A stretch of DNA of 57,898 bases from Patescibacteria group bacterium (GTDB lineage: Bacteria > Patescibacteriota > Minisyncoccia > Phycocordibacterales > JACZSL01). The stretch lies in NCBI GenBank assembly GCA_022561335.1, contig JADFRL010000002.1:1-57898 (forward strand), read 5' to 3'. A program made the position numbers and the translations under genes. Shown here one piece after another: positions 1 through 57,898 of the stretch. The stretch's first letter is position 1, and each line of letters opens with the position of its first letter. A model generated the notes under the pieces. The model was not told the origin of the DNA, ran no database searches, and saw only the letters and a list, made by a program, of their open reading frames with translations.

Positions 1-82
1 CTCTACTATGTCCACAAAAATAAGGAGTGGTTCGATTATATTTTTGTAGGATACTGAGCCAATAGGCGAATGTGTCCATAAT

Positions 83-111
83 TTGACATCTCTATATTTA
101 TAGGATATAAT
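83..111 (+). promoter_or_regulatory. Consensus sigma-70-type promoter
   Basis: TTGACA at 83-88 and TATAAT at 106-111 are separated by exactly 17 bases, a perfect match to the housekeeping consensus. Transcription would begin near 118 and read into the small membrane protein gene that starts at 150. Confidence 0.8.
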
Positions 112-149
112 CTGCATTGAAAAGTTTTTGGCTCTGTAGGGAGAAGAAC

Positions 150-329
150 ATGATAGGCAAGGTAACGTTCATCATAGGTGCACTGCTGTGGATTGCCATT
201 TCAATCGATTACCTATTGGGCAAGCCCACAGACGTATCTGAATGGCTAGAGTTTGCGAGCGGCCGTGAGGGCTTCGTAACACTCATGGTTGGGGGCATCG
301 GTTATCACTATTTTTTCGAGCGAGAGTGA
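150..329 (+). CDS. Small membrane protein, unknown function
   Basis: This 59-residue protein begins with a hydrophobic helix at about residues 4-22 and has a second weakly hydrophobic stretch at about 42-55, so one or two membrane passes are likely. I chose the ATG at 150 because AGGGAG lies six bases upstream; an in-frame TTG at 117 would sit at the transcription start of the consensus promoter at 83-111. A factor-independent terminator follows directly, so the gene is probably a single-gene unit. I do not recognise the family and propose no function. Confidence 0.6.
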   Translation: MIGKVTFIIGALLWIAISIDYLLGKPTDVSEWLEFASGREGFVTLMVGGIGYHYFFERE

Positions 330-358
330 ACCGAATGCCACACACTTAGAAAGGAGTA

Positions 359-400
359 AAAAGTGCCGTGCAGGGTTCACCCCAGTGCGGCACTTTTATT
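359..400 (+). terminator. Rho-independent terminator
   Basis: AAAAGTGCCG at 359-368 pairs perfectly with CGGCACTTTT at 388-397, followed by a T-rich run. It closes the transcription unit of the small membrane protein that ends at 329. Confidence 0.75.
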
Positions 401-961
401 TTCTACTGTTCCATTACCACCCTGTGATAAACAACCAGCCTAAACTAAGACTGTTTTTTCATGTTTAAGCCCAGAAATCGTCTCAGATGCTTCTCCCTCG
501 ACAAGCTCGGGACAAGAAAAACCCATTTATGCTCCCGACTTGTTCAAAAGCGTAGTGATTGAATACAAGTCGCAGTCCAGCGAGCGTAGCGAGTCGGGCT
601 CCCTGTTTGTTCACGCTGACGTGAGTTACAAACAGCAGTCCCGATAGCCTTTGGCTGGGAGGGGTAGACGTTTCTAACTTTGCTCCACTATGTCCACAAC
701 GAAAGAAAAATCTCGCTTCGTGCGAGGTTTTTCTTTTGTCGTTGCGAGACATCGAAAGGAATCGAAAGCCGGAAGAGCGCATGCTGTGCACGAAGAAGCT
801 CTGAGGCCAGACCAAACACACTTAGCGAGCTAGCGAGCTTAGTGATGACTAGGGCATCTTCAGGTATTCATAAACATGGCTGAATACGGCTGTGTACTGC
901 GCTTTTCCGTATTTCACCAATTCCTCATTACAAATGTATATTTTTGTGCTAGGCTTTTTAT
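401..961. other. Repeat- and hairpin-rich intergenic stretch without a convincing gene
   Basis: I see no credible coding region in these roughly 560 bases; the open frames on both strands run through palindromes and resemble no protein. Several perfect inverted repeats are visible: CGACTTGT/ACAAGTCG at about 537-572, CTGTTTGT/ACAAACAG at about 603-635, and a CTCGACAAGCTCGGGA-type palindrome near 497-512. The order of stems hints at a structured RNA or an array of degenerate repeats. A 17-mer at 683-699 repeats the first 17 bases of the window with one mismatch. The right end leads into the DUF5679 gene. Confidence 0.4.
705..738. terminator. Probable bidirectional terminator hairpin
   Basis: GAAAAATCTCGC at 705-716 pairs with GCGAGGTTTTTC at 722-733 around a short TTCGT loop, with one G-T pair. 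The A-rich and T-rich arms let it work on either strand. No gene with a clear claim to it lies upstream on the plus strand, which leaves room for an RNA in the preceding 200-300 bases. Confidence 0.5.
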
Positions 962-1129
962 ATGGAAGACAAAATTATTGGGTACTGCATGAAGTGCAAG
1001 GAGAAGCGGGAAATGAAGGATGTCGAAAAGACTGAGATCAAGCCGGGACGTCCTGCTGCAAAGGGGAAGTGCACTACGTGTGATACCAAAATGTACAAGA
1101 TACTCAAGACACTCCCCAAGGACGGCTAA
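962..1129 (+). CDS. DUF5679-like small zinc-ribbon protein
   Basis: This 55-residue basic protein carries two CxxC pairs, YCMKC near residues 8-12 and CTTC near 37-40, with the intervening KEKREMKD and GRPAAKGKC segments typical of DUF5679. That family consists of very short zinc-ribbon proteins frequent in CPR bacteria and archaea; the molecular role is unknown. The four cysteines are expected to bind one zinc ion, and the lysine-rich surface would suit nucleic-acid or ribosome contact, which is inference. The ATG at 962 is the only sensible start. Confidence 0.8.
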   Translation: MEDKIIGYCMKCKEKREMKDVEKTEIKPGRPAAKGKCTTCDTKMYKILKTLPKDG

Positions 1130-1316
1130 TACACCGCAGAAAAATTTCTTATAGCAAACCTTATTTTTTTGAGGGAGGGTTATTGTGCTTTGAAAAGTTG
1201 CTGTAGGCACGCGACATTACGCGCGGATTGTTTATGGCGAGATGGCGAGTTGTTTTTAGTTCCCTCTGCTTTGAGGTTTGTTCTAAGGAATTTATATTTT
1301 GATATTCTTGTAAAGA

Positions 1317-2654
1317 ATGGAGGAGAGTAAGAAATCAGTGGCAGCGATTATAGTTTCTGTATTGGCTTTCATATTTTTTGGAAGCCTGCTTGCCATTGCA
1401 TGGAACGTTGCACAAGGTTTGTTTGCCGAAGGCGGTCTTGAGATAGTTGCTCTTAAAAATACCAATCTTGAGGAGAGTTTACTTTTTTATCTCTTTCTAG
1501 TAGGAATTGTAGCAGATGTGTTTTTCTCACTCTTTCTTTTTTTACTGTTGACCACCTATAGGCAAGCGGGATTTCTGGCGAGTCGTATGACCAGAGATTT
1601 ACTTGCTTCCCGTGAAATGTTTCTTCAACTCTACAACAACAGCCCTGTCCCGTACCTTTTAATTTCCAAAGATAGTAAAATTAACCTCCCCAACAAAGCC
1701 GCTCTTCGTTTGTTTGGGTTATCTGCGCAGGAACTTGAAGATCAAAATCTTCTGGATTTTTTTCTGGCAGATGATCTAGATCACGTCCAGACACTTCTTT
1801 CGCGTGTAAAAAATGGCGTGCCCTTTCATGAAGAAGAACTTCAAATAGTGCGCTCCGATGGAACGGTCCGTTGGGTTATCTTTTCAATGTTTTCGTTTAA
1901 AAGTGTGCCTGGTAAAAAATATAAAAGCGGACTTGCAACATTTGTGGATATTACCGAGCGTAAGGAAATAGAGAAAGTTAAAACCGAATTTGTGTCACTC
2001 GCGGCACATCAACTTCGCACTCCTCTCTCTGCGATCAAATGGTACACAGAGCTCCTCGCTTCAAAGGATGTGGGAGGGCTGACGCCCGAGCAAGAGAAGT
2101 ATCTTGAGAAAGTGTATGCGGGGAATGAGAGGATGATTGATTTAGTGAACACTTTTCTTAACGTGTCCAGACTTGAACTGGGAACACTCGCCGTTGATAT
2201 CAAACCAACGGATGTCGTTGAGCTTATGGAGAGTGTTTTTGAAGAGCTTGAAGTTCAAATTCAAGAAAAATATTTTAAACTCCATAAGGAGTATGATGAA
2301 AATATTGCTTTGGTGAATACTGATCCAAAACTGCTCCGTATGGTTTTTCAAAATCTGTTATCAAATGCCGTGAAGTATACACCCAAAGGGGGCGAATTGA
2401 GGGTAGAGATCAAAAAAAGAGGCTCTGAATTTCACATTATAGTGGAAGATTCAGGTTTAGGAATTCCTAAGAATCAACAGGATAAGATTTTTACGAAGCT
2501 CTTTCGGGCTGATAATGCACGTGCACTTGAAACAAAAGGCACGGGATTGGGTCTTTATATAGTAAAAATGATAGTAGAGAAATTCGGAGGTTCCATTAGC
2601 TTTACGTCGGAGCCCAACAAAGGGACCACGTTTAAGGCGGTGTTGCCACTTTGA
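1317..2654 (+). CDS. Membrane sensor histidine kinase with PAS domain
   Basis: This 445-residue kinase has two membrane helices (about 8-33 and 54-80), a PAS sensor domain (about 100-215), a HisKA dimerisation domain and a HATPase_c domain. The phospho-acceptor is H231 in AAHQLRTPL. The N box has N350 in NLLSNAVKYTP, and the ATP lid boxes DSGLGI (378-383) and GTGLGLYI (408-415) are intact, so it should be active. The loop between the helices is only about 20 residues, so sensing may depend on the membrane or the PAS domain. Three receiver proteins follow at once and are the obvious partners. Confidence 0.93.
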   Translation: MEESKKSVAAIIVSVLAFIFFGSLLAIAWNVAQGLFAEGGLEIVALKNTNLEESLLFYLFLVGIVADVFFSLFLFLLLTTYRQAGFLASRMTRDLLASREMFLQLYNNSPVPYLLISKDSKINLPNKAALRLFGLSAQELEDQNLLDFFLADDLDHVQTLLSRVKNGVPFHEEELQIVRSDGTVRWVIFSMFSFKSVPGKKYKSGLATFVDITERKEIEKVKTEFVSLAAHQLRTPLSAIKWYTELLASKDVGGLTPEQEKYLEKVYAGNERMIDLVNTFLNVSRLELGTLAVDIKPTDVVELMESVFEELEVQIQEKYFKLHKEYDENIALVNTDPKLLRMVFQNLLSNAVKYTPKGGELRVEIKKRGSEFHIIVEDSGLGIPKNQQDKIFTKLFRADNARALETKGTGLGLYIVKMIVEKFGGSISFTSEPNKGTTFKAVLPL

Positions 2655-2703
2655 ATACTAAAAGGTATGGTAATATAAGTGCTATAAGTGTATTTAAGGG
2701 ACT

Positions 2704-3087
2704 ATGATTGATAAAAAGTTAATACTCATTATTGACGAAGAGCCGGATATAACTGACGCTCTGAGCCAGAAACTTGAACAAGAAGGATTTAGCACCATTG
2801 CCGCTTATAATGGGGAACAAGGGCTGATGATTATACATGGGGAACCGAAACCGGATCTCATCTTGCTTGATTTGGTCATGCCTACTATGGATGGGTTTAA
2901 AATGCTTGAGGAGCTTCGCAAAGACGAGTGGGGAAGGAAAGTTCCAGTGATATTTCTTACAAATTTGGATGATGAGGAAACAGTTTCGAAGGTGATGAAG
3001 GATAAAGGGTATGAATATCTGGTCAAAACTGAGTGGAAGATTGAAGACGTTGTTTCCAAGGTAAAGGAAAAACTTGAGGGAAAATAA
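2704..3087 (+). CDS. Stand-alone receiver response regulator (first of three)
   Basis: The 127 residues make a single REC domain with no output domain. The acidic pair is D11-E12, the phosphorylation site is D56 in DLILLDLVMP, and the conserved lysine is K108 in LVKTEWK. It begins 49 bases after the histidine kinase stop and is probably co-transcribed. A protein of this type acts by protein-protein contact, CheY- or Spo0F-like. It is clearly related to the next two genes and probably arose with them by tandem duplication. Confidence 0.9.
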   Translation: MIDKKLILIIDEEPDITDALSQKLEQEGFSTIAAYNGEQGLMIIHGEPKPDLILLDLVMPTMDGFKMLEELRKDEWGRKVPVIFLTNLDDEETVSKVMKDKGYEYLVKTEWKIEDVVSKVKEKLEGK

Positions 3088-3097
3088 AAAAAGTCAT

Positions 3098-3514
3098 ATG
3101 GATACGAAGAAAACAATTCTTGTCATAGAAGATGAAAAAGACCTCGCCGAAGTTCTTAAAGTAAAGTTGGAAGATGCAGGCTTTGCAACTCACGTCGCTT
3201 TTGACGGAGAAAGTGGTCTAGAGGTAGCAGTTGCTGAACATCCAGATTTAATACTCCTTGACATAGTTTTGCCCGGGATGAACGGAGTGGAAATGCTAAA
3301 GCAATTGCGAAAAGATGAGTGGGGCAAAAACGCTTTGGTAATGATCCTTACCAATTCAGACGACGTAGAGACGATGTCGCAAGTTATAGAAGATGGAGCT
3401 TATGAATATTTTGTCAAGACTGAATGGAAGATTGAGGATATTATTTCCAAGATAAAAGATAAACTAAATGCTGATCAAAACAGAGCAGTATGGAAGGTGG
3501 AAAGAAAATTTTGA
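3098..3514 (+). CDS. Stand-alone receiver response regulator (second of three)
   Basis: A 138-residue REC-only protein with acidic pair E11-D12, phospho-acceptor D55 in LILLDIVLPG and lysine K107. I take the ATG at 3098; an upstream in-frame TTG at 3074 would overlap the previous gene. The end of the gene overlaps the start of the third regulator by 25 bases, and the extra tail after the domain (about residues 126-138) may exist only because of that overlap. Its sequence is closest to its two neighbours. Confidence 0.9.
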   Translation: MDTKKTILVIEDEKDLAEVLKVKLEDAGFATHVAFDGESGLEVAVAEHPDLILLDIVLPGMNGVEMLKQLRKDEWGKNALVMILTNSDDVETMSQVIEDGAYEYFVKTEWKIEDIISKIKDKLNADQNRAVWKVERKF

Positions 3515-3870
3515 TTATAGAAGATGAAGAGGATTTGGCAGAAGCCCTTAAAATAAAACTAGAGGGCGCAGGTTTTACTGCAGGAGTTGCTCTTGATGGA
3601 GAAGAGGGTCTCAAGTTTGCCCTAGCTGATCATCCTGATCTCATCCTTCTAGACATAATTCTTCCAGGGATGACTGGGATAGAAGTGTTGGATAGACTGC
3701 GGGAGGATACATGGGGCAAAAACGTTTCGGTTATATTTCTCACTAATATGGATGATGACAAAAGCATTGCTCAAGCCATGGTTCACCAGAGCAGTGGATA
3801 TATTGTTAAGTCAAACACTAAGCTTGAAGAGGTAGTCGAGAAAGTTAAGATGACCCTTGAGGAAGAATAG
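3490..3870 (+). CDS. Stand-alone receiver response regulator (third of three)
   Basis: A 126-residue REC-only protein with E11-D12, phospho-acceptor D55 in LILLDIILPG and K107. It begins inside the end of the preceding gene (25-base overlap), which points to translational coupling. In the segment after the beta-4 strand it differs more from its two neighbours (VHQSSGYIVKSNTK replaces the shared EYxVKTEWK region), so this surface, which contacts partners in REC proteins, may have diverged for a separate target. Confidence 0.9.
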   Translation: MEGGKKILIIEDEEDLAEALKIKLEGAGFTAGVALDGEEGLKFALADHPDLILLDIILPGMTGIEVLDRLREDTWGKNVSVIFLTNMDDDKSIAQAMVHQSSGYIVKSNTKLEEVVEKVKMTLEEE

Positions 3871-3947
3871 GTGTTTCAACATAGCATAATGGCAACCCCC
3901 AAATATACGCCTAAAGCATATGATGGGATAGATGTGTATAGCTTTGA

Positions 3948-4047
3948 GATAGAACTCTTTCTCGGGCTGTAGCATAGTGGTAGTGTGCACGCCTCGGGCG
4001 CGTGTGGCCCGGGTTCGATTCCCGGCAGCCCGAGAAAGAGTTCTATC
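3948..4047. repeat. 22-bp perfect inverted repeat enclosing tRNA-Pro
   Basis: Bases 3948-3969 and 4026-4047 are exact reverse complements over 22 bases. The inner seven pairs are the tRNA acceptor stem; the outer fifteen lie outside the mature tRNA and pair its 5' and 3' flanks, so the discriminator base would also be paired in the precursor. Confidence 0.9.
3963..4033 (+). tRNA. tRNA-Pro (anticodon CGG)
   Basis: The cloverleaf folds with acceptor stem CGGGCTG/CAGCCCG, a short D arm with AGTGGTAG in the loop, anticodon stem CACGC/GCGTG enclosing CTCGGGC (anticodon CGG after U33), a four-base variable loop, and T arm CCGGG-TTCGATT-CCCGG. The discriminator is A at 4033 and CCA is not encoded. 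The acceptor stem continues outward as a further 15 perfectly paired bases, which is very unusual. Confidence 0.93.
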
Positions 4048-4143
4048 GAACGTTTGGAGAACGTCTATGGCTTCGGAGGAAAGTATAGTCCGAATTTCCT
4101 ACCTGCGCACGCGGGGGTTCTCGGCACTCCGATATATTTAAGT

Positions 4144-4221
4144 ATGTCGTGGAAACAGCATGTAATAATTATTGTTTTACTTTCAGTGTTGTGGTTTATT
4201 GTTTTTTTGATTTTTGATTAG
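4144..4221 (+). CDS. Possible 25-residue single-helix membrane peptide
   Basis: An ATG at 4144 opens a 25-codon frame whose product is a short polar N-terminus (MSWKQ) followed by an almost continuous hydrophobic helix ending in a charged FD. The composition fits a membrane microprotein. There is no clear Shine-Dalgarno site and I know of no homologue, so chance is a real alternative. It lies between the tRNA-Pro hairpin and a minus-strand terminator. Confidence 0.3.
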   Translation: MSWKQHVIIIVLLSVLWFIVFLIFD

Positions 4222-4238
4222 TAGTCTGGTCGCTACAT

Positions 4239-4440
4239 AAAAAAAAAGAGTCGACACGCGCCGACTCATCGACATCATTGCTAGAATAAAGAGCAGGCGG
4301 ATACTGGCGTGCCCATTCTGATTGTCATCACCACCAATCATACTAGGACAGGAGAACTTGAAATAATTCGAGTGCTCCGAGCGCGCATCATCCTGGGAGA
4401 CCCGTCCCAGGAGGCGCAGCTCACACCAGCATCCAATATA
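4239..4440 (-). ncRNA. Candidate structured RNA with its own terminator
   Basis: Read on the minus strand, GGATGCTGGTGTG (4434-4422) pairs over 13 positions with CACGCCAGTATCC (4311-4299), using two G-U pairs. It encloses at least two further hairpins, CCTGGGA/TCCCAGG and TGATTG/CAATCA. The 3' side ends in GAGTCG/CGACTC (4267-4248) followed by nine T, a textbook terminator. No protein frame on this strand is persuasive. I do not find the conserved cores of RNase P RNA, tmRNA or SRP RNA, so the class is unknown. The 5' end is a guess; a TATAAT lies upstream at 4464-4459. This candidate fills most of the gene-free stretch 4222-4546. Confidence 0.45.
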
Positions 4441-4512
4441 ATTTATACTTTATTTATCATTATAAGTCGAGATGTAATTAGTCGAATTATCCCCTATATT
4501 AGAATAGCCTTC

Positions 4513-4540
4513 TTGAAACGGCGTAAAATGAGACTACAAT
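4513..4540 (+). promoter_or_regulatory. Promoter of murI, leaderless type
   Basis: TTGAAA (4513-4518) and TACAAT (4535-4540) are 16 bases apart, and the -10 box ends six bases before the murI ATG. The transcript would therefore start at or next to the start codon. Confidence 0.6.
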
Positions 4541-4546
4541 TTTAAT

Positions 4547-5401
4547 ATGAAGGAAACTGACATTCGGCGTTTCCCTGTGTATGGTGGGGGAGGATCAGTG
4601 GGGATTTTTGATTCGGGTTTTGGAGGACTCAGTATCTTGCGTGGTCTGGTTGATGTACTTCCACAGTACGACTATGTTTATTTTGGGGACACAGCTCGTA
4701 CGCCATATGGCACGCGCTCCAGTGAGGCTATATATGCATTTACCGAGCAGGCAATAGATTTTTTGTTTAATAAGGGATGTCACATTATCATTCTTGCGTG
4801 CAATACAGCATCGAGTGAAGCGTTGCGGAGACTTCAGCAGGAATATTTACCCCGTCATTTCCCCGATAGGAAGATACTCGGTGTCATCATCCCGTCCGCA
4901 GAGGAGGCAGTATCTGTTACGAAGAATAAGAAAATAGGAGTTATTGCGACAGCCGGAACCATAGCTTCCGGGGCGTTTGAGCGAGAACTGCAAAAACTCA
5001 ATCCTGAAATAATGGTTGTAGAAAAAGCTTGTCCACTTCTTGTTCCGCTTGTAGAGGCTGGGGAAGACGATCCTATTGTAACACAGCTTATTTTGTCGAA
5101 TTATCTTGATCCGCTGTTAAGTCAGCACATAGACACTCTCATATTAGGATGTACGCACTACGAGTTTTTAGTAAGAGATATTCAGTATATTGTAGGAGAC
5201 AATCTGAACATTATTACTCAGGGGAGAGTGCTTACCAAAAGTTTTAAAGACTATTTGAAGCGGCACTGTGAATTAGAGGGGAAGTTAGGGAAAAAATCAA
5301 AACTTAGTTTTTTTAGTACAGATCTTTCAGATAAGTTTACAGTACTTGGCAGTAAGTTTTTCGGAAGAACCATTATACCGGAGCATGTTCGGCTGGATTA
5401 A
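4547..5401 (+). CDS. murI: Glutamate racemase
   Basis: MurI converts L-glutamate to D-glutamate in the cytoplasm for peptidoglycan stem peptides. The 284-residue protein shows the family signatures in order: GIFDSGFGG (19-27), PYGTR (53-57), the catalytic cysteine C85 in ACNTAS and the second catalytic cysteine C202 in GCTHYE. Length is normal for the family, with a slightly long N-terminus before the first strand. The start at 4547 fits a -10 box six bases upstream. It stands alone between a minus-strand RNA candidate and tRNA-Ala, and shows that the cell makes or remodels its own wall. Confidence 0.95.
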   Translation: MKETDIRRFPVYGGGGSVGIFDSGFGGLSILRGLVDVLPQYDYVYFGDTARTPYGTRSSEAIYAFTEQAIDFLFNKGCHIIILACNTASSEALRRLQQEYLPRHFPDRKILGVIIPSAEEAVSVTKNKKIGVIATAGTIASGAFERELQKLNPEIMVVEKACPLLVPLVEAGEDDPIVTQLILSNYLDPLLSQHIDTLILGCTHYEFLVRDIQYIVGDNLNIITQGRVLTKSFKDYLKRHCELEGKLGKKSKLSFFSTDLSDKFTVLGSKFFGRTIIPEHVRLD

Positions 5402-5454
5402 GTGTTTCTTCGAAACTTATTTCACGGTTGCACTTATATTAAAAATAGTACCAT

Positions 5455-5525
5455 GGGCCTATAGTTTAATGGTAGAACGTATCTATGGCATAGATATGGT
5501 CCGGGTCCGATTCCCGGTAGGTCCA
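5455..5525 (+). tRNA. tRNA-Ala (anticodon GGC)
   Basis: Acceptor stem GGGCCTA pairs with TAGGTCC and contains the G3-U70 pair that identifies alanine tRNAs. The anticodon stem TATCT/AGATA encloses ATGGCAT, giving anticodon GGC; the T arm is CCGGG-TCCGATT-CCCGG. The discriminator is A and CCA is not encoded. Confidence 0.93.
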
Positions 5526-5562
5526 CCTAGCATTTGAGTGACGAATTCGTTACAATATCACC

Positions 5563-5811
5563 ATGGGAGTAGAACTAGGTAAAGTTATACATTGGTATGA
5601 CAAAATTAGCGTTGCGGTGGTTAAGCTCAATGCGCCGCTCAAAAAGGGAGACAGGATTGTTGTGAAGCGCGGTGAGGAGGAGTTCGAAGACACGATCACC
5701 TCTATTCAGATCGACCATAAAGATGTTGAGAGCGCAAAGAAGGGTGACGCTGCAGCCGTCAAACTCTCTCAGAAGGCTAAGGAGGGTTCGCTGGTTTGCG
5801 AAGCGGGATAA
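5563..5811 (+). CDS. Stand-alone EF-Tu domain-2-like beta-barrel protein
   Basis: This 82-residue protein matches the small beta-barrel of translation factors (EF-Tu domain 2): a GKVIHWYDKISVAVV strand pair, then LKKGDRIVV, and the QIDHKDVESAKKGDAAAVKL region resembling the conserved turn of this barrel. Stand-alone copies annotated as elongation-factor-like proteins occur widely in CPR bacteria and archaea; their role is unknown. TACAAT ends exactly six bases before the ATG, suggesting a leaderless message. There is no GTPase domain nearby, so this is a separate protein and not a fragment. Confidence 0.75.
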   Translation: MGVELGKVIHWYDKISVAVVKLNAPLKKGDRIVVKRGEEEFEDTITSIQIDHKDVESAKKGDAAAVKLSQKAKEGSLVCEAG

Positions 5812-5955
5812 GGGTTCGTACCAAAGTTTAAATAGGGCAAGCTGGTCTACACTATTCATTTTTTGATTGGTCTGTTGCTTATTTCCATCTTCGCCCGCTA
5901 CGGGGCTTCGATGGTGCGGCTGTATCTTTTCTATATACCATCCGATAAATAAGTA

Positions 5956-5984
5956 TTTACAAACTGGCCTTCGCTTCGTATAGT
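5956..5984 (+). promoter_or_regulatory. Promoter of the UPF0182 gene
   Basis: TTTACA (5956-5961) and TATAGT (5979-5984) are separated by 17 bases. The -10 box ends nine bases before the ATG at 5994, so the leader would be two or three bases or absent. Confidence 0.65.
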
Positions 5985-5993
5985 ATTACTATC

Positions 5994-8789
5994 ATGATGC
6001 AAAAACGTCTTGCTTTGTATGGTATCTACGGCCTGATAGCATTGTTTGTTTTTATCGCGCCGCGCTTTTTTCAACTGCTCACTGATTGGTACTGGTTTGG
6101 AGAAATCGGCTTTAGCAATATTTTTACCACCATACTTTTCACGAAAATTCTCTTGGGATTAGGGGTGGGTGCTCTGACCTTTTTTATTATCTACGGCAAT
6201 CTTTGGCTGGCTAGGCGGCTTGTAGCACCAAAGCCGCTGATTGTTCGCCTGCAAAACGGTTTGCAAGAAATAGATTTGGAGAGGTATATTAGTAAATTCT
6301 CCTTGGCCGTCTCGCTGTTTTTTGGATTTTTGACCGGTCTGTTCGGAGCGAGCAAATGGGAGACGGTACTGAAGTATTTTAACGCGGTGCCCTTTAACAC
6401 GGTCGATCCGATTTTTGGCCGTGATATTGGCTTTTACTTTTTTGATTTACCGTTTATTCAGTTTTTGGTCGGGTTTGGGTTTTGGCTCATTATTGTTTCT
6501 TTTATAGGAGCTTTCCTAAGCTACGTTGTACGGGGCGCTATTACTATAAAATCTTTATCCACCCCGTTAGAGGCCCTCTCCTCCTTTGGCAGAGCGGCAG
6601 CCGCCAAGGGCGGCTTGTCTCTAACGGGGTGGATGGAAAAGCCGGCCAAAGTTCACTTGTCAATCCTTGTCGCTTTTTTGTTTGTTTTAACTAGCTTCAA
6701 GATTTATGCCATAAAAATTCCCTCTCTGCTCTATAGCTCTACTGGACCGTTTACAGGTGCCAGCTTTACTGATATTAATGCTGTTTTACCGTTCTTGAAA
6801 ATACTTATTTTTGTTGCCATTATCGCAGCCGTGCTGACTGTGATAAATATTTTTAAAACAAATAACCGACTTCTCATTTTAGCTGTTAGTATTTATGCCG
6901 TAACTTCTATTTTGGGCGGCTCCGTATACCCTTTCTTCCTGCAAAGATTTGTGGTTTTGCCAAATGAGCTGGTTAAAGAAACCCCTTACATAGAGTACAA
7001 TATTGCGGCTACGCGAAAAGCATTTGCCTTGGATCAGGTGCAAGAGCGCGATCTGACAGGTGAGGCCACGCTAACCATATCTGATATCAATAACAACCGC
7101 TCTACCATTAAAAATGTGCGGCTCTGGGACCGCGAACCCTTGCTTGACACATTTGGTCAGCTTCAGGAAATTCGCACATACTATGATTTTATCTCTATTG
7201 ACAACGACCGCTATAACTTGAACGGCGACTACCGCCAGGTTTTGCTTTCTCCCAGAGAGCTTGATTCTGCGAGTCTTCCTCAGCGTACCTTTATCAACGA
7301 GCGTTTGACCTTTACGCATGGTTTCGGGCTTACTCTAAGTCCGGTTAATGAAGTAACGCCAGAGGGTCTGCCGGTGCTATTTTTAAAAGATCTGCCGCCT
7401 TCCTCCAGCATAGACTCGCTTAGAGTGAGCAGGCCGGAAATATACTACGGAGAGTTGGTCAACGATTGGGTTGTGGTCAACACACAAGCCCAAGAGTTCA
7501 ATTATCCATCTGGCGATAAAAATGTCTTTGCAAATTATGAAGGACGGGGGGGTGTTGAAATTAAATCAATTTTCCGCAAAGCGCTGTTTGCCCTGAAATT
7601 TAGGTCATTAAAAATTCTTTTGTCCAATGATATAACAGAAGAGTCAAGAATAATGTATTACCGCAATATTGAGGAGAGAGTCAAGCGGGTGTTGCCTTTT
7701 TTGAGTTTGGATGGTGACCCTTATATAGTTGTTACCAAAGAAGGTGATTTGAAATGGATTTATGACGCCTATACAACCTCAGACCGTTATCCGTATGCTG
7801 AGCGAATGAGAGATATGTTCGATTCCTTATCTAACCGACAGACAAGTTTGCCGGGCAAGAGCCTCAATTATATAAGGAATTCGGTTAAAGTGGTGATTAA
7901 CGCTTATGACGGCAGAATGGTATTTTATATTGCAGATGAAGACGATCCGATTATTAAAACCTACGCCAAGATTTTTGAGGATTCGTTTTTGCCGCTTGAG
8001 CAAATGGATGATGATCTGAAGGCTCATATTAGGTATCCAGAAGATTTATTTGTTTACCAAACGACACTTTACACGGTGTATCACATGGGTGAGGCGCAGA
8101 TTTTCTACAACAGAGAAGATCAGTGGCAGATTCCTGTCATTACAAGCGATGCACGGGCGGACCCCATGATGCGGCATATGATTATGAAACTGCCAGGCGA
8201 AGCCAAGGAAGAGTTTATCCTGATGATCCCGTTTACGCCTCGCGGCAAAGACAATCTCTCGGCATGGATGGTGGCGCGCAATGACGGAGAGTTTTATGGC
8301 CAGTTGGTAGTGTACCGTTTTCCCAAGCAAAAATTGGTCTTTGGACCCAAACAGATTACGAACCGTATCAATCAGGACACAGACATTTCCCAACAGATAT
8401 CTCTCTGGGATCAAAGAGGTTCTGAAGTAATTAGAGGAAGCCTTTTGGTAATTCCGATTGAAGAGTCGCTTATTTACGTTCAACCTATTTATCTGCGGGC
8501 TGAAGGCGGCAGGATTCCTGAACTTAAAAGAGTGATTGTGGCTTATGAAAACCGCATTGCCATGGAAAAAACTCTTGATTTAGCATTAGAGCGAGTGTTT
8601 GGCGGCCAAGTTGCAGTGGACGAAAAAGCGACCACGGCAGTTTTGGGCAAGCAAGCGATTAGCCAAGATTTAATCAAGCAAGCCAGAGATTATTTTGACC
8701 GGGCTATGTCTGCTCAGCGCCGCGGCGACTGGGCTTTGTATGGCGTAGAAATCAGAAAGCTGGGTGAGATATTTGAGAGCGTGAGGTAG
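5994..8789 (+). CDS. UPF0182 family integral membrane protein
   Basis: The 931-residue protein belongs to the UPF0182 (COG1615) family: about seven membrane helices in the first 325 residues, then a large soluble part with family features such as PYIEYNIAATRKAF, a GLPVLFLKDLPP segment and RPEIYYGEL. The function of the family is unknown; the soluble region is probably extracytoplasmic. The length is normal. A 16-bp perfect inverted repeat (6557-6572 and 6619-6634) lies in the coding frame and encodes about residues 188-214 in the loop after a membrane helix; it looks like an inserted palindromic element that kept the frame. The start has a second in-frame ATG directly behind it. Confidence 0.88.
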   Translation: MMQKRLALYGIYGLIALFVFIAPRFFQLLTDWYWFGEIGFSNIFTTILFTKILLGLGVGALTFFIIYGNLWLARRLVAPKPLIVRLQNGLQEIDLERYISKFSLAVSLFFGFLTGLFGASKWETVLKYFNAVPFNTVDPIFGRDIGFYFFDLPFIQFLVGFGFWLIIVSFIGAFLSYVVRGAITIKSLSTPLEALSSFGRAAAAKGGLSLTGWMEKPAKVHLSILVAFLFVLTSFKIYAIKIPSLLYSSTGPFTGASFTDINAVLPFLKILIFVAIIAAVLTVINIFKTNNRLLILAVSIYAVTSILGGSVYPFFLQRFVVLPNELVKETPYIEYNIAATRKAFALDQVQERDLTGEATLTISDINNNRSTIKNVRLWDREPLLDTFGQLQEIRTYYDFISIDNDRYNLNGDYRQVLLSPRELDSASLPQRTFINERLTFTHGFGLTLSPVNEVTPEGLPVLFLKDLPPSSSIDSLRVSRPEIYYGELVNDWVVVNTQAQEFNYPSGDKNVFANYEGRGGVEIKSIFRKALFALKFRSLKILLSNDITEESRIMYYRNIEERVKRVLPFLSLDGDPYIVVTKEGDLKWIYDAYTTSDRYPYAERMRDMFDSLSNRQTSLPGKSLNYIRNSVKVVINAYDGRMVFYIADEDDPIIKTYAKIFEDSFLPLEQMDDDLKAHIRYPEDLFVYQTTLYTVYHMGEAQIFYNREDQWQIPVITSDARADPMMRHMIMKLPGEAKEEFILMIPFTPRGKDNLSAWMVARNDGEFYGQLVVYRFPKQKLVFGPKQITNRINQDTDISQQISLWDQRGSEVIRGSLLVIPIEESLIYVQPIYLRAEGGRIPELKRVIVAYENRIAMEKTLDLALERVFGGQVAVDEKATTAVLGKQAISQDLIKQARDYFDRAMSAQRRGDWALYGVEIRKLGEIFESVR
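6557..6634. repeat. Palindromic repeat inside the UPF0182 coding sequence
   Basis: ATCCACCCCGTTAGAG (6557-6572) is exactly reverse-complementary to 6619-6634, with a nested GCCGCC-AAG-GGCGGC hairpin between them. The outer core CCCGTTAGAGGC recurs at 19676-19687, and its partial complement at 23182-23191. The 78-bp element adds no stop codon. Confidence 0.8.
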
Positions 8790-8832
8790 TATGACTATAA
8801 TTTTAAAAAGGTCAGATGATGAATGTTGTCTG

Positions 8833-8848
8833 CTGAAAAATTTTTCAG
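8833..8848. repeat. Perfect 16-bp palindrome after the UPF0182 gene
   Basis: CTGAAAAATTTTTCAG is fully self-complementary and lies 44 bases after the UPF0182 stop. It could be part of a weak terminator or a protein-binding site; nothing else in the sequence decides between these. Confidence 0.35.
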
Positions 8849-8900
8849 AGGTGTGCGTATAGTGTAAATTTATGTTATATAATCAGTATACATTTGAATC

Positions 8901-9083
8901 TTGTTTGCGGGCTTTAGCGGAGGGATTATAAGGAGTGTTGCCGGTTTTATCAAACACCAGTTCAAATTCAAGAATGTGGTGTTTAAACCGCGGTATTTCT
9001 CCGGCACACTGCTCTCGTTCGAATCAGTTGGTCCCTTTACCGCGATTATGGTAAAGGGAGTCGGTATTGGATCCAGCAGTTAA
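8901..9083 (+). CDS. Possible small CPR-type membrane-associated protein
   Basis: The 60-codon frame from a TTG at 8901 encodes a Gly-rich start (FAGFSGGIIRSVAGFIKHQF), then KNVVFKPRYFSG and a hydrophobic stretch. The first part resembles small membrane proteins I associate with Parcubacteria, but I cannot name a family. The last 20 codons lie across a perfect 10-bp hairpin (TCCCTTTACC at 9032-9041 with GGTAAAGGGA at 9050-9059), so the C-terminus may have been altered by a palindromic insertion, or the frame may be chance. A TATAAT lies at 8878-8883. Confidence 0.35.
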   Translation: MFAGFSGGIIRSVAGFIKHQFKFKNVVFKPRYFSGTLLSFESVGPFTAIMVKGVGIGSSS

Positions 9084-9145
9084 TAGAGAAAGGTATCCCA
9101 TGCTTTTTTCTGGGGCTAGATTTAGTTTCCGCGTATAATGAGTTC

Positions 9146-9766
9146 ATGAGATGGGTGTTCATGGCAGTGGGTGCAATTGCGGCAGTGCTGTTGGTGTTTT
9201 ATCTCCTTGAGGATGACCAGCTCAGCTATGTCACCAACTATCCGTCGGAAGGCAATACAATTGTCGCCTTCGGTGATAGTCTCGTCCTAGGAGTTGGGTC
9301 AACAGCGGGAAACGACTTCGTGTCTGTGCTTTCAAGGAACATTGGGCTGCCTATAGAAAATCTTGGCGTGAGCGGCAATACGACTGCGCAGGGACTAGAT
9401 AGAATTAACGATGTCCTTGAAAGGGATCCTGATATAGTACTTCTTCTCTTGGGGGGTAATGATTACTTACGGCAAATTCCGAGAGAGATGATACGGCAGA
9501 ATCTAGGAAGCATAATCATAAAGCTCCATGAGGCCGGATCCATAGTTGTGCTCTTGGGGGTGCGCGGAGGTGTGCTGCGGGATAATCTCAGAGAAGACTT
9601 TGAAAACTTAGCTAGAGAGTACAACACGGCGTATGTACCAAACGTCCTCGACGGATTGATAGGTAAGCCGGAGTTCATGTATGACGGGATTCACCCAAAT
9701 GATAGGGGGTACGCTCTGATTGCGGAGAAAATTGAACCCACTTTGGAGGAATTGCTTGTACAGTAG
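9146..9766 (+). CDS. Membrane-anchored SGNH/GDSL-type hydrolase
   Basis: The 206-residue protein has an N-terminal membrane anchor or uncleaved signal (about 4-21) and an SGNH hydrolase domain: the nucleophile S45 in FGDSL (block I), GVSGN (block II), LGGND (block III) and the D180/H183 pair in YDGIHPN (block V). Such enzymes remove acyl or acetyl groups from lipids, sugars or peptidoglycan; the best family guess is a TesA-like esterase acting outside the membrane. TATAAT (9134-9139) ends six bases before the ATG, so the message is probably leaderless. Confidence 0.88.
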   Translation: MRWVFMAVGAIAAVLLVFYLLEDDQLSYVTNYPSEGNTIVAFGDSLVLGVGSTAGNDFVSVLSRNIGLPIENLGVSGNTTAQGLDRINDVLERDPDIVLLLLGGNDYLRQIPREMIRQNLGSIIIKLHEAGSIVVLLGVRGGVLRDNLREDFENLAREYNTAYVPNVLDGLIGKPEFMYDGIHPNDRGYALIAEKIEPTLEELLVQ

Positions 9767-10043
9767 CCTCAATTGCGGTATTTTATTAACGACCTGCCCG
9801 TGCAGGCAGGGAGCTACTATATACAAGCATATAATTCCACCGCTCGGACATTGTGAAAATGAATTTTCACATGCTCCTCGCTTGAAATTATAAAGGGTGC
9901 GCTGGACCTTCTTTCCCCGCCGCACGCGGATGCAAGCGGCGGGGCATACCGGAGAAAGCGAGTTCTGGTATTATCTCGATGAAACAGTGCGTCGCACTAT
10001 TTTATTGTCCCGGGGGCCTATTATAAGTAATAAATTAAGCACT
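9767..10043. other. Intergenic stretch of stacked palindromes
   Basis: Four inverted repeats crowd these 277 bases: CCTGCCCGTGCAGGCAGG at about 9792-9809, GTGAAAATGAATTTTCAC at about 9853-9870, the 9-bp stem CCCCGCCGC/GCGGCGGGG at about 9915-9944, and GTGCGTCGCAC near 9987. The first belongs with the similar palindrome at about 50448. I see no gene here; the frame reading through the repeats into mscS is not a believable N-terminus. Confidence 0.5.
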
Positions 10044-10577
10044 ATGCAGGAATTTATAATTAACATCATTAAACAAAACGCAGTGGATATTATCTGGATC
10101 ACTATTTTGTTCTTTTTTGGAAAATTAATTTTGAAATTAATCGTAAAGCGGCTGGCGCGGGTAGTTGACGACGGGGATGGCGCACGTGTTTCTCAAAAAG
10201 GAAAGAGAGCGGAAACTTTGGGCCATATTATTATGTCAATCGGAAATATCGTTATTTACGCCATAATTTTATTTATGGTTCTAAATTTGTTCGGCGTCGA
10301 CATAAGACCGGTTTTGGCAGGCGCGGGCGTTATCGGTCTAGCCATTGGTTTTGGCGCCCAGTCGCTTGTAAAAGATTTTGTTTCGGGGCTGTTTATTTTA
10401 GTTGAAGATCAATATGGCATCGGCGATAAAGTAAAGATAGGCAATTCCGAAGGAAATGTTATTAGAATCACAATGCGTTCTACTGTATTAAAAGACAAGG
10501 AAGGAAAATTATATTACATATCCAATGGATCAATTAAAGATGTGATTAATATGTCCCAACAAAAAAAATCCTCGTAA
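10044..10577 (+). CDS. Small-conductance mechanosensitive channel, MscS family (short)
   Basis: At 177 residues this is a minimal MscS-type protein: two membrane helices (about 13-33 and 62-85), the pore-lining TM3 with the glycine/alanine pattern PVLAGAGVIGLAIGFGAQSLVKD, then the beta domain with QYGIGDKVKIG and a YYISNGSIKDV segment. The C-terminal alpha/beta vestibule of E. coli MscS (286 residues) is absent. The role is release of solutes on osmotic downshock. I start it at 10044 because the upstream in-frame extension to 9897 reads through palindromic repeats and resembles no MscS N-terminus. Confidence 0.88.
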   Translation: MQEFIINIIKQNAVDIIWITILFFFGKLILKLIVKRLARVVDDGDGARVSQKGKRAETLGHIIMSIGNIVIYAIILFMVLNLFGVDIRPVLAGAGVIGLAIGFGAQSLVKDFVSGLFILVEDQYGIGDKVKIGNSEGNVIRITMRSTVLKDKEGKLYYISNGSIKDVINMSQQKKSS

Positions 10578-10756
10578 GAAATTTATATTATTTTAGAGAG
10601 GTTCGGTAAATTCGTCAGTGTGAGTTTACTTGTGATGAGCTTATCGAGCTATAGAGTGGTTTTTTCAGCAGGGGATGACTTAAATATAAAAAACCATGGG
10701 GCCTCACCGTATATCAACGGATATTGGCCACACAGTTAACTGGTGGGGAATGGGTG

Positions 10757-11518
10757 TCATCCTTGTTCCACCTCCCTACGCTCGAGGAAGGCCTTGCCAT
10801 GACCATACTCTGTATTAACCGGGATGCCTTTGAAGCAGAGTCCGTGGTCAGCACAATCTGCTTCAGAATAACTATTCCGGTTCACATCCATGAGAGCCTC
10901 GAGTCGGCGAACACCTAAGTCAGTGGCGGTGACATTACCACCATTGGCTAAAACACCGATGGCGATAAGGTTGCCGCCGACGTCTATGACGGCATGCGCT
11001 GCTCTGCGAGCAGACCCTCCTGTGGTTAAGATATCTTCCACGAGGAGAATGCGCCTGCCGTTGACATCAGCGGCAAAACCTCGTCTTAAAACAAACGCTG
11101 GGTGTTTAATGATGAGCTGGTCGCCTTTTTCAAGTGTCACAGAAACTGTTTTTCTTCCATCGATGATGTCCAATGAAATCGATGCATATTTAGATGCTGT
11201 GATAACATCCTCTTGATGCTCGGCATAGAGTGTCAGGACCTCGGGACGATCTGGTCTGAGACGAGTCAGATGGTGAGCTGTCCACTGCGATAAGGCAATA
11301 CCACCAAGAGCAGGTGAAACAACAGCATCAATGTCTTCGTCAGCAAACCGCTCTGCAATTCCCGAACAGAGCTTGGATGCGACACTCGAGAGGAGAGTAG
11401 CGCGATCTTTTGCCACGTAGGTGTCAAGATGTAAACCACTTGTACCTACGAAATGGCCCTTGAGAATTGCACCCTGTGCTTCTAATAGCTTTCGAGTACG
11501 GTCGGGGGTCATACTCAT
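10757..11518 (-). CDS. pyrE: Orotate phosphoribosyltransferase
   Basis: PyrE joins orotate to PRPP to give OMP. The 253-residue protein has the PRPP-binding loop ILLVEDILTTGGSA and the GHFVGTSGLHLDTYV segment of the OPRT N-terminus. It is about 40 residues longer than E. coli PyrE. AAAGGAG lies seven bases upstream of the first ATG (11518); a second ATG two codons later is possible. It follows pyrF with a 30-base gap, so the two form one operon catalysing the last two steps to UMP. No other de novo pyrimidine gene is in the window. Confidence 0.9.
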   Translation of the reverse strand: MSMTPDRTRKLLEAQGAILKGHFVGTSGLHLDTYVAKDRATLLSSVASKLCSGIAERFADEDIDAVVSPALGGIALSQWTAHHLTRLRPDRPEVLTLYAEHQEDVITASKYASISLDIIDGRKTVSVTLEKGDQLIIKHPAFVLRRGFAADVNGRRILLVEDILTTGGSARRAAHAVIDVGGNLIAIGVLANGGNVTATDLGVRRLEALMDVNRNSYSEADCADHGLCFKGIPVNTEYGHGKAFLERREVEQG

Positions 11519-11548
11519 AGTTTTTCTCCTTTCCCCTTACTTACTCAA

Positions 11549-12274
11549 TCATGTGGCTGTCTGTGATTCGACGAGATTAAGTACCTTTTGCAGGTTCCTT
11601 ATGGGATCCTCTGCTTTCGTGACAGTGCTTCCAAGAACGAGGATGTTGGCACCGTCTCTTGCAGCCTGATCTGGTGAGCCCATACGAACCTGTCCGCGAG
11701 CCTCAGTGTCACCTGGCAATCTAATTCCAGGAACCGCGAAGAGCATACCGTCGAGGGCTGGATTTTGTGAAAGGACACCGACCTCTTTCGCTGAGCAAAC
11801 AACTCCGTGGGCTCCAGCCGATTTAGCCAGTATTGCAAGACGTAGTGCCTCATCCTGTATATTGACACCAGGAGGTAAATCGTCATCGTCAAGGGAGGTA
11901 AGTAAAGTCACGGCGAAGATCCGGGGTGGGCCATACTCAACAGCGGCCTCGATCATTTTGCGCCCTCCCTGAGCGTGGACAGTGGCCGTGTCAATACCGG
12001 CCAGTCTGGCTTGGAGGGCTCGATTAGCAACCGTACCTGGGGTGTCGTGAAATTTCAGGTCGGCCCAGAGATTTAATGCTCTGACACTTCCTTTGGTTTT
12101 AGGGTTTTTATTCCAAGCGTCCCGCAACCCCTTCAATAGGTACGGGTAATTCCATTGGGTATCCCAGAGATCGTTGAGTTTGAGGCCGTCAAGCAAATGC
12201 GCGGTTTTGCGTACGATATTGAAGGCTTTATCAGGACTCATGCCATCAAGGGCTAGGTAAAGTGTGGTTTTCAA
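11549..12274 (-). CDS. pyrF: Orotidine 5'-phosphate decarboxylase
   Basis: PyrF decarboxylates OMP to UMP. The 241-residue protein shows the catalytic signature ADLKFHDTPGTV (the DxKxxD motif), VTLLTS on a central strand and the phosphate-binding VPGIRLPGD and GSTV loops. The start is a TTG at 12274, supported by AAGGAG seven bases upstream; no ATG gives a complete N-terminal strand. It is the first gene of the minus-strand pyrF-pyrE pair. This operon uses strong Shine-Dalgarno sites, unlike many neighbouring genes with leaderless-type promoters, which could reflect acquisition from elsewhere. Confidence 0.92.
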   Translation of the reverse strand: MKTTLYLALDGMSPDKAFNIVRKTAHLLDGLKLNDLWDTQWNYPYLLKGLRDAWNKNPKTKGSVRALNLWADLKFHDTPGTVANRALQARLAGIDTATVHAQGGRKMIEAAVEYGPPRIFAVTLLTSLDDDDLPPGVNIQDEALRLAILAKSAGAHGVVCSAKEVGVLSQNPALDGMLFAVPGIRLPGDTEARGQVRMGSPDQAARDGANILVLGSTVTKAEDPIRNLQKVLNLVESQTAT

Positions 12275-12456
12275 GGCTCTTCTCCTTCTTTAGATATTGA
12301 ACTTTCGATATTAAAGAACTCTCCAGGCAGACTATCAAAGGAATACTGGACGCGCAACAAGCTATAATACTATGACACACACTCGCCTAAATCATAGGCA
12401 TAAAAGAAACCCTCTCTTTCGGGGATAACTTGGTTTTTGGGTTTATAAGTCCCTGA

Positions 12457-12462
12457 TATAAT
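12457..12462 (+). promoter_or_regulatory. -10 element before the copper/redox island
   Basis: A perfect TATAAT stands 41 bases before the first gene of the island at 12504. I see no convincing -35 hexamer at the usual distance, so strength and any activator dependence are unknown. Confidence 0.4.
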
Positions 12463-12503
12463 GTAGGCACTGCATTTATATGTAGCGGAATGCTTTATTA
12501 TCT

Positions 12504-12770
12504 ATGAAAGATGTAGCTCTTGAAATGCTCACTTCTCCCGGCTGCCATAACTGTGCGATCTTTGCCGCATTTTGGGAAACTGAAAAGAGAAACTGGCCCA
12601 ATGTGACGTTTAAAGAAGTAAATATTACAGAGCCAGAAGGGCAGGAGTTGGCACAGAAACACATGATCATGGCTTCTCCGGGGATTATCATAAACGGAGA
12701 GCTATTCTCTACAGGCGGTGTCAATCAAAAGGAATTTTTAGAAAAGCTAAAGGAGCTTTCAGCAGAATAG
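12504..12770 (+). CDS. Thioredoxin-like protein with CHNC active site
   Basis: This 88-residue protein has a small thioredoxin/glutaredoxin-type fold: a strand leading into SPGCHNC (C14, C17), a helix, and the cis-proline region MASPGIIING (P59) followed by the final strand and helix. It lacks a signal peptide and should be cytoplasmic. The next gene, 34 bases downstream, starts with a CcdA/DsbD-like membrane domain that retains two redox cysteines, so this protein is the natural cytoplasmic electron donor for it. That pairing is inferred from order and chemistry. Confidence 0.8.
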   Translation: MKDVALEMLTSPGCHNCAIFAAFWETEKRNWPNVTFKEVNITEPEGQELAQKHMIMASPGIIINGELFSTGGVNQKEFLEKLKELSAE

Positions 12771-12804
12771 ACTTTTATAGCAAGAGAATAATTAAGTAAT
12801 ACTT

Positions 12805-15333
12805 ATGGAAGAACACGTACATGAAGCGATGGGCACTGAACCAGAAGTAGATACAGGACAGCCAAGTGCCGATGACAAAAAAATTAGATTTCGTTTAGCA
12901 ATGACAGGATTTGTCCTGTTCATTATTTTTGTTATAGGCATCTTTTGGTTCCTATCCAATCCAGAAATGGGTGCTGGGCTCACACTTTCATTTATCGCAG
13001 GGCTTACCATGATATTTTTGCCGTGCACGCTTCCTATGGCGTTTGTCATCGTACCGATGACGCTCGGCAAGGCTCCGATGAAGGGCTTCCTCATGGCGCT
13101 ATTCTTTGGATTAGGACTTGCGATCACACTCTCTTTTTACGGCGTGTTCATTGCATTTATTGGAAAATTCCTGGGTCTAACCGCAGCAACACAGATTATG
13201 CTTATTGTGGGCGGCTCCGCCTCGCTATTTTTTGGAATTTCGGAAATAGGGCTTATTAAATTTCGTCTGCCGTCATATACCGGTAAATTTCCTGATTTTA
13301 TTCAAAAGCAAGGTGACTACATCAAAGTATTCCTTCTCGGACTTTTCTTGGGGAATGCTGGAGTCGGGTGTCCTAATCCTGCGTTTTACGTGCTCATGGG
13401 TTATATTGCTACCGTTGGGGACCTCTTTAATGGCTGGTTCCTAGGATTTGTTCACGGAGTTGGACGGGCAGTTCCGCTTATCTTTCTTGCGATCCTTGGA
13501 ATTCTTGGTATCAATGCGACAAGTAAAGTTGCCGGAAAGCAAGAAATTATTGAAAAATATATGGGGTGGGTACTTATATTTATCGGTGCTTTTATTATGA
13601 CATTCGGACTTTTTGGACACGACTGGTTTATTTCGTCAGGGTTTCATACCACATGGGAAAAGGTAGTTGTTGCGGTTGCAGGTGAACAATTTGGAGAAAA
13701 TATTCTTCAGCATAACCATAGACTGGTAGATATTAAGGGGTTCATCGAGTATGGAAATATGTTTTTCTTGGGGCTCGTAGGACTCATCATTGCATTATTT
13801 GCAAAATTCAATAAACCGAGTAAGAAATTTCTCACGAGGCTTCTCATACTCTATGCGGTTCTCGTACTTTCTATTGGTTATATGACCGGCTGGACGTTTA
13901 AGTTAAGCATCGATGTTACACCTCACGATAGTAGGGCGATCTCAGGGGAAGGGGAAGCTGTAGTGCCTTTTGGTCTTGACGGTGCTTTCGTACAAGATGA
14001 TGGAAAGGTAAGAACCGCAGATGGGGGTAATGCGGACGGCGCACATGTGATGCCTGACGGGACGGTAATGAGTGGAAGTGGAGCAGTGATCTCTGGAGCT
14101 CATGTCATGCCTGATGGCACCGTGATGGTAATGCAAAAGGTGAGTGCGTCTGTTATTTCGTCACTTCCCAAAAGAAGTCCAGCAGATCGAATTTCCGAGC
14201 TACCTTATGTCATGAAAGACGGTGTCAAGGAGTTCCGCCTCACGGTTGATGAAATTCAGTGGGAATACGAGCCGGGGCGGTACATTCATGCGTGGGCATA
14301 TAACGGTCAAATACCGGGCCCAACCATTCGTGCCACAGAAGGAGAAAAAGTGCGTGTCATAGTAAAGAACAACTTGCCTGACGCTACAACCATCCACTGG
14401 CACGGCCAAGCTATTAACTGGGAAGCAGATGGTGTTCCCAATCTTACACAAAAACCGATCGAGCCGGGTGAAGAGTTTGTTTATGAATTTTCACCAAAAC
14501 CAGAAGGAACGAAATGGTATCATTCACACGGGAATAATGAAAAAACAGTAGCACAACAAGTAGACATGGGCCTCTCAGGCGTGTTTATTATAGAGCCAAA
14601 AGTACCGACAGTTGAATATGACAGAGAATATATACTTCTTCTCGACGAATGGAATATTCTTCCCGGAGGTGTCAATCCGGCTATAGGACACGTGCACGGC
14701 GCCGCAACACCGGGAGCCGTTCCAGAATTCAATACCTTTACTATAAATGGACGCATCTTCCCCTACATTGATCCGATCAAAGTTAAAGAGGGAGAAAAAG
14801 TGCTGATTCGAATTGTAAATGGGGGAACCTCTGCATTTCACCCCATGCATACGCATGGCCATGATTTCGAACTCGTAGCACTTGACGGCAATCCGGTGCC
14901 GAAAGCCGCAATACAAAAGCGAAATGTATATACAATACACCCCGGTGAAACTGCCGACTTCTTACTCACTGCAGACAATCCCGGCAATTGGCTTTTCCAC
15001 TGCCACCAGGCACATCATGCAGCAGCCGGTATGGTCATGCTTATTGAATACGAGGGGTTTGATGGTCCAACAACGGATGATCTTCGAAAAATGAAAGCGG
15101 AAGCAGCAGATATTGCGGGGATACATATCATGGCGGATGGAACCGTTATGCTTGGGAGTGGCGAAGCAGTGGAGGGCGCCGAGGTTACAAGCGACGGAAT
15201 GATCAAGCTTCCAGGTGGTAAAATGGTAACTCCGGTCATGGATATGCGTGAGGGTGGATCTATGGATGAAATAAAGATGGAAACTGACGATCATGAACAC
15301 GCGTCCGAAATACCAGATGACCATACACATTGA
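12805..15333 (+). CDS. CcdA-like membrane domain fused to a two-domain multicopper oxidase
   Basis: 842 residues in three parts. Residues 30-370 form a CcdA/DsbD-type bundle with C74 in FLPCTLP and C189 in GVGCPNP, the positions of the thiol-relay cysteines. Residues 375-460 form a linker with two copies of GAHVMPDGTVM (412-422, 431-441). Residues 465-755 form a laccase-like two-domain oxidase with all copper ligands visible: H531/H533, H573/H575, H679/H682/H684, and H732-C733-H734, H738 and M743 (type 1 site in the second domain). The tail (771-842) carries another HIMADGTVM unit and a His/Asp-rich end. The oxidase should face outwards. Substrate unknown: Cu(I), phenols or other donors. Confidence 0.88.
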   Translation: MEEHVHEAMGTEPEVDTGQPSADDKKIRFRLAMTGFVLFIIFVIGIFWFLSNPEMGAGLTLSFIAGLTMIFLPCTLPMAFVIVPMTLGKAPMKGFLMALFFGLGLAITLSFYGVFIAFIGKFLGLTAATQIMLIVGGSASLFFGISEIGLIKFRLPSYTGKFPDFIQKQGDYIKVFLLGLFLGNAGVGCPNPAFYVLMGYIATVGDLFNGWFLGFVHGVGRAVPLIFLAILGILGINATSKVAGKQEIIEKYMGWVLIFIGAFIMTFGLFGHDWFISSGFHTTWEKVVVAVAGEQFGENILQHNHRLVDIKGFIEYGNMFFLGLVGLIIALFAKFNKPSKKFLTRLLILYAVLVLSIGYMTGWTFKLSIDVTPHDSRAISGEGEAVVPFGLDGAFVQDDGKVRTADGGNADGAHVMPDGTVMSGSGAVISGAHVMPDGTVMVMQKVSASVISSLPKRSPADRISELPYVMKDGVKEFRLTVDEIQWEYEPGRYIHAWAYNGQIPGPTIRATEGEKVRVIVKNNLPDATTIHWHGQAINWEADGVPNLTQKPIEPGEEFVYEFSPKPEGTKWYHSHGNNEKTVAQQVDMGLSGVFIIEPKVPTVEYDREYILLLDEWNILPGGVNPAIGHVHGAATPGAVPEFNTFTINGRIFPYIDPIKVKEGEKVLIRIVNGGTSAFHPMHTHGHDFELVALDGNPVPKAAIQKRNVYTIHPGETADFLLTADNPGNWLFHCHQAHHAAAGMVMLIEYEGFDGPTTDDLRKMKAEAADIAGIHIMADGTVMLGSGEAVEGAEVTSDGMIKLPGGKMVTPVMDMREGGSMDEIKMETDDHEHASEIPDDHTH

Positions 15334-15375
15334 TTATTTTTTTAGAGATGTTAGAAGTATAAACAACTAAAAAAT

Positions 15376-15681
15376 ATGAATAAACGTCTAATCATTGGAA
15401 TTGTAATAGCCCTCATTGTTGTTGTTGGAATACTGATGTTTGGAAATAATGAGACAGAAATGCAATCGTATGAAGGAATACATATTATGGCGAACGGAAC
15501 CGTAATGCTTCCAAATGGCGAAGAGGTGGAAGGTGCTGAGGTTACAGAGGACGGAATGATCAAGCTTCCGAACGGTGCAATCATAGAGCCAGTAATGGAT
15601 TTAAGAAAAGGAGGGTCTATGGGTGAAATGAAGATGGAAAATGATGAGGACATGCCGATGGAAATGGAAGGGGATGGATAA
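15376..15681 (+). CDS. Membrane-anchored His/Met-repeat protein, putative copper binder
   Basis: The 101-residue protein has one N-terminal membrane helix (about 4-22). The rest repeats the C-terminal module of the preceding oxidase: GIHIMANGTVM, GAEVTEDGMIKLPNG and a PVMDLRKGGSM segment, followed by a Met/Asp/Glu-rich tail (MKMENDEDMPMEMEGDG). Over about 57 residues the two modules are nearly identical in pattern, so one derives from the other. Paired His and Met side chains and Met-rich tails are typical of extracytoplasmic Cu(I) carriers, so copper delivery to or from the oxidase is a reasonable inference. I know no named family for it. Confidence 0.75.
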   Translation: MNKRLIIGIVIALIVVVGILMFGNNETEMQSYEGIHIMANGTVMLPNGEEVEGAEVTEDGMIKLPNGAIIEPVMDLRKGGSMGEMKMENDEDMPMEMEGDG

Positions 15682-15685
15682 GAGC

Positions 15686-16036
15686 ATGGGTAAAAAGTCA
15701 AAAATCAAAATGACACGTCAAATGCCAAAGCTGTTTTTATTTGGGGTGATTACCGTATTGGTACTGCTCTTTGTACTTGCTGTACCAACTTTAGGGTATG
15801 CTGACGAGGGTCATACAGAAAATGTTCCTCACAACGAAACTTCACAATTACCTGTACTACCTATTGAAGAAGATGATGATTTTGTCGGAGACAGGCATGC
15901 CGACCATACGCATGCAATAACAGTAAAAGAACCTTGGTATCAGGATGGGCAGTGGTGGATATTTTTTATTATATCCCTTTTTCTTATAGCACTTTTTTCG
16001 TTTGGAGTTTATAGATATTTGCAGGTTAAGGATTGA
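15686..16036 (+). CDS. Secreted His-rich small protein with C-terminal membrane helix
   Basis: I take the ATG at 15686 (an ATG at 15674 overlaps the previous stop). The 116-residue product has a long basic N-terminus, a signal sequence with a plausible cleavage after GYA (residue 39), an acidic and His-bearing outer segment (DEGHTENVPHNE, DRHADHTH) and a membrane helix at about 89-109. The clustered histidines and the place between a multicopper oxidase and a cupredoxin suggest metal binding on the cell surface. I do not recognise a family. Confidence 0.65.
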   Translation: MGKKSKIKMTRQMPKLFLFGVITVLVLLFVLAVPTLGYADEGHTENVPHNETSQLPVLPIEEDDDFVGDRHADHTHAITVKEPWYQDGQWWIFFIISLFLIALFSFGVYRYLQVKD

Positions 16037-16157
16037 CGTATGAATCTCGATAGTAATCACGGACACTTATACTATATATAATGAGAAAGTTGATTATTTA
16101 TAAAAAGTTTAATTATATGGTAAGGATATTATTAGTCCGTACCCTATTACTATCGGG

Positions 16158-16907
16158 ATGAACAAATATATAATAATTGTAATAGTTCTCGTGCTCATAA
16201 TTGCAAGTGGCGCTGTATATCGGGCAAAATTTGTACCAGAAGTAGAAAAGGCAGTGGTTACCGGTATAGAACGTTCTATATCTATTGTGACATTTGAAAA
16301 TACATGGGCGTTTGAACCGGAGTTTATTGAAGCTGATCAAGGTGACAAGATAATCTTTACCATAACCAATCGAGACGATTACGATCACGGGTTTGCCATT
16401 GATGCATTCGGTATTTCACAACGAATGCCGGCAAAAAGCACCATTGTTATTGAATTTGTTGTGACACAAGCAGGTGATTTCCCCTACTACTGCTCTGTGT
16501 CCTGTGGATCCGGTCTTGTCGATGGTGAAAAGAGAGGTCACTTTAATCAAGTCGGACGGCTTCATGTAAAGAGCATAATTAGCGAGACGTCTGATTTTGG
16601 AAAAACAGTTTCCGACGAAGATTTTGCAAAATCTGCACGGCATGCATCCGCTGTTGCACCAGCTAATGAGAAAGCAGAAGAGCTTGGATATGATGTGTCA
16701 AATTTGGAGATTCTCTTTGACGAGGATAATACACTGTGGGGAATCTATGTTGATTCAGAAGACATCGATGTGAAAGAATTAAATCTTTCGGAAGAGCAGC
16801 AGTACCAATCAATTCTCTATCGGGACAACGATTCAAATCCTGTATTGTGGATCTTTATCGATAGTTTTGAGGGGGAGGTAATTAATGTATTTGAAGTAGG
16901 AGAATAA
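16158..16907 (+). CDS. Membrane-anchored cupredoxin with CuA-like cysteine pair
   Basis: The 249-residue protein has an N-terminal membrane helix (4-22) and a cupredoxin barrel (about 40-138). Candidate copper ligands are H77 (YDHGFAI), C112 and C116 in YYCSVSCG and H128 in RGHF. The CxxxC spacing is that of the binuclear CuA site of cytochrome oxidase subunit II and nitrous-oxide reductase, but the axial methionine expected shortly after the last histidine is not evident, and an insertion separates the cysteines from H128. The C-terminal 110 residues are a separate domain I cannot identify. It may pass electrons to the oxidase two genes upstream. Confidence 0.78.
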   Translation: MNKYIIIVIVLVLIIASGAVYRAKFVPEVEKAVVTGIERSISIVTFENTWAFEPEFIEADQGDKIIFTITNRDDYDHGFAIDAFGISQRMPAKSTIVIEFVVTQAGDFPYYCSVSCGSGLVDGEKRGHFNQVGRLHVKSIISETSDFGKTVSDEDFAKSARHASAVAPANEKAEELGYDVSNLEILFDEDNTLWGIYVDSEDIDVKELNLSEEQQYQSILYRDNDSNPVLWIFIDSFEGEVINVFEVGE

Positions 16908-16982
16908 AAATGAAAAATCAAATTTTAAAAGTAGAAAATGAAACAGGATGTGTATTTCTAAGGTGAATTATTACGCAACTAT

Positions 16983-19421
16983 ATGACTAAACTTGTACTG
17001 AAAGTTAAAGGAATGCACTGCGCTTCTTGCTCGATACTTATTGATAAGTTGCTTTCAAAACAGGAGGGAGTAATAAGCGTAAAGACAAATTATAGTGCTA
17101 GTAAAACGGCACTTGAGTTTGATGAGTCAAAAATAACGCTTGAAGAGATCGATGCGTTTGTAAATAAGCTTGGCTATGATGTCATTCGACCAGATGAAGA
17201 AAAAGGAACCATTGAAGAAGAAGAGGTAATAGAAGAGAAACAAATTAAGCTGGCAAAACGGCGTGTCATTGCGTCATTTGTTATTGCCTCTCCCATCATC
17301 GCTTACTACATGCTCATACACATGTTCAATATTCCCCATGTGCATGAGGTTTTTGCTCTTCTTAAACTCTTTGGAATCAATATAGATACTACGCTCCGAA
17401 TTGATTTGAACTATGTCTATTGGATATTGAGTACTCCCATTCAGTTTATTATCGGGTGGCCTTTTTATCGCAACGCTTACACTGCAGTTCGTGTGGGAGC
17501 GGCGAATATGGATGTACTTGTGGTGCTGGGAACTTCAGCTGCGTACTTTTATAGCATGTTGGGGTTTCTCTGGTTTAATATTGACCATCCTTTCTGGGAA
17601 AGCTCCGCGGCTCTTATTTCATTCATCTTGCTGGGGCGTTATATTGAGGTGCTTGCAAAAGGTCGTGCATCAAGTGCTATTAAAGAGCTCTTAAAATTAG
17701 AGGCTAAAGAAGCTCATGTTGAGCGGGATGGGCATGAGATAACTGTTCCTCTTGATGAGCTTACCGAGGGAGACATTGTCATTGTGAAGCCTGGAGAAAA
17801 GATTCCTGTTGACGGTATTATTATAGAAGGCGTGTCACACATTGATGAAAAAGTGGTAACGGGGGAATCGTTTCCTGTTAAAAAAGAGGTGGGCGCTGAG
17901 GTTATAGGCGCCACGGTTAATCAGGAAGGACGTTTCAAATTCAAAGCGACAAAAGTCGGGAAGGACACCCTCTTGTATCAAATCATTACCATGGTTGAAG
18001 AAGCGCAGGCTAGCCGTGCGCCTGTTCAGGACCTTGTCGACAAGATTAGCGAATACTTTGTTCCAGCTGTTGTTGTTTTATCTGTTTTAGTCTTTGCCGG
18101 CTGGGTATTTGTTGCAGGATTGCCATTTAGAACCGGGCTTTTGAGGATGATTGCCGTACTTGTTATTTCGTGTCCCTGCGCCATGGGACTTGCGACACCG
18201 ACTGCTCTTGTTATCGGTATTGGTCGTGCTGCCAAGTTTGGGATTATTTTAAAGGGTGGAGAGGCACTTGAGAAAGCCTATAGAGTAACCTCAATAATAT
18301 TTGATAAGACAGGGACACTGACCATCGGAAAACCGGTTGTCACCGACTTTGTAATGCTTAGAGAAGATATTTCAAAGGACGACGCTTTATATATGGCCGC
18401 GTCAGCAGAAATGGGATCGGAGCACCCGCTCGCACGTGCTATCATCGAAAAAGGCCAAGAGCAAGGAGATCTTGCAGATCCGAAGGATTTCAAGGCAGTT
18501 CAGGGTATGGGTATTCAGGCAGTTATTAAGCGAGGTAACGATAGAACGGTTGATATCGGCAATCTTACTTACATGGGCAAGCTCAACATAGATGTTACAG
18601 CATACACTGAGCAGCTTGAAAAACTGCAGTATGAGGCAAAGACAGTGGTCTTTATGCTTGTGGATGGTAAGCCAGCAGCCCTCATTGCAATGGCAGATAC
18701 TCTAAAACCGTATGCTAAAGAGGCGATCGACGAATTGAAAAAAATGGGCAAGGAAATCATTATGATTACGGGTGATAATATAAAAACCGCTGAAGCCATT
18801 GGTCGTGAGGTGGGAATTGATAGGGTTCTCGCTGAAGTGCTTCCTCAAGATAAGGCTCTGCAAGTAAAGAAATTACAAGACGAGGGGAAAAAGGTTGCCA
18901 TGGTGGGAGATGGTATAAATGACTCACCCGCACTTGCGCAATCCGATCTCGGTATAGCTATTGGTTCAGGAACTGACGTGGCGATTGAAACAGGAGATGT
19001 TGTTCTTGTGAAGGATGATCTTCGGGATGTGGTCACCGCGCTTCAACTATCTAGGAAGACGATTAAAAAGATATGGCAGAATCTTTTCTGGGCGTTTTTC
19101 TATAACGTTGCCGCAATTCCAATTGCAGGAGGTGCGCATCTTTTGATTACACAATCATCACTGGGTATTGCAGCAGCATGGGTAGTTGCCATTCAATCCA
19201 AATTTGCAGGAGCAGGGCAAATCTTCTTCAATTTATCACAGGCAACACTTCGGCCAGAAATTGCCGGCTTTGCCATGGCATTTAGCTCAGTTTCAGTTGT
19301 TCTCAATTCATTGCTGCTTAAGCGTTATGTACCTCCTATTGAAAAGAAGATTGCCGATAGTGAAGATAAAGGCAAAAGAGGAGGAAGTATGGCTGAATCA
19401 GTAGTAAAACCTGCCACGTAG
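16983..19421 (+). CDS. copA: Copper-translocating P1B-type ATPase
   Basis: The 812-residue pump has an N-terminal heavy-metal-associated domain with GMHCASC (C13, C16), eight expected membrane helices, the actuator motif TGES, the transmembrane copper site CPC (about 397-399), the phosphorylated aspartate in DKTGT (about 441), the SEHPLA motif of the nucleotide domain and GDGIND near 641-646. CPC with the HP motif is the CopA (P1B-1) signature, so it should transport Cu(I) out of the cytoplasm. A chaperone gene follows 27 bases later. Confidence 0.95.
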
Positions 19422-19448
19422 GATTACTATAATAAACAACACAAACTT

Positions 19449-19655
19449 ATGGAGACAATAGAGTTAAACATAGAAGGTATGCATTGCGGTGCTTGTGCAA
19501 CAGGCATTCAGATGATCGCATCAGGAATTGATGGGGTGGAATCGGCGTTTGTTGACTACGACGGGAAAAAGGGAAAATTCGAATTAGATTCTTCAAAAGC
19601 AAGTAAGGAGCAGATCATTAAAGCTATAGGAGAACTTGGCTATACAGCGTCCTAA
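19449..19655 (+). CDS. copZ: Copper chaperone, heavy-metal-associated domain
   Basis: The 68-residue single HMA domain carries GMHCGAC (C13, C16) and the expected beta-alpha-beta-beta-alpha-beta pattern ending in GELGYTAS. CopZ-type chaperones carry Cu(I) to CopA, and the position directly behind the pump supports that. The length is normal. The symbol is given by family and position; metal specificity cannot be read from the sequence with certainty. Confidence 0.85.
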   Translation: METIELNIEGMHCGACATGIQMIASGIDGVESAFVDYDGKKGKFELDSSKASKEQIIKAIGELGYTAS

Positions 19656-19671
19656 AGTAGAATCAATGTAT

Positions 19672-19790
19672 GGATCCCGTTAGAGGCTGCGGTCGCCCAT
19701 TGAGTTTACAAGATTATGTTTCAAGGTCAGATATTGTTATGAATAAATTAGCAAGAAGCAGTTTTTACATGACCGCGACCTGCCTCTAAC
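19672..19790. repeat. Large inverted-repeat element with CCCGTTAGAGGC core
   Basis: GTTAGAGGC (19679-19687) is inverted as GCCTCTAAC (19782-19790), and the arms continue with GGTCGC in both after a two-base offset. The left arm begins GGATCCCGTTAGAGGC, sharing CCCGTTAGAGGC with the palindrome inside the UPF0182 gene. The element fills the gap between the chaperone gene and the membrane protein starting at 19794, so any promoter for that gene must lie in or across it. Confidence 0.6.
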
Positions 19791-19793
19791 AGA

Positions 19794-20294
19794 ATGGACC
19801 CCCTAACGCTATTGATTATCGGGCATCTTATAGGAAGCGTGCTTGGTGTTGGGGGTGCAACCTTTATTGAAATATTTTTAAACAAGGCGTTGCGGGATGG
19901 AGAAGTAAATCCTACAGAAGGAAGTTTCCTTAAGGCGACATTTACGACAGTCCGAGTAGGTCTCCTTATAAGTTTGGTTACTGGCATTGGATTAATATTA
20001 CTGTACCGATTTGAGGACCAATCATTTAGGTTGTATGATCCCACCCTATGGGCGAAGTTCACGATCATAGGGGTGATTGTCGTCAACGCGCTTCTACTCC
20101 AAGCACACAAAATACCTGTTTGGCTTGGCAGTCCGCTGTCGTTTGTTTCATGGTACTCAGTACTTGTGATCGGGGTACTTCTTCGAGGTCCCTCGGTGCC
20201 TTATTTTGAAGTACTATTTTATTACTCTATTGCTCTTGTACTCGGCGGGCTTATTCTTGAAGGTATTAGACGAGGACTTGGCATTAAACTATGA
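19794..20294 (+). CDS. Multi-pass membrane protein, unknown function (first of a pair)
   Basis: The 166-residue protein has about five hydrophobic helices (about 5-25, 50-70, 87-103, 113-130, 135-158) and an N-terminal segment IIGHLIGSVLGVGGATFIEI with a histidine inside the first helix. The layout is like DUF2269/CopD-type small membrane proteins, which is only a structural impression. Its stop overlaps the start of the next gene in an ATGA junction, so the two are translationally coupled and probably form one complex. Placement after CopA/CopZ suggests a membrane role in copper or redox handling. Confidence 0.6.
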   Translation: MDPLTLLIIGHLIGSVLGVGGATFIEIFLNKALRDGEVNPTEGSFLKATFTTVRVGLLISLVTGIGLILLYRFEDQSFRLYDPTLWAKFTIIGVIVVNALLLQAHKIPVWLGSPLSFVSWYSVLVIGVLLRGPSVPYFEVLFYYSIALVLGGLILEGIRRGLGIKL

Positions 20295-20734
20295 ATACCG
20301 AGTTGATATTTTTTTTATCGCTACACGTATACTTTCTGTTTGCCGCGGCAGTGATGTTTTATGGAATGCTGCTCAATCTTTTAGCGAGGCGCGGCACTAC
20401 CAAATATGTGCTTCTATGGAAAGCGCTTGCGGGAATGTTCGCCGTCATCTTTGCCTTACTCATAGAGAAAACATTTCTTGGCGGCTATTTTATTGGAAAA
20501 TTAGGGTTTGTTACTGATCTCAGTGTGACGTCTCTTATTCCTATCTTTGTATTTATCCGCGAAATTGCTTTGGCGGTTCTCATCGTTGTTTCAGTTATCA
20601 TGGCGGCTCTTGTCTACGCTAAGGGAGCAGTCATAAATGAATATACAAAATTAAAAATGACGCTTGTATCGCTAGCGTCACTTTCGTTTGTCATAGCCGC
20701 AGCCCTTGTATTTCTCGGAGTGCTGGTTCCTTAA
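20291..20734 (+). CDS. Multi-pass membrane protein, unknown function (second of a pair)
   Basis: This 147-residue protein has four hydrophobic helices (about 5-30, 42-62, 80-108, 122-146). A histidine (H12) and several aromatic residues lie in the first helix, and the HVYFLFAAAVMFYGMLLN start is reminiscent of small haem-binding or CopD-like membrane proteins, without enough to assign a family. It overlaps the preceding gene by four bases. A minus-strand terminator begins immediately after its stop, so transcription from the opposite side ends here. Confidence 0.6.
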   Translation: MNTELIFFLSLHVYFLFAAAVMFYGMLLNLLARRGTTKYVLLWKALAGMFAVIFALLIEKTFLGGYFIGKLGFVTDLSVTSLIPIFVFIREIALAVLIVVSVIMAALVYAKGAVINEYTKLKMTLVSLASLSFVIAAALVFLGVLVP

Positions 20735-20958
20735 AAAAAGACCCTGGGTCCTCTCTCCATCCGAGGATGGTTTGAGGTCCCAGGGCCCGTGTCGGTTTAA
20801 ATCGACGTGGTTTCTGTCTTACGACTTTCACCAGTTCGGCGCGTTTGTAAAATCGGCTAGGTGCAAACCCGTACCCACGTTAAATCGTTCGATCTTGCGA
20901 TAGAACAATTCGCAGTGGGGAGTCGAAATTCTTAGCGTGCCAAACAGCACAGTGCTAA
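20733..20958 (-). ncRNA. Candidate stand-alone structured RNA with promoter and terminator
   Basis: On the minus strand TTGACA (20992-20987) and TATCCT (20970-20965) are 16 bases apart. About 225 bases later a strong hairpin (GAGGTCCCAGGG at 20774-20785 with 20742-20753, one mismatch) is followed by seven T, so a transcript of about 226 bases is predicted. Inside it I see GTGC/GCAC, GCGA/TCGC, ACGTGG/CCACGT and a GTC-GTAA-GAC hairpin flanked by GGTGAAA and AGAAACC, an internal loop rich in G-A pairs. No reading frame on that strand is convincing, and I do not recognise RNase P, tmRNA, 6S or SRP cores. It occupies most of the gene-free stretch 20735-21137; the rest is AT-rich and featureless to me. 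Confidence 0.5.
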
Positions 20959-20964
20959 TAGGGC

Positions 20965-20992
20965 AGGATACACGAATCACAGAAATTGTCAA
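20965..20992 (-). promoter_or_regulatory. Promoter for the candidate minus-strand RNA
   Basis: A perfect TTGACA (20992-20987) with a 16-base spacer to TATCCT (20970-20965). No protein gene lies downstream on this strand before the terminator at about 20733-20785. Confidence 0.55.
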
Positions 20993-21137
20993 TAGCAATT
21001 TTCAATTACACATTAAAAAACATCTACTTGTCAATTTTTGCAATAATTACTGTAGTGTTATCGAGAAGTCAGGTTTGTAATAGATTGTCTGAGACGAAAT
21101 CTCTTGTTACACTTATAAATAAGGGGTAATTATATAT

Positions 21138-21362
21138 ATGCTAAAGCGTTTACTACTTAAAAAAATGCTGGGAAAGCAGCTTGCCGGAATGCCGGAAGAA
21201 GAGCAGGAGAAGATGCTTTCCATGATTGAAAAAAATCCAGAGTTATTCCAAAAAATGGCTTTTGAAATTCAGGGAAAAATAAAAGGAGGTAAAGATCAAA
21301 TGACAGCGACGCTTGAGGTGACGCAAAAATATCAAGCCGAACTTAGCGAAACACTGAAGTAG
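21138..21362 (+). CDS. Small helical protein, unknown function
   Basis: The 74-residue product is charged and predicted almost entirely helical: a basic start (MLKRLLLKKMLGKQ), then MPEEEQEKMLSMIEKNPELFQKM and a polar second helix. The pattern recalls short CPR proteins encoded beside metabolic genes, but I cannot assign a family. It stands three bases before the flavoprotein gene, so the two are almost certainly co-transcribed and coupled. No metal ligand or membrane segment is seen. Confidence 0.6.
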   Translation: MLKRLLLKKMLGKQLAGMPEEEQEKMLSMIEKNPELFQKMAFEIQGKIKGGKDQMTATLEVTQKYQAELSETLK

Positions 21363-21365
21363 AGT

Positions 21366-21941
21366 ATGAAAGTTTATATAGTACTGGGACATTCAGACAA
21401 AGATACCTACTGCGGAGCACTTGCTGATAGTTATGAACAAGGAGCCCGCGAGGGGGGTCACGAGATCAGGCGTACCAATCTTGGAGACATTGTTTTTGAT
21501 CCTATACTGCATAAAGGATACAAAACAATCCAGGAATTAGAACCGGATCTCATAACCATTCAGGAAAATATTACGTGGGCGGATCATTTTGTTATTGTGT
21601 ATCCCAATTGGTGGAATACCATGCCGGCAATCCTGAAAGGAATGTTTGACCGGATGTTTCTTCCCAATTTTGCATTCCACATTGATAAAAAAACCAAGAA
21701 GGTCGATATGCTTCTTGCCGGAAGAAGTGCCCAGGTCATCATTGTTTCAGGCACCTATCATTCTTTTTATATTCGGCTTAAATTCGGAGATTTTACAAAT
21801 GAAATTGAACGCGGCATCTTGAAATTTGCAGGCTTTTCTCCCGTGCGGGTGACAACGTTGGGTCCTATAGAACACTGCTCTGCCGCAAAAAGGGAGAAGG
21901 GAAGAAAACGTGTGTATAATTTAGGCAAGCGAGGGATTTGA
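21366..21941 (+). CDS. NAD(P)H:quinone oxidoreductase-type flavoprotein
   Basis: The 191-residue protein has the NQO1/MdaB-like flavodoxin fold: an N-terminal VYIVLGHSDKDTYC strand-loop for the FMN/FAD phosphate, the YPNWWNTMPAILKGMFDRMF motif around the flavin ring and VSGTYHSFY for the isoalloxazine and substrate region. Such enzymes reduce quinones or similar acceptors by two electrons, avoiding radicals, and are often linked to copper or oxidative stress. It closes the copper/redox island, with a strong palindrome following. The substrate is not predictable here. Confidence 0.82.
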   Translation: MKVYIVLGHSDKDTYCGALADSYEQGAREGGHEIRRTNLGDIVFDPILHKGYKTIQELEPDLITIQENITWADHFVIVYPNWWNTMPAILKGMFDRMFLPNFAFHIDKKTKKVDMLLAGRSAQVIIVSGTYHSFYIRLKFGDFTNEIERGILKFAGFSPVRVTTLGPIEHCSAAKREKGRKRVYNLGKRGI

Positions 21942-21971
21942 CCTCAAGATAAGGCCCACGACGTGCTTAAA

Positions 21972-22003
21972 AGAGGAGGTTAACAGTCATGCTAACCTCC
22001 TCT
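21972..22003. terminator. Hairpin between convergent genes
   Basis: AGAGGAGGTTA (21972-21982) pairs perfectly with TAACCTCCTCT (21993-22003). It sits between the plus-strand flavoprotein and the minus-strand protease, where a shared terminator is expected, although no long T run follows on either side. Its arm also contains a decoy AGGAGG without a gene. Confidence 0.5.
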
Positions 22004-22030
22004 AGTGTTTCCATTCGGAATTGAAGACAG

Positions 22031-22687
22031 TCATAATACTTCCTTGATAAAATCGTTGACAGTCTGGATAGGAATAGAGAATCCCACATTAGAAATAGGG
22101 ACCTTGATAGTTATGTCAGGACTGACTGAAACTGGTTGTATCCCTTCCTTAACCACAATTCCCACTAGCTCAAAGTGTTCTTCGTGCCTTCGGTACACCG
22201 CACCTCCTGAATTTCCACCCACTGTTGGAGCGGAAAACTGAATGAGCTTGTGTTTACCGTTTTGAGGATTTGAGATTATCCCCATTGCAGGATATGGAAG
22301 ATAACCACGCCCAGCACCGACAACAAAGATCCTTTCGAAGGTTTTGGTTTTGAGGCTCGCTTTGTTGTGGATATGGGCTACAAAATTGGTGTATATTTCC
22401 ACTCGGAGAATAGAGAGATCAAGCTTCTCACTCTCCTTCACAAGCTCGGCACTGTACAGCTCACCGTTCAAGAAGACTTTAAGCTCCTCTTGTCCCCTGG
22501 TAACGTGATTAGCTGAGATGATGAGCGTATAATCCCGTGAGTAAAAGACCACACCGCTTCCGGAAGTGCCGGATGCCGTAAAGACCTTGGCAACAGGGCG
22601 AACCATCATGTCGTACTTCTGCTCTTGTGTAGGAGGTAAAGTGCATCCAGCCAAGAACAAGAGCAAGGGTAGAAGACTCTTTTTCAT
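22031..22687 (-). CDS. Lipoprotein trypsin-like serine protease
   Basis: A 218-residue protein with a short lipoprotein signal and lipobox LAGC (C15), so it is anchored to the outer face of the membrane. The catalytic triad is H61 in ISANHV, D90 in LDLSIL and S160 in GGNSGGAV, typical of the S1/DegP-type fold, but no PDZ domain follows. Roles could be surface protein quality control or processing. I prefer the ATG at 22687: GGAG lies six bases upstream of it, while the ATG at 22693 abuts the same site with no spacer. Confidence 0.85.
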   Translation of the reverse strand: MKKSLLPLLLFLAGCTLPPTQEQKYDMMVRPVAKVFTASGTSGSGVVFYSRDYTLIISANHVTRGQEELKVFLNGELYSAELVKESEKLDLSILRVEIYTNFVAHIHNKASLKTKTFERIFVVGAGRGYLPYPAMGIISNPQNGKHKLIQFSAPTVGGNSGGAVYRRHEEHFELVGIVVKEGIQPVSVSPDITIKVPISNVGFSIPIQTVNDFIKEVL

Positions 22688-22697
22688 TACCATCTCC

Positions 22698-22805
22698 TTA
22701 GTTTTCTAATACTTTTAATATGAAGGCAAAGATGCCCATCAAGATAAGCAGGGCGAAGATAAGGCTCACCATTACTTTCAGTAGCAACTGTCTTTTCTCT
22801 GTCAT
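22698..22805 (-). CDS. 35-residue single-helix membrane protein upstream of the protease
   Basis: An ATG at 22805 opens a 35-codon frame: a polar start (MTEKRQLLLK), a hydrophobic helix of about 20 residues and a charged end (KVLEN). Its stop codon TAA directly precedes and overlaps the TAAGGAG ribosome binding site of the protease gene, so the two are likely coupled. The clean topology and tight junction favour a real gene, perhaps a membrane partner of the protease. No homologue is known to me. Confidence 0.5.
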   Translation of the reverse strand: MTEKRQLLLKVMVSLIFALLILMGIFAFILKVLEN

Positions 22806-23152
22806 GATTGACTCTTTTCAAAGAGCTGCAGTTTTATGACTTGCTGAGGTCACACTGCATTGAATTAAAACATCTATCGTGCTGAGGTTTTTCCTTTTAT
22901 GAATTAAAGATTATATCTTCTCTGTCCTTGATGTTTTGTGGACATCTCTCTGCACATCTAATAAAAAAGTACTGCATTAAGAAAATAAGTCAATCATGCT
23001 CCACAGGCAGGAATTTTGACCTCTTTTTCACAGATTTCTAATATAGTGTATAGTGGCATATATACCGTTTTCTCCCATTAGAGGTCACGAACGCTTCAGT
23101 GAAAAATATTTTATGATAAATAAGGTCAAATTTAGAAATAGGTTAATCGATA
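22806..23152. other. AT-rich intergenic region between divergent genes
   Basis: These 347 bases separate the divergently oriented protease unit and ychF. I see no coding frame with credible composition. Promoters for both directions must lie here; AT-rich candidates such as TATAGT near 23048 exist, but none has a clear -35 partner. Confidence 0.4.
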
Positions 23153-23191
23153 ATAGAATGCGACCATCATTCGCATTCTATCTCTAACGGG
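23153..23191. repeat. 11-bp hairpin plus half CTCTAACGGG repeat before ychF
   Basis: ATAGAATGCGA (23153-23163) is perfectly inverted at 23171-23181 around a seven-base loop. It is followed directly by CTCTAACGGG, the complement of the repeat core seen at 6563-6572 and 19676-19685, ending at the ychF ATG at 23192. It may form a structured leader or be a remnant of a mobile palindrome. Confidence 0.55.
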
Positions 23192-24283
23192 ATGAAAATT
23201 GGTATAGTAGGACTACCTAATGTTGGTAAATCAACATTATTTAATGCACTTACGAAAAAAGGAGTGCCGGCTGAGAATTTTCCTTTTTGTACTATAGACC
23301 CTTCTGTAGGCATAGTTGCCGTACCCGACAGGCGTCTAGAACAACTTGGTCAATTTTCACACTCGAAAAAAATCATTCCTGCGATCGTTGAATTTGTTGA
23401 CATTGCGGGGTTGGTCAGGGGTGCGTCACAAGGGGAAGGGTTGGGTAATCAGTTTTTAGGCCATATTCGGGAAGTAGATGTCATAGCCCACGTAGTACGC
23501 TGCTTCGATGATGAAAGCATCGCTCATGTCCACGTTGAGGTAAATCCGTTAAGCGATATCGAAGTTATAAACCTAGAGCTTATAATAGCTGATATAGAAA
23601 CTGTGAAGCGGCGGCTCAGTACGATTGATAAGGATATCAAGAGTGGTAGAAGGGAAGCAGAGGAAGAGAAGAGTGTTCTTCAAAAAATGCTACAGACTCT
23701 CGTGAGCGGGAAACTTGCCTCAACTCTTCTCTATTCTGAAAAGGAGCTCCGTATTGTAAAAGGACTGCACCTTCTCACAGTCAAACCGGTTCTGTATGTC
23801 TTGAACAAAAAAGCTGGAGGGCATAACCTTGATGAACTCAATGACGGGAGGTTTACTGCCTGTAGCGAGTACTTGCGTGAACGAGGCTTACTCTCGGTAC
23901 TCATTGACGCGGGGGTCGAGGACGAGCTGTCTCTAGTCTCACCGGATGACAGGGAGGAATTAAAAAGACAATTAGGAGCAGTGGATGACGGAATAAATAG
24001 TTTAATAACAAAAGGATATGAACTTTTAAATCTTATTACCTTTTTTACAACAGGTGAGGACGAAACGCGAGGTTGGACAGTAGTCAAAGGGGCGACGGCG
24101 CCGAAAGCGGGGGCTGTCATACATACTGACTTCAAGGATACATTTATTCGAGCTGATGTTATTAATTGGAAGACATTACTTGAAGAGGGTTCTTACGCAC
24201 GAGCTCGCGAAAGGGGGCTTGTAAAAACCGCTTCGAAGGACTACGTAGTCAAAGATGGCGATGTTATTGAATTTAAGATATGA
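23192..24283 (+). CDS. ychF: Ribosome-binding ATPase YchF
   Basis: YchF/Ola1 is an Obg-related P-loop protein that prefers ATP and binds the ribosome. The 363 residues show the P-loop GLPNVGKST (7-15), the switch II segment FVDIAGLVRGASQGEGLG, the NKKA nucleotide-specificity motif and the C-terminal TGS domain (about 280-363, including TFIRADVINW and VKDGDVIEFKI). Length and domain order are normal. The start lies immediately after a hairpin and a CTCTAACGGG repeat half, so its leader may be structured. Confidence 0.95.
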   Translation: MKIGIVGLPNVGKSTLFNALTKKGVPAENFPFCTIDPSVGIVAVPDRRLEQLGQFSHSKKIIPAIVEFVDIAGLVRGASQGEGLGNQFLGHIREVDVIAHVVRCFDDESIAHVHVEVNPLSDIEVINLELIIADIETVKRRLSTIDKDIKSGRREAEEEKSVLQKMLQTLVSGKLASTLLYSEKELRIVKGLHLLTVKPVLYVLNKKAGGHNLDELNDGRFTACSEYLRERGLLSVLIDAGVEDELSLVSPDDREELKRQLGAVDDGINSLITKGYELLNLITFFTTGEDETRGWTVVKGATAPKAGAVIHTDFKDTFIRADVINWKTLLEEGSYARARERGLVKTASKDYVVKDGDVIEFKI

Positions 24284-24326
24284 TTCGGTGTATTATGGGA
24301 ATACGTAGCAAATAATTTTCACTATT

Positions 24327-25274
24327 ATGGAAACTGAAAAAATAGTAAAAATGACTCCAAAAGATTTTTTCTTACATATTGCGGCAATAGCAACGCTTTA
24401 CATAAGTGCTATCAGCCTGCTTATCTTATGGTTTCAGTACATCAATGTTCTTTTCCCCGATCAACTTGAGTTTTATCGCGATCCATTTTCCGGTGCCATA
24501 CGTTTTTCAATAGCGTCTCTAATCATTATTTTTCCGCTTTATCTGTTTCTTACAAGATATCTTAATCAAGATGTCAGAAGAAATCCAGAAAAGAAAAATC
24601 TTAGTATTCGTAAGTGGCTTATCTATATCACACTTTTTGTCGGCGGAGTCACCGTTGTTATTGATCTCATCGTGCTTATAAACACATTTCTTGGGGGGGA
24701 GTTGACTGTCCGTTTTATCCTTAAGGTTTTGTCTATATTAATTGTTATTGGTGGAGGTTTTGGTTACTACTTCTATGATCTCAAGGGAAAGTGGGAGATG
24801 GAACTTAAATTAGCAAAGATAATAGGATGGATAGTTTCTCTCATTGTTGTGGTTAGTGTAGTCGGAGGGTTCTTTATTATCGGTTCCCCTCAGAAGCAGC
24901 GAGATGTTCGCTTAGACCATCAGAGGGTGGGAGATCTCAGCTCCATCCAACGGCAGATTACAAATTTTTGGCAAGACAAAAAACGATTGCCCAACAATCT
25001 CGATGAACTCGAGGATCCTCTCATAGGATTCATCGTGCCAGTTGATCCAGAAACACAAGATGCTTATACGTATCGTGTAACCGGCAATATATCATTTGAA
25101 CTGTGTGCTACTTTTAAGCAAAAAAGCATCTCAGATCCAAAGGTCAAGGCACGTTTAGAGTTTGGATTTACTGATGCAAACTGGACTCATGGTATGGGGG
25201 AAGAATGTTTTGAACGTACCATTGACGAAGAGCGATTTCCTCCACTACTAAGAGAATTACCTATTAGACGCTAG
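24327..25274 (+). CDS. DUF5671-like membrane protein with extracytoplasmic tail
   Basis: The 315-residue protein begins TPKDFFLHIAAIATLYIS, the start typical of DUF5671 proteins of CPR bacteria. I count five hydrophobic helices (about 11-37, 50-72, 89-113, 121-148, 166-187), then a soluble C-terminal domain of about 120 residues with a helix SSIQRQITNFWQDKKRLPNNLDEL and a PVDPETQDAYTYRVTG strand region similar to pilin-like or secretion-pseudopilin globular ends. Function unknown. It lies five bases before leuS, so it is probably co-transcribed with it. Confidence 0.72.
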   Translation: METEKIVKMTPKDFFLHIAAIATLYISAISLLILWFQYINVLFPDQLEFYRDPFSGAIRFSIASLIIIFPLYLFLTRYLNQDVRRNPEKKNLSIRKWLIYITLFVGGVTVVIDLIVLINTFLGGELTVRFILKVLSILIVIGGGFGYYFYDLKGKWEMELKLAKIIGWIVSLIVVVSVVGGFFIIGSPQKQRDVRLDHQRVGDLSSIQRQITNFWQDKKRLPNNLDELEDPLIGFIVPVDPETQDAYTYRVTGNISFELCATFKQKSISDPKVKARLEFGFTDANWTHGMGEECFERTIDEERFPPLLRELPIRR

Positions 25275-25279
25275 TTTGA

Positions 25280-27691
25280 ATGGAGAAATACAATCATACT
25301 AAAATTGAAAAGAAGTGGCAAAAGGAATGGGAAAAACAAGAGCTATACAAAACCGACGAAGAATCAGATAAAAAAAAGTTTTATATTCTCGATATGTATC
25401 CCTATCCTTCAGGGGAAGGGCTTCATGTGGGGCATGTAGTAGGATATACTGCGACAGATATATATACTCGCTTTAAGCGAATGAACGGGTTTAATGTACT
25501 CCATCCCATGGGGTGGGATGCCTTTGGGCTGCCTGCGGAAAATTACGCAATAAAAACAGGTATGCATCCGAAAGATACGACACAAAAAACCACTGACATA
25601 TTTCGAAAGCAAATACAGCATCTTGGACTTTCCTATGACTGGAGTCGAGAAATCAGTACACATAGGCCAGAGTATTACAGATGGACACAGTGGTTCTTTC
25701 TTCTTCTTTATGAAAATGGGTTGGCAGAAAGAAAATTTGCAAAAGTGAATTGGTGTGAATCGTGTAAAACAGTTCTTGCCAACGAGCAAGTTTTAAGCGG
25801 CTTTTGTGAGCGATGCAAAAATGAGATAGTACAAAAGAATCTTGAACAGTGGTTTTTCAAAATTACTGAGTTTGCCGATGCTCTCATTGATGATTTAGAT
25901 GATGTGGACTGGCCGCAGTCTACTGTGATCAACCAGCGTAATTGGATTGGGAAAAGTGAAGGAGCGGAAATAGAATTCAGAATTCAGAATTCAGAATTCA
26001 GAATTTTGGTTTTTACGACGCGAGTCGACACGCTTTTTGGTGTAACCTATATTGTCCTTGCGCCCGAACATCCACTGGTTGCGGGACTGCTTCAAGATAT
26101 TTCAAATAAAAAAGAAGTAGAAGCTTATGTTAAAGAAACCTCTACTAAAACTGAGCTTGAGCGAACGGCAGAATCAAAAGAAAAAAATGGGGTTGAATTA
26201 AGAGGAGTAAAGGCGATCAACCCAGCAAACAAAAAAGAGATACCCATTTTTGTGGCGAACTATGTACTCACACACTATGGAACAGGCGCCATAATGGCTG
26301 TACCGGCACATGATGAGCGCGATTTTGAGTTTGCTAAGAAGGTTAAATTATCAATCGTAGAAGTTGTAAGAGATAAAACTAGAAATTCTAAAGCCGGTGG
26401 TGTGGCCAGAGTATATACAGGGTCTGGCCAGCTAGTCAATTCAGGGAAGTTCGATGGGATGGATAGTGGTGAGGCTCAAGAAAAAATTTTGGCATATGTG
26501 AAGGGAAAAAAGAAGACAACCTATAAACTGCGGGATTGGCTTGTGTCGCGCCAGAGATATTGGGGTGCTCCGATACCTATAGTGTACGACAAACAAGGTA
26601 AACCGCATTCAATTCCCAAGGAGTATCTACCGTGGCTGTTGCCAACCGATGTTGAATTTAAACCAACCGGTATATCACCTCTTGCTGAGTCAAAAGAGCT
26701 TAGAGGTAGAGTTGAAAATATTTTTGGAAAAGGATGGAGGCCCGAAGTAGACACTATGGACACATTTGTGTGCTCCAGCTGGTATTTTTTTCGGTTTGCT
26801 GACCCGAAGAACGAAAAAGAATTTGCTTCACATGAGCAGATAAAAAAGTGGCTCCCCGTAGATCTCTATATGGGTGGAGCTGAGCACACTGTATTGCATT
26901 TAATGTATGCACGCTTTTTTACCAAAGTTTTAGAAAAGCTTAAGTACATTGATTTTAAGGAGCCTTTTTCCAAACTTCGACATCAAGGAATGATTTTGGC
27001 AGAAGATGGAAGGAAAATGTCAAAGTCACTTGGTAATATTACTAATCCCGATGAGATAGTAGAACGCTTTGGCGCTGACACCATGCGTATATATGAAATG
27101 TTTATGGGACCGCTTGCTGATTCCAAGCCATGGAATACGCAAAATATCATGGGTGCACGGCGATTTATTGAGCGTATTTGGCGATTGCAGATAAAAGTTA
27201 AAAATCAAAAATCATCTCTCGATAAAAATAAAGAGTTGGATACATTACTGCATCAGACCATTAAAAAAGTAGGCAGTGACATCGAGAATTTAAAATTTAA
27301 TACAGCAATCAGTCAGATGATGATTTTGGTGAATGCATTGGAAAAAGCGACCGTTGTAAATTTGTCCTCGTATAAAATTCTCGTACAGCTGGTTGCTCCC
27401 TTTGCCCCACACGTAGCTGAAGAGCTTTGGCAAAAAATGGGGGGCACAGACTCTGTCCATAAAAAGGAATGGCCGCAATTTGACGAGAGTCACATTATAG
27501 CTGAGACATATACCATAGTCGTGCAGATAAATGGAAAAGTAAGAGCTAAATTTGAAGCTTCCACGGACTTATCGGAGGCCCAGATAAAAGAAAAAAGCCT
27601 TAGTATGGAACGTATTAGGAAGTGTCTTTCAGGTAAAAAACCGCAGAGGATCATATATGTTTTCGGCAAGATTGTTAATATCGTTGTTTAG
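25280..27691 (+). CDS. leuS: Leucyl-tRNA synthetase
   Basis: A class I synthetase of 803 residues with the HIGH-type motif HVGH (49-52), a zinc-like insert (CESCKTVLANEQV and CERC), the CP1 editing domain and the KMSKS motif near residue 580. The C-terminal part ends with the FVFG-like VFGKIVNIVV. At 25974-26005 a seven-base unit AATTCAG occurs four and a half times in the frame; 21 bases re-establish phase, so it encodes EFRIQNSEFRI at the edge of the editing domain without a frameshift. This is an unusual insertion in an essential gene. Confidence 0.95.
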   Translation: MEKYNHTKIEKKWQKEWEKQELYKTDEESDKKKFYILDMYPYPSGEGLHVGHVVGYTATDIYTRFKRMNGFNVLHPMGWDAFGLPAENYAIKTGMHPKDTTQKTTDIFRKQIQHLGLSYDWSREISTHRPEYYRWTQWFFLLLYENGLAERKFAKVNWCESCKTVLANEQVLSGFCERCKNEIVQKNLEQWFFKITEFADALIDDLDDVDWPQSTVINQRNWIGKSEGAEIEFRIQNSEFRILVFTTRVDTLFGVTYIVLAPEHPLVAGLLQDISNKKEVEAYVKETSTKTELERTAESKEKNGVELRGVKAINPANKKEIPIFVANYVLTHYGTGAIMAVPAHDERDFEFAKKVKLSIVEVVRDKTRNSKAGGVARVYTGSGQLVNSGKFDGMDSGEAQEKILAYVKGKKKTTYKLRDWLVSRQRYWGAPIPIVYDKQGKPHSIPKEYLPWLLPTDVEFKPTGISPLAESKELRGRVENIFGKGWRPEVDTMDTFVCSSWYFFRFADPKNEKEFASHEQIKKWLPVDLYMGGAEHTVLHLMYARFFTKVLEKLKYIDFKEPFSKLRHQGMILAEDGRKMSKSLGNITNPDEIVERFGADTMRIYEMFMGPLADSKPWNTQNIMGARRFIERIWRLQIKVKNQKSSLDKNKELDTLLHQTIKKVGSDIENLKFNTAISQMMILVNALEKATVVNLSSYKILVQLVAPFAPHVAEELWQKMGGTDSVHKKEWPQFDESHIIAETYTIVVQINGKVRAKFEASTDLSEAQIKEKSLSMERIRKCLSGKKPQRIIYVFGKIVNIVV
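25974..26005. repeat. AATTCAG heptanucleotide tandem repeat inside leuS
   Basis: Four complete units AATTCAG (25974-26001) plus AATT follow each other without error. Slippage by one unit would shift the leuS frame, whereas three units preserve it. Confidence 0.9.
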
Positions 27692-27766
27692 CTTGACGGT
27701 TATATATATATATGCTAAAAATTAGAATACCAAATCACTCATTTGGCTAGAAGAGCTTTGTCGTAT

Positions 27767-28795
27767 ATGGCACCCATCACCTTTAAACCAAAACAAGCAA
27801 CTAAAAGACTTCTTGCGGAGCTTTCCGAGCGCGCACAGGAAATTTTGATTAGACGATACGGGCTTGGCTTTGATGCCAAAAAGATGACTCTGGAATCAAT
27901 AGGACAGAAATATAAGATAACCCGCGAGCGAGTGCGCCAAATTGAAAATTATGCGCTCTCGGCAATCAGGAAATCTGATGCTTTTGGAAATGAACAAGAG
28001 ACTTTTGATGAACTTGAGAGTCTTATTACAACTCTCGGGGGACTTATCTCTGAAGATGAATTTTTGGATTATATAAGCGAAGAGAAGAGTATACAGAATA
28101 ATATACATTTTTTATTGGTGCTCGGCAACGCCTTTAAGCGAGCCAAGGAAGATAGCGAGTTCAAGCATCGCTGGTTTGTAGATGACGAATTGGTTAAACG
28201 TATTCATGCATCACTTCAAACTTTGTATCGTAATCTTACTGATGATGATCTTATTATTGAGTCGGAACTTATTGAATTGTTTTTAAAGGAAATTAAGGAT
28301 TTGAACCAAAAATATAAGAATGAAGAGATTGTCCGCAGATGGTTCAATGTTTCAAAGAAGCTTGGAATAAATCCTCTTGGTGAGTGGGGAAGAGCTGATT
28401 CATCAAATGTGCGTGTAAAGGGAATGCGTGACTATGCGTATCTTACTATTAAACGGCATGGTTCCCCTATGCATTTTACAGAAGTAGCCAAGGCTATATC
28501 GAATATTTTTCATCGGAATGCGCATATAGCTACATGCCATAATGAACTCATAAAGGATGCGCGATTTGTACTCGTAGGACGCGGTCTGTATGCTCTTTCT
28601 GAGTGGGGATATACAACAGGAGTGGTAAAGGATGTCATCATGGATATTCTTAAGGTGAATGGCTCTCTTACGCGTGATGAAATAGTGGACAAAGTGCGCA
28701 ATGAGCGGTATGTAAAGGACAACACCATAATTGTCAACTTGCAGGACTCAACGTGTTTCAGGCGAAATAAGAGCGGGAAATATACTCTTGTCTAA
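27767..28795 (+). CDS. Sigma-region-4-like and HARE-HTH DNA-binding protein
   Basis: This 342-residue protein joins an N-terminal sigma-70 region 4-type helix-turn-helix (about 10-65, with RAQEILIRRYGL and SIGQKYKITRERVRQIE) to a long helical middle and a C-terminal HARE-HTH winged helix (about 235-340, resembling the RNA polymerase delta-subunit fold). It lacks region 2, so it is not a complete sigma factor. It may modulate RNA polymerase or bind DNA as a CPR-specific regulator. I choose the ATG at 27767; an in-frame TTG at 27743 would add eight residues. Confidence 0.75.
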   Translation: MAPITFKPKQATKRLLAELSERAQEILIRRYGLGFDAKKMTLESIGQKYKITRERVRQIENYALSAIRKSDAFGNEQETFDELESLITTLGGLISEDEFLDYISEEKSIQNNIHFLLVLGNAFKRAKEDSEFKHRWFVDDELVKRIHASLQTLYRNLTDDDLIIESELIELFLKEIKDLNQKYKNEEIVRRWFNVSKKLGINPLGEWGRADSSNVRVKGMRDYAYLTIKRHGSPMHFTEVAKAISNIFHRNAHIATCHNELIKDARFVLVGRGLYALSEWGYTTGVVKDVIMDILKVNGSLTRDEIVDKVRNERYVKDNTIIVNLQDSTCFRRNKSGKYTLV

Positions 28796-28934
28796 AGTCT
28801 GGACATCTTAGCTCAAAGTAACATACTCAGTCTACATACTGAGTACACCATTTTATACTACGACATCCCCGCAAGTAGCGTGTATTAATGCTCTATACCA
28901 CAGAAGTTGTTTACGGTATGATAGACCGTACAAT

Positions 28935-30191
28935 ATGATAGGCGAGTTAGTTAAGGATTTTTTTACTCTATTTTACTCTGGCCTCTTTGTCAGTTCCGTA
29001 GCAGTCTTTACAAAGACTGCCGTTATTTGGCTGCCCATTTTTTTGGCTGTAACCTTTTGGAAGATTTGGATACGATATATTCAGAAGAAGTTTATACTGA
29101 GCTTTGATTACACTCTTCTTGAAATACGGTTGCCTGTTGAAATTCAAAAATCACCTTTGGCAATGGAGGTCGTATTAAACGGACTGCATATTTCGTTTGG
29201 AGAAACAACGTGGATTGATCGTTACATTCATGGGAAATCGCGTCCATGGCTTTCACTTGAATTAGTCTCAATCGACGGTGAAGTCCATTTTTATATTTGG
29301 GGGCGGTCCAATCAAAAAAACGTTATTGAAGCGCAACTGTATGCTCAATATCCGGAAGTAGAGATTATAGAGGTGGAGGATTATGCTCGGAAAGTGCAAT
29401 TTAAGGTGGGGGAGACAGCATTGTGGGGATGTGATTTCAAATTAACGAAGCCAGACGCGTACCCCATCAAGACCTATGTGGACTACGGACTTGATAAAGA
29501 TCCCAAAGAGGAGTTTAAAGTAGACCCTTTGACCAATGTGATCGAATTTTTGGGGTCGCTTCAGAAAGGAGAGCAGGTATGGTACCAAATTATTATTGAA
29601 AAAGAGCGAGATAGAAAGAAAAAGGGAGTGTTATTCGGCTCTACTGTTTTTCGTCAGACTGATTGGAAGAAAGAGGCAGATGAGCTTATCAAAAAATTAA
29701 GAGCAGAAACCATTCCGGAAATGCCCGGGGAGCACTTTCCTGGGATTCCCAATCCGACTAGAGGCCAAATAGAAACCATGGCGGCAATCGAGAGAAGTAT
29801 TTCAAAACAGGGTTTCAGCTGCGGTATCAGGGGGATCTATTTTGCAGAGAAAGATAAATTTGATCCCTCAAATATAGGACCCCTTTTGAGCTCCTTTAAG
29901 CAGTTTAGCTCTAAGACGTTAAATGGTTTTGTACCTACACGATGGCTTGTTATTTTTGATTACCCGTGGCAGGATTTTCGGGATATCAGAAAAAACAGAA
30001 GACGTGTTAGATTGCTCGATGCTTACCGTAGACGTTCTTGGTTTCATCCCCCGTATAAAACCCCTTCCTATGTTCTCAATACCGAGGAATTGGCGACGCT
30101 TTTTCATTTTCCAGGCCAGACCACGCAGACTCCCACTCTTTCGCGTATTTCCTCAAAAAGGAAAGAGGCGCCCCCTAATTTGCCCAGATAG
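28935..30191 (+). CDS. CPR conserved membrane-anchored protein (DUF8128-like)
   Basis: The 418-residue protein has a hydrophobic anchor at about 16-48 and a large soluble domain. Segments such as DYTLLEIRLPVEIQKSPLAME and the end VLNTEELATLFHFPGQTTQTPTLSRI resemble CPR proteins that precede, or are fused to, VirB4/HerA-type ATPases of a type IV secretion-like apparatus. I give the family from memory and with caution. No ATPase gene follows here, since the next gene is mltG. The tail is basic and Pro-rich. It may be a surface-apparatus component separated from its ATPase. Confidence 0.6.
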   Translation: MIGELVKDFFTLFYSGLFVSSVAVFTKTAVIWLPIFLAVTFWKIWIRYIQKKFILSFDYTLLEIRLPVEIQKSPLAMEVVLNGLHISFGETTWIDRYIHGKSRPWLSLELVSIDGEVHFYIWGRSNQKNVIEAQLYAQYPEVEIIEVEDYARKVQFKVGETALWGCDFKLTKPDAYPIKTYVDYGLDKDPKEEFKVDPLTNVIEFLGSLQKGEQVWYQIIIEKERDRKKKGVLFGSTVFRQTDWKKEADELIKKLRAETIPEMPGEHFPGIPNPTRGQIETMAAIERSISKQGFSCGIRGIYFAEKDKFDPSNIGPLLSSFKQFSSKTLNGFVPTRWLVIFDYPWQDFRDIRKNRRRVRLLDAYRRRSWFHPPYKTPSYVLNTEELATLFHFPGQTTQTPTLSRISSKRKEAPPNLPR

Positions 30192-30219
30192 TATGAGGTC
30201 GGTATGACTTTAGAGAAGT

Positions 30220-31242
30220 ATGGACAATAGGGTAGTACATATATTAAATGTAGGCTCAGATTTCCTGCTTAGGAAAAGCAAAAATCTAAGCGTCCATAAA
30301 CGTCAAGTAATCATTTCATTAGTGGCTGTGGTTTCAGTACTTGCGGTCTTTTATGTGGTTCTCTATAGAGCGCCCGTAAATTTCCCCGAAGGGGGGACGA
30401 TAACTATTGAAGAAGGGGCTCATTTAAGTGGAATAGCACAGCAGTTTGAACGAGAAGAAGTTGTGAGATCTGCCTTTGCACTGCGAATTCTCATCCTGCT
30501 TTTTAATGGAGAGCGTGAAATATTTGCTGGGGATTACTATTTTAATTCTAAAACCAGCTTGCTGGGAGTTGCTCAAATAATTACCCGTGGGGAGTTTGGT
30601 TTGGTGCCGGTCAAGGTGACTCTTTTTGAGGGGGCAACCGTGGACGAAATGGCTCTAATTTTTGAGAATAATTTTGATCTGTTCGACGTAGAAGAATTTC
30701 TTGAGTTGGCTCTACCGAAGGAGGGGTACCTTTTTCCTGATACCTATTTTTTTCTTCCCACAGTTACCCCTAAAAAAGTGATAAAAGTCATGGAAGAAAA
30801 TTTTACAGCAAAAATTCAGGAAATCAGTGATGACATTGATGAGTTTGGGGAGTCTCTTGAAGATGTTGTTATTATGGCGTCTCTACTTGAAAAAGAGGCA
30901 CGCACCACCAAAACCAGGCGCACGATAGCCGGTATATTATGGAACCGAATAGCTGTGGGTATGCTTCTTCAGGTTGATGCAGTATTTCTCTATATAAATG
31001 GGAAAAATACTTTTGAACTGTCGCTTGAAGATTTACAAATTGATTCGCTTTATAACACATATCTTTATCCAGGTTTGCCCCGTGGTCCCATTGCAAACCC
31101 AGGCCTTGATGCTCTCAAGGCCGCAGTAAACCCAATTGAGACAAGTTATTTCTACTATTTATCTGATCGAGAGGGAATTATGTACTATAGTAAGACATTT
31201 GAGGAGCACAAGTTCAATAAAGAAAGATATTTAAGACAGTAG
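30220..31242 (+). CDS. mltG: Endolytic peptidoglycan transglycosylase MltG
   Basis: MltG (YceG) cuts nascent glycan strands and sets their length. The 340-residue protein has a membrane anchor (about 31-50), a LysM-like segment (about 56-125) and the YceG catalytic domain with E224 in the conserved ASLLEKEA motif, followed by ILWNRIAVGMLLQVDA and GLPRGPIANPGLDAL. All are intact and the length is normal. It ends just before a 13-bp terminator shared with a convergent minus-strand gene. Confidence 0.93.
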   Translation: MDNRVVHILNVGSDFLLRKSKNLSVHKRQVIISLVAVVSVLAVFYVVLYRAPVNFPEGGTITIEEGAHLSGIAQQFEREEVVRSAFALRILILLFNGEREIFAGDYYFNSKTSLLGVAQIITRGEFGLVPVKVTLFEGATVDEMALIFENNFDLFDVEEFLELALPKEGYLFPDTYFFLPTVTPKKVIKVMEENFTAKIQEISDDIDEFGESLEDVVIMASLLEKEARTTKTRRTIAGILWNRIAVGMLLQVDAVFLYINGKNTFELSLEDLQIDSLYNTYLYPGLPRGPIANPGLDALKAAVNPIETSYFYYLSDREGIMYYSKTFEEHKFNKERYLRQ

Positions 31243-31243
31243 A

Positions 31244-31288
31244 AAACCGCTCATCATTTAACCTTTACAGGTCAGTGATGAGCGGTTT
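31244..31288. terminator. Bidirectional terminator between convergent genes
   Basis: AAACCGCTCATCA (31244-31256) pairs perfectly over 13 bases with TGATGAGCGGTTT (31276-31288); a nested ACCT/AGGT lies in the loop. A- and T-rich flanks allow function on both strands. Confidence 0.85.
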
Positions 31289-31303
31289 ATTTAGCCTCAC
31301 TGT

Positions 31304-31588
31304 TCATTTTATAAAGACCTTTTCTACTTGCCATGCTCGGGATGCTTTTCCTTTCCACTGATTGTCTTTTGGATCATGGACTGAGATAAAACGATATTCT
31401 GTCCCATCAAGAGTGAGAATCATTTCGTAACCGCGATAGACTCCCTTCTTGAGACGGTATGCGAAGTTTCGCCTACTTGCTGCAACTTGAATCGGATCGC
31501 CAAGGTTGCTGACTTCTTCCTCTGCAGTTACTGCAACCGGACGAACGATCCGGATATTTTTATGTACAGGGAACATAACTTGATTCAC
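31304..31588 (-). CDS. Small hypothetical protein with a strong ribosome binding site
   Basis: I start this 94-residue protein at a GTG (31588) because AAAGGAGGTGG, an almost perfect anti-Shine-Dalgarno complement, ends just upstream with AGGAGG nine bases from the GTG. The product has an N-terminal half with KNIRIVRPVAVTAEEEV, then YRGYEMILTLDGTEYRFISVHDPKDNQW and a basic end. Predicted strands dominate; there is no signal peptide or membrane helix. I do not recognise it. A longer frame upstream to 31723 overlaps the divergent mnmA and lacks support. Confidence 0.6.
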   Translation of the reverse strand: MNQVMFPVHKNIRIVRPVAVTAEEEVSNLGDPIQVAASRRNFAYRLKKGVYRGYEMILTLDGTEYRFISVHDPKDNQWKGKASRAWQVEKVFIK

Positions 31589-31683
31589 AGCAGACCACCT
31601 CCTTTCACGGTAAGAGGGCACTCGATATCTTATATAATTATGGCTTAATTGTAGTTTACTGTCAATAATGGCATAATAAAGCG

Positions 31684-32805
31684 ATGAATAAAGATCCTGC
31701 AGGGAAAAAAGTGTTTGTAGCACTTTCAGGCGGAGTTGATTCCTCAGTATCCGCCGCTTTACTGCAGAGGGAAGGGTATGATGTTACGGGAGTGTTTATT
31801 AAGGTATGGCACCCTGACTTTTTACCGTGTACGTGGAAGGAAGAAAGACTGGATGCCATGAGGGTTTGTGCTTTCCTTAACATTCCTTTCTTAACTTTTG
31901 ACTTAGAATCTGAATACAAGGATCACGTGGTCAATTACATGATCAATGAATATGCTCTCGGCAGAACCCCCAATCCCGATGTAATGTGCAATAGGTATAT
32001 AAAGTTCGGCGCTTTCTTTAAGAAAGCTCGGGAAAAGGGTGCCGATTATATTGCAACGGGGCACTATGCTATTAAGAAAGAATCAAAAAGCAAAAATCAC
32101 CCCTCGGTCTTGAGCTTGGGGTCGAAGAAAAAAATACGTTACCAACTTCATACCGGAATTGATACTGATAAAGATCAGAGTTATTTTCTCTGGACATTAA
32201 ACCAAGAGGTTCTCAGGCGTATTCTCTTTCCTATTGGAGGGTATACGAAGCCAGAGGTTCGGGTATTAGCGCGAAAATTTAAACTTTTAACTTCCGAAAA
32301 AAAGGACAGTCAAGGGTTGTGCTTTATGGGGAACATTGATATAAAAGAATTTCTAGGACGGTACATCCCGATCAGTAAAGGGGTCGTGGTCAATATCAAA
32401 GGGGAAGTAGTTGGCAGCCATAGGGGTGTGTCTTTTTCTACTGTAGGCCAACGACGGGGAGTCGGAGTGACTACTAGAAATCCATTTGAGAAACCGTATT
32501 ATGTAATTCAAAAAAATGCAGTCGCAAATACACTCATTGTGTCCCATGATCCTTTAACGCAAAAAAAAGACTCAAAGGAAGTATATTTGGAGCATGAAAA
32601 TTGGATAGCTGACACATTGCCTGCAGCTGGAGATTATTTGGCTAGATTTCGTCATAGACAGGATCCAGAAGAGTGCGAACTATTTTTTGATTTAGCTGGC
32701 AAACCCACTGTCCGATTTAAAAGACATCAGATAGGTTTATCAAGCGGACAATCACTTGTTCTCTACAACGGGGCTCACTGTATAGGAGGAGGTATAATGA
32801 AGTAG
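31684..32805 (+). CDS. mnmA: tRNA-specific 2-thiouridylase MnmA
   Basis: MnmA places sulfur on U34 of tRNA-Lys, -Glu and -Gln. The 373 residues include the PP-loop SGGVDSS (15-21), the catalytic cysteine C102 in MCNRYIKFG and the second catalytic cysteine C213 in GLCFMGN, plus the GHYA and KDQSYFLW motifs. Length is normal. It is divergent from the small gene at 31588, with 95 bases between them for both promoters. The sulfur donor pathway (IscS/TusA) is not in this window. Confidence 0.95.
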   Translation: MNKDPAGKKVFVALSGGVDSSVSAALLQREGYDVTGVFIKVWHPDFLPCTWKEERLDAMRVCAFLNIPFLTFDLESEYKDHVVNYMINEYALGRTPNPDVMCNRYIKFGAFFKKAREKGADYIATGHYAIKKESKSKNHPSVLSLGSKKKIRYQLHTGIDTDKDQSYFLWTLNQEVLRRILFPIGGYTKPEVRVLARKFKLLTSEKKDSQGLCFMGNIDIKEFLGRYIPISKGVVVNIKGEVVGSHRGVSFSTVGQRRGVGVTTRNPFEKPYYVIQKNAVANTLIVSHDPLTQKKDSKEVYLEHENWIADTLPAAGDYLARFRHRQDPEECELFFDLAGKPTVRFKRHQIGLSSGQSLVLYNGAHCIGGGIMK

Positions 32806-32854
32806 CAGTTCGATTGAAGTGTATTCACTTTTTTATGTTATACTGAAAGTTACA

Positions 32855-33292
32855 ATGTATCCAAGGACGTATACGACAGTAGTAGCTTTTTTAATAACAG
32901 GTGTCATTATCGCCGGGTGGATCTATGTTTTAAATACGTCACCAACGTCGCGAGACGAGACAGTTTCTTCACCGCTCCAGACTATTACTGTACGGCATCG
33001 GTATGATGAAGGAGAACATCGTTATTTCGGTTCTATCAATGTACCCACGCCCTGCTACTCACTTATATCGCAAGCTGTCGTACATCTTGAACTAGAACCG
33101 GATGAAGTAATGTTGAATCTTACGGCTTCAGCTGATATGGAGGAATGTGAGCCAGAGGTCACATCAAAAATATTTCTCATAACGTTTAAGGCGGAAAAGA
33201 ATGCATTGATTGCTGCGACATTTAACAGTGAAAAAATTCTTCTTGAGACCATAGAGGTAGAGGAGGAAGAGTCAGTAGTGTTGATTCAATAA
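32855..33292 (+). CDS. Membrane-anchored hypothetical protein
   Basis: The 145-residue product has an N-terminal anchor (about 6-27) and a beta-rich extracytoplasmic domain with two cysteines spaced about 60 residues apart (in PTPCYSL and MEECEPE) that could form a disulfide. I prefer the ATG at 32855: TATACT (32839-32844) ends ten bases before it, and the alternative at 32819 lies upstream of that box. The following ATP-cone nuclease gene begins 19 bases after the stop. No family recognised. Confidence 0.6.
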   Translation: MYPRTYTTVVAFLITGVIIAGWIYVLNTSPTSRDETVSSPLQTITVRHRYDEGEHRYFGSINVPTPCYSLISQAVVHLELEPDEVMLNLTASADMEECEPEVTSKIFLITFKAEKNALIAATFNSEKILLETIEVEEEESVVLIQ

Positions 33293-33310
33293 GGCCGCTA
33301 CTTATAATGC

Positions 33311-34171
33311 ATGCCATCGTACGAACAGATTTACATCACTAAGGCAAATGGTGATAGGGAGCTTTTCGATGCTAAGAAACTGTCGTTGTCTCTTAAGCAT
33401 TCAGGAGCTTCAGATTTGGCGGTGCAAGAGGTGATAGACCACATAGTCAAAGAGCTAAAGGACGAGATGAGCACCACGTACATCTATCGTCACGCTTTTT
33501 CGCTTTTGCGGAAGATTGAACAGCAGCCCGTTGCAGCCCGCTATTCACTTAGGCGTGCAATTCTAGAGTTGGGTCCGACGGGGTTTCCTTTTGAAGACTA
33601 TATAGCCAAAATATTTTCTGGTCTTGGATATAGCACGGCAACAGAGCAGATGATAGAGGGAAAGTGCGCTACTCATGAAGTCGATATGGTTGCACATAAA
33701 GGGAATAAATGTATCGGAGCAGAAATTAAATTTCACAACAGATTAGGCATCAAGACGGATCTCAAAGTAGCCCTTTATGTTCATGCGCGATTTGAGGATA
33801 TCAAAGGCAATATATGCTCCAAAGGAGACAGGAGTGGCGAAGAGGAGGGATGGCTTATCACCAATACGAAATTTACAAAAAATGCCATTACTTATAGCAG
33901 GTGTGTCGGCCTCACGCTTATAGGATGGAATTATCCACAAAGGGGGAATCTTTCCGATCTCATTCAAGAAACGGCTGTATATCCCATAACCACACTTTCA
34001 ACACTTACGCATACTGAAAAGGCGGCTCTGCTCGGAGTGGGAGTGGTACTGTGCGGAGATTTATCAAGTGACAGAGAGGCCCTTGCCCGGGCCGGGGTCG
34101 CGGCTTCCAAAATAGCTACAGTAATAGAGGAAAGTCAAGCCTTGTGCGGGGCAGGGCATCGTATAGAATAA
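33311..34171 (+). CDS. ATP-cone domain fused to a restriction endonuclease-like nuclease
   Basis: Residues 1-90 form an ATP-cone domain (YITKANGDRELFDAKKL start, R..A...L pattern), the nucleotide-sensing module of ribonucleotide reductases and NrdR. Residues about 92-215 look like a PD-(D/E)XK nuclease of the Mrr/restriction type, with D125 (HEVDMVA), E138 and K140 (GAEIK). The last 70 residues (LTHTEKAALLGVGVVLCGDL) resemble helix-hairpin-helix DNA-binding units. I infer a DNA-cleaving enzyme whose activity responds to ATP or dATP level. TTGATT-16-TATAAT lies just upstream. Confidence 0.72.
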   Translation: MPSYEQIYITKANGDRELFDAKKLSLSLKHSGASDLAVQEVIDHIVKELKDEMSTTYIYRHAFSLLRKIEQQPVAARYSLRRAILELGPTGFPFEDYIAKIFSGLGYSTATEQMIEGKCATHEVDMVAHKGNKCIGAEIKFHNRLGIKTDLKVALYVHARFEDIKGNICSKGDRSGEEEGWLITNTKFTKNAITYSRCVGLTLIGWNYPQRGNLSDLIQETAVYPITTLSTLTHTEKAALLGVGVVLCGDLSSDREALARAGVAASKIATVIEESQALCGAGHRIE

Positions 34172-34175
34172 CGGT

Positions 34176-34712
34176 ATGGAATCAGTAGGAAAAGCAGATA
34201 ATAAAATCTATAAAGGAGGGATAAGGCACAGTAGAGTGGTATTGTCTTTAGTTATAGGTTTTGTTTTGGGATCAGTTACCACATGGATTGCTCTTGGAAG
34301 TACTGCCTTTTCGCCGACAATACTTATTGACTCCCCTGAGCTTTTAGGAGATGCGACAATGACGGCTTCGACGTCTCTTGAGTATGTAATTGTGGAGGAT
34401 CAGCTGGCAGGGGACAGAGTTCTCATAAAAGAAATCGCATTGACAGATTCTGGGTGGGCTGTAGTGCATGAAGACGCAGGGGGAGTTCCGGGTAATGCCC
34501 TCGGGGCCCAACGCTTCGATAAGGGAGTACACAGCGGTACGATTCATTTGCTCCGCAACACCGAAGCGGATCAGGGGTACTACATACTTCTGTATCAGGA
34601 CAATGGAGATAGAAAATTTGATCTTGAAACAGCTATTTTAATTACTGATGCAGAAGCCATTCCCATCAAGAGTACATTTCAGGTTATCAGGATTGACAGA
34701 AAAATCAATTAG
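34176..34712 (+). CDS. Membrane-anchored DUF7282-like surface protein
   Basis: The 178-residue protein has an N-terminal helix (about 23-45) and an outer domain with EDQLAGDRVLIKEIALTDSG, then AVVHEDAGGVPGNALGAQRF and YILLYQDNGDRKFD, the pattern of DUF7282, a beta-sandwich found on archaeal and CPR cell surfaces. Function unknown. It starts four bases after the nuclease gene and precedes a second nuclease, so co-transcription is likely even though the products act in different compartments. Confidence 0.68.
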   Translation: MESVGKADNKIYKGGIRHSRVVLSLVIGFVLGSVTTWIALGSTAFSPTILIDSPELLGDATMTASTSLEYVIVEDQLAGDRVLIKEIALTDSGWAVVHEDAGGVPGNALGAQRFDKGVHSGTIHLLRNTEADQGYYILLYQDNGDRKFDLETAILITDAEAIPIKSTFQVIRIDRKIN

Positions 34713-34739
34713 CAATAATAGCTGTGTTATACTGCTAAT

Positions 34740-35648
34740 GTGGCAGGGTATAATCCAAATCGTTCAGCAGATTGGAACTATGGAGGCAAAAAATGGCGGC
34801 TCTCTCGCTCAAAGATAGAGCTCTTTATTGAATGCCCCCGTTGTTTTTATCTTAATAATAAGTTAGGAACCTCACGTCCGCGCGGCCCTGCATTTACTAT
34901 TAACATTGCGGTTGACACTTTATTTAAAAAAGAATTTGATGTCTATCGCATTAAAAAAATTCCCCATCCGCTTATGCGAGAGTATCGAATTGATGCAGTG
35001 CCATTTAAACACAAAGATTTAAACACATGGAGGAATAACTTCGAAGGACTTCAATTTAAGCACATTTCCACTGACTTTACTGTTTCTGGCGCCATAGATG
35101 ATGTGTGGCAAAACCCAGAGGGAGAGCTGATAGTGGTTGATTATAAGGCAACTTCAAAAAAGGGGACGATTGCATCACTATCTGATTCATCCTGGGAGGA
35201 GCAATACAAAAGGCAAATAGGGGTGTACCAATGGTTACTCAAGCACAATGGGTTTTCTGTTCATAAGACAGGATATTTTGTGTACGCCAATGCAAGTACT
35301 GACAAGGAAATGTTTGACGGAAAGCTGGAGTTTGAGGTTACGCTTGTGCCGTGCGAGGGGGATACCGACTGGATAGAGCCGATACTCCATGATATTAAAG
35401 AATGTCTTGAACGTGAAAGTGTACCTCCCTCCGGAGAACGTTGTGAATTTTGTCCGTATCGGGAAGCTGCAGGGAAGAAGTTGCAGAAGATACAATTAGC
35501 TCGAAAGAGCTTCAAAGTGGAGGGAGACACGAAAAGAGAGACTTTGGGGCCAAAACGTGCCTTGAAAAAGAGCATGTCGCAGAAAAAGCAGAAGGGAGAA
35601 CCTGTTCAGGGAGAATCTTCCGATATCAAAACAGCTACACTTTTCTAA
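34740..35648 (+). CDS. RecB/Cas4-like PD-(D/E)XK nuclease with cysteine cluster
   Basis: The 302-residue protein has the nuclease core D120 (VSGAIDDVW), D134 and K136 (LIVVDYKA) and a later QIGVYQWLL helix, the QhxxY motif of RecB-type nucleases. Cysteines C32 and C35 (IECPRC) near the N-terminus and C235 and C238 (CEFCPY) near the C-terminus can form the iron-sulfur cluster of Cas4/AddB-type enzymes. The last 50 residues are a basic tail. No cas genes or CRISPR array are in the window, so a repair role is more likely. Start GTG at 34740 lies six bases after TATACT. Confidence 0.8.
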   Translation: MAGYNPNRSADWNYGGKKWRLSRSKIELFIECPRCFYLNNKLGTSRPRGPAFTINIAVDTLFKKEFDVYRIKKIPHPLMREYRIDAVPFKHKDLNTWRNNFEGLQFKHISTDFTVSGAIDDVWQNPEGELIVVDYKATSKKGTIASLSDSSWEEQYKRQIGVYQWLLKHNGFSVHKTGYFVYANASTDKEMFDGKLEFEVTLVPCEGDTDWIEPILHDIKECLERESVPPSGERCEFCPYREAAGKKLQKIQLARKSFKVEGDTKRETLGPKRALKKSMSQKKQKGEPVQGESSDIKTATLF

Positions 35649-35649
35649 A

Positions 35650-35904
35650 ATGTTATTTAGCGAAAGAGCAAAGAAAATTGTATCACGTATACCTAAAGGG
35701 AGCGTGCTAACGTACAAAGAGGTTGCACGTCTTGCCGGAAACCCAAAGGCTTCCCGCGCTGTGGGTACTATCATGAGTAACAACCGAGACATAAACGTTC
35801 CATGCCACCGCGTTATTAGGTCAGACGGTCGTGCTGGTGGATACAATAAAGACGGGAGCCGTCAAAAAATTGCGCGACTTAGAGAAGAGGGTGTATTCTT
35901 ATAA
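35650..35904 (+). CDS. MGMT-family DNA-binding alkyltransferase domain
   Basis: At 84 residues this is only the C-terminal domain of O6-alkylguanine-DNA alkyltransferase: IPKGSVLTYKEVARLAGNP (recognition helix region), RAVGTIMSNN and the active-site PCHR with acceptor C52, followed by GRAGGYNKDG. Because PCHR is retained, direct alkyl transfer is possible; alkyltransferase-like proteins usually have Trp in place of this Cys. It begins one base after the Cas4-like nuclease stop, which suggests a shared DNA-repair role. Confidence 0.85.
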   Translation: MLFSERAKKIVSRIPKGSVLTYKEVARLAGNPKASRAVGTIMSNNRDINVPCHRVIRSDGRAGGYNKDGSRQKIARLREEGVFL

Positions 35905-35910
35905 CATATT

Positions 35911-36333
35911 ATGTGGGCTATCTATGCACTTCTTTCAGCACTGGGAGCAGCACTTGTTGCGATTCTTGCAAAGCTTGGGCTGGAGGAGATTGACTCGACT
36001 CTAGCAACTACCATCCGTTCGATTATAATGGCAATTTTTTTGGTGCTGGTAAGTTTATTGTTCCATAAATTCGATGGTTTTACACTTGGGGCTCTGACAT
36101 CACGGTCATGGGTGCTTATTGCACTTGCCGGTATTGCAGGAGCAATGTCGTGGCTCTTCTATTTCCTGGCACTCAAAACAGGCGCTGCCACAGGCGTCGT
36201 TGCCATTGACCGTTTGAGTATAGTGCTCGTTATCATATTGGCGGCGGTCTTTCTCGGAGAGGCATTGACCTGGAAGGCTGCCCTAGGAGCCGTGTTAGTG
36301 GTAACCGGAGCACTTCTTATTTCATTTAAATAA
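35911..36333 (+). CDS. EamA-family half-size transporter
   Basis: The 140-residue protein has five predicted membrane helices and one EamA repeat, with ending SIVLVIILAAVFLGEALTWKAALGAVLVVTGALLI characteristic of drug/metabolite transporter superfamily members. Standard EamA proteins have two repeats; single-repeat versions act as dimers, often in antiparallel orientation. The substrate cannot be inferred. It starts six bases after the alkyltransferase gene and ends about 90 bases before the convergent peptidase. Confidence 0.8.
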   Translation: MWAIYALLSALGAALVAILAKLGLEEIDSTLATTIRSIIMAIFLVLVSLLFHKFDGFTLGALTSRSWVLIALAGIAGAMSWLFYFLALKTGAATGVVAIDRLSIVLVIILAAVFLGEALTWKAALGAVLVVTGALLISFK

Positions 36334-36426
36334 TTTTACCATTCTATGAGAACGGGTTGGAATCTAAAAAGTACTCCCACTCTATAGTGGTGTGGCGTTT
36401 TAACAAGAGAACAGTACTGATACTAA

Positions 36427-38409
36427 CTACCAAATAACAACGCGGTCTTTTGGAGGGCGATACATTTTGTCTTTTTCGGTAACGTCAAATGCCTTATAGA
36501 ACTCCTCCATGTTTGACATGGGACCGTTAATTCTAAATTTAGCAGGAGAGTGTGGGTCAATTTTAATTGAAAATTTTGCAATTTCATTGCGGTAAAGTCC
36601 GCGATCTGCAATTGCGGCACCTATGAAAAAACGCTGCTCGGGAGTAAATCCGTCGATCTTTGAGGTTTTCTTGCCCCTCCGTGCTTTCCGCAGCGCTCTA
36701 AAGGCAATGACTAAACCACCGAGGTCTGCGATGTTTTCCCCGAGTGTCAATTCGCCATTGACGCTTATGCCCCCCATGATCTTAAACGAATTAAATTGAT
36801 TAATGAGTACCTTTGTTTTTGCCTCAAAATTTTTCCTATCCTTTTTTTTCCACCAGTTTTTGTGATTGCCCTTTGCGTCAAATTGAGAACCTTTGTCATC
36901 AAATCCATGAGTTAATTCGTGCCCAATAACTGCACCGATTGCGCCGTAATTGATCGCATCATCTGCATCAGGATTAAAGAAGGGTGGTTGCAAAATACCT
37001 GCAGGAAATGCAATGTTGTTGAGACTTGAACTGTAGTACGCATTTACTGTTGGGGGAGTCATGAACCATTCCTTCCGATCAACGGGTTTCCCAAGCTTTT
37101 TCATGTCTCGCTTAAAGAAGAATCGTGAGAGAGTCATGCAATTCTCTGCATACGAGAGATCAGAATTGATACGCACTCCTTTATAGCTTTTCCACTTTTC
37201 GGGATACCCGATTTTAGAAACGATCGCTTGAAGTTTTTCATGGGCTTTCTTTTTGGTAGCGTTATCCATCCAGTCGAGTTCATCAATCCTCTCTGCGTAT
37301 GCTCTCATGAGATTTTTCACGAGTGACTCCATCTTTTTCTTTGCAGATGGATGAAAGTGCTTCTTTACGTATAATTCTCCAAGAGCTTCTCCAAGCCCCG
37401 CATCAAGTGTAGAAAGACTCCGCTTCCAACGTGGCTGCAGCTTTTTGTTGCCACCAATAACTCTCCCATAAAAATTAAAACTCTCATTAACAATTGGATC
37501 ACTAAGTTTTCCTGTGTATGCACTTATAAGGTGCCATATTAAGTATAGTTTAATCTTTTTAAGCGAAGTAGACTGCAGAATACGGTCCATAGTCTTTAGA
37601 AATTTAGGCTGATCAACAATAACGCTTGATAGTTTGGAAACACCAATGAGTTTTAGGTACGTCTTCCAATCAATGTGTGGTGACATTTTTTGAAGTTCTG
37701 TGATCGTATTCTTGTTATATTGCGCCGAGATATTTCGAAGTTCGACGTGGGTCATCGATGCTTTAGCTAATTTTAACTCAATATTCATTACTGTTTTGAG
37801 TATTTCTGTCCTTTCATTCACGCTGCGACTTGTAAGCTTGAGCATAGTAAGGACATGCTTTTTAAATGCACTTCTTACACGCCTTGAGTCCTTATCAGCT
37901 TTTGTATAGTAGTCACGATCCGGCATACTGAGACCTCCTTGGTGTATTCGCAGTACGATTTTTTCACTATTCTTATCGTCCTGATCTGTGTAGACTTCCC
38001 AAAACACACCCACACCTATTTGGTGAAGATAAGCCAAAAGTGGTATTACCTCGTCCTTTTTCTTAAGAGCCTCAATACGTTCGAGTATTTTTTGAAGAGG
38101 TTTCATTCCATCTTTGTTTCGTCTGGCCCCATCCATCCCCAGAAGGTATAAATCTCGAAGTTTTTGTATGTTGCTGCCTTTAAGCACTCTAGTTGTTTTT
38201 ATAAGATCATTTACAATTGCATGCAGCTTTTTTTTACTGTCGTCATGTAGAACGTAAAAGGAGCCCCACCTATTTTCGGTAGGTGGGATCTTTGTTTTTT
38301 TGAGCCAGCCCCCATTCACAAATTGATAAAAATCATCGGCGGGACGTACGGACTTATCGAAGTCATGTAGACGTACGGGTCTATATTTTTTGTTTATTAT
38401 TTTTACCAT
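36427..38409 (-). CDS. M13-family (neprilysin-like) metallopeptidase
   Basis: The 660-residue protein matches family M13 over its length: the N-terminal PADDFYQFVNGGWLKKTKIP segment, NAYYSSSLNNIAFPAGILQPPFF before the active site, zinc motif HELTH (about 496-500) in IGHELTHGFDDKGS, and the third ligand region ENIADLGG. M13 enzymes cleave short peptides. No signal peptide or membrane helix is seen, unlike animal neprilysin, so a cytoplasmic peptide-recycling role is likely. It is a large enzyme for a reduced genome and is flanked by genes in the other direction. Confidence 0.92.
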   Translation of the reverse strand: MVKIINKKYRPVRLHDFDKSVRPADDFYQFVNGGWLKKTKIPPTENRWGSFYVLHDDSKKKLHAIVNDLIKTTRVLKGSNIQKLRDLYLLGMDGARRNKDGMKPLQKILERIEALKKKDEVIPLLAYLHQIGVGVFWEVYTDQDDKNSEKIVLRIHQGGLSMPDRDYYTKADKDSRRVRSAFKKHVLTMLKLTSRSVNERTEILKTVMNIELKLAKASMTHVELRNISAQYNKNTITELQKMSPHIDWKTYLKLIGVSKLSSVIVDQPKFLKTMDRILQSTSLKKIKLYLIWHLISAYTGKLSDPIVNESFNFYGRVIGGNKKLQPRWKRSLSTLDAGLGEALGELYVKKHFHPSAKKKMESLVKNLMRAYAERIDELDWMDNATKKKAHEKLQAIVSKIGYPEKWKSYKGVRINSDLSYAENCMTLSRFFFKRDMKKLGKPVDRKEWFMTPPTVNAYYSSSLNNIAFPAGILQPPFFNPDADDAINYGAIGAVIGHELTHGFDDKGSQFDAKGNHKNWWKKKDRKNFEAKTKVLINQFNSFKIMGGISVNGELTLGENIADLGGLVIAFRALRKARRGKKTSKIDGFTPEQRFFIGAAIADRGLYRNEIAKFSIKIDPHSPAKFRINGPMSNMEEFYKAFDVTEKDKMYRPPKDRVVIW

Positions 38410-38461
38410 AGCAGGGTCTATAGTATCTTATATTGAAGCGGCGTTCAATATTAAATTATGG

Positions 38462-38490
38462 TTGAATTTTATGATTTTTTTGTACATAAT
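38462..38490 (+). promoter_or_regulatory. Promoter of the small membrane protein at 38503
   Basis: TTGAAT (38462-38467) and CATAAT (38485-38490) are 17 bases apart, and the ATG at 38503 lies 12 bases after the -10 box. This placement favours that ATG over the upstream ATG at 38458. Confidence 0.5.
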
Positions 38491-38502
38491 AGTCATGTAA
38501 CT

Positions 38503-38733
38503 ATGGAATTTGATTTACTCTTTTGGGGAATAACACTCGGTTTTCTTGGAAAGGTTCTGCTTGGTATTACGGTCATTCGCGTCCACGGACGTATAATTAA
38601 AGAGCATCATATTGATGAGATTGTACTCAAGGAGATGAGAAGTGAGAAACTACTTGCAATAGCAGCTATTATGCTGATAGTAATTGGGTACTTTTTAGAA
38701 ATCACTTATTTTGAATTTCTACCAATCTTTTGA
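38503..38733 (+). CDS. Small two-helix membrane protein
   Basis: Starting at 38503 the protein has 76 residues with helices at about 4-26 and 50-70, separated by a charged stretch (HGRIIKEHHIDEIVLKEMRSEK). An in-frame ATG at 38458 would add 15 residues but would lie upstream of the predicted promoter. The GFLGKVLLGITVIRVHGRI pattern resembles small membrane proteins that I associate with CPR genomes; no function is known. It precedes alaS by 43 bases. Confidence 0.6.
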   Translation: MEFDLLFWGITLGFLGKVLLGITVIRVHGRIIKEHHIDEIVLKEMRSEKLLAIAAIMLIVIGYFLEITYFEFLPIF

Positions 38734-38776
38734 TACTCCTGTGAAAAAATAGTAAAAATATAGTATTGTTGAGCTC

Positions 38777-40594
38777 ATGACAGCTGATGAAGTCCGGAGT
38801 AGGTATTTAACTTTTTTTAAGAAGCGGGGGCACATTATTATTCCCTCCGCTTCTCTTGTTCCGGAAAATGATCCCACGACTCTGTTTACCGGCTCGGGAA
38901 TGCAGCCGTTGCTGCCGTATTTACTGGGGGAAAAGCATCCGCAAGGGGATAGGTTAGTCGATTCGCAGAAATGCCTCCGAGCAGAGGATATAGAAGAAGT
39001 GGGAGATAATCGTCACACCACGTTTTTTGAAATGCTTGGTAATTGGTCTTTAGGGAGTTATTTTAAAAAAGAGCAGCTTTCGTGGCTTCTTGAGTTCCTG
39101 ACAGAGGAAATAAACATTCCTAAGAAGCGCCTTTGGGTAACATGTTTTGAAGGAGATGAGAAGCTGCATCTCCCACGCGATAATCAGTCGGCAGCAATCT
39201 GGAAAGAGCTTGGAATACCAGAAGAACGAATCTGTTTTTACGGCTCAAAAAAAAATTGGTGGAGCAGGGCAGGGGAGCCGGAGAATATGCCGAAGGGAGA
39301 GCCTGGTGGCCCTGATTCGGAAATTTTTTATGATTTTGGGACTGTCCACGATCCAGCGTTTGGAGAGAACTGCAACCCTAATTGCGACTGCGGTCGTTTT
39401 TTGGAGATTGGCAATTCAGTTTTCATGGAATATATCAAGCAGGAGGATAGCTCATTCAAAGAATTACCGCAAAAAAATGTTGACTTTGGCGGAGGGCTGG
39501 AGAGACTTACAGCAGCGGCAAATAATGATCCTGATGTTTTTAATATTGACGTACTCCGTGTTGTGATACAAAAGATCGAACAGCTTTCAAAAAAACAGTA
39601 TACGAACACCACACATCAAAAATCGTTTCGCGTCATTGCTGACCATCTTCGTGGTGCAGTATTTATGATTGGAGACGGTGTATTTCCTTCAAATACTGGT
39701 GAAGGGTATATTCTAAGGCGGTTACTTCGCCGTGCTGTTCGGCATGCCGACGTGCTTGGTATGCCGGGTGATTCCTTGAAATTACTTGTGCAGGGTGTTG
39801 TCACTGTGTATAAAGGTGCTTACCCAAACCTTGTTGCGGTAAAACAATCGTATAAGATTGAAAAGGAAATCTCAGGAGAGGAAGAAGTGTTTCGAATGAA
39901 ACTCCAGTACGGCATGAAAAAGTTTGAAGCAATGGCAATGAATAAAGCTATTTCCGGCGAGGATGCTTTTCAGTTATTTTCAACCCACGGCTTCCCTTTT
40001 GAATTAACACTAGAATTAGCAAAGGAGAAAGGCATTAGTGTTGATGAGAAGGAATTTCGTGCGGCAATGCAAAGGCATCAGGGGGTATCACGCAAGGGAG
40101 CAGAGAAAAAATTCAAGGGGGGTCTTGCTGACCATAGCGCTCTATCGATTAAGTACCACACGGCTACTCATTTACTGCATCAGGCTCTCAGAGACATTTT
40201 GGGAAAACATGTGTTTCAAAAGGGAAGCAACATCACGGGAGAAAGGTTGAGGTTTGATTTTTCACATTCACAAAAAATGACTGACGAGGAAAAAAAGCAA
40301 GTGGAGGATTTAGTTAATCAAAAAATTAGAGATGAGCTTCCAGTTTCATATGAAGACATTCCTGCTGGGGAGGCTGTAAAACTTGGTGCGATAGGTCTCT
40401 TTGAGAAAAAGTATGGTGATAAGGTGCGCGTGTATAAAATAGGCGGCCTCGACGTAGAGTCAGGGAAAGTTTACAGTCTTGAATACTGTGGCGGTCCGCA
40501 TGTTGAAAACACCAAATCACTCGGACATTTTAAAATAAAAAAGGAGGAGGCAGTATCTGCCGGAGTGCGCCGTATAAAGGCTGTTTTAGAGTAA
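38777..40594 (+). CDS. alaS: Alanyl-tRNA synthetase, short form without C-Ala domain
   Basis: The 605-residue enzyme has the class II catalytic core (motif 1-2 region PENDPTTLFTGSGMQPLLPY and NRHTTFFEMLGNWSLGSYF, motif 3 GGGLERL) and the editing domain with HTATHLLH (about 461-468) and CGGPH near 571. It stops there: the C-terminal C-Ala dimerisation and tRNA-elbow domain of the 875-residue E. coli enzyme is absent, as in many CPR bacteria. It charges tRNA-Ala, one of which (GGC, with G3-U70) is encoded at 5455-5525. Confidence 0.95.
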   Translation: MTADEVRSRYLTFFKKRGHIIIPSASLVPENDPTTLFTGSGMQPLLPYLLGEKHPQGDRLVDSQKCLRAEDIEEVGDNRHTTFFEMLGNWSLGSYFKKEQLSWLLEFLTEEINIPKKRLWVTCFEGDEKLHLPRDNQSAAIWKELGIPEERICFYGSKKNWWSRAGEPENMPKGEPGGPDSEIFYDFGTVHDPAFGENCNPNCDCGRFLEIGNSVFMEYIKQEDSSFKELPQKNVDFGGGLERLTAAANNDPDVFNIDVLRVVIQKIEQLSKKQYTNTTHQKSFRVIADHLRGAVFMIGDGVFPSNTGEGYILRRLLRRAVRHADVLGMPGDSLKLLVQGVVTVYKGAYPNLVAVKQSYKIEKEISGEEEVFRMKLQYGMKKFEAMAMNKAISGEDAFQLFSTHGFPFELTLELAKEKGISVDEKEFRAAMQRHQGVSRKGAEKKFKGGLADHSALSIKYHTATHLLHQALRDILGKHVFQKGSNITGERLRFDFSHSQKMTDEEKKQVEDLVNQKIRDELPVSYEDIPAGEAVKLGAIGLFEKKYGDKVRVYKIGGLDVESGKVYSLEYCGGPHVENTKSLGHFKIKKEEAVSAGVRRIKAVLE

Positions 40595-40600
40595 AACGTA

Positions 40601-40629
40601 TTGCTTCAGGATTGTCTGGCACATATAAT
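40601..40629 (+). promoter_or_regulatory. Promoter before the actin-like/baseplate-like pair
   Basis: TTGCTT (40601-40606) and TATAAT (40624-40629) are separated by 17 bases, and the -10 box ends 13 bases before the ATG at 40643. Confidence 0.6.
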
Positions 40630-40642
40630 TAAGATTATAACT

Positions 40643-41860
40643 ATGCGTTTATTTCAAATTCTTCACAAAGAGCCAAGAATCAAACAAGCAGCAATTTTTG
40701 ATATCGCAAGTGGCAGTGTTGGAGCGTCACTGGTTGAATTTGATTCAAAGAACGATCACCCGACTATACTGTGGAACGCTCGTAGTACCATGAGTTTTCA
40801 AGAGGTTCCCCATTTTAAGCAGTTGACCAAATCAATGCTCTCCACATTGCTTGATGTCGTGCTGAAGCTTCAGACTGAAGGATTTCAAGTGCTCGCAGAG
40901 TTGTCACGAAAAACCGTTATTGACGATATGATGTTTGTATTTGCATCTCCGTGGCATACCATGCAGACAAAAGTGGTTACACTTGAAAAGGAAAAGCCTT
41001 TTAGTATAAGTAAGTCATTTTTAGATGCCTTAGTCAGTAAAGAAGAGAAGCAATTTACAGACATAGCCGCTAAAAGTATAGGGGATAATACTGAAACAAA
41101 ACCACGATTGATAGAAAAGGAGATTATTCAAATTGTACTTAATGGATATATCACCCAAAATCCCTACAATAAGATGGTGCACAAAGCTAAAATTGATCTT
41201 ATACTGAGTGCCGTCCCCCAAAATGTACATGAAAAAATTTCTGAAATAGCGACACAAATGTTGAATGGAGAAAGTGGAGTATTTCATTCGTTCACACTCG
41301 TCTCATTTTCTGCCGTACGGGATATCTTTCACAACAGAGATGATTTCCTGCTTCTTGATATAAGTGCAGAAATAACTGACGTAACTCTAGTGCATAACGG
41401 AGCAATTCTTGAGACTGCATCGTTTCCCCAAGGAAAACATTTTCTGGTTCGGGAAATTGCGTCAGAATTTAATACCATATCGGAAGAAGCCGCGTCTCTT
41501 GTGCGGGCCTACTTCAGTGGGCACATTGGTGCAGAGCATTATAAAAAAATCACATTAGCACTCACAAAGGCGGCTGAATCCTGGGTGCACGCTCTTGATG
41601 AGACACTTATACAATTGTCTGAAAATGTCTCAATTCCCGGGACGGTATATATGACGGTTGATGATGATTTTAGTATATGGTTTAAAGAAACTATTAAAAA
41701 AAAGGATTTTAGTCATTTAATATTTTCTGAATCATCATTTGACGTTATACTATTAGATGACGCGCTGTTGGCCAATTATGTAGAGCGTGGAAGGGGCGTC
41801 TCTTTCATCGACCCCTTTTTGACGCTGGAGGCCTTATTTTTCAGAAAGATTGTTTTTTAG
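40643..41860 (+). CDS. Actin-like ATPase-fold protein (PilM/FtsA-like), tentative
   Basis: The 405-residue protein begins with a strand-turn AAIFDIASGSVGASLVEFD, like the phosphate-1 loop of the actin/HSP70 fold, and has FLLLDISAEITDVTLVHNGAI in the middle, like phosphate-2; these are the hallmarks of PilM/FtsA proteins. Other parts are too divergent for a firm family. PilM-like proteins form cytoplasmic rings under type IV pilus or surface machines. The next gene encodes a membrane protein with a large outer domain, so the two may form one envelope assembly. The start at 40643 fits the promoter. Confidence 0.55.
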   Translation: MRLFQILHKEPRIKQAAIFDIASGSVGASLVEFDSKNDHPTILWNARSTMSFQEVPHFKQLTKSMLSTLLDVVLKLQTEGFQVLAELSRKTVIDDMMFVFASPWHTMQTKVVTLEKEKPFSISKSFLDALVSKEEKQFTDIAAKSIGDNTETKPRLIEKEIIQIVLNGYITQNPYNKMVHKAKIDLILSAVPQNVHEKISEIATQMLNGESGVFHSFTLVSFSAVRDIFHNRDDFLLLDISAEITDVTLVHNGAILETASFPQGKHFLVREIASEFNTISEEAASLVRAYFSGHIGAEHYKKITLALTKAAESWVHALDETLIQLSENVSIPGTVYMTVDDDFSIWFKETIKKKDFSHLIFSESSFDVILLDDALLANYVERGRGVSFIDPFLTLEALFFRKIVF

Positions 41861-41894
41861 GTTATACTTAATATATATAAACAACGTAATTGAT

Positions 41895-43175
41895 ATGAGT
41901 TCTCGAAGCACCATCCGTGATATCTTGCCTCCTGAGGGGAGACAATCGCGCCGACCGCCGCGGAGATTGCAGGAGACGGATCAAGATATATTCTCAGACA
42001 AGAGGGATCCTCACTTAAAAGGTATTAGCCGAAGGAGAAGAGTACCATGGCTTTATGGATTGGTTCTGATTGGCGCACTTATTATAATTTTATTCTTTCT
42101 TTTTTCCTTTCTCTTCACGGGCGCTCAGGTAGTAACTTTTCCTAAATACGAAAAAGTCGTGGTCAATGGTGATTTCACAGCTTCGACTGATGTAGCGCTA
42201 TCAAGTTTGCCGTATGACATAATGACTTTAGAGCTCACAGAATCTCAATCAGTTGTCGCTACGGGAAGAGAGGAGGTTTCGCTGAAAGCGTCTGGAAAGA
42301 TAGTTATATATAATAATTATAATACAGCAATCCAAAGACTTATCCGGAATACACGGTTTGAGACTCCTCTCGGCTTGATCTACCGTATCAATGAATCGAT
42401 TGTGGTGCCTGGACAAACTTCCGAGGGGGGCAAAGTTACTCCCGGAAGCATAGAAGTAACTGTATATGCAGATGAACCGGGAGAGGCTTACAATGTCGGG
42501 CTGACTGACTTCACTGTTCCTGGTTTTAAGGGGGCTCCTCAATTTGAGTACTTTTATGCCCGTTCAAAGTTCCCTATGACGGGAGGTTTTGTAGGAGAGC
42601 AGTTAGTTGTTGAGGAGTCCGTACAGGAAAGTGCTCGAGAAGAGCTTAGAGTGACACTTAATGAACAACTGCTCCTGGAGGCTTTCTCACAAGTTCCAGA
42701 GGGATTCTTGCTTTTTGAGGATGCCGTTTTCGTTGAATTTGAATCTCAGCCCACTATTGAGCAAGACGGAAGTGTAGTATTGACCGAAAAAGCTATCCTC
42801 TTCGGGGTATTGTTCGAAGAGAAAGCCTTTGCTCGGCACCTAGCACAAAATACACTTGCCGGATTTGATGACAGTCCTGTAGAACTGAAGAGTCTGGAGT
42901 CCCTTTCTTTAACTGTTCTTGACAAGGAAAATATGCGCCCTTGGGAGAAAGATATTTTTACGTTTAGTCTCTCTGGAAATGCTACGCTCGTGTGGCTTTT
43001 CGATGAAGCTAAACTTAAAGATGACCTGGCAGGTCGTGATAAAAGAGCTATTTATACCATTCTTTCTGGATACCCGAGCATAGAAAGAGCTGAAGTTATA
43101 ATCCGGCCATTCTGGCGGCAATCTTTTCCGGATGCTATAGAAGATATTACAATAGAAAGGAATCTGGAGGATTGA
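41895..43175 (+). CDS. Membrane-anchored baseplate J/gp47-like surface protein
   Basis: The 427 residues comprise a basic, Arg-rich cytoplasmic N-terminus (1-50), one membrane helix (about 53-75) and a large beta-rich outer region. The central segment with GKIVIYNNYNTAIQRLIRNTRF, then VPGQTSEGGKVTPGSIEVTVYAD and GEAYNVG, is the pattern annotated as baseplate J-like in many CPR genomes; similarity to phage baseplates is distant and does not imply a prophage. ATG at 41895 is preferred over the 41850 start, which would add a non-conserved hydrophobic leader. Confidence 0.68.
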   Translation: MSSRSTIRDILPPEGRQSRRPPRRLQETDQDIFSDKRDPHLKGISRRRRVPWLYGLVLIGALIIILFFLFSFLFTGAQVVTFPKYEKVVVNGDFTASTDVALSSLPYDIMTLELTESQSVVATGREEVSLKASGKIVIYNNYNTAIQRLIRNTRFETPLGLIYRINESIVVPGQTSEGGKVTPGSIEVTVYADEPGEAYNVGLTDFTVPGFKGAPQFEYFYARSKFPMTGGFVGEQLVVEESVQESAREELRVTLNEQLLLEAFSQVPEGFLLFEDAVFVEFESQPTIEQDGSVVLTEKAILFGVLFEEKAFARHLAQNTLAGFDDSPVELKSLESLSLTVLDKENMRPWEKDIFTFSLSGNATLVWLFDEAKLKDDLAGRDKRAIYTILSGYPSIERAEVIIRPFWRQSFPDAIEDITIERNLED

Positions 43176-43224
43176 TTAACAGTCGATTTTTCTCAAAGGT
43201 GCTTACGCTGCTTGCTTTGGGGAG

Positions 43225-43253
43225 TTGACCATGCTGCGGTCTTCTGGTAAAAT
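43225..43253 (+). promoter_or_regulatory. Promoter of infA and the ribosomal protein block
   Basis: TTGACC (43225-43230) and TAAAAT (43248-43253) are 17 bases apart. Transcription would begin near 43260, giving a leader of about 15 bases before the infA ATG. Confidence 0.65.
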
Positions 43254-43274
43254 GGTCAGACTGTAACTACAGTG

Positions 43275-43490
43275 ATGGTAAGCAACAACGAAAAAGGGAC
43301 AATAAACGGTACAGTTGATGAAGCATTGCCCAATACGCTTTTTAGAGTAACTTTAGAGAATAGCGACCAGATTCTCACGTATCTGTCGGGTAAAATGAGA
43401 AAGTACCGCATCCGTGTCCTCATTGGAGACAAAGTCGTGGTTGAGCTTGATCACTACGGCGGTAAGGGACGAATCATTAAACGGTTGTAA
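43275..43490 (+). CDS. infA: Translation initiation factor IF-1
   Basis: The 71-residue OB-fold protein has the usual features [36 protein letters not shown] and a final GRIIKRL. It binds the A site of the 30S subunit during initiation. I use the ATG at 43275; an adjoining in-frame GTG at 43272 is also possible. It is the first gene of the infA-rpmJ-rpsM-rpsK-rpsD-rpoA-rplQ cluster. The retained IF-1 is compatible with leaderless initiation elsewhere in the window, but does not prove it. Confidence 0.94.
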
Positions 43491-43579
43491 TTGCATTATA
43501 TAACAATAGCTACCATGTTCTGAAGGCGGGTTTGTAGCTTTGTTATCTTTGGTACAGCGTCTTTTATAATATGTGATAA

Positions 43580-43693
43580 ATGAAAGTAAAGGCATCTGTA
43601 AAAAAAATATGTGCTAAATGTAAGACTGTTCGTCGGAGAGGGCGTGTATATATTATTTGTACAAACCCTCGCCATAAACAACGCCAAGGGTAG
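43580..43693 (+). CDS. rpmJ: Ribosomal protein L36
   Basis: The 37-codon gene encodes [11 protein letters not shown] followed by [16 protein letters not shown] and NPRHKQRQG. The C-x2-C, later Cys and His residues form the L36 zinc site, and the RRRGR centre and C-terminal HKQRQG are diagnostic. TATAAT (43565-43570) ends nine bases before the ATG. It lies between infA and rpsM in the standard order. Confidence 0.95.
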
Positions 43694-43846
43694 GTAAACC
43701 TCAAGATTCTATAAGCTTTGCGAAATAAAATACAGCTTATACAATTTACCCAGTCACCACTTTTTAGATGCGGAAGATACTGCTTCTCAAAAGTGGGGAC
43801 GGGTCTGAGAATACTAAGTCTACTTTGTTTACTAAACTGATCTAAC

Positions 43847-44227
43847 ATGAGAATTTCAGGGATAACCATAAAAGACAACAAGCGGCTAGCCGTCAGCCTC
43901 ACAGGTATTTATGGTATTGGTTTCTCTCGTGCTAAAGATATTTTAGCTCAGGTCGATATCGATCCTGAGAAGCATGCCGGTAATCTGTCCAAGGATGAAG
44001 AGAATTTGATTAGGACGGCTGTAGGCGAACTCAGAATTGAAGGAGATTTAAAACGCGAAATTTCTGAAAATATTAAACGTCTGAAAGATATAAAATCGTA
44101 CAGAGGCAGTCGTCACGACAAACACTTACCGGGACGAGGGCAGCGCACAAAAACAAATTCTCGGACAGTGAGGGGAAATGTTCGCAGGACAATGGGATCG
44201 GGGAAGCGTAAGCTTGAGAAGAAATAA
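43847..44227 (+). CDS. rpsM: Ribosomal protein S13
   Basis: The 126-residue protein starts MRISGITIKDNKRLAVSLTGIYGIG, with the helix-two-turn-helix typical of S13, and ends with the basic GQRTKTNSRTVRGNVRRTM tail that reaches tRNA in the P site. It belongs to the small-subunit head. The 153-base gap from rpmJ is larger than usual for this cluster and holds no gene I can identify, so a separate promoter is possible. Confidence 0.96.
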   Translation: MRISGITIKDNKRLAVSLTGIYGIGFSRAKDILAQVDIDPEKHAGNLSKDEENLIRTAVGELRIEGDLKREISENIKRLKDIKSYRGSRHDKHLPGRGQRTKTNSRTVRGNVRRTMGSGKRKLEKK

Positions 44228-44263
44228 GTGAGCAATTGTTTATTTACTAAATTAATCTAACCT

Positions 44264-44698
44264 ATGGGCAAAAAGCGTGTTATTAAAAAAAGGGGACAGG
44301 GTATGGATGCCGGCTTAAAGTCACGTGCACTTTCTCGTGTACCGAAGAAAAAAATGGACAAAGGGATACTTTATATTCATGCTACCTATAATAACACTAA
44401 ATTAATGCTCACAGACATGGGAGGAGGCGCGGTCATTTTTTCATCTTGCGGGGCATTGGGTTTTAGCGGGGCTCGAAAGGGCACTCCTTTCGCTGCTGCA
44501 AAGGTAGGAGAGATTATGGGAGAAAAAGCCGCACTTATGGGTGTCAAGGACGTAAGTGTCGTGATAAAGGGAGTGGGTTCAGGGAGAGAATCGTCACTAC
44601 GGGCTTTTGCAGGCAAGGGAATTGGTATTTCTGAAATTAAGGATATGACACCGATACCTTTTAATGGCCCTCGTGCTCGAAAGCCACGACGTGTTTAG
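44264..44698 (+). CDS. rpsK: Ribosomal protein S11
   Basis: The 144 residues have a basic N-terminal extension, then IHATYNNTKLMLTDMGGGAVIFSSCG and GARKGTPFAA, and end in the family signature ITPIPFNGPRARKPRRV-like segment (here MTPIPFNGPRARKPRRV). S11 lies on the platform of the 30S subunit and contacts the mRNA exit region near the anti-Shine-Dalgarno. It follows rpsM by 36 bases. Confidence 0.96.
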   Translation: MGKKRVIKKRGQGMDAGLKSRALSRVPKKKMDKGILYIHATYNNTKLMLTDMGGGAVIFSSCGALGFSGARKGTPFAAAKVGEIMGEKAALMGVKDVSVVIKGVGSGRESSLRAFAGKGIGISEIKDMTPIPFNGPRARKPRRV

Positions 44699-44848
44699 AA
44701 ATTGTTATGAACGAAGTGAATTACAATTTGTTAACTGACCCCCCAGGATTTTCCAACTTGATTTTTGAATTAGGATAATGTAGAAATGGAGGGGATTAAT
44801 GTAAAGAAATAAGAAAGTTGTTAATTATTAGAAAATTTAGAAAGTCAA

Positions 44849-45469
44849 ATGAAAGTAGGTCCACGTTATAAAATTTGTAAACGTCTAGGAAGCAGTGTAT
44901 TTGAGAAATGTCAAACACAGAAGTTTGTTCTTTCTGAGTCTCGCAGGAATGCAGTACGCAGAACTACTGGAAGACGGCCGCGTGCCGCGTCCGATTATGG
45001 AAAGCAGCTTCTGGAGAAGCAGCGCGTCCGTCTTACCTATGGTCTTACCGAGAAACAGCTGGTACGCTATGTGCGTTCGGCGGGATCTCTCAAGGGAGGT
45101 AATGCCTCCACGGTACTACTCCAGGCACTTGAGACAAGGCTTGATAATGTGGTCTTCCGCCTAGGGCTCGCTCCTACCAGACGGGCAGCTCGGCAAATGG
45201 TTTCGCATGGCCATATTAGAGTGAATACAAAAAGAGCAACTATTCCTTCATATCATATCCAGGAAGGAGACAATATTTCAATTCGAGAAGGAAGTAGGGA
45301 CGGTGTTCTGTTTAGTGAACTTGGCGAATACTTAAAGGAGCACAGTATGCCAGCCTGGCTTTCCTTTGATGAAAATAAGTTGGAGGGATCGATTAAGAAT
45401 CTGCCGACTGAAGAGACCGTCGCTACCCAATTAGATTTGACAGTTATTTTAGAGTTCTACAGTCGTTAA
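44849..45469 (+). CDS. rpsD: Ribosomal protein S4
   Basis: The 206-residue primary rRNA-binding protein has the S4 N-terminal domain (without the zinc cysteine set) and the S4 RNA-binding motif at about 108-170 (LETRLDNVVFRLGLAPTRRAARQMV, GHIRVNTKRATIPSY). The C-terminal LDLTVILEFYSR is standard. About 150 bases without a gene separate it from rpsK. In many bacteria S4 regulates this operon; I cannot see a conserved leader structure here. Confidence 0.96.
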   Translation: MKVGPRYKICKRLGSSVFEKCQTQKFVLSESRRNAVRRTTGRRPRAASDYGKQLLEKQRVRLTYGLTEKQLVRYVRSAGSLKGGNASTVLLQALETRLDNVVFRLGLAPTRRAARQMVSHGHIRVNTKRATIPSYHIQEGDNISIREGSRDGVLFSELGEYLKEHSMPAWLSFDENKLEGSIKNLPTEETVATQLDLTVILEFYSR

Positions 45470-45501
45470 CAGTAGATGTTTTAGCAATAATTATTTTTCG
45501 T

Positions 45502-46482
45502 ATGCCTGATTATAATGTCACACTGCCGTCAAAACCGAGAGTCGTCTCTGAAGAGGAATTCACGGGTGTTTATGAAATTGATAGTCTATATCCCGGCTAT
45601 GGACATACACTAGGAAATTCACTGAGGCGGATTATATTGTCGTCTCTTCCGGGGGCTGCTATTACCTCAGTAAAGATAGACGGCATACAGCATGAATTTT
45701 CAACAATAAAAGGAGTCCGAGAAGATGTAATTACTATTCTGCTTAACCTCAGGAAAGTTCGTATACAGGTGCTCACCGATGAGCCGCAGACACTCACATT
45801 AACAGTGAAGGGAACAAAAAAAATTACGGCGGGCGATATCCAATTACCTGGGCAGGTGACGGTCCTTAATCCAGATTTGAATATTGCAGAATTAACCGAT
45901 AAAAACAGCAGTCTCGACGTTGAACTGGTTGTCGAGCGGGGTTTAGGGTACATGTCCAAAGAAGTACTGCAAAAGGACAAAGTGGACATTGGTATAATTG
46001 CTGTTGATGCTATCTTTACTCCTATTAGGCGTGTAAACTACGAAGTGGAGAATATGCGAGTCGGTGATCGGACAGACTTCAATCGCCTTCGTATCTTCAT
46101 AGAAACGGATGGGACTATTCTTCCGAAAGAGGCTCTGGAAAGAGCTATTGAAATTATGATCAATCAGCTCAAGGCAATTGTCGGATTTAAAGAGGAGGAG
46201 ATTAAGGTAGCTCATACCGAGAGTGAATCAGGTCTTGCAGAGGGCACGGAAGAAATAGTCATACCCAAGGAAGAGATTGATACCGAGTTCTTAAAGAAAC
46301 GTATCGAGTTTCTTGATCTATCGGCACGTACGGTGAACGCTCTTTCAGGCGCAAATATAAGGACGGTGGGAGGACTGGTACGCAAGAGCGAGGAAGATAT
46401 TTTGGCTATTGAAGGACTTGGATTAAAGGGGCTTCAAGAGATTAAACGGGTCTTAAGCAATTTTGGAATTATCTTGAAATAA
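45502..46482 (+). CDS. rpoA: RNA polymerase alpha subunit
   Basis: The 326 residues contain both alpha domains: the dimerising N-terminal domain (GYGHTLGNSLRRIILSSLPGAAI, then EFSTIKGVREDV) and the C-terminal domain (about 255-326, RTVNALSGANIRTVGGLVRKSEEDIL and GLGLKGLQEIKRVL) that binds UP elements and activators. The link between them is acidic. Length is normal. It starts 32 bases after rpsD in the usual order. Confidence 0.97.
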   Translation: MPDYNVTLPSKPRVVSEEEFTGVYEIDSLYPGYGHTLGNSLRRIILSSLPGAAITSVKIDGIQHEFSTIKGVREDVITILLNLRKVRIQVLTDEPQTLTLTVKGTKKITAGDIQLPGQVTVLNPDLNIAELTDKNSSLDVELVVERGLGYMSKEVLQKDKVDIGIIAVDAIFTPIRRVNYEVENMRVGDRTDFNRLRIFIETDGTILPKEALERAIEIMINQLKAIVGFKEEEIKVAHTESESGLAEGTEEIVIPKEEIDTEFLKKRIEFLDLSARTVNALSGANIRTVGGLVRKSEEDILAIEGLGLKGLQEIKRVLSNFGIILK

Positions 46483-46500
46483 TTCTAAAAAAACCATATC

Positions 46501-46851
46501 ATGCGTCACTCAAAAAGCACAAAAACACTGGGGAGAGTAAAGAGACAGCGGGAGGCGCTACTTCGCTCTTTAGCACGCTCCTTGGTAATGTATGAACACA
46601 TTGATACGACAGAAGCGAAGGCAAAAGCACTTCGTCCTTTTATTGAAAAGTTGATAACAAAAGGGAAAGCCAATTCACTTGCTTCACATCGTATTGTTTT
46701 AACACGTCTGGGGGGACAGCGGGAGGCTAAGAAACTGCTTCAGACGATAGTGCCTAAATATAAGGATAGAGCTGGCGGTTATACTCGAATCATAAAATTA
46801 ACAGACCAAGGGATTAATATACGGAAAAGGGCTCGCATCGAGTTCGTATAA
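46501..46851 (+). CDS. rplQ: Ribosomal protein L17
   Basis: The 116-residue protein opens with MRHSKSTKTLGRVKRQREALLRSLARSL-type sequence and contains TTEAKAKALRPFIEKLITKGK and GGYTRIIKL, all diagnostic of L17 at the peptide exit side of the large subunit. It begins 18 bases after rpoA, as in most bacteria. Confidence 0.96.
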   Translation: MRHSKSTKTLGRVKRQREALLRSLARSLVMYEHIDTTEAKAKALRPFIEKLITKGKANSLASHRIVLTRLGGQREAKKLLQTIVPKYKDRAGGYTRIIKLTDQGINIRKRARIEFV

Positions 46852-46882
46852 AGGGACAAGAATATAATAGTATAGATATAAT

Positions 46883-47233
46883 ATGAAGCACGTACACACC
46901 ATTGACGCACAAGGAAAGCGTATAGGGCGTATCGCCAGTGAGGCGACTGGTTTACTGAGAGGAAAACACCGTCCCGATTTTACCCCTCATAAAACTTTCG
47001 GCCAGCGTGTTCACATTGTAAACACTCAGCATATGAACATTGAAGAGTCTAAACTCAAGAATAAATTTTATACACGATATTCAGGTTATCCGGGCGGCCT
47101 CAAGCATGAGTCTTTGGAAAACGTGATTGCACGGAAAGGATATTCCGAGATAGTCCGAAGGGCCATTTATGGGATGCTTCCCAATAACAAGTTGAGAAAA
47201 AAGATTATGAAGCAGCTTGTAATCACAGATTAG
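46883..47233 (+). CDS. rplM: Ribosomal protein L13
   Basis: At 116 residues this L13 is shorter than the 142 residues of E. coli. It keeps DAQGKRIGRIASEATGLLRGKHRPDF, YTRYSGYPGGLKHESLENV and AIYGMLPNNKLRKKIMKQL; the missing part is the usual C-terminal extension. L13 is an early assembly protein of the 50S subunit. Two overlapping TATAAT-like boxes directly precede the ATG. Confidence 0.95.
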   Translation: MKHVHTIDAQGKRIGRIASEATGLLRGKHRPDFTPHKTFGQRVHIVNTQHMNIEESKLKNKFYTRYSGYPGGLKHESLENVIARKGYSEIVRRAIYGMLPNNKLRKKIMKQLVITD

Positions 47234-47240
47234 GAAGCAT

Positions 47241-47678
47241 ATGGCCACAACTATCAAAGCATTAAAAGAAAAAAAAGAGGCCTTAAGGGAGCGGTACATA
47301 GAAACCATTGGCCGCAGGAAGGAGGCCGTGGCTCGGGTGAGGCTTTATAAAAGTGCCCGTGAGTCATTTGTTGTTAATAATAGAGAATTAGCAGAATATT
47401 TTCCCATCAGAGCTCTTCAGTCTATTGTGAAGGATCCTTTTATTAACACAAACTTAACTCAAAAATTTACCGTATCAGCCCGCATTCGGGGAGGAGGGGT
47501 GTCGGCGCAAGCTGAGGCTCTGCGGCACGGCATTGCACGAGCGTTGGCTGTATATGACCTGGAACTTCGAGGTCAGCTCAAAAGGGCGGGGTTTCTCAAG
47601 CGAGATCCACGTGCAAAAGAGAGGAAGAAATTTGGTCTCAAAAAGGCGCGCAAGGCACCTCAATGGTCGAAGCGCTAG
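47241..47678 (+). CDS. rpsI: Ribosomal protein S9
   Basis: The 145-residue protein carries a lysine-rich N-terminal extension of about 25 residues, then ETIGRRKEAVARVRLY and GGGVSAQAEALRHGIARAL, and ends in the tRNA-contacting tail KKARKAPQWSKR. The usual C-terminal SKR is intact. It starts eight bases after rplM, the standard L13-S9 pair. Confidence 0.96.
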   Translation: MATTIKALKEKKEALRERYIETIGRRKEAVARVRLYKSARESFVVNNRELAEYFPIRALQSIVKDPFINTNLTQKFTVSARIRGGGVSAQAEALRHGIARALAVYDLELRGQLKRAGFLKRDPRAKERKKFGLKKARKAPQWSKR

Positions 47679-47758
47679 GAGTGGTTTTCAATGGGTCTGC
47701 TCTTTTTAGTTGATACTACAGCTCCTTTAAATTGGAGAGTAAGAATGGCACACTATTT

Positions 47759-48349
47759 ATGAAATCAAAGAAACATAGCGATAAATCAAAAGTTGACAAG
47801 AAGAATAAAAGAGAGTATAGTTCTGACGAGGAGTTTGATGTTTTGGACATTGATGAGAAGTCAGGTGAGGCCGTAGCTAAGTTGAAGCAGATGCTTAAAG
47901 AGTGCCAGCAAGAACGGAGGGAATTCCTTGATGGATGGCAGCGCAGCAAAGCAGAGCTTATCAATGCCCGAAAGCAGGATGTCGAGCAAAATAAAAAAGC
48001 TTTCCTGCGTATACAGGAAGATTTTATACTTCGACTACTTCCTATACTCGATAGTTTTGACATGGCATTTGCTGATACAAAAGAGGCGGTAAAAGTTGAC
48101 AGCGATTGGGTAGTTGGAGTCCAAAATATTCACTCTCAATTAAAGGCTTTCCTGAGTTCAGTCGGTGTCAGTACTATAGAGCAGATTGGGGAACCGTTTG
48201 ACCCAAAGAAACATGACTCAGCGGAAACCGTTTTGACAAAAAAAAGAGAAGAAGACGGATTGATTGTCGAGGTGCTTCAGAAGGGATATGTTTTTGGTGA
48301 CACTATTGTTCGAGCAGCTCGAGTACGTGTGGCCGAATTTAATGCATAA
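47759..48349 (+). CDS. grpE: Nucleotide exchange factor GrpE
   Basis: GrpE releases ADP from DnaK. The 196-residue protein has a charged N-terminal tail, the long coiled-coil helix (about 55-110, LKECQQERREFLDGWQRSKAEL) and the C-terminal beta domain with VGVSTIEQIGEPFDPKKHDS and GYVFGDTIVRAARVRV. I start it at the ATG at 47759; an in-frame start at 47732 lacks support. It opens the grpE-dnaK-dnaJ chaperone group. No HrcA gene and no CIRCE operator are visible. Confidence 0.94.
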   Translation: MKSKKHSDKSKVDKKNKREYSSDEEFDVLDIDEKSGEAVAKLKQMLKECQQERREFLDGWQRSKAELINARKQDVEQNKKAFLRIQEDFILRLLPILDSFDMAFADTKEAVKVDSDWVVGVQNIHSQLKAFLSSVGVSTIEQIGEPFDPKKHDSAETVLTKKREEDGLIVEVLQKGYVFGDTIVRAARVRVAEFNA

Positions 48350-48393
48350 ATTATAAAGACAGTTGAATAAAGGTAATTAAGTAATATATAAAT

Positions 48394-50325
48394 ATGGGAA
48401 AAATTATCGGAATAGATTTAGGAACCACTAACTCTGCCGTAGCAGTTATCGAAGGTGGTGAGCCAAAAATAATTGAGAATGCCGAAGGAGCGCGAACCAC
48501 GCCTTCAGTAGTGGCGCTTTCGAAAGCCGGAGAAAATCTCTCGGGGCTTATTGCAAAACGACAAGCGGTGACCAATCCACAAAATACCATCTCTGGGATA
48601 AAACGATTTATAGGACATCGTTTCGACGAAAAAGCAGTACAGAAGGAAAAGAAAATTGTGCCGTACGCTGTTAAAAAAGCTTCTGATGGGGGAGTACTCG
48701 TTGTCATGGGAGATAAAGATTATCGTCCGGAAGAAATTTCAGCAATGATTCTACAGAAATTGAAGCGAGATGCCGAGGCAAAAATAGGGGAAACAATTAC
48801 TGAGGCTGTCATTACGGTTCCGGCGTACTTCAACGATGCTCAACGAAAAGCAACTAAAGATGCGGGAAGCATTGCGGGTCTCGATGTCAAGAGAATAATA
48901 AATGAACCTACAGCAGCCGCTCTGGCCTATGGCTTCAACAAGAAAAAGGACGAGAAGATAGTGGTGTTTGATTTTGGCGGCGGAACTTTTGATATCTCTG
49001 TGCTTGAGGTGGGGGATGACGTTATTGAAGTGAAATCGACTGATGGTGATTATCGTATGGGAGGCAAGGATATTGATCAGAATATAATTCGCTGGATTGC
49101 AGATGAATTTAAAAAGGAGTCCGGCATAGATATAACGACTGATCCTTTGGCCCTACAGCGTCTGGATGAAGCAGCGGAAAAAGCTAAACACGAACTCTCT
49201 ACGACTACTGAGACAGAGATAAATATACCGTTTATTACTTCCGACGCCTCTGGTCCTAAACATCTGTTGCTCAAAATGAGCCGGGCAACCCTTGAAGAAC
49301 TGGCACGTGATTATATCGATCGTTCAATTAAAATAACAAAGAGAGCTATGGAGAGTTCTTCATTTAGCATATCCGATATTGATGAAATAATTCTTGTGGG
49401 AGGACAGACGCGAATGCCGGCTATTCAGAAGGCTGTAAAGGATTACTTTGGAAAGGAGCCTAATCAGACAATTAACCCCGACGAAGTGGTAGCTATGGGA
49501 GCAGCCATTCAAGCAGGAATATTCCAGGGAGACGTGAAAGATATTTTGCTTCTCGACGTCATTCCTCTTTCCTTGAGTATAGAAACTCTTGGAAGTGTCT
49601 CTACAAAACTTATTGAACGCAATACTACCATCCCGACTTCAAAGACTCAGACGTTTTCAACTGCAGCCGATAATCAGACATCGGTTGAAATTCATGTTAT
49701 TCAGGGAGAGCGAGCTATGGCGGTTGACAACAAAAGTCTTGGGAGATTCATTCTCGACGGTATTCCCCCATCTGCACGAGGCATGCCTCAGATAGCGGTG
49801 ACCTTTGATATAGATGCAGATGGTATTTTGAGCGTTACAGCAAAAGATAAAGCATCCGGAAAAGAGCAATCAATTCGCATTGAAGCCCAATCCAGTTTAA
49901 CTGAAGAAGAGATCGAGCGCATGAAGAGGGATGCTGAGTCACACGTGGAGGAAGATAAAAAAATAAAGGAAACAACGGAAGCTCGGAATCTTGCTGATCA
50001 GCTTGTCTATACTGCCGAAAAATCTATAAAAGATAATGCAGATAAAATTTCAGGGGAATTAAAGAAAACGGTTCAAGAGAAAATCAAAGCTGTTAAAAGT
50101 GTAAAGGATGGTGAAGATAGGGAAGCCATCAAAGAGGCTACGGAGGCTTTATCTTCGCAGCTTCAGAAGATAGGTGAGGCGGTCTATGAGAAAGCTCAAC
50201 CCCAACCAGGCGCCAAAGGAACAGAAGATTCCAACTCAGATAACAGTATTCGTGATGCTGAATTTAAGGAGAAAGACGGCGAAGGAGACGGCGGAAACTC
50301 TGACAGCAACACTGATAAAAAATAA
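48394..50325 (+). CDS. dnaK: Chaperone DnaK (Hsp70)
   Basis: The 643-residue protein has the ATPase domain ([39 protein letters not shown]), the linker DVLLLD-type segment (here [16 protein letters not shown]) and the substrate-binding domain with lid. The C-terminal tail is long, acidic and Gly/Ser/Asn-rich and lacks the EEVD motif, as is usual in bacteria. It works with GrpE upstream and DnaJ downstream. Confidence 0.97.
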
Positions 50326-50580
50326 ATAGTATATTGCACAGCTATCGTTGATTTTTTGATAGGGTTTGCAATAATAGCAGTAGGCTTATTAGCGACACAG
50401 AACGAGCGAAATGGAGAAGTTTCACTTTTTCATTTCCGAGCCGAGCCTGCCTGCGCAGGCAGGGAGCTCATAATAGGTAAATACCCGAGAAAAGGTGCAT
50501 TGCACTTTTCTCTCTAACTACAAGACGGTATAAGCAAGAGGGCTTGCCCTAAGGGACCTTTACTACTCTAATTAATCGCA
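50326..50580. other. Hairpin-rich gap between dnaK and dnaJ
   Basis: The 255 bases hold no gene but several inverted repeats: GAAATG/CATTTC near 50408-50440, the palindrome CCTGCCTGCGCAGGCAGG at about 50448-50465, GAGAAAAGGTGC/GCACTTTTCTC near 50490-50515 and GGGCTTGCCC near 50539. A processing or attenuation role in the chaperone operon is possible, or these may simply be mobile repeats. Confidence 0.5.
50448..50465. repeat. CCTGCCTGCGCAGGCAGG palindrome
   Basis: A fully self-complementary 18-mer, nearly the same as the palindrome at about 9792-9809. It is a probable member of a dispersed intergenic repeat family. Confidence 0.7.
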
Positions 50581-51639
50581 ATGTCAAAAGATTATTATAC
50601 AATTCTTGGGGTGCAAAAAAGTGCCAATGCCGAAGAAATTAAGAAGGCATTTCGAAAGCTTGCACATAAATATCATCCGGATAAAAACAACGGCGACCTG
50701 GTAAAATTCAAAGAAATAAGTGAAGCGTATAGCGTCCTGTCGAATGAGAAACGCCGGGCTGAATATGATTCGTACGGCCGTGTGTTCAATGAAGGAGGAG
50801 GATCTCCATTTGAGGGATTTGATTTTTCAAGTGCAGGGTTCAATGCTCAAGATTTTGCCAACATTGATTTCTCTGATATATTTGGGGATATTTTTGGAGG
50901 TGCGCGAAGTAGAATACGACGTGGACGTGACATTTCGATTGACATCGAGCTTACGTTGAGAGAGGCTATCTTTGGAGGTGAAAAGCGTGTGCTGATTACA
51001 AAGGTTTCCCTTTGCGGCACCTGCAGTGGCAGTGGCGCCAAGATAGAGACCGAACTGGGCACCTGTACCGTCTGCAATGGCAAGGGAAATATCCATGAAA
51101 ATAAACGTTCTCTGCTGGGCACCTTTACTACCATGAGGGCGTGTGGAGCGTGCTATGGGAAAGGTACGGTACCTAAACAGAAGTGTTCAGCATGCAAGGG
51201 GCATGGCGTGCTCAGAAAAGAAGAAGAAATTATTATCGCCGTGCCTGCAAATATAAACGACGGAGAGATGGTCCGCATGAGCGGGGCAGGCGAAGCTGTC
51301 TCTGCAGGAACGCCAGGAGACCTTTATGTTAAGCTTCACGTTGAGAGTGACCCTCGCTTTAGGCGTGAGGGACACAATATAGTAACCAATCTTACCATTA
51401 AACTGACCGACGCAATGCTTGGCAAAGAGTATACCGTTCCGTCTTTTGATGGGGATCTCTCAGTTAAAATTCCATCAGGCGCAACGCCAGGTGAGATGCT
51501 CCGAGTGCGCGGCAAAGGAGCTCCAAAAGGAGGCGGTCAGCGCGGAGATCTTCTTATAAAAGTAAACATAACACTTCCCAAGAAATTATCACGAAAAGCA
51601 AGAAGACTTGTTGAGGAACTGCAAAACGAAGGAATTTAA
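50581..51639 (+). CDS. dnaJ: Chaperone DnaJ (Hsp40)
   Basis: The 352-residue type I J protein has the J domain with HPD (in KYHPDKNN), a Gly/Phe-rich linker (about 68-110), four zinc-finger repeats (CGTCSGSG, CTVCNGKG, CGACYGKG, CSACKGHG) and the C-terminal beta-barrel substrate domains. It stimulates DnaK and delivers clients. It lies 255 bases after dnaK, with inverted repeats in between. Confidence 0.96.
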   Translation: MSKDYYTILGVQKSANAEEIKKAFRKLAHKYHPDKNNGDLVKFKEISEAYSVLSNEKRRAEYDSYGRVFNEGGGSPFEGFDFSSAGFNAQDFANIDFSDIFGDIFGGARSRIRRGRDISIDIELTLREAIFGGEKRVLITKVSLCGTCSGSGAKIETELGTCTVCNGKGNIHENKRSLLGTFTTMRACGACYGKGTVPKQKCSACKGHGVLRKEEEIIIAVPANINDGEMVRMSGAGEAVSAGTPGDLYVKLHVESDPRFRREGHNIVTNLTIKLTDAMLGKEYTVPSFDGDLSVKIPSGATPGEMLRVRGKGAPKGGGQRGDLLIKVNITLPKKLSRKARRLVEELQNEGI

Positions 51640-51671
51640 TCGCTCTTAATTATAAATGCGCATAATGGAAT

Positions 51672-52199
51672 ATGGAATTCGGCTTTTCCACATTAGCACA
51701 GAGCGCACGAGCATATACTGCCACCACTTCAATTGAATTAATGCTGTTTGGTGGGATTTTCCTATTAATGCTTGCCTGGGGACTTGCATATGGAAAGTAT
51801 AGACTCAGCACTTTGATTATTTCTTTATATGCGGGTCTGACGCCATTCTTGCTGTTTCCTTATATCGATTCCGTCCCGTGGAATCCGGGACTACTTTTTA
51901 ATAAAATTGAAGTGCTGCCTGTGGTGTTATTCGCAGTTTTAGTTTTCTTTATATATTTCACACTAGTACCAATAATTGAATGTCAATTTTCTCGTGGGAA
52001 AATAAGAAGGTGGTTTGAAGCGGCAGTCTTAAGCCTTTCTACGACAATAACTCTCACAGCATCTCTTTATTATATTGGCATTTCTCAAACTATCATCGCA
52101 CCGCAATCACTTTTAGACTCTCTTTTCTTGGAGCCAGTCTATCTTTTCTGGTGGTTTTTAATTCCTCTTGTAGGACTGTATATCACAAAAGACTCTTAA
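51672..52199 (+). CDS. Multi-pass membrane protein, unknown function
   Basis: The 175-residue protein has about five hydrophobic helices (about 20-40, 44-65, 78-101, 112-132, 148-172). Two charged residues, in NKIEV, sit at a loop; no motif identifies it. The topology, with an N-terminal outside segment rich in Ser/Thr, resembles CvpA-like or other small membrane proteins without clear match. It starts 32 bases after dnaJ and ends six bases before the acyltransferase gene, so it is probably translated with the latter. Confidence 0.6.
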   Translation: MEFGFSTLAQSARAYTATTSIELMLFGGIFLLMLAWGLAYGKYRLSTLIISLYAGLTPFLLFPYIDSVPWNPGLLFNKIEVLPVVLFAVLVFFIYFTLVPIIECQFSRGKIRRWFEAAVLSLSTTITLTASLYYIGISQTIIAPQSLLDSLFLEPVYLFWWFLIPLVGLYITKDS

Positions 52200-52205
52200 T
52201 AATAT

Positions 52206-52889
52206 ATGAATAAACTGTATTTTATTTCACCCTTGATCTTACAGACTGCTATTTGGCCGATTACATGGCTTCTTTTTAATTTTTTTCTGCATCTTAAGAT
52301 ACAAGGACTGGAGAACTTCAAGCACCTTCCGCGCGGCGTTATTTTTGCTTCAAATCACTCAAGTGAATGGGATGTTATTTTGATACCCGCAAGTCTTCCT
52401 TTTTTATCTTCCTTTATGCCGATGTTTTACGTAGCAAGTGAAGACAAGGAATTTAAACATCCTAGATTTGGTTGGAAAAAGTATCTATACGGAGGTTTCT
52501 TTTTTAAAGCTTGGGGGGCATATCCAATAACGAAGGGGAAGCAAAACTACGACAGTGCGCTTAAGACTCACATTCGACTCTTACAGCAAAAGCGGAGCCT
52601 GTCAGTTTTTCCAGAAGGCGGAATACGTTCAGATAACATACCGCAAACTGCACATGGAGGGGTTTCGTTTCTCGCTCATAAAACGGGGGTCCCTATAATA
52701 CCTGTTGCAATAAACGGCATATCCAAGATTACATGTACAGAATTTATTTTACGAAAACGAGACGTAACAATTTACTTTGGAAAACCACTATACTCAAAAG
52801 ATATTTTTGATGACTCAAAAAATGTGAATATTCGAGACTATAAAGATGCCGCCAAAAGAGTGATGAAAGGTATATATAATCAAGTGTAA
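52206..52889 (+). CDS. plsC: PlsC-type 1-acyl-glycerol-3-phosphate acyltransferase
   Basis: The 227-residue membrane-bound protein carries the acyltransferase HX4D box (H51, D56 in SNHSSEWDV) and FPEGG (135-139), the phosphate-binding motif, then VPIIPVAINGI. It has an N-terminal membrane helix (about 10-30). PlsC adds the second acyl chain to lysophosphatidate. Many CPR bacteria lack complete lipid synthesis, so this enzyme may remodel imported lipids; which acyl donor it uses is unknown. Confidence 0.88.
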   Translation: MNKLYFISPLILQTAIWPITWLLFNFFLHLKIQGLENFKHLPRGVIFASNHSSEWDVILIPASLPFLSSFMPMFYVASEDKEFKHPRFGWKKYLYGGFFFKAWGAYPITKGKQNYDSALKTHIRLLQQKRSLSVFPEGGIRSDNIPQTAHGGVSFLAHKTGVPIIPVAINGISKITCTEFILRKRDVTIYFGKPLYSKDIFDDSKNVNIRDYKDAAKRVMKGIYNQV

Positions 52890-52998
52890 AAGTTCAATCG
52901 GGAGTATATTTTTTAACATAACAACTTTTATCTTGTTCTACAAGGAATAAGTTATAATATTGTTACTACTCAATCGTATGTAGCTAAGTAATCAATAT

Positions 52999-53874
52999 AT
53001 GGAACCTATCGTTGATAAAGATCCACATCTTAATTATGAAGTTAACACTGTATTTAAAAAAGTACTTAATGTTTTTCTTATCCCTGTATTAAATGCTATT
53101 CCGTCTTCTTTTCAAAAATATATAAAAAAAACACATAAATCAGCTGAAGAAATTATTGAACACGCAACAACCCATCAAGCACTTGAAGTGTTATATAGAA
53201 AAGGTGATGAAAAGTATTCCAAGTCACTCTTCCACAGATTTTTCCATACAGTATGGTTCAATACAAATAACTCAAAAGCTGTAAGAAATCGCCTGCGGCT
53301 CACAAAAAGAGAAATAAAACGGTGTATTGATACATTAATAACTCAACGTAAAGATATACATATTTTAAGTATTGCTTCTGGCTCAGCTCGTTCTATAATC
53401 GAAGTACTTGCTGATATTAGGAACTATAATGGTGTCCTCGTGTCAGTTACTTTTTTAGACAAAGACCCTGTTGCACTCGAATACAGTAAGAATCTTGCCA
53501 AAGAACTTGATACAGTATTTGACTTAACATGGACAAACAGTACAGTGAATAATTTTTTTAATAATCTCACTGCAGCGCAGAAATTCAATATTATAGAAAT
53601 GGTGGGGCTAGTAGATTATTTCGACAATAACAAAACTACGTTAATCTTCTCATCCATATTTGATCACCTTGATGTTAACGGATTTTTAGTTACCGCCAAC
53701 ATCAATCATAATAGCGAGCAGAAATTTGTAACTGATGCTGTCGGATGGAAAATGAAATATAGATCTGCAGAATATCTTGCCGTGCTCATCACTAAAGCTG
53801 GATTTAATTCCGACAAGATGGATATATATTATGAACCCTTAAAAATACATTGTGTTATTACAGCATCTAAATAA
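52999..53874 (+). CDS. Class I SAM-dependent methyltransferase
   Basis: The 291-residue protein has a Rossmann methyltransferase fold: motif I ILSIASGSARS (122-132), an acidic residue at the end of strand 2 (FLDKDP, D154) for the SAM ribose and later strands FNIIEMVGLVDYF and GFLVTANIN. The N-terminal 100 residues are helical and may bind the substrate. The pattern is like methyltransferases acting on lipids or small molecules; the substrate is unknown. A TATAAT at 52953-52958 precedes it, and the next gene, a sensor kinase, begins three bases after its stop. Confidence 0.78.
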   Translation: MEPIVDKDPHLNYEVNTVFKKVLNVFLIPVLNAIPSSFQKYIKKTHKSAEEIIEHATTHQALEVLYRKGDEKYSKSLFHRFFHTVWFNTNNSKAVRNRLRLTKREIKRCIDTLITQRKDIHILSIASGSARSIIEVLADIRNYNGVLVSVTFLDKDPVALEYSKNLAKELDTVFDLTWTNSTVNNFFNNLTAAQKFNIIEMVGLVDYFDNNKTTLIFSSIFDHLDVNGFLVTANINHNSEQKFVTDAVGWKMKYRSAEYLAVLITKAGFNSDKMDIYYEPLKIHCVITASK

Positions 53875-53877
53875 TTT

Positions 53878-55482
53878 ATGGAAATATTTGCAATTTCGGG
53901 ACTTATAAATGGAATCGTTGCACTTGGTTTTGGTACTCTAGTCTTTTTTAAAAACAGTAAGGCATTGATAAATGTCTTATTTTTCCTTATGACGTTAGCT
54001 CTTACACTTTGGGCGTTTAGTTATTGGCAGTGGATGTCTAGTGGTGATGCTACAACGGCAATTTTTTGGGTAAGAGTACTATCGATTGGTTCACTTCTTA
54101 TTCCTGTCTTTTTCTTTCATTGGGTATTAGCAGTATTAAAAGAGATACGCGGTGTAAAAAAAATAGTCCTTGTATTTGCATACGTATTCGTATTAGCAAG
54201 TTTATCTTTTTCTTTTTCTCAATATTTTATCATAGACGTAGAACAAAAATTATATTTTCGTTTTTGGCCAAACCCGGGAATTGTTTATACTCTTTATTTC
54301 TTTGTTATATATATTGGTCTTATACTTTACTCTCTGTACTTACTCATAGCTCGCTTTCTTACTTCAGTTGGAGAACATAAAAACCAAATCCTATACATTA
54401 TTTTAGGAGCTATCTTTGGTTTCGGAGGTGGTTTGAGCAACTTTTTTTTGTGGTATGACATTCCCATACCCCCCTATGGCAATTTCTTAGTTGTTTTATT
54501 CCCTTTCTTTCTTAGTTACTCAATAGTTAAATATCGCTTTTTTAATATAAAGACGATTGCTACTGAGATTTTAGTTGTCTTTATCCTTATCACACTTTTT
54601 ATACAAATCTTACTTGCAAACTCATTATTCGAGATGATACTGCGGGGAACTTTTTTTACTCTTGTTGCAATTCTTGGATATCTTCTAATACAAAGCGTAT
54701 ATCGAGAAGTACAGACACGTGAAGAAATTGAAATGCTTGCAGAGGATCTTGAAAAGGCAAATGTGCGTCTGAAAGAGCTTGATCGTCTTAAATCAGAATT
54801 TGTTTCCATTGCTTCCCATCAATTACGGAGCCCTCTCACTTCCATAGGGGGATATGCATCACTTATCCTTGAAGGCTCATTTGGAGAGGTTTCAAAAGCA
54901 GTTAAAGAAGCGGTAAAGAAAATTTTTGACTCAAGCGGCCTCATGATGACTTCTGTTCAGGATTTCCTTGATGTGTCTCGCATTGAACAAGGCAAAATGG
55001 ACTACCATTTTGAAATTTTTGATATAAGGAAATTGACTGAGCTTGTCGTAGAAGAGTTGCGCCCCACAGCTCAAAAAAAGGGTCTTACCCTCTCTTTCAA
55101 CGCAAGTGAAAATGGTAGGTATAATATCAAGGCTGACTACAGCAAAATAAAACAGGTTTTGAACAACTTAATAGATAATGCGATAAAGTACACTGTGAAA
55201 GGCTCCGTAACTGTTGGTGTGTCTAAAAAGGAGGAGAGTAAAAAGGTGCTTATAGCAATTGCAGATACTGGAATGGGAATATCAAAAGAAACATTACCGA
55301 AACTGTTTGATAAATTTGTGCGCGCACGCAATGCCAATACTGTAAATGTTACTGGCACGGGACTTGGCTTGTACGTTGTAAAGGAGATGATCAAAGCCCA
55401 TAAAGGAAAAGTCTGGGCAGAATCAGATGGGGAGGGAAGTGGAGCTACTTTCTATGTAGAACTCAATGCCCATCAAGATTGA
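53878..55482 (+). CDS. Sensor histidine kinase with seven-helix N-terminal sensor
   Basis: The 534-residue kinase begins with about seven membrane helices (to about residue 218), the arrangement of the 7TM histidine-kinase sensor domain, plus two more helices (about 229-247 and 255-272). A coiled coil (276-302), HisKA with H314 (SIASHQLRSPL) and a HATPase_c domain with N box, DTGMGI and GTGLGLYVV follow. No receiver gene is adjacent, so it is an orphan here; the three receivers at 2704-3870 are candidates only by their lack of output domains. It is coupled to the methyltransferase gene. Confidence 0.92.
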   Translation: MEIFAISGLINGIVALGFGTLVFFKNSKALINVLFFLMTLALTLWAFSYWQWMSSGDATTAIFWVRVLSIGSLLIPVFFFHWVLAVLKEIRGVKKIVLVFAYVFVLASLSFSFSQYFIIDVEQKLYFRFWPNPGIVYTLYFFVIYIGLILYSLYLLIARFLTSVGEHKNQILYIILGAIFGFGGGLSNFFLWYDIPIPPYGNFLVVLFPFFLSYSIVKYRFFNIKTIATEILVVFILITLFIQILLANSLFEMILRGTFFTLVAILGYLLIQSVYREVQTREEIEMLAEDLEKANVRLKELDRLKSEFVSIASHQLRSPLTSIGGYASLILEGSFGEVSKAVKEAVKKIFDSSGLMMTSVQDFLDVSRIEQGKMDYHFEIFDIRKLTELVVEELRPTAQKKGLTLSFNASENGRYNIKADYSKIKQVLNNLIDNAIKYTVKGSVTVGVSKKEESKKVLIAIADTGMGISKETLPKLFDKFVRARNANTVNVTGTGLGLYVVKEMIKAHKGKVWAESDGEGSGATFYVELNAHQD

Positions 55483-55600
55483 CAAAATTAGTTCCTTCTA
55501 TAATGCTTTAAAATAAGTGCCTGAAACATTATTCGTATCACTTGATAAGGAATGAGCAAAGAAAAATGATATTCGAGAAAGTCCGCTCAGGCGCGCGTAT

Positions 55601-56053
55601 TTGCTTCTAAACGTGAATAATCCAACTGAACTTTTCAATACATATTTGATAGAAGATCAGAAAATAGTTACATCTAAAATTTCTGATTATCATGATCCAA
55701 AACTTATTACAAACAAAGTAAGAAGCATATTAGAAAAGGTTGATGCTCGTAAGATAACAAAGGAAGAGCAACACGAACGGCGCTTAATATTATGGCTCTG
55801 GTATCACCACGCGATCAGCTATGCCGTGTGGGGATATAAAGATAAAAGACGAGCTCAGAAATACTCATCATTGGCTCTTAAATACCATCCTACGAATCAT
55901 CCCAATAAAATTACTCGCTTATTATATTTACTCGTACGTGATCGATTTGCAGAGGCAAATACATGGGCAAAAACTATCAAAAAAGAAAATTTAGGGCGTA
56001 CAACTGCATTTAAATTATTGAAATTCTACAAAAAAGGAGGATTTTTTAATTAA
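55601..56053 (+). CDS. Hypothetical protein, paralogue A beside the graspetide precursor
   Basis: The roughly 150-residue soluble protein is helical. It shares with the protein at 56415 the blocks LWxWYHHAISxAVWxYxDxxxAQ and NHPNKITRLLYxLVxDxxAEAxTW, over about 110 residues, and so is a clear paralogue. The WYHHAIS motif with its His pair is very conserved between them. The pattern of paired helices resembles TPR-like repeats; no catalytic role is apparent. The frame opens with TTG at 55601; a GTG at 55613 is an alternative. Link to the neighbouring peptide is by position only. Confidence 0.7.
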   Translation: MLLNVNNPTELFNTYLIEDQKIVTSKISDYHDPKLITNKVRSILEKVDARKITKEEQHERRLILWLWYHHAISYAVWGYKDKRRAQKYSSLALKYHPTNHPNKITRLLYLLVRDRFAEANTWAKTIKKENLGRTTAFKLLKFYKKGGFFN

Positions 56054-56064
56054 AAATGCCTAAC

Positions 56065-56093
56065 TTTACTGTATTCAGAGTTTGTAGTATTCT
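56065..56093 (+). promoter_or_regulatory. Promoter of the graspetide precursor
   Basis: TTTACT (56065-56070) and TATTCT (56088-56093) are 17 bases apart; each matches four of six consensus positions. Transcription would begin near 56100, at the foot of a hairpin. Confidence 0.5.
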
Positions 56094-56098
56094 GCAGA

Positions 56099-56119
56099 CA
56101 GAGCTGTAACTTAGCTCTG
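56099..56119 (+). promoter_or_regulatory. Leader hairpin before the precursor's ribosome binding site
   Basis: CAGAGCT (56099-56105) pairs perfectly with AGCTCTG (56113-56119). It would lie at the 5' end of the message, upstream of the ribosome binding site, and may stabilise it. Confidence 0.5.
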
Positions 56120-56149
56120 CTAATTAACCTGAAAGGAGGTGATCTCTTA

Positions 56150-56308
56150 ATGAAAGACATTAAAGAGTTCGAAATAAACGAACGCACACCGCTTATGCTA
56201 CGGCGGATCGAGGAGAAGCCAGCGGTGACTCACCCAACCACGAACAACATGACGGTTGTGACGACTCCAGGTATGGAGCCCGAAATGCATGACCAAAAGG
56301 AAGATTAA
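56150..56308 (+). CDS. Putative graspetide (microviridin-like RiPP) precursor peptide
   Basis: A 52-residue peptide. Its leader part has PLMLRRIE (14-21), which matches the microviridin leader motif PFFARFLE in spacing and in the Pro, Arg, aliphatic and Glu positions, followed by EKP. The tail is rich in hydroxyl donors (T27, T30, T31, T35, T38, T39) and then acidic acceptors (E43, E45, D48, E51, D52), as required for Thr-Glu/Asp ester links made by ATP-grasp ligases. The start at 56150 has AAAGGAGGTGATC (56132-56144), nearly a full complement of the 16S tail. A terminator follows, so it has its own short message. A ligase of the right family lies 660 bases downstream on the other strand. Confidence 0.72.
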   Translation: MKDIKEFEINERTPLMLRRIEEKPAVTHPTTNNMTVVTTPGMEPEMHDQKED

Positions 56309-56346
56309 CAGCGCGAAGGGTAGTTTTCTCCCTTTGTGCTCCAATA

Positions 56347-56376
56347 AAAGCCGCGATGAGTTTTCATCGCGGCTTT
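56347..56376 (+). terminator. Terminator of the precursor gene
   Basis: AAAGCCGCGATGA (56347-56359) pairs perfectly over 13 bases with TCATCGCGGCTTT (56364-56376), loop GTTT. Its outer sequence is almost the same as that of the terminator at 56933-56967. Confidence 0.85.
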
Positions 56377-56402
56377 ACTTATCAAATTATATTATGCTCT
56401 GC

Positions 56403-56408
56403 TATAAT
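56403..56408 (+). promoter_or_regulatory. -10 element of paralogue B, leaderless type
   Basis: TATAAT ends six bases before the ATG at 56415. A weak -35 (TTATCA, 56379-56384) lies 18 bases upstream. Confidence 0.5.
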
Positions 56409-56414
56409 CAAAAT

Positions 56415-56915
56415 ATGGGAAGTAAAAAGAAGATTAACATTAAAAAAAGTCCACTTAAAGAAGCATATATATTGCTAGATGCAAAAGATCCCGGGGGACT
56501 CGATACTAAGTATAGAGAGAAAGATCAAATTCTCATGAAATCAGTTTCATGGGATTATAAGAGCCCAACACTTTTAATTCATAAAATAAAAGATATTTTG
56601 GAGCACGCTGAAATAAGTGGACTTTCAGCAGACGAGAAATATTGGCGCCTACACATATTGTGGTCATGGTATCATCACGCGATCAGTTGTGCCGTCTGGC
56701 GCTATCATGACCAAGCAAAAGCGCAGGTGTTTGCAAAGCAGGCCCTTATATATCAACCGGAAAATCATCCGAACAAAATTACGCGCCTTCTGTACTTTCT
56801 TGTGCATGATAAGCTGGCGGAGGCTGAAACATGGCAAAAAGGCATTACTACAGAACCAGAAAAAACTACGGCTATACGTCTGATGGAAGAATACAAAATT
56901 AATGGTCTTTTTTGA
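56415..56915 (+). CDS. Hypothetical protein, paralogue B beside the graspetide precursor
   Basis: The 166-residue protein has a basic start (MGSKKKINIKK) and then the same two blocks as the protein at 55601 (WYHHAISCAVWRYHD and NHPNKITRLLYFLVHDKLAEAETW). I choose the ATG at 56415, just behind a TATAAT box; a longer frame from 56289 would overlap the precursor gene and run through its terminator. The product is helical and soluble, with no signal peptide. The duplication flanking the precursor suggests a local tandem event; whether the proteins act in peptide maturation is unknown. Confidence 0.75.
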   Translation: MGSKKKINIKKSPLKEAYILLDAKDPGGLDTKYREKDQILMKSVSWDYKSPTLLIHKIKDILEHAEISGLSADEKYWRLHILWSWYHHAISCAVWRYHDQAKAQVFAKQALIYQPENHPNKITRLLYFLVHDKLAEAETWQKGITTEPEKTTAIRLMEEYKINGLF

Positions 56916-56932
56916 CAGCTTTTGGTCGTAAA

Positions 56933-56967
56933 AAAAAGCCGCGATAATGAAATCTCTGCGGCTTTTT
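56933..56967. terminator. Bidirectional terminator between paralogue B and the ligase
   Basis: AAAAAGCCGC (56933-56942) pairs with GCGGCTTTTT (56958-56967). It serves both converging genes. Confidence 0.85.
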
Positions 56968-56970
56968 CCC

Positions 56971-57897
56971 TTATACTTTCTTTCTTTCAAAAAGTGACTC
57001 GAGCATATCTGCTACGGCCTCAGGTATAGGAAGCTTAGCAAAGTCTGCAATCCAACCCCACTGTCCGGTTGGATTGACCTCTAAGAAGACAAAGTCTTCC
57101 TCGGGGGTCTCGATGAGATCTATCGCGCCGTATCGTAATCCAATTTTTTCCATGAAGCGCAGCAATTTCTGCTGAATATTTGCAGGTAGGTGAGATTGAA
57201 CGTGCGCCACATGCTCAAAGTCATAGTGCCGCCAGTCTACCTTTGTTGCTTCACTTGCTTGAGAATCTATTCTGCAAGACAGAACACGATTTCCAATTAC
57301 CATAACCCTGTGCTCGCAGTGTTTCTTTATGTATTATTGAGAGAAAATTGGGCACGCACGAATTGCTATACTTCTTTTAATCAACTCCTTGTGAGAAAAC
57401 CGTTGGGAGTAGAGAAAGTATCTTCCCTTATCGTCCAGACGAACATAACCAATTGACTTCAGCAAAAGTCCGTCGTGGTCATCAGAAAAGATTGTAACAC
57501 TCTCTGGATCGTTGCTTATCAATGTACGTGGTGCGATTAGACCGCACTGTTGTGCAATTAGCTGCTGATAGAGTTTGTTGCTTGCAAGAAAATCGACGGT
57601 CTCTTTCCGATTTACCCAAGAACATTCAAGGGTGGAAAGCAGAGAGCGGACAGCAGTCCGCGACTCGTTCTCAACGAATCGATCTTCAAGAGAGGAGCAC
57701 GTCGCTGTTGAGGAAACAGCACTCCCGCGTACATACCATGCAACATCAATGTCCGAGATAGGCAAGCGGAAACTCTCAGGCTCTCCCGTGTCCAATCTAA
57801 AGACATCGACGAAGCCAACAATATGACCTCCTTCATCCAAAGCTACACTAATCCTTTCTTCACTAGGGAAGCGCGAAGGGTCGAAAACATATATACA
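56971..57897 (-). pseudogene. MvdC/MvdD-type ATP-grasp ligase, interrupted by an in-frame TAA and cut by the window end
   Basis: One frame of 309 codons runs from beyond the window end to a TAA at 56971. It reads FDPSRFPSEERISVALDEGG, then IDVAWYVRG, NKLYQQLIAQQCGLIAPRTL and LLKSIGY (ATP-binding lysine). After the interruption come YGAIDLIETPEEDF and LEVNPTGQWGW with the magnesium-binding Asp, Glu and Asn. These are the order and motifs of graspetide ligases. A single TAA at 57336-57334 interrupts FSQ-stop-YIKKHCEHRV where the family has FQEYI, as a one-base GAA to TAA change would. The TTG at 57840 is internal; the true start lies outside. Both halves are needed for activity, so the gene is dead, read through, or mis-sequenced. 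Confidence 0.85.
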
Positions 57898-57898
57898 T

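Follow-up and report, generated by a model that had tools for sequence, protein, structure and literature searches.

A CcdA-type membrane core fused to a multicopper oxidase in a copper gene cluster of a small-genome bacterium

What does a CcdA-type thiol relay do on the same polypeptide as a copper oxidase, in a cell type generally thought to lack respiration? The question arises from the window, a 57,898-nucleotide stretch of DNA from a Patescibacteria group bacterium. Its source genome is a 667-kb draft, bacterial by its SSU rRNA (1395 bits) and 89.7% complete; sampled members of the phylum mostly have genomes of 0.4-1.4 Mb. A first-pass annotation proposed that one protein in the window links cytoplasmic thiol electrons to reduction of external O2. 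We examined the protein, its neighbors, and its relatives in a sample of about 1,180 small-genome bacterial genomes.

Both halves of the protein belong to known families. Its architecture, the recurrence of that architecture, and the surrounding copper cluster are apparently undescribed – as the annotation had claimed for the architecture, we found no published description within the open-licence literature.

Organization of the fusion protein

The gene starts at an ATG and continues in one frame through 842 codons with no internal stop. The product can be divided as follows (coordinates in the window, strand, feature).

12805..15333, +, 842-aa fusion: CcdA/DsbD_TM core joined by a linker to a two-domain multicopper oxidase, then a repeat tail at the C-terminus
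12868..13902, +, residues 22-366, the membrane core; nine helices predicted from hydropathy, charge pattern, and AlphaFold
13024..13026, +, C74 in an LPCTLP motif; conserved in 66/67 relatives
13369..13371, +, C189 in a GVGCPNP motif; conserved in 65/68 relatives
13903..14148, +, linker, residues 367-448; DGTVMxGSG repeats, also found before standalone oxidase L062
14149..15063, +, two-domain multicopper oxidase; T1 in domain 2, trinuclear ligands complete
15001..15003, +, C733, T1 copper ligand; sole cysteine of the oxidase part
15064..15330, +, C-terminal tail, ending DDHTH; repeats common to the next gene

Profile searches recovered both halves within this one frame, bearing out the annotation's claim of a single polypeptide. 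The DsbD_TM profile (PF02683) matched residues 60-230 with 44.6 bits, above its curated cut-off of 27.1, and Pfam placed Cu-oxidase_3 at residues 482-599 (135.7 bits) and Cu-oxidase_2 at residues 644-747 (94.5 bits), likewise above cut-off. With profile scores far above the cut-offs, we rejected a chance motif.

The protein has three cysteines in total, at positions 74, 189, and 733. C74 and C189 represent the cysteine pair that CcdA/DsbD_TM proteins carry in the first and fourth core helices, and they align with the CcdA cysteines of two ordinary CcdA-type proteins from the same genome. Cysteines at these positions are also kept in fused forms of the core, and the annotation's description of them as CcdA-type is supported. 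We infer a topology with the N-terminus inside and the C-terminus outside the membrane, which would place the oxidase outside. The AlphaFold model, built as a monomer, has moderate confidence (mean pLDDT 71.8, pTM 0.45), and its cysteine-to-T1 copper distances are not reliable.

The core resembles CcdA/DsbD_TM proteins in its profile score, in the position of its two cysteines, and in the cytosolic thioredoxin partner that adjoins it. It differs from them in having three additional helices, one at the N-terminal and two at the C-terminal end, and in carrying an extracellular copper domain where a thioredoxin-fold partner would stand. At 26% to the ordinary CcdA of its own genome, it belongs to a distinct subfamily. 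Neither the periplasmic alpha domain nor the thioredoxin-fold gamma domain of full-length ScsB/DsbD was found in the 842 residues. Searching solved structures by sequence with the core gave no match, and the fold searches were dominated by matches to the oxidase part. A second copy of the core (56%) is present in the same genome at G000:C18:21837-22445 (L089:7829-8446), where it is cut by the contig end.

The oxidase contains all of the T1, T2, and T3 ligands that the annotation had attributed to it: T1 ligands (two histidines, a cysteine, and a methionine) and eight trinuclear-site histidines are accounted for by H531/H533, H573/H575, H679/H682/H684, H732-C733-H734, H738, and M743. The two cupredoxin domains of the multicopper oxidase fold were confirmed, with 3g5w (Z 29.2) and 2zwn (Z 28.8) among the fold matches. 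In fold and complete trinuclear ligand set the domain thus resembles two-domain multicopper oxidases and small laccases, but here it is joined to a nine-helix membrane core. Its T1 cysteine belongs to domain 2; in the 3g5w alignment, by contrast, the corresponding place has a cysteine in domain 1 only. A nitrite reductase identity for the fusion was rejected (TIGR02376, 65 bits against a cut-off of 296.3).

Linker residues 367-411 are predicted to be disordered (pLDDT <50). The tail repeat (IHIMADGTVMLGSGE..) at 15064-15330 is related to the linker repeats, matches DUF6799 weakly, and is duplicated at 15457-15651 with 66% identity over 65 residues. Because the linker is disordered in the model and the only oxidase cysteine is the T1 ligand, an intramolecular thiol-to-O2 path is not visible. 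The structural picture anticipated by the annotation therefore stands in part – nine predicted helices with the oxidase outside – and lacks support in the electron path from the cysteines to the oxidase.

Relatives of the fusion and exchange of its partner domain

According to the annotation, relatives with separate genes would indicate that a frameshift or misassembly had joined two neighbors. Such relatives exist: the core occurs alone at L060 and many other loci, and the oxidase occurs alone at L062, L063, and L085. They lead us to regard the fusion as derived, but not as an artifact. The same two-part fusion is encoded in one frame at L061 (716 aa, 59%/57% identity) and at L117 (761 aa, 43%/53% identity), in separate genomes from families other than that of the window, and a fourth genome encodes a version with a NirK-type partner at L118. 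Composition is even across the joint between core and oxidase. We therefore reject misassembly or a frameshift, to which we assign a negligible probability; by these sequence comparisons, the fusion is real.

Ahead of the oxidase, the sequence is very similar to the N-terminus of standalone oxidase L062, DGTVMxGSG repeats included, so the fusion probably arose when a gene of this kind was joined behind the core. Scanning 85,000 species with the fusion recovered multicopper oxidases of Bacillota only and no fusion, which is weak evidence as the scan seeds on short exact peptides. A search of viral contigs and plasmids found nothing.

An oxidase is a minority partner of the core. Among fused loci, 23 carry a cysteine-free, histidine-rich double Ig-like domain that we name HxHP, three (including the window) carry a multicopper oxidase, and one carries NirK. 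HxHP consists of two repeats, each with invariant histidines and an HxHP motif; it lacks cysteine in 27/28 cases and has no known redox centre. Its model comprises two Ig-like beta-sandwich domains (pLDDT 85.6), for which a fold search gave generic Ig-like matches (best Z 9.4, tied with unrelated rows) and no functional lead. An HxHP profile had no match in the incomplete genome of the window, in a search run without a positive control; this absence apparently fits replacement of an earlier HxHP partner at the locus.

The NirK fusion (L118:5252-7429, - strand) joins the CcdA-type core to a copper nitrite reductase of the NirK/AniA type and adjoins a CopA-type ATPase. It passes TIGR02376 with 323.2 bits against 296.3, and its nearest solved proteins are AniA-type. 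Neither a thioredoxin nor a cupredoxin was detected near the L117 or the L118 fusion, the latter lying on a 9.9-kb contig.

In a tree of the core alone, every fusion to a copper enzyme is sister to HxHP-fused proteins. The core of the window pairs with L059 (100/99), L061 with L119/L121 (100/100), L117 with L130 (99/83), and L118 with L136/L140 (96/83). Trees holding the three oxidase fusions together were rejected (AU p 2.9e-6), as were trees holding together the window and L061, in tests whose groups were chosen after the tree was seen. Given these sister relationships and the rejection of a common origin for the oxidase fusions, the core phylogeny indicates that the partner domain is swapped about four times.

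Further domain combinations were observed around these genes. At L066, one cluster encodes a CopD-like/cupredoxin/beta-propeller fusion (4302-6494) and a CuA-like cupredoxin fused N-terminally to the oxidase (6897-8306). At L085:1976-2977 (- strand), immediately upstream of the standalone oxidase of the same group, a VKOR domain and a CopD-like domain are joined in one fusion.

The copper gene cluster and its limits

The genes flanking the fusion are as follows.

12504..12770, +, cytosolic thioredoxin-like protein, 88 aa, CHNC motif; Thioredoxin_3, 37.1 bits
15376..15681, +, 101-aa membrane-anchored copy of the tail repeat; weak DUF6799
15641..16036, +, 131-aa signal/anchor protein; 41% to L059 residues 693-750
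16158..16907, +, CuA-like cupredoxin with N-terminal anchor and Cx3C...H-x2-Q loop; Cupredoxin_1
16983..19421, +, Cu(I) P-type ATPase of the CopA type, with a CPC motif and an HMA domain at its N-terminus; TIGR01511
19794..20294, +, CopD/DUF2214-like membrane protein, 166 aa; 57% homologue in syntenic L059
20291..20734, +, 147-aa membrane protein of no assigned function; 31%, kept beside the CopD-like gene in L059

The CxxC thioredoxin-like gene that the annotation placed just upstream is indeed present, shows no signal peptide, and has a CxxC-bearing homologue adjoining the core in most relatives. Downstream, the 131-aa protein matches only the C-terminal tail of the HxHP-fused protein of L059 and is therefore probably what is left of the HxHP domain that was replaced; L060 has the same arrangement. 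The nearest solved proteins to the cupredoxin are nitrosocyanin and the CuA domains of ba3 oxidase and NosZ. From the CuA consensus (Cx3C, H-x2-M, and an upstream histidine) it has the Cx3C, the loop histidine, and the upstream histidine; glutamine replaces the methionine, which is found in some relatives, and the loop has an insertion. The ATPase scores 584.6 bits with TIGR01511 (cut-off 397), and relatives of the CopD-like protein match CopD (L085) and DUF2214 (L066), both below cut-off.

These neighbors follow an order that recurs among relatives: thioredoxin, sometimes a DoxX-like membrane protein, core, CuA-like cupredoxin with conserved Cx3C and H-x2-Q/M, CopA-type Cu-ATPase, and sometimes a CopD-like protein. 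The window has the full set except the DoxX-like gene. Within six ORFs of the 67 core genes, we counted a thioredoxin at least 41 times, a CopA-like ATPase at least 37 times, and a cupredoxin at least 30 times – lower bounds, since many contigs end early. The Cu-ATPase, CuA-like cupredoxin, and CopD-like protein, as annotated from sequence, point to copper handling.

A terminator-like hairpin with a T-rich tail (20787-20810, +) directly follows the last gene of the cluster and is a plausible operon end, while a promoter scan gave signal at the level of shuffled sequence. Elsewhere in the window, a large UPF0182 membrane protein is encoded at 5994-8789 (952.6 bits).

The core is not confined to this setting. 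Of the 37 loci without a link to HxHP or an oxidase, 23 show neither CopA nor a cupredoxin nearby, so the core also serves elsewhere. In some members of family f217 (L080, L082, L083), the core has a charged insert and has lost one or both CcdA cysteines, which implies a non-thiol role at least there; the thioredoxin next door, where present, retains its CxxC. Eleven loci, including L086:2796-4229 and L064:7838-9259, encode a cysteine-rich protein, usually a few genes from a standalone core. It has a conserved YRPCCxNxT..DCNHGMAxLGLLELMASQG region, and some versions end in GGGCGV. A Pfam scan of a single member, that of L086, gave no match. This protein may be a thiol acceptor near the standalone core.

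Copper handling, electron outlet, or anchor

The best explanation, held tentatively and at slightly less than an even chance, is that the locus encodes a thioredoxin-fed CcdA-type core for external copper handling and copper-site maturation, with a swappable tethered copper module. Cytosolic thioredoxin would reduce the core at C74/C189, and the core would carry reducing equivalents to the outer membrane face – a direction argued from the conservation of the core cysteines and of the CxxC thioredoxin. Outside, the most likely use of these equivalents would be to hold the thiols of copper sites in reduced form for loading with metal, with the Cx3C pair of the neighboring CuA-like cupredoxin as the best candidate target. 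CopA would export Cu(I), and the most likely reaction of the oxidase would be O2-dependent oxidation of that Cu(I) or of some other small reductant. The fused domain cannot be the general thiol acceptor, since the oxidase has only its T1 ligand and HxHP, almost never containing cysteine, leaves its core unable to pass thiols to it.

We favor copper handling and maturation because the cupredoxin offers a Cx3C pair outside the membrane, because TlpA provides a precedent, and because CopA and a multicopper oxidase together form the pattern of a cuprous oxidase. TlpA reduces ScoI and CoxB ahead of copper loading (PMC6696091), and the DsbD-like ScsB keeps ScsC reduced, with both proteins binding Cu(I) (PMC8900818). 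Like these systems, the cluster links a cytosol-fed thiol reductant to copper proteins; it differs from them in lacking an outside thioredoxin-fold domain, in having its copper module fused, and in that no Sco gene was found in the genome. When it accompanies CopA, a multicopper oxidase is most familiar as a cuprous oxidase, with CueO receiving Cu(I) from CopA and oxidizing it (PMC7558416). The cluster shares with CueO/PcoA systems a Cu-ATPase and a multicopper oxidase, though its oxidase is two-domain, membrane-fused, and accompanied by a thioredoxin, a CcdA core, and a CuA-like cupredoxin. Against copper handling, a cuprous oxidase would not obviously need fusion to a thiol reductant, and the missing detection of thioredoxin and cupredoxin beside L117 and L118, the cysteine loss in f217, and the 23/37 loci fit it poorly.

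The electron outlet of the first-pass annotation, extended here by the cupredoxin as a possible carrier, would instead run from NADPH through thioredoxin reductase and thioredoxin to C74/C189, and on, by way of the CuA-like cupredoxin or direct contact, to T1, the trinuclear site, and O2. We consider such a thiol-driven terminal reductase unlikely. Dithiol exchange passes two electrons to another disulfide, and we know of no CcdA-type protein that reduces T1 copper; both points count against it. Thiol electrons reaching O2 are not supported by an oxidase with no cysteine beyond its T1 ligand, by the disordered linker, or by a majority partner that is neither an enzyme nor a cysteine protein. 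The neighborhoods of L117 and L118 showed no cupredoxin, and the thiol-to-T1 step is hypothetical. On the other side, both enzymes placed on the core, laccase-type and NirK, are T1-fed terminal reductases that were joined to it in separate events; the L118 partner in particular speaks in favor of the annotation's outlet, and the cluster of the window supplies a CuA-like cupredoxin. For related bacteria, a pathway from a cupredoxin to NirK has been put forward (PMC5581439), and there are known cases of electron donors fused to copper nitrite reductases (PMC9358711). L118 likewise joins its copper enzyme to a possible electron source, but that source is a membrane thiol-relay domain instead of a cytochrome c or azurin. 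A search confined to the heme-copper type found no oxidase subunit I (COX1) in the 89.7%-complete genome; to this extent the annotation's picture of a cell without respiration holds, and the absence favors an alternative outlet. Respiration-like functions are known in this radiation but rare (PMC5581439, PMC5220378), the latter describing an electron transport chain. We also regard as improbable a general-socket reading, in which the core would serve thiol-driven reduction by whichever external copper enzyme is attached – of O2 here, of nitrite through the NirK type of L118.

A role in copper transport is doubtful as well. The core cysteines would bind Cu(I) and hand it on to the fused domain, either through the membrane or along it, with thioredoxin only keeping them reduced. 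All fused partners seen are known or likely metal-binding domains, CopA and CopD-like proteins are neighbors, and Cu(I) binding has precedents in DsbD-family ScsB (PMC8900818) and in the DsbD of an ammonia-oxidizing archaeon, suggested to bind Cu(I) for transfer to chaperones or import (PMC7785015). The gene for the latter is up-regulated together with multicopper oxidases under copper limitation (PMC7785015). Yet Cu(I) export is already carried out by CopA, and the cysteines of the core are the usual CcdA pair, with no additional methionine or histidine pair close to invariance standing out inside its helices. Less probable still is that the core is a mere membrane anchor, and the fusion a neutral by-product of operon neighbors. 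The simple N-terminal anchor of standalone L062 indicates that the oxidase needs an anchor anyway, and a disordered linker would suit one, but the conservation of the cysteines in fused forms and about four swaps of different copper domains onto the same core argue for more than anchoring.

The locus belongs to a conserved copper cluster found across many small-genome bacteria and built on a CcdA-type core with a repeatedly exchanged outside partner. The recurrent swaps on one core amount to a natural experiment on how thiol relays and copper enzymes are connected. If the general-socket reading were true, the core would provide a minimal electron outlet, without quinones or cytochromes, in cells lacking a heme-copper oxidase gene. 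The swaps also make it directly testable how small-genome bacteria that live by fermentation cope with oxygen and copper.
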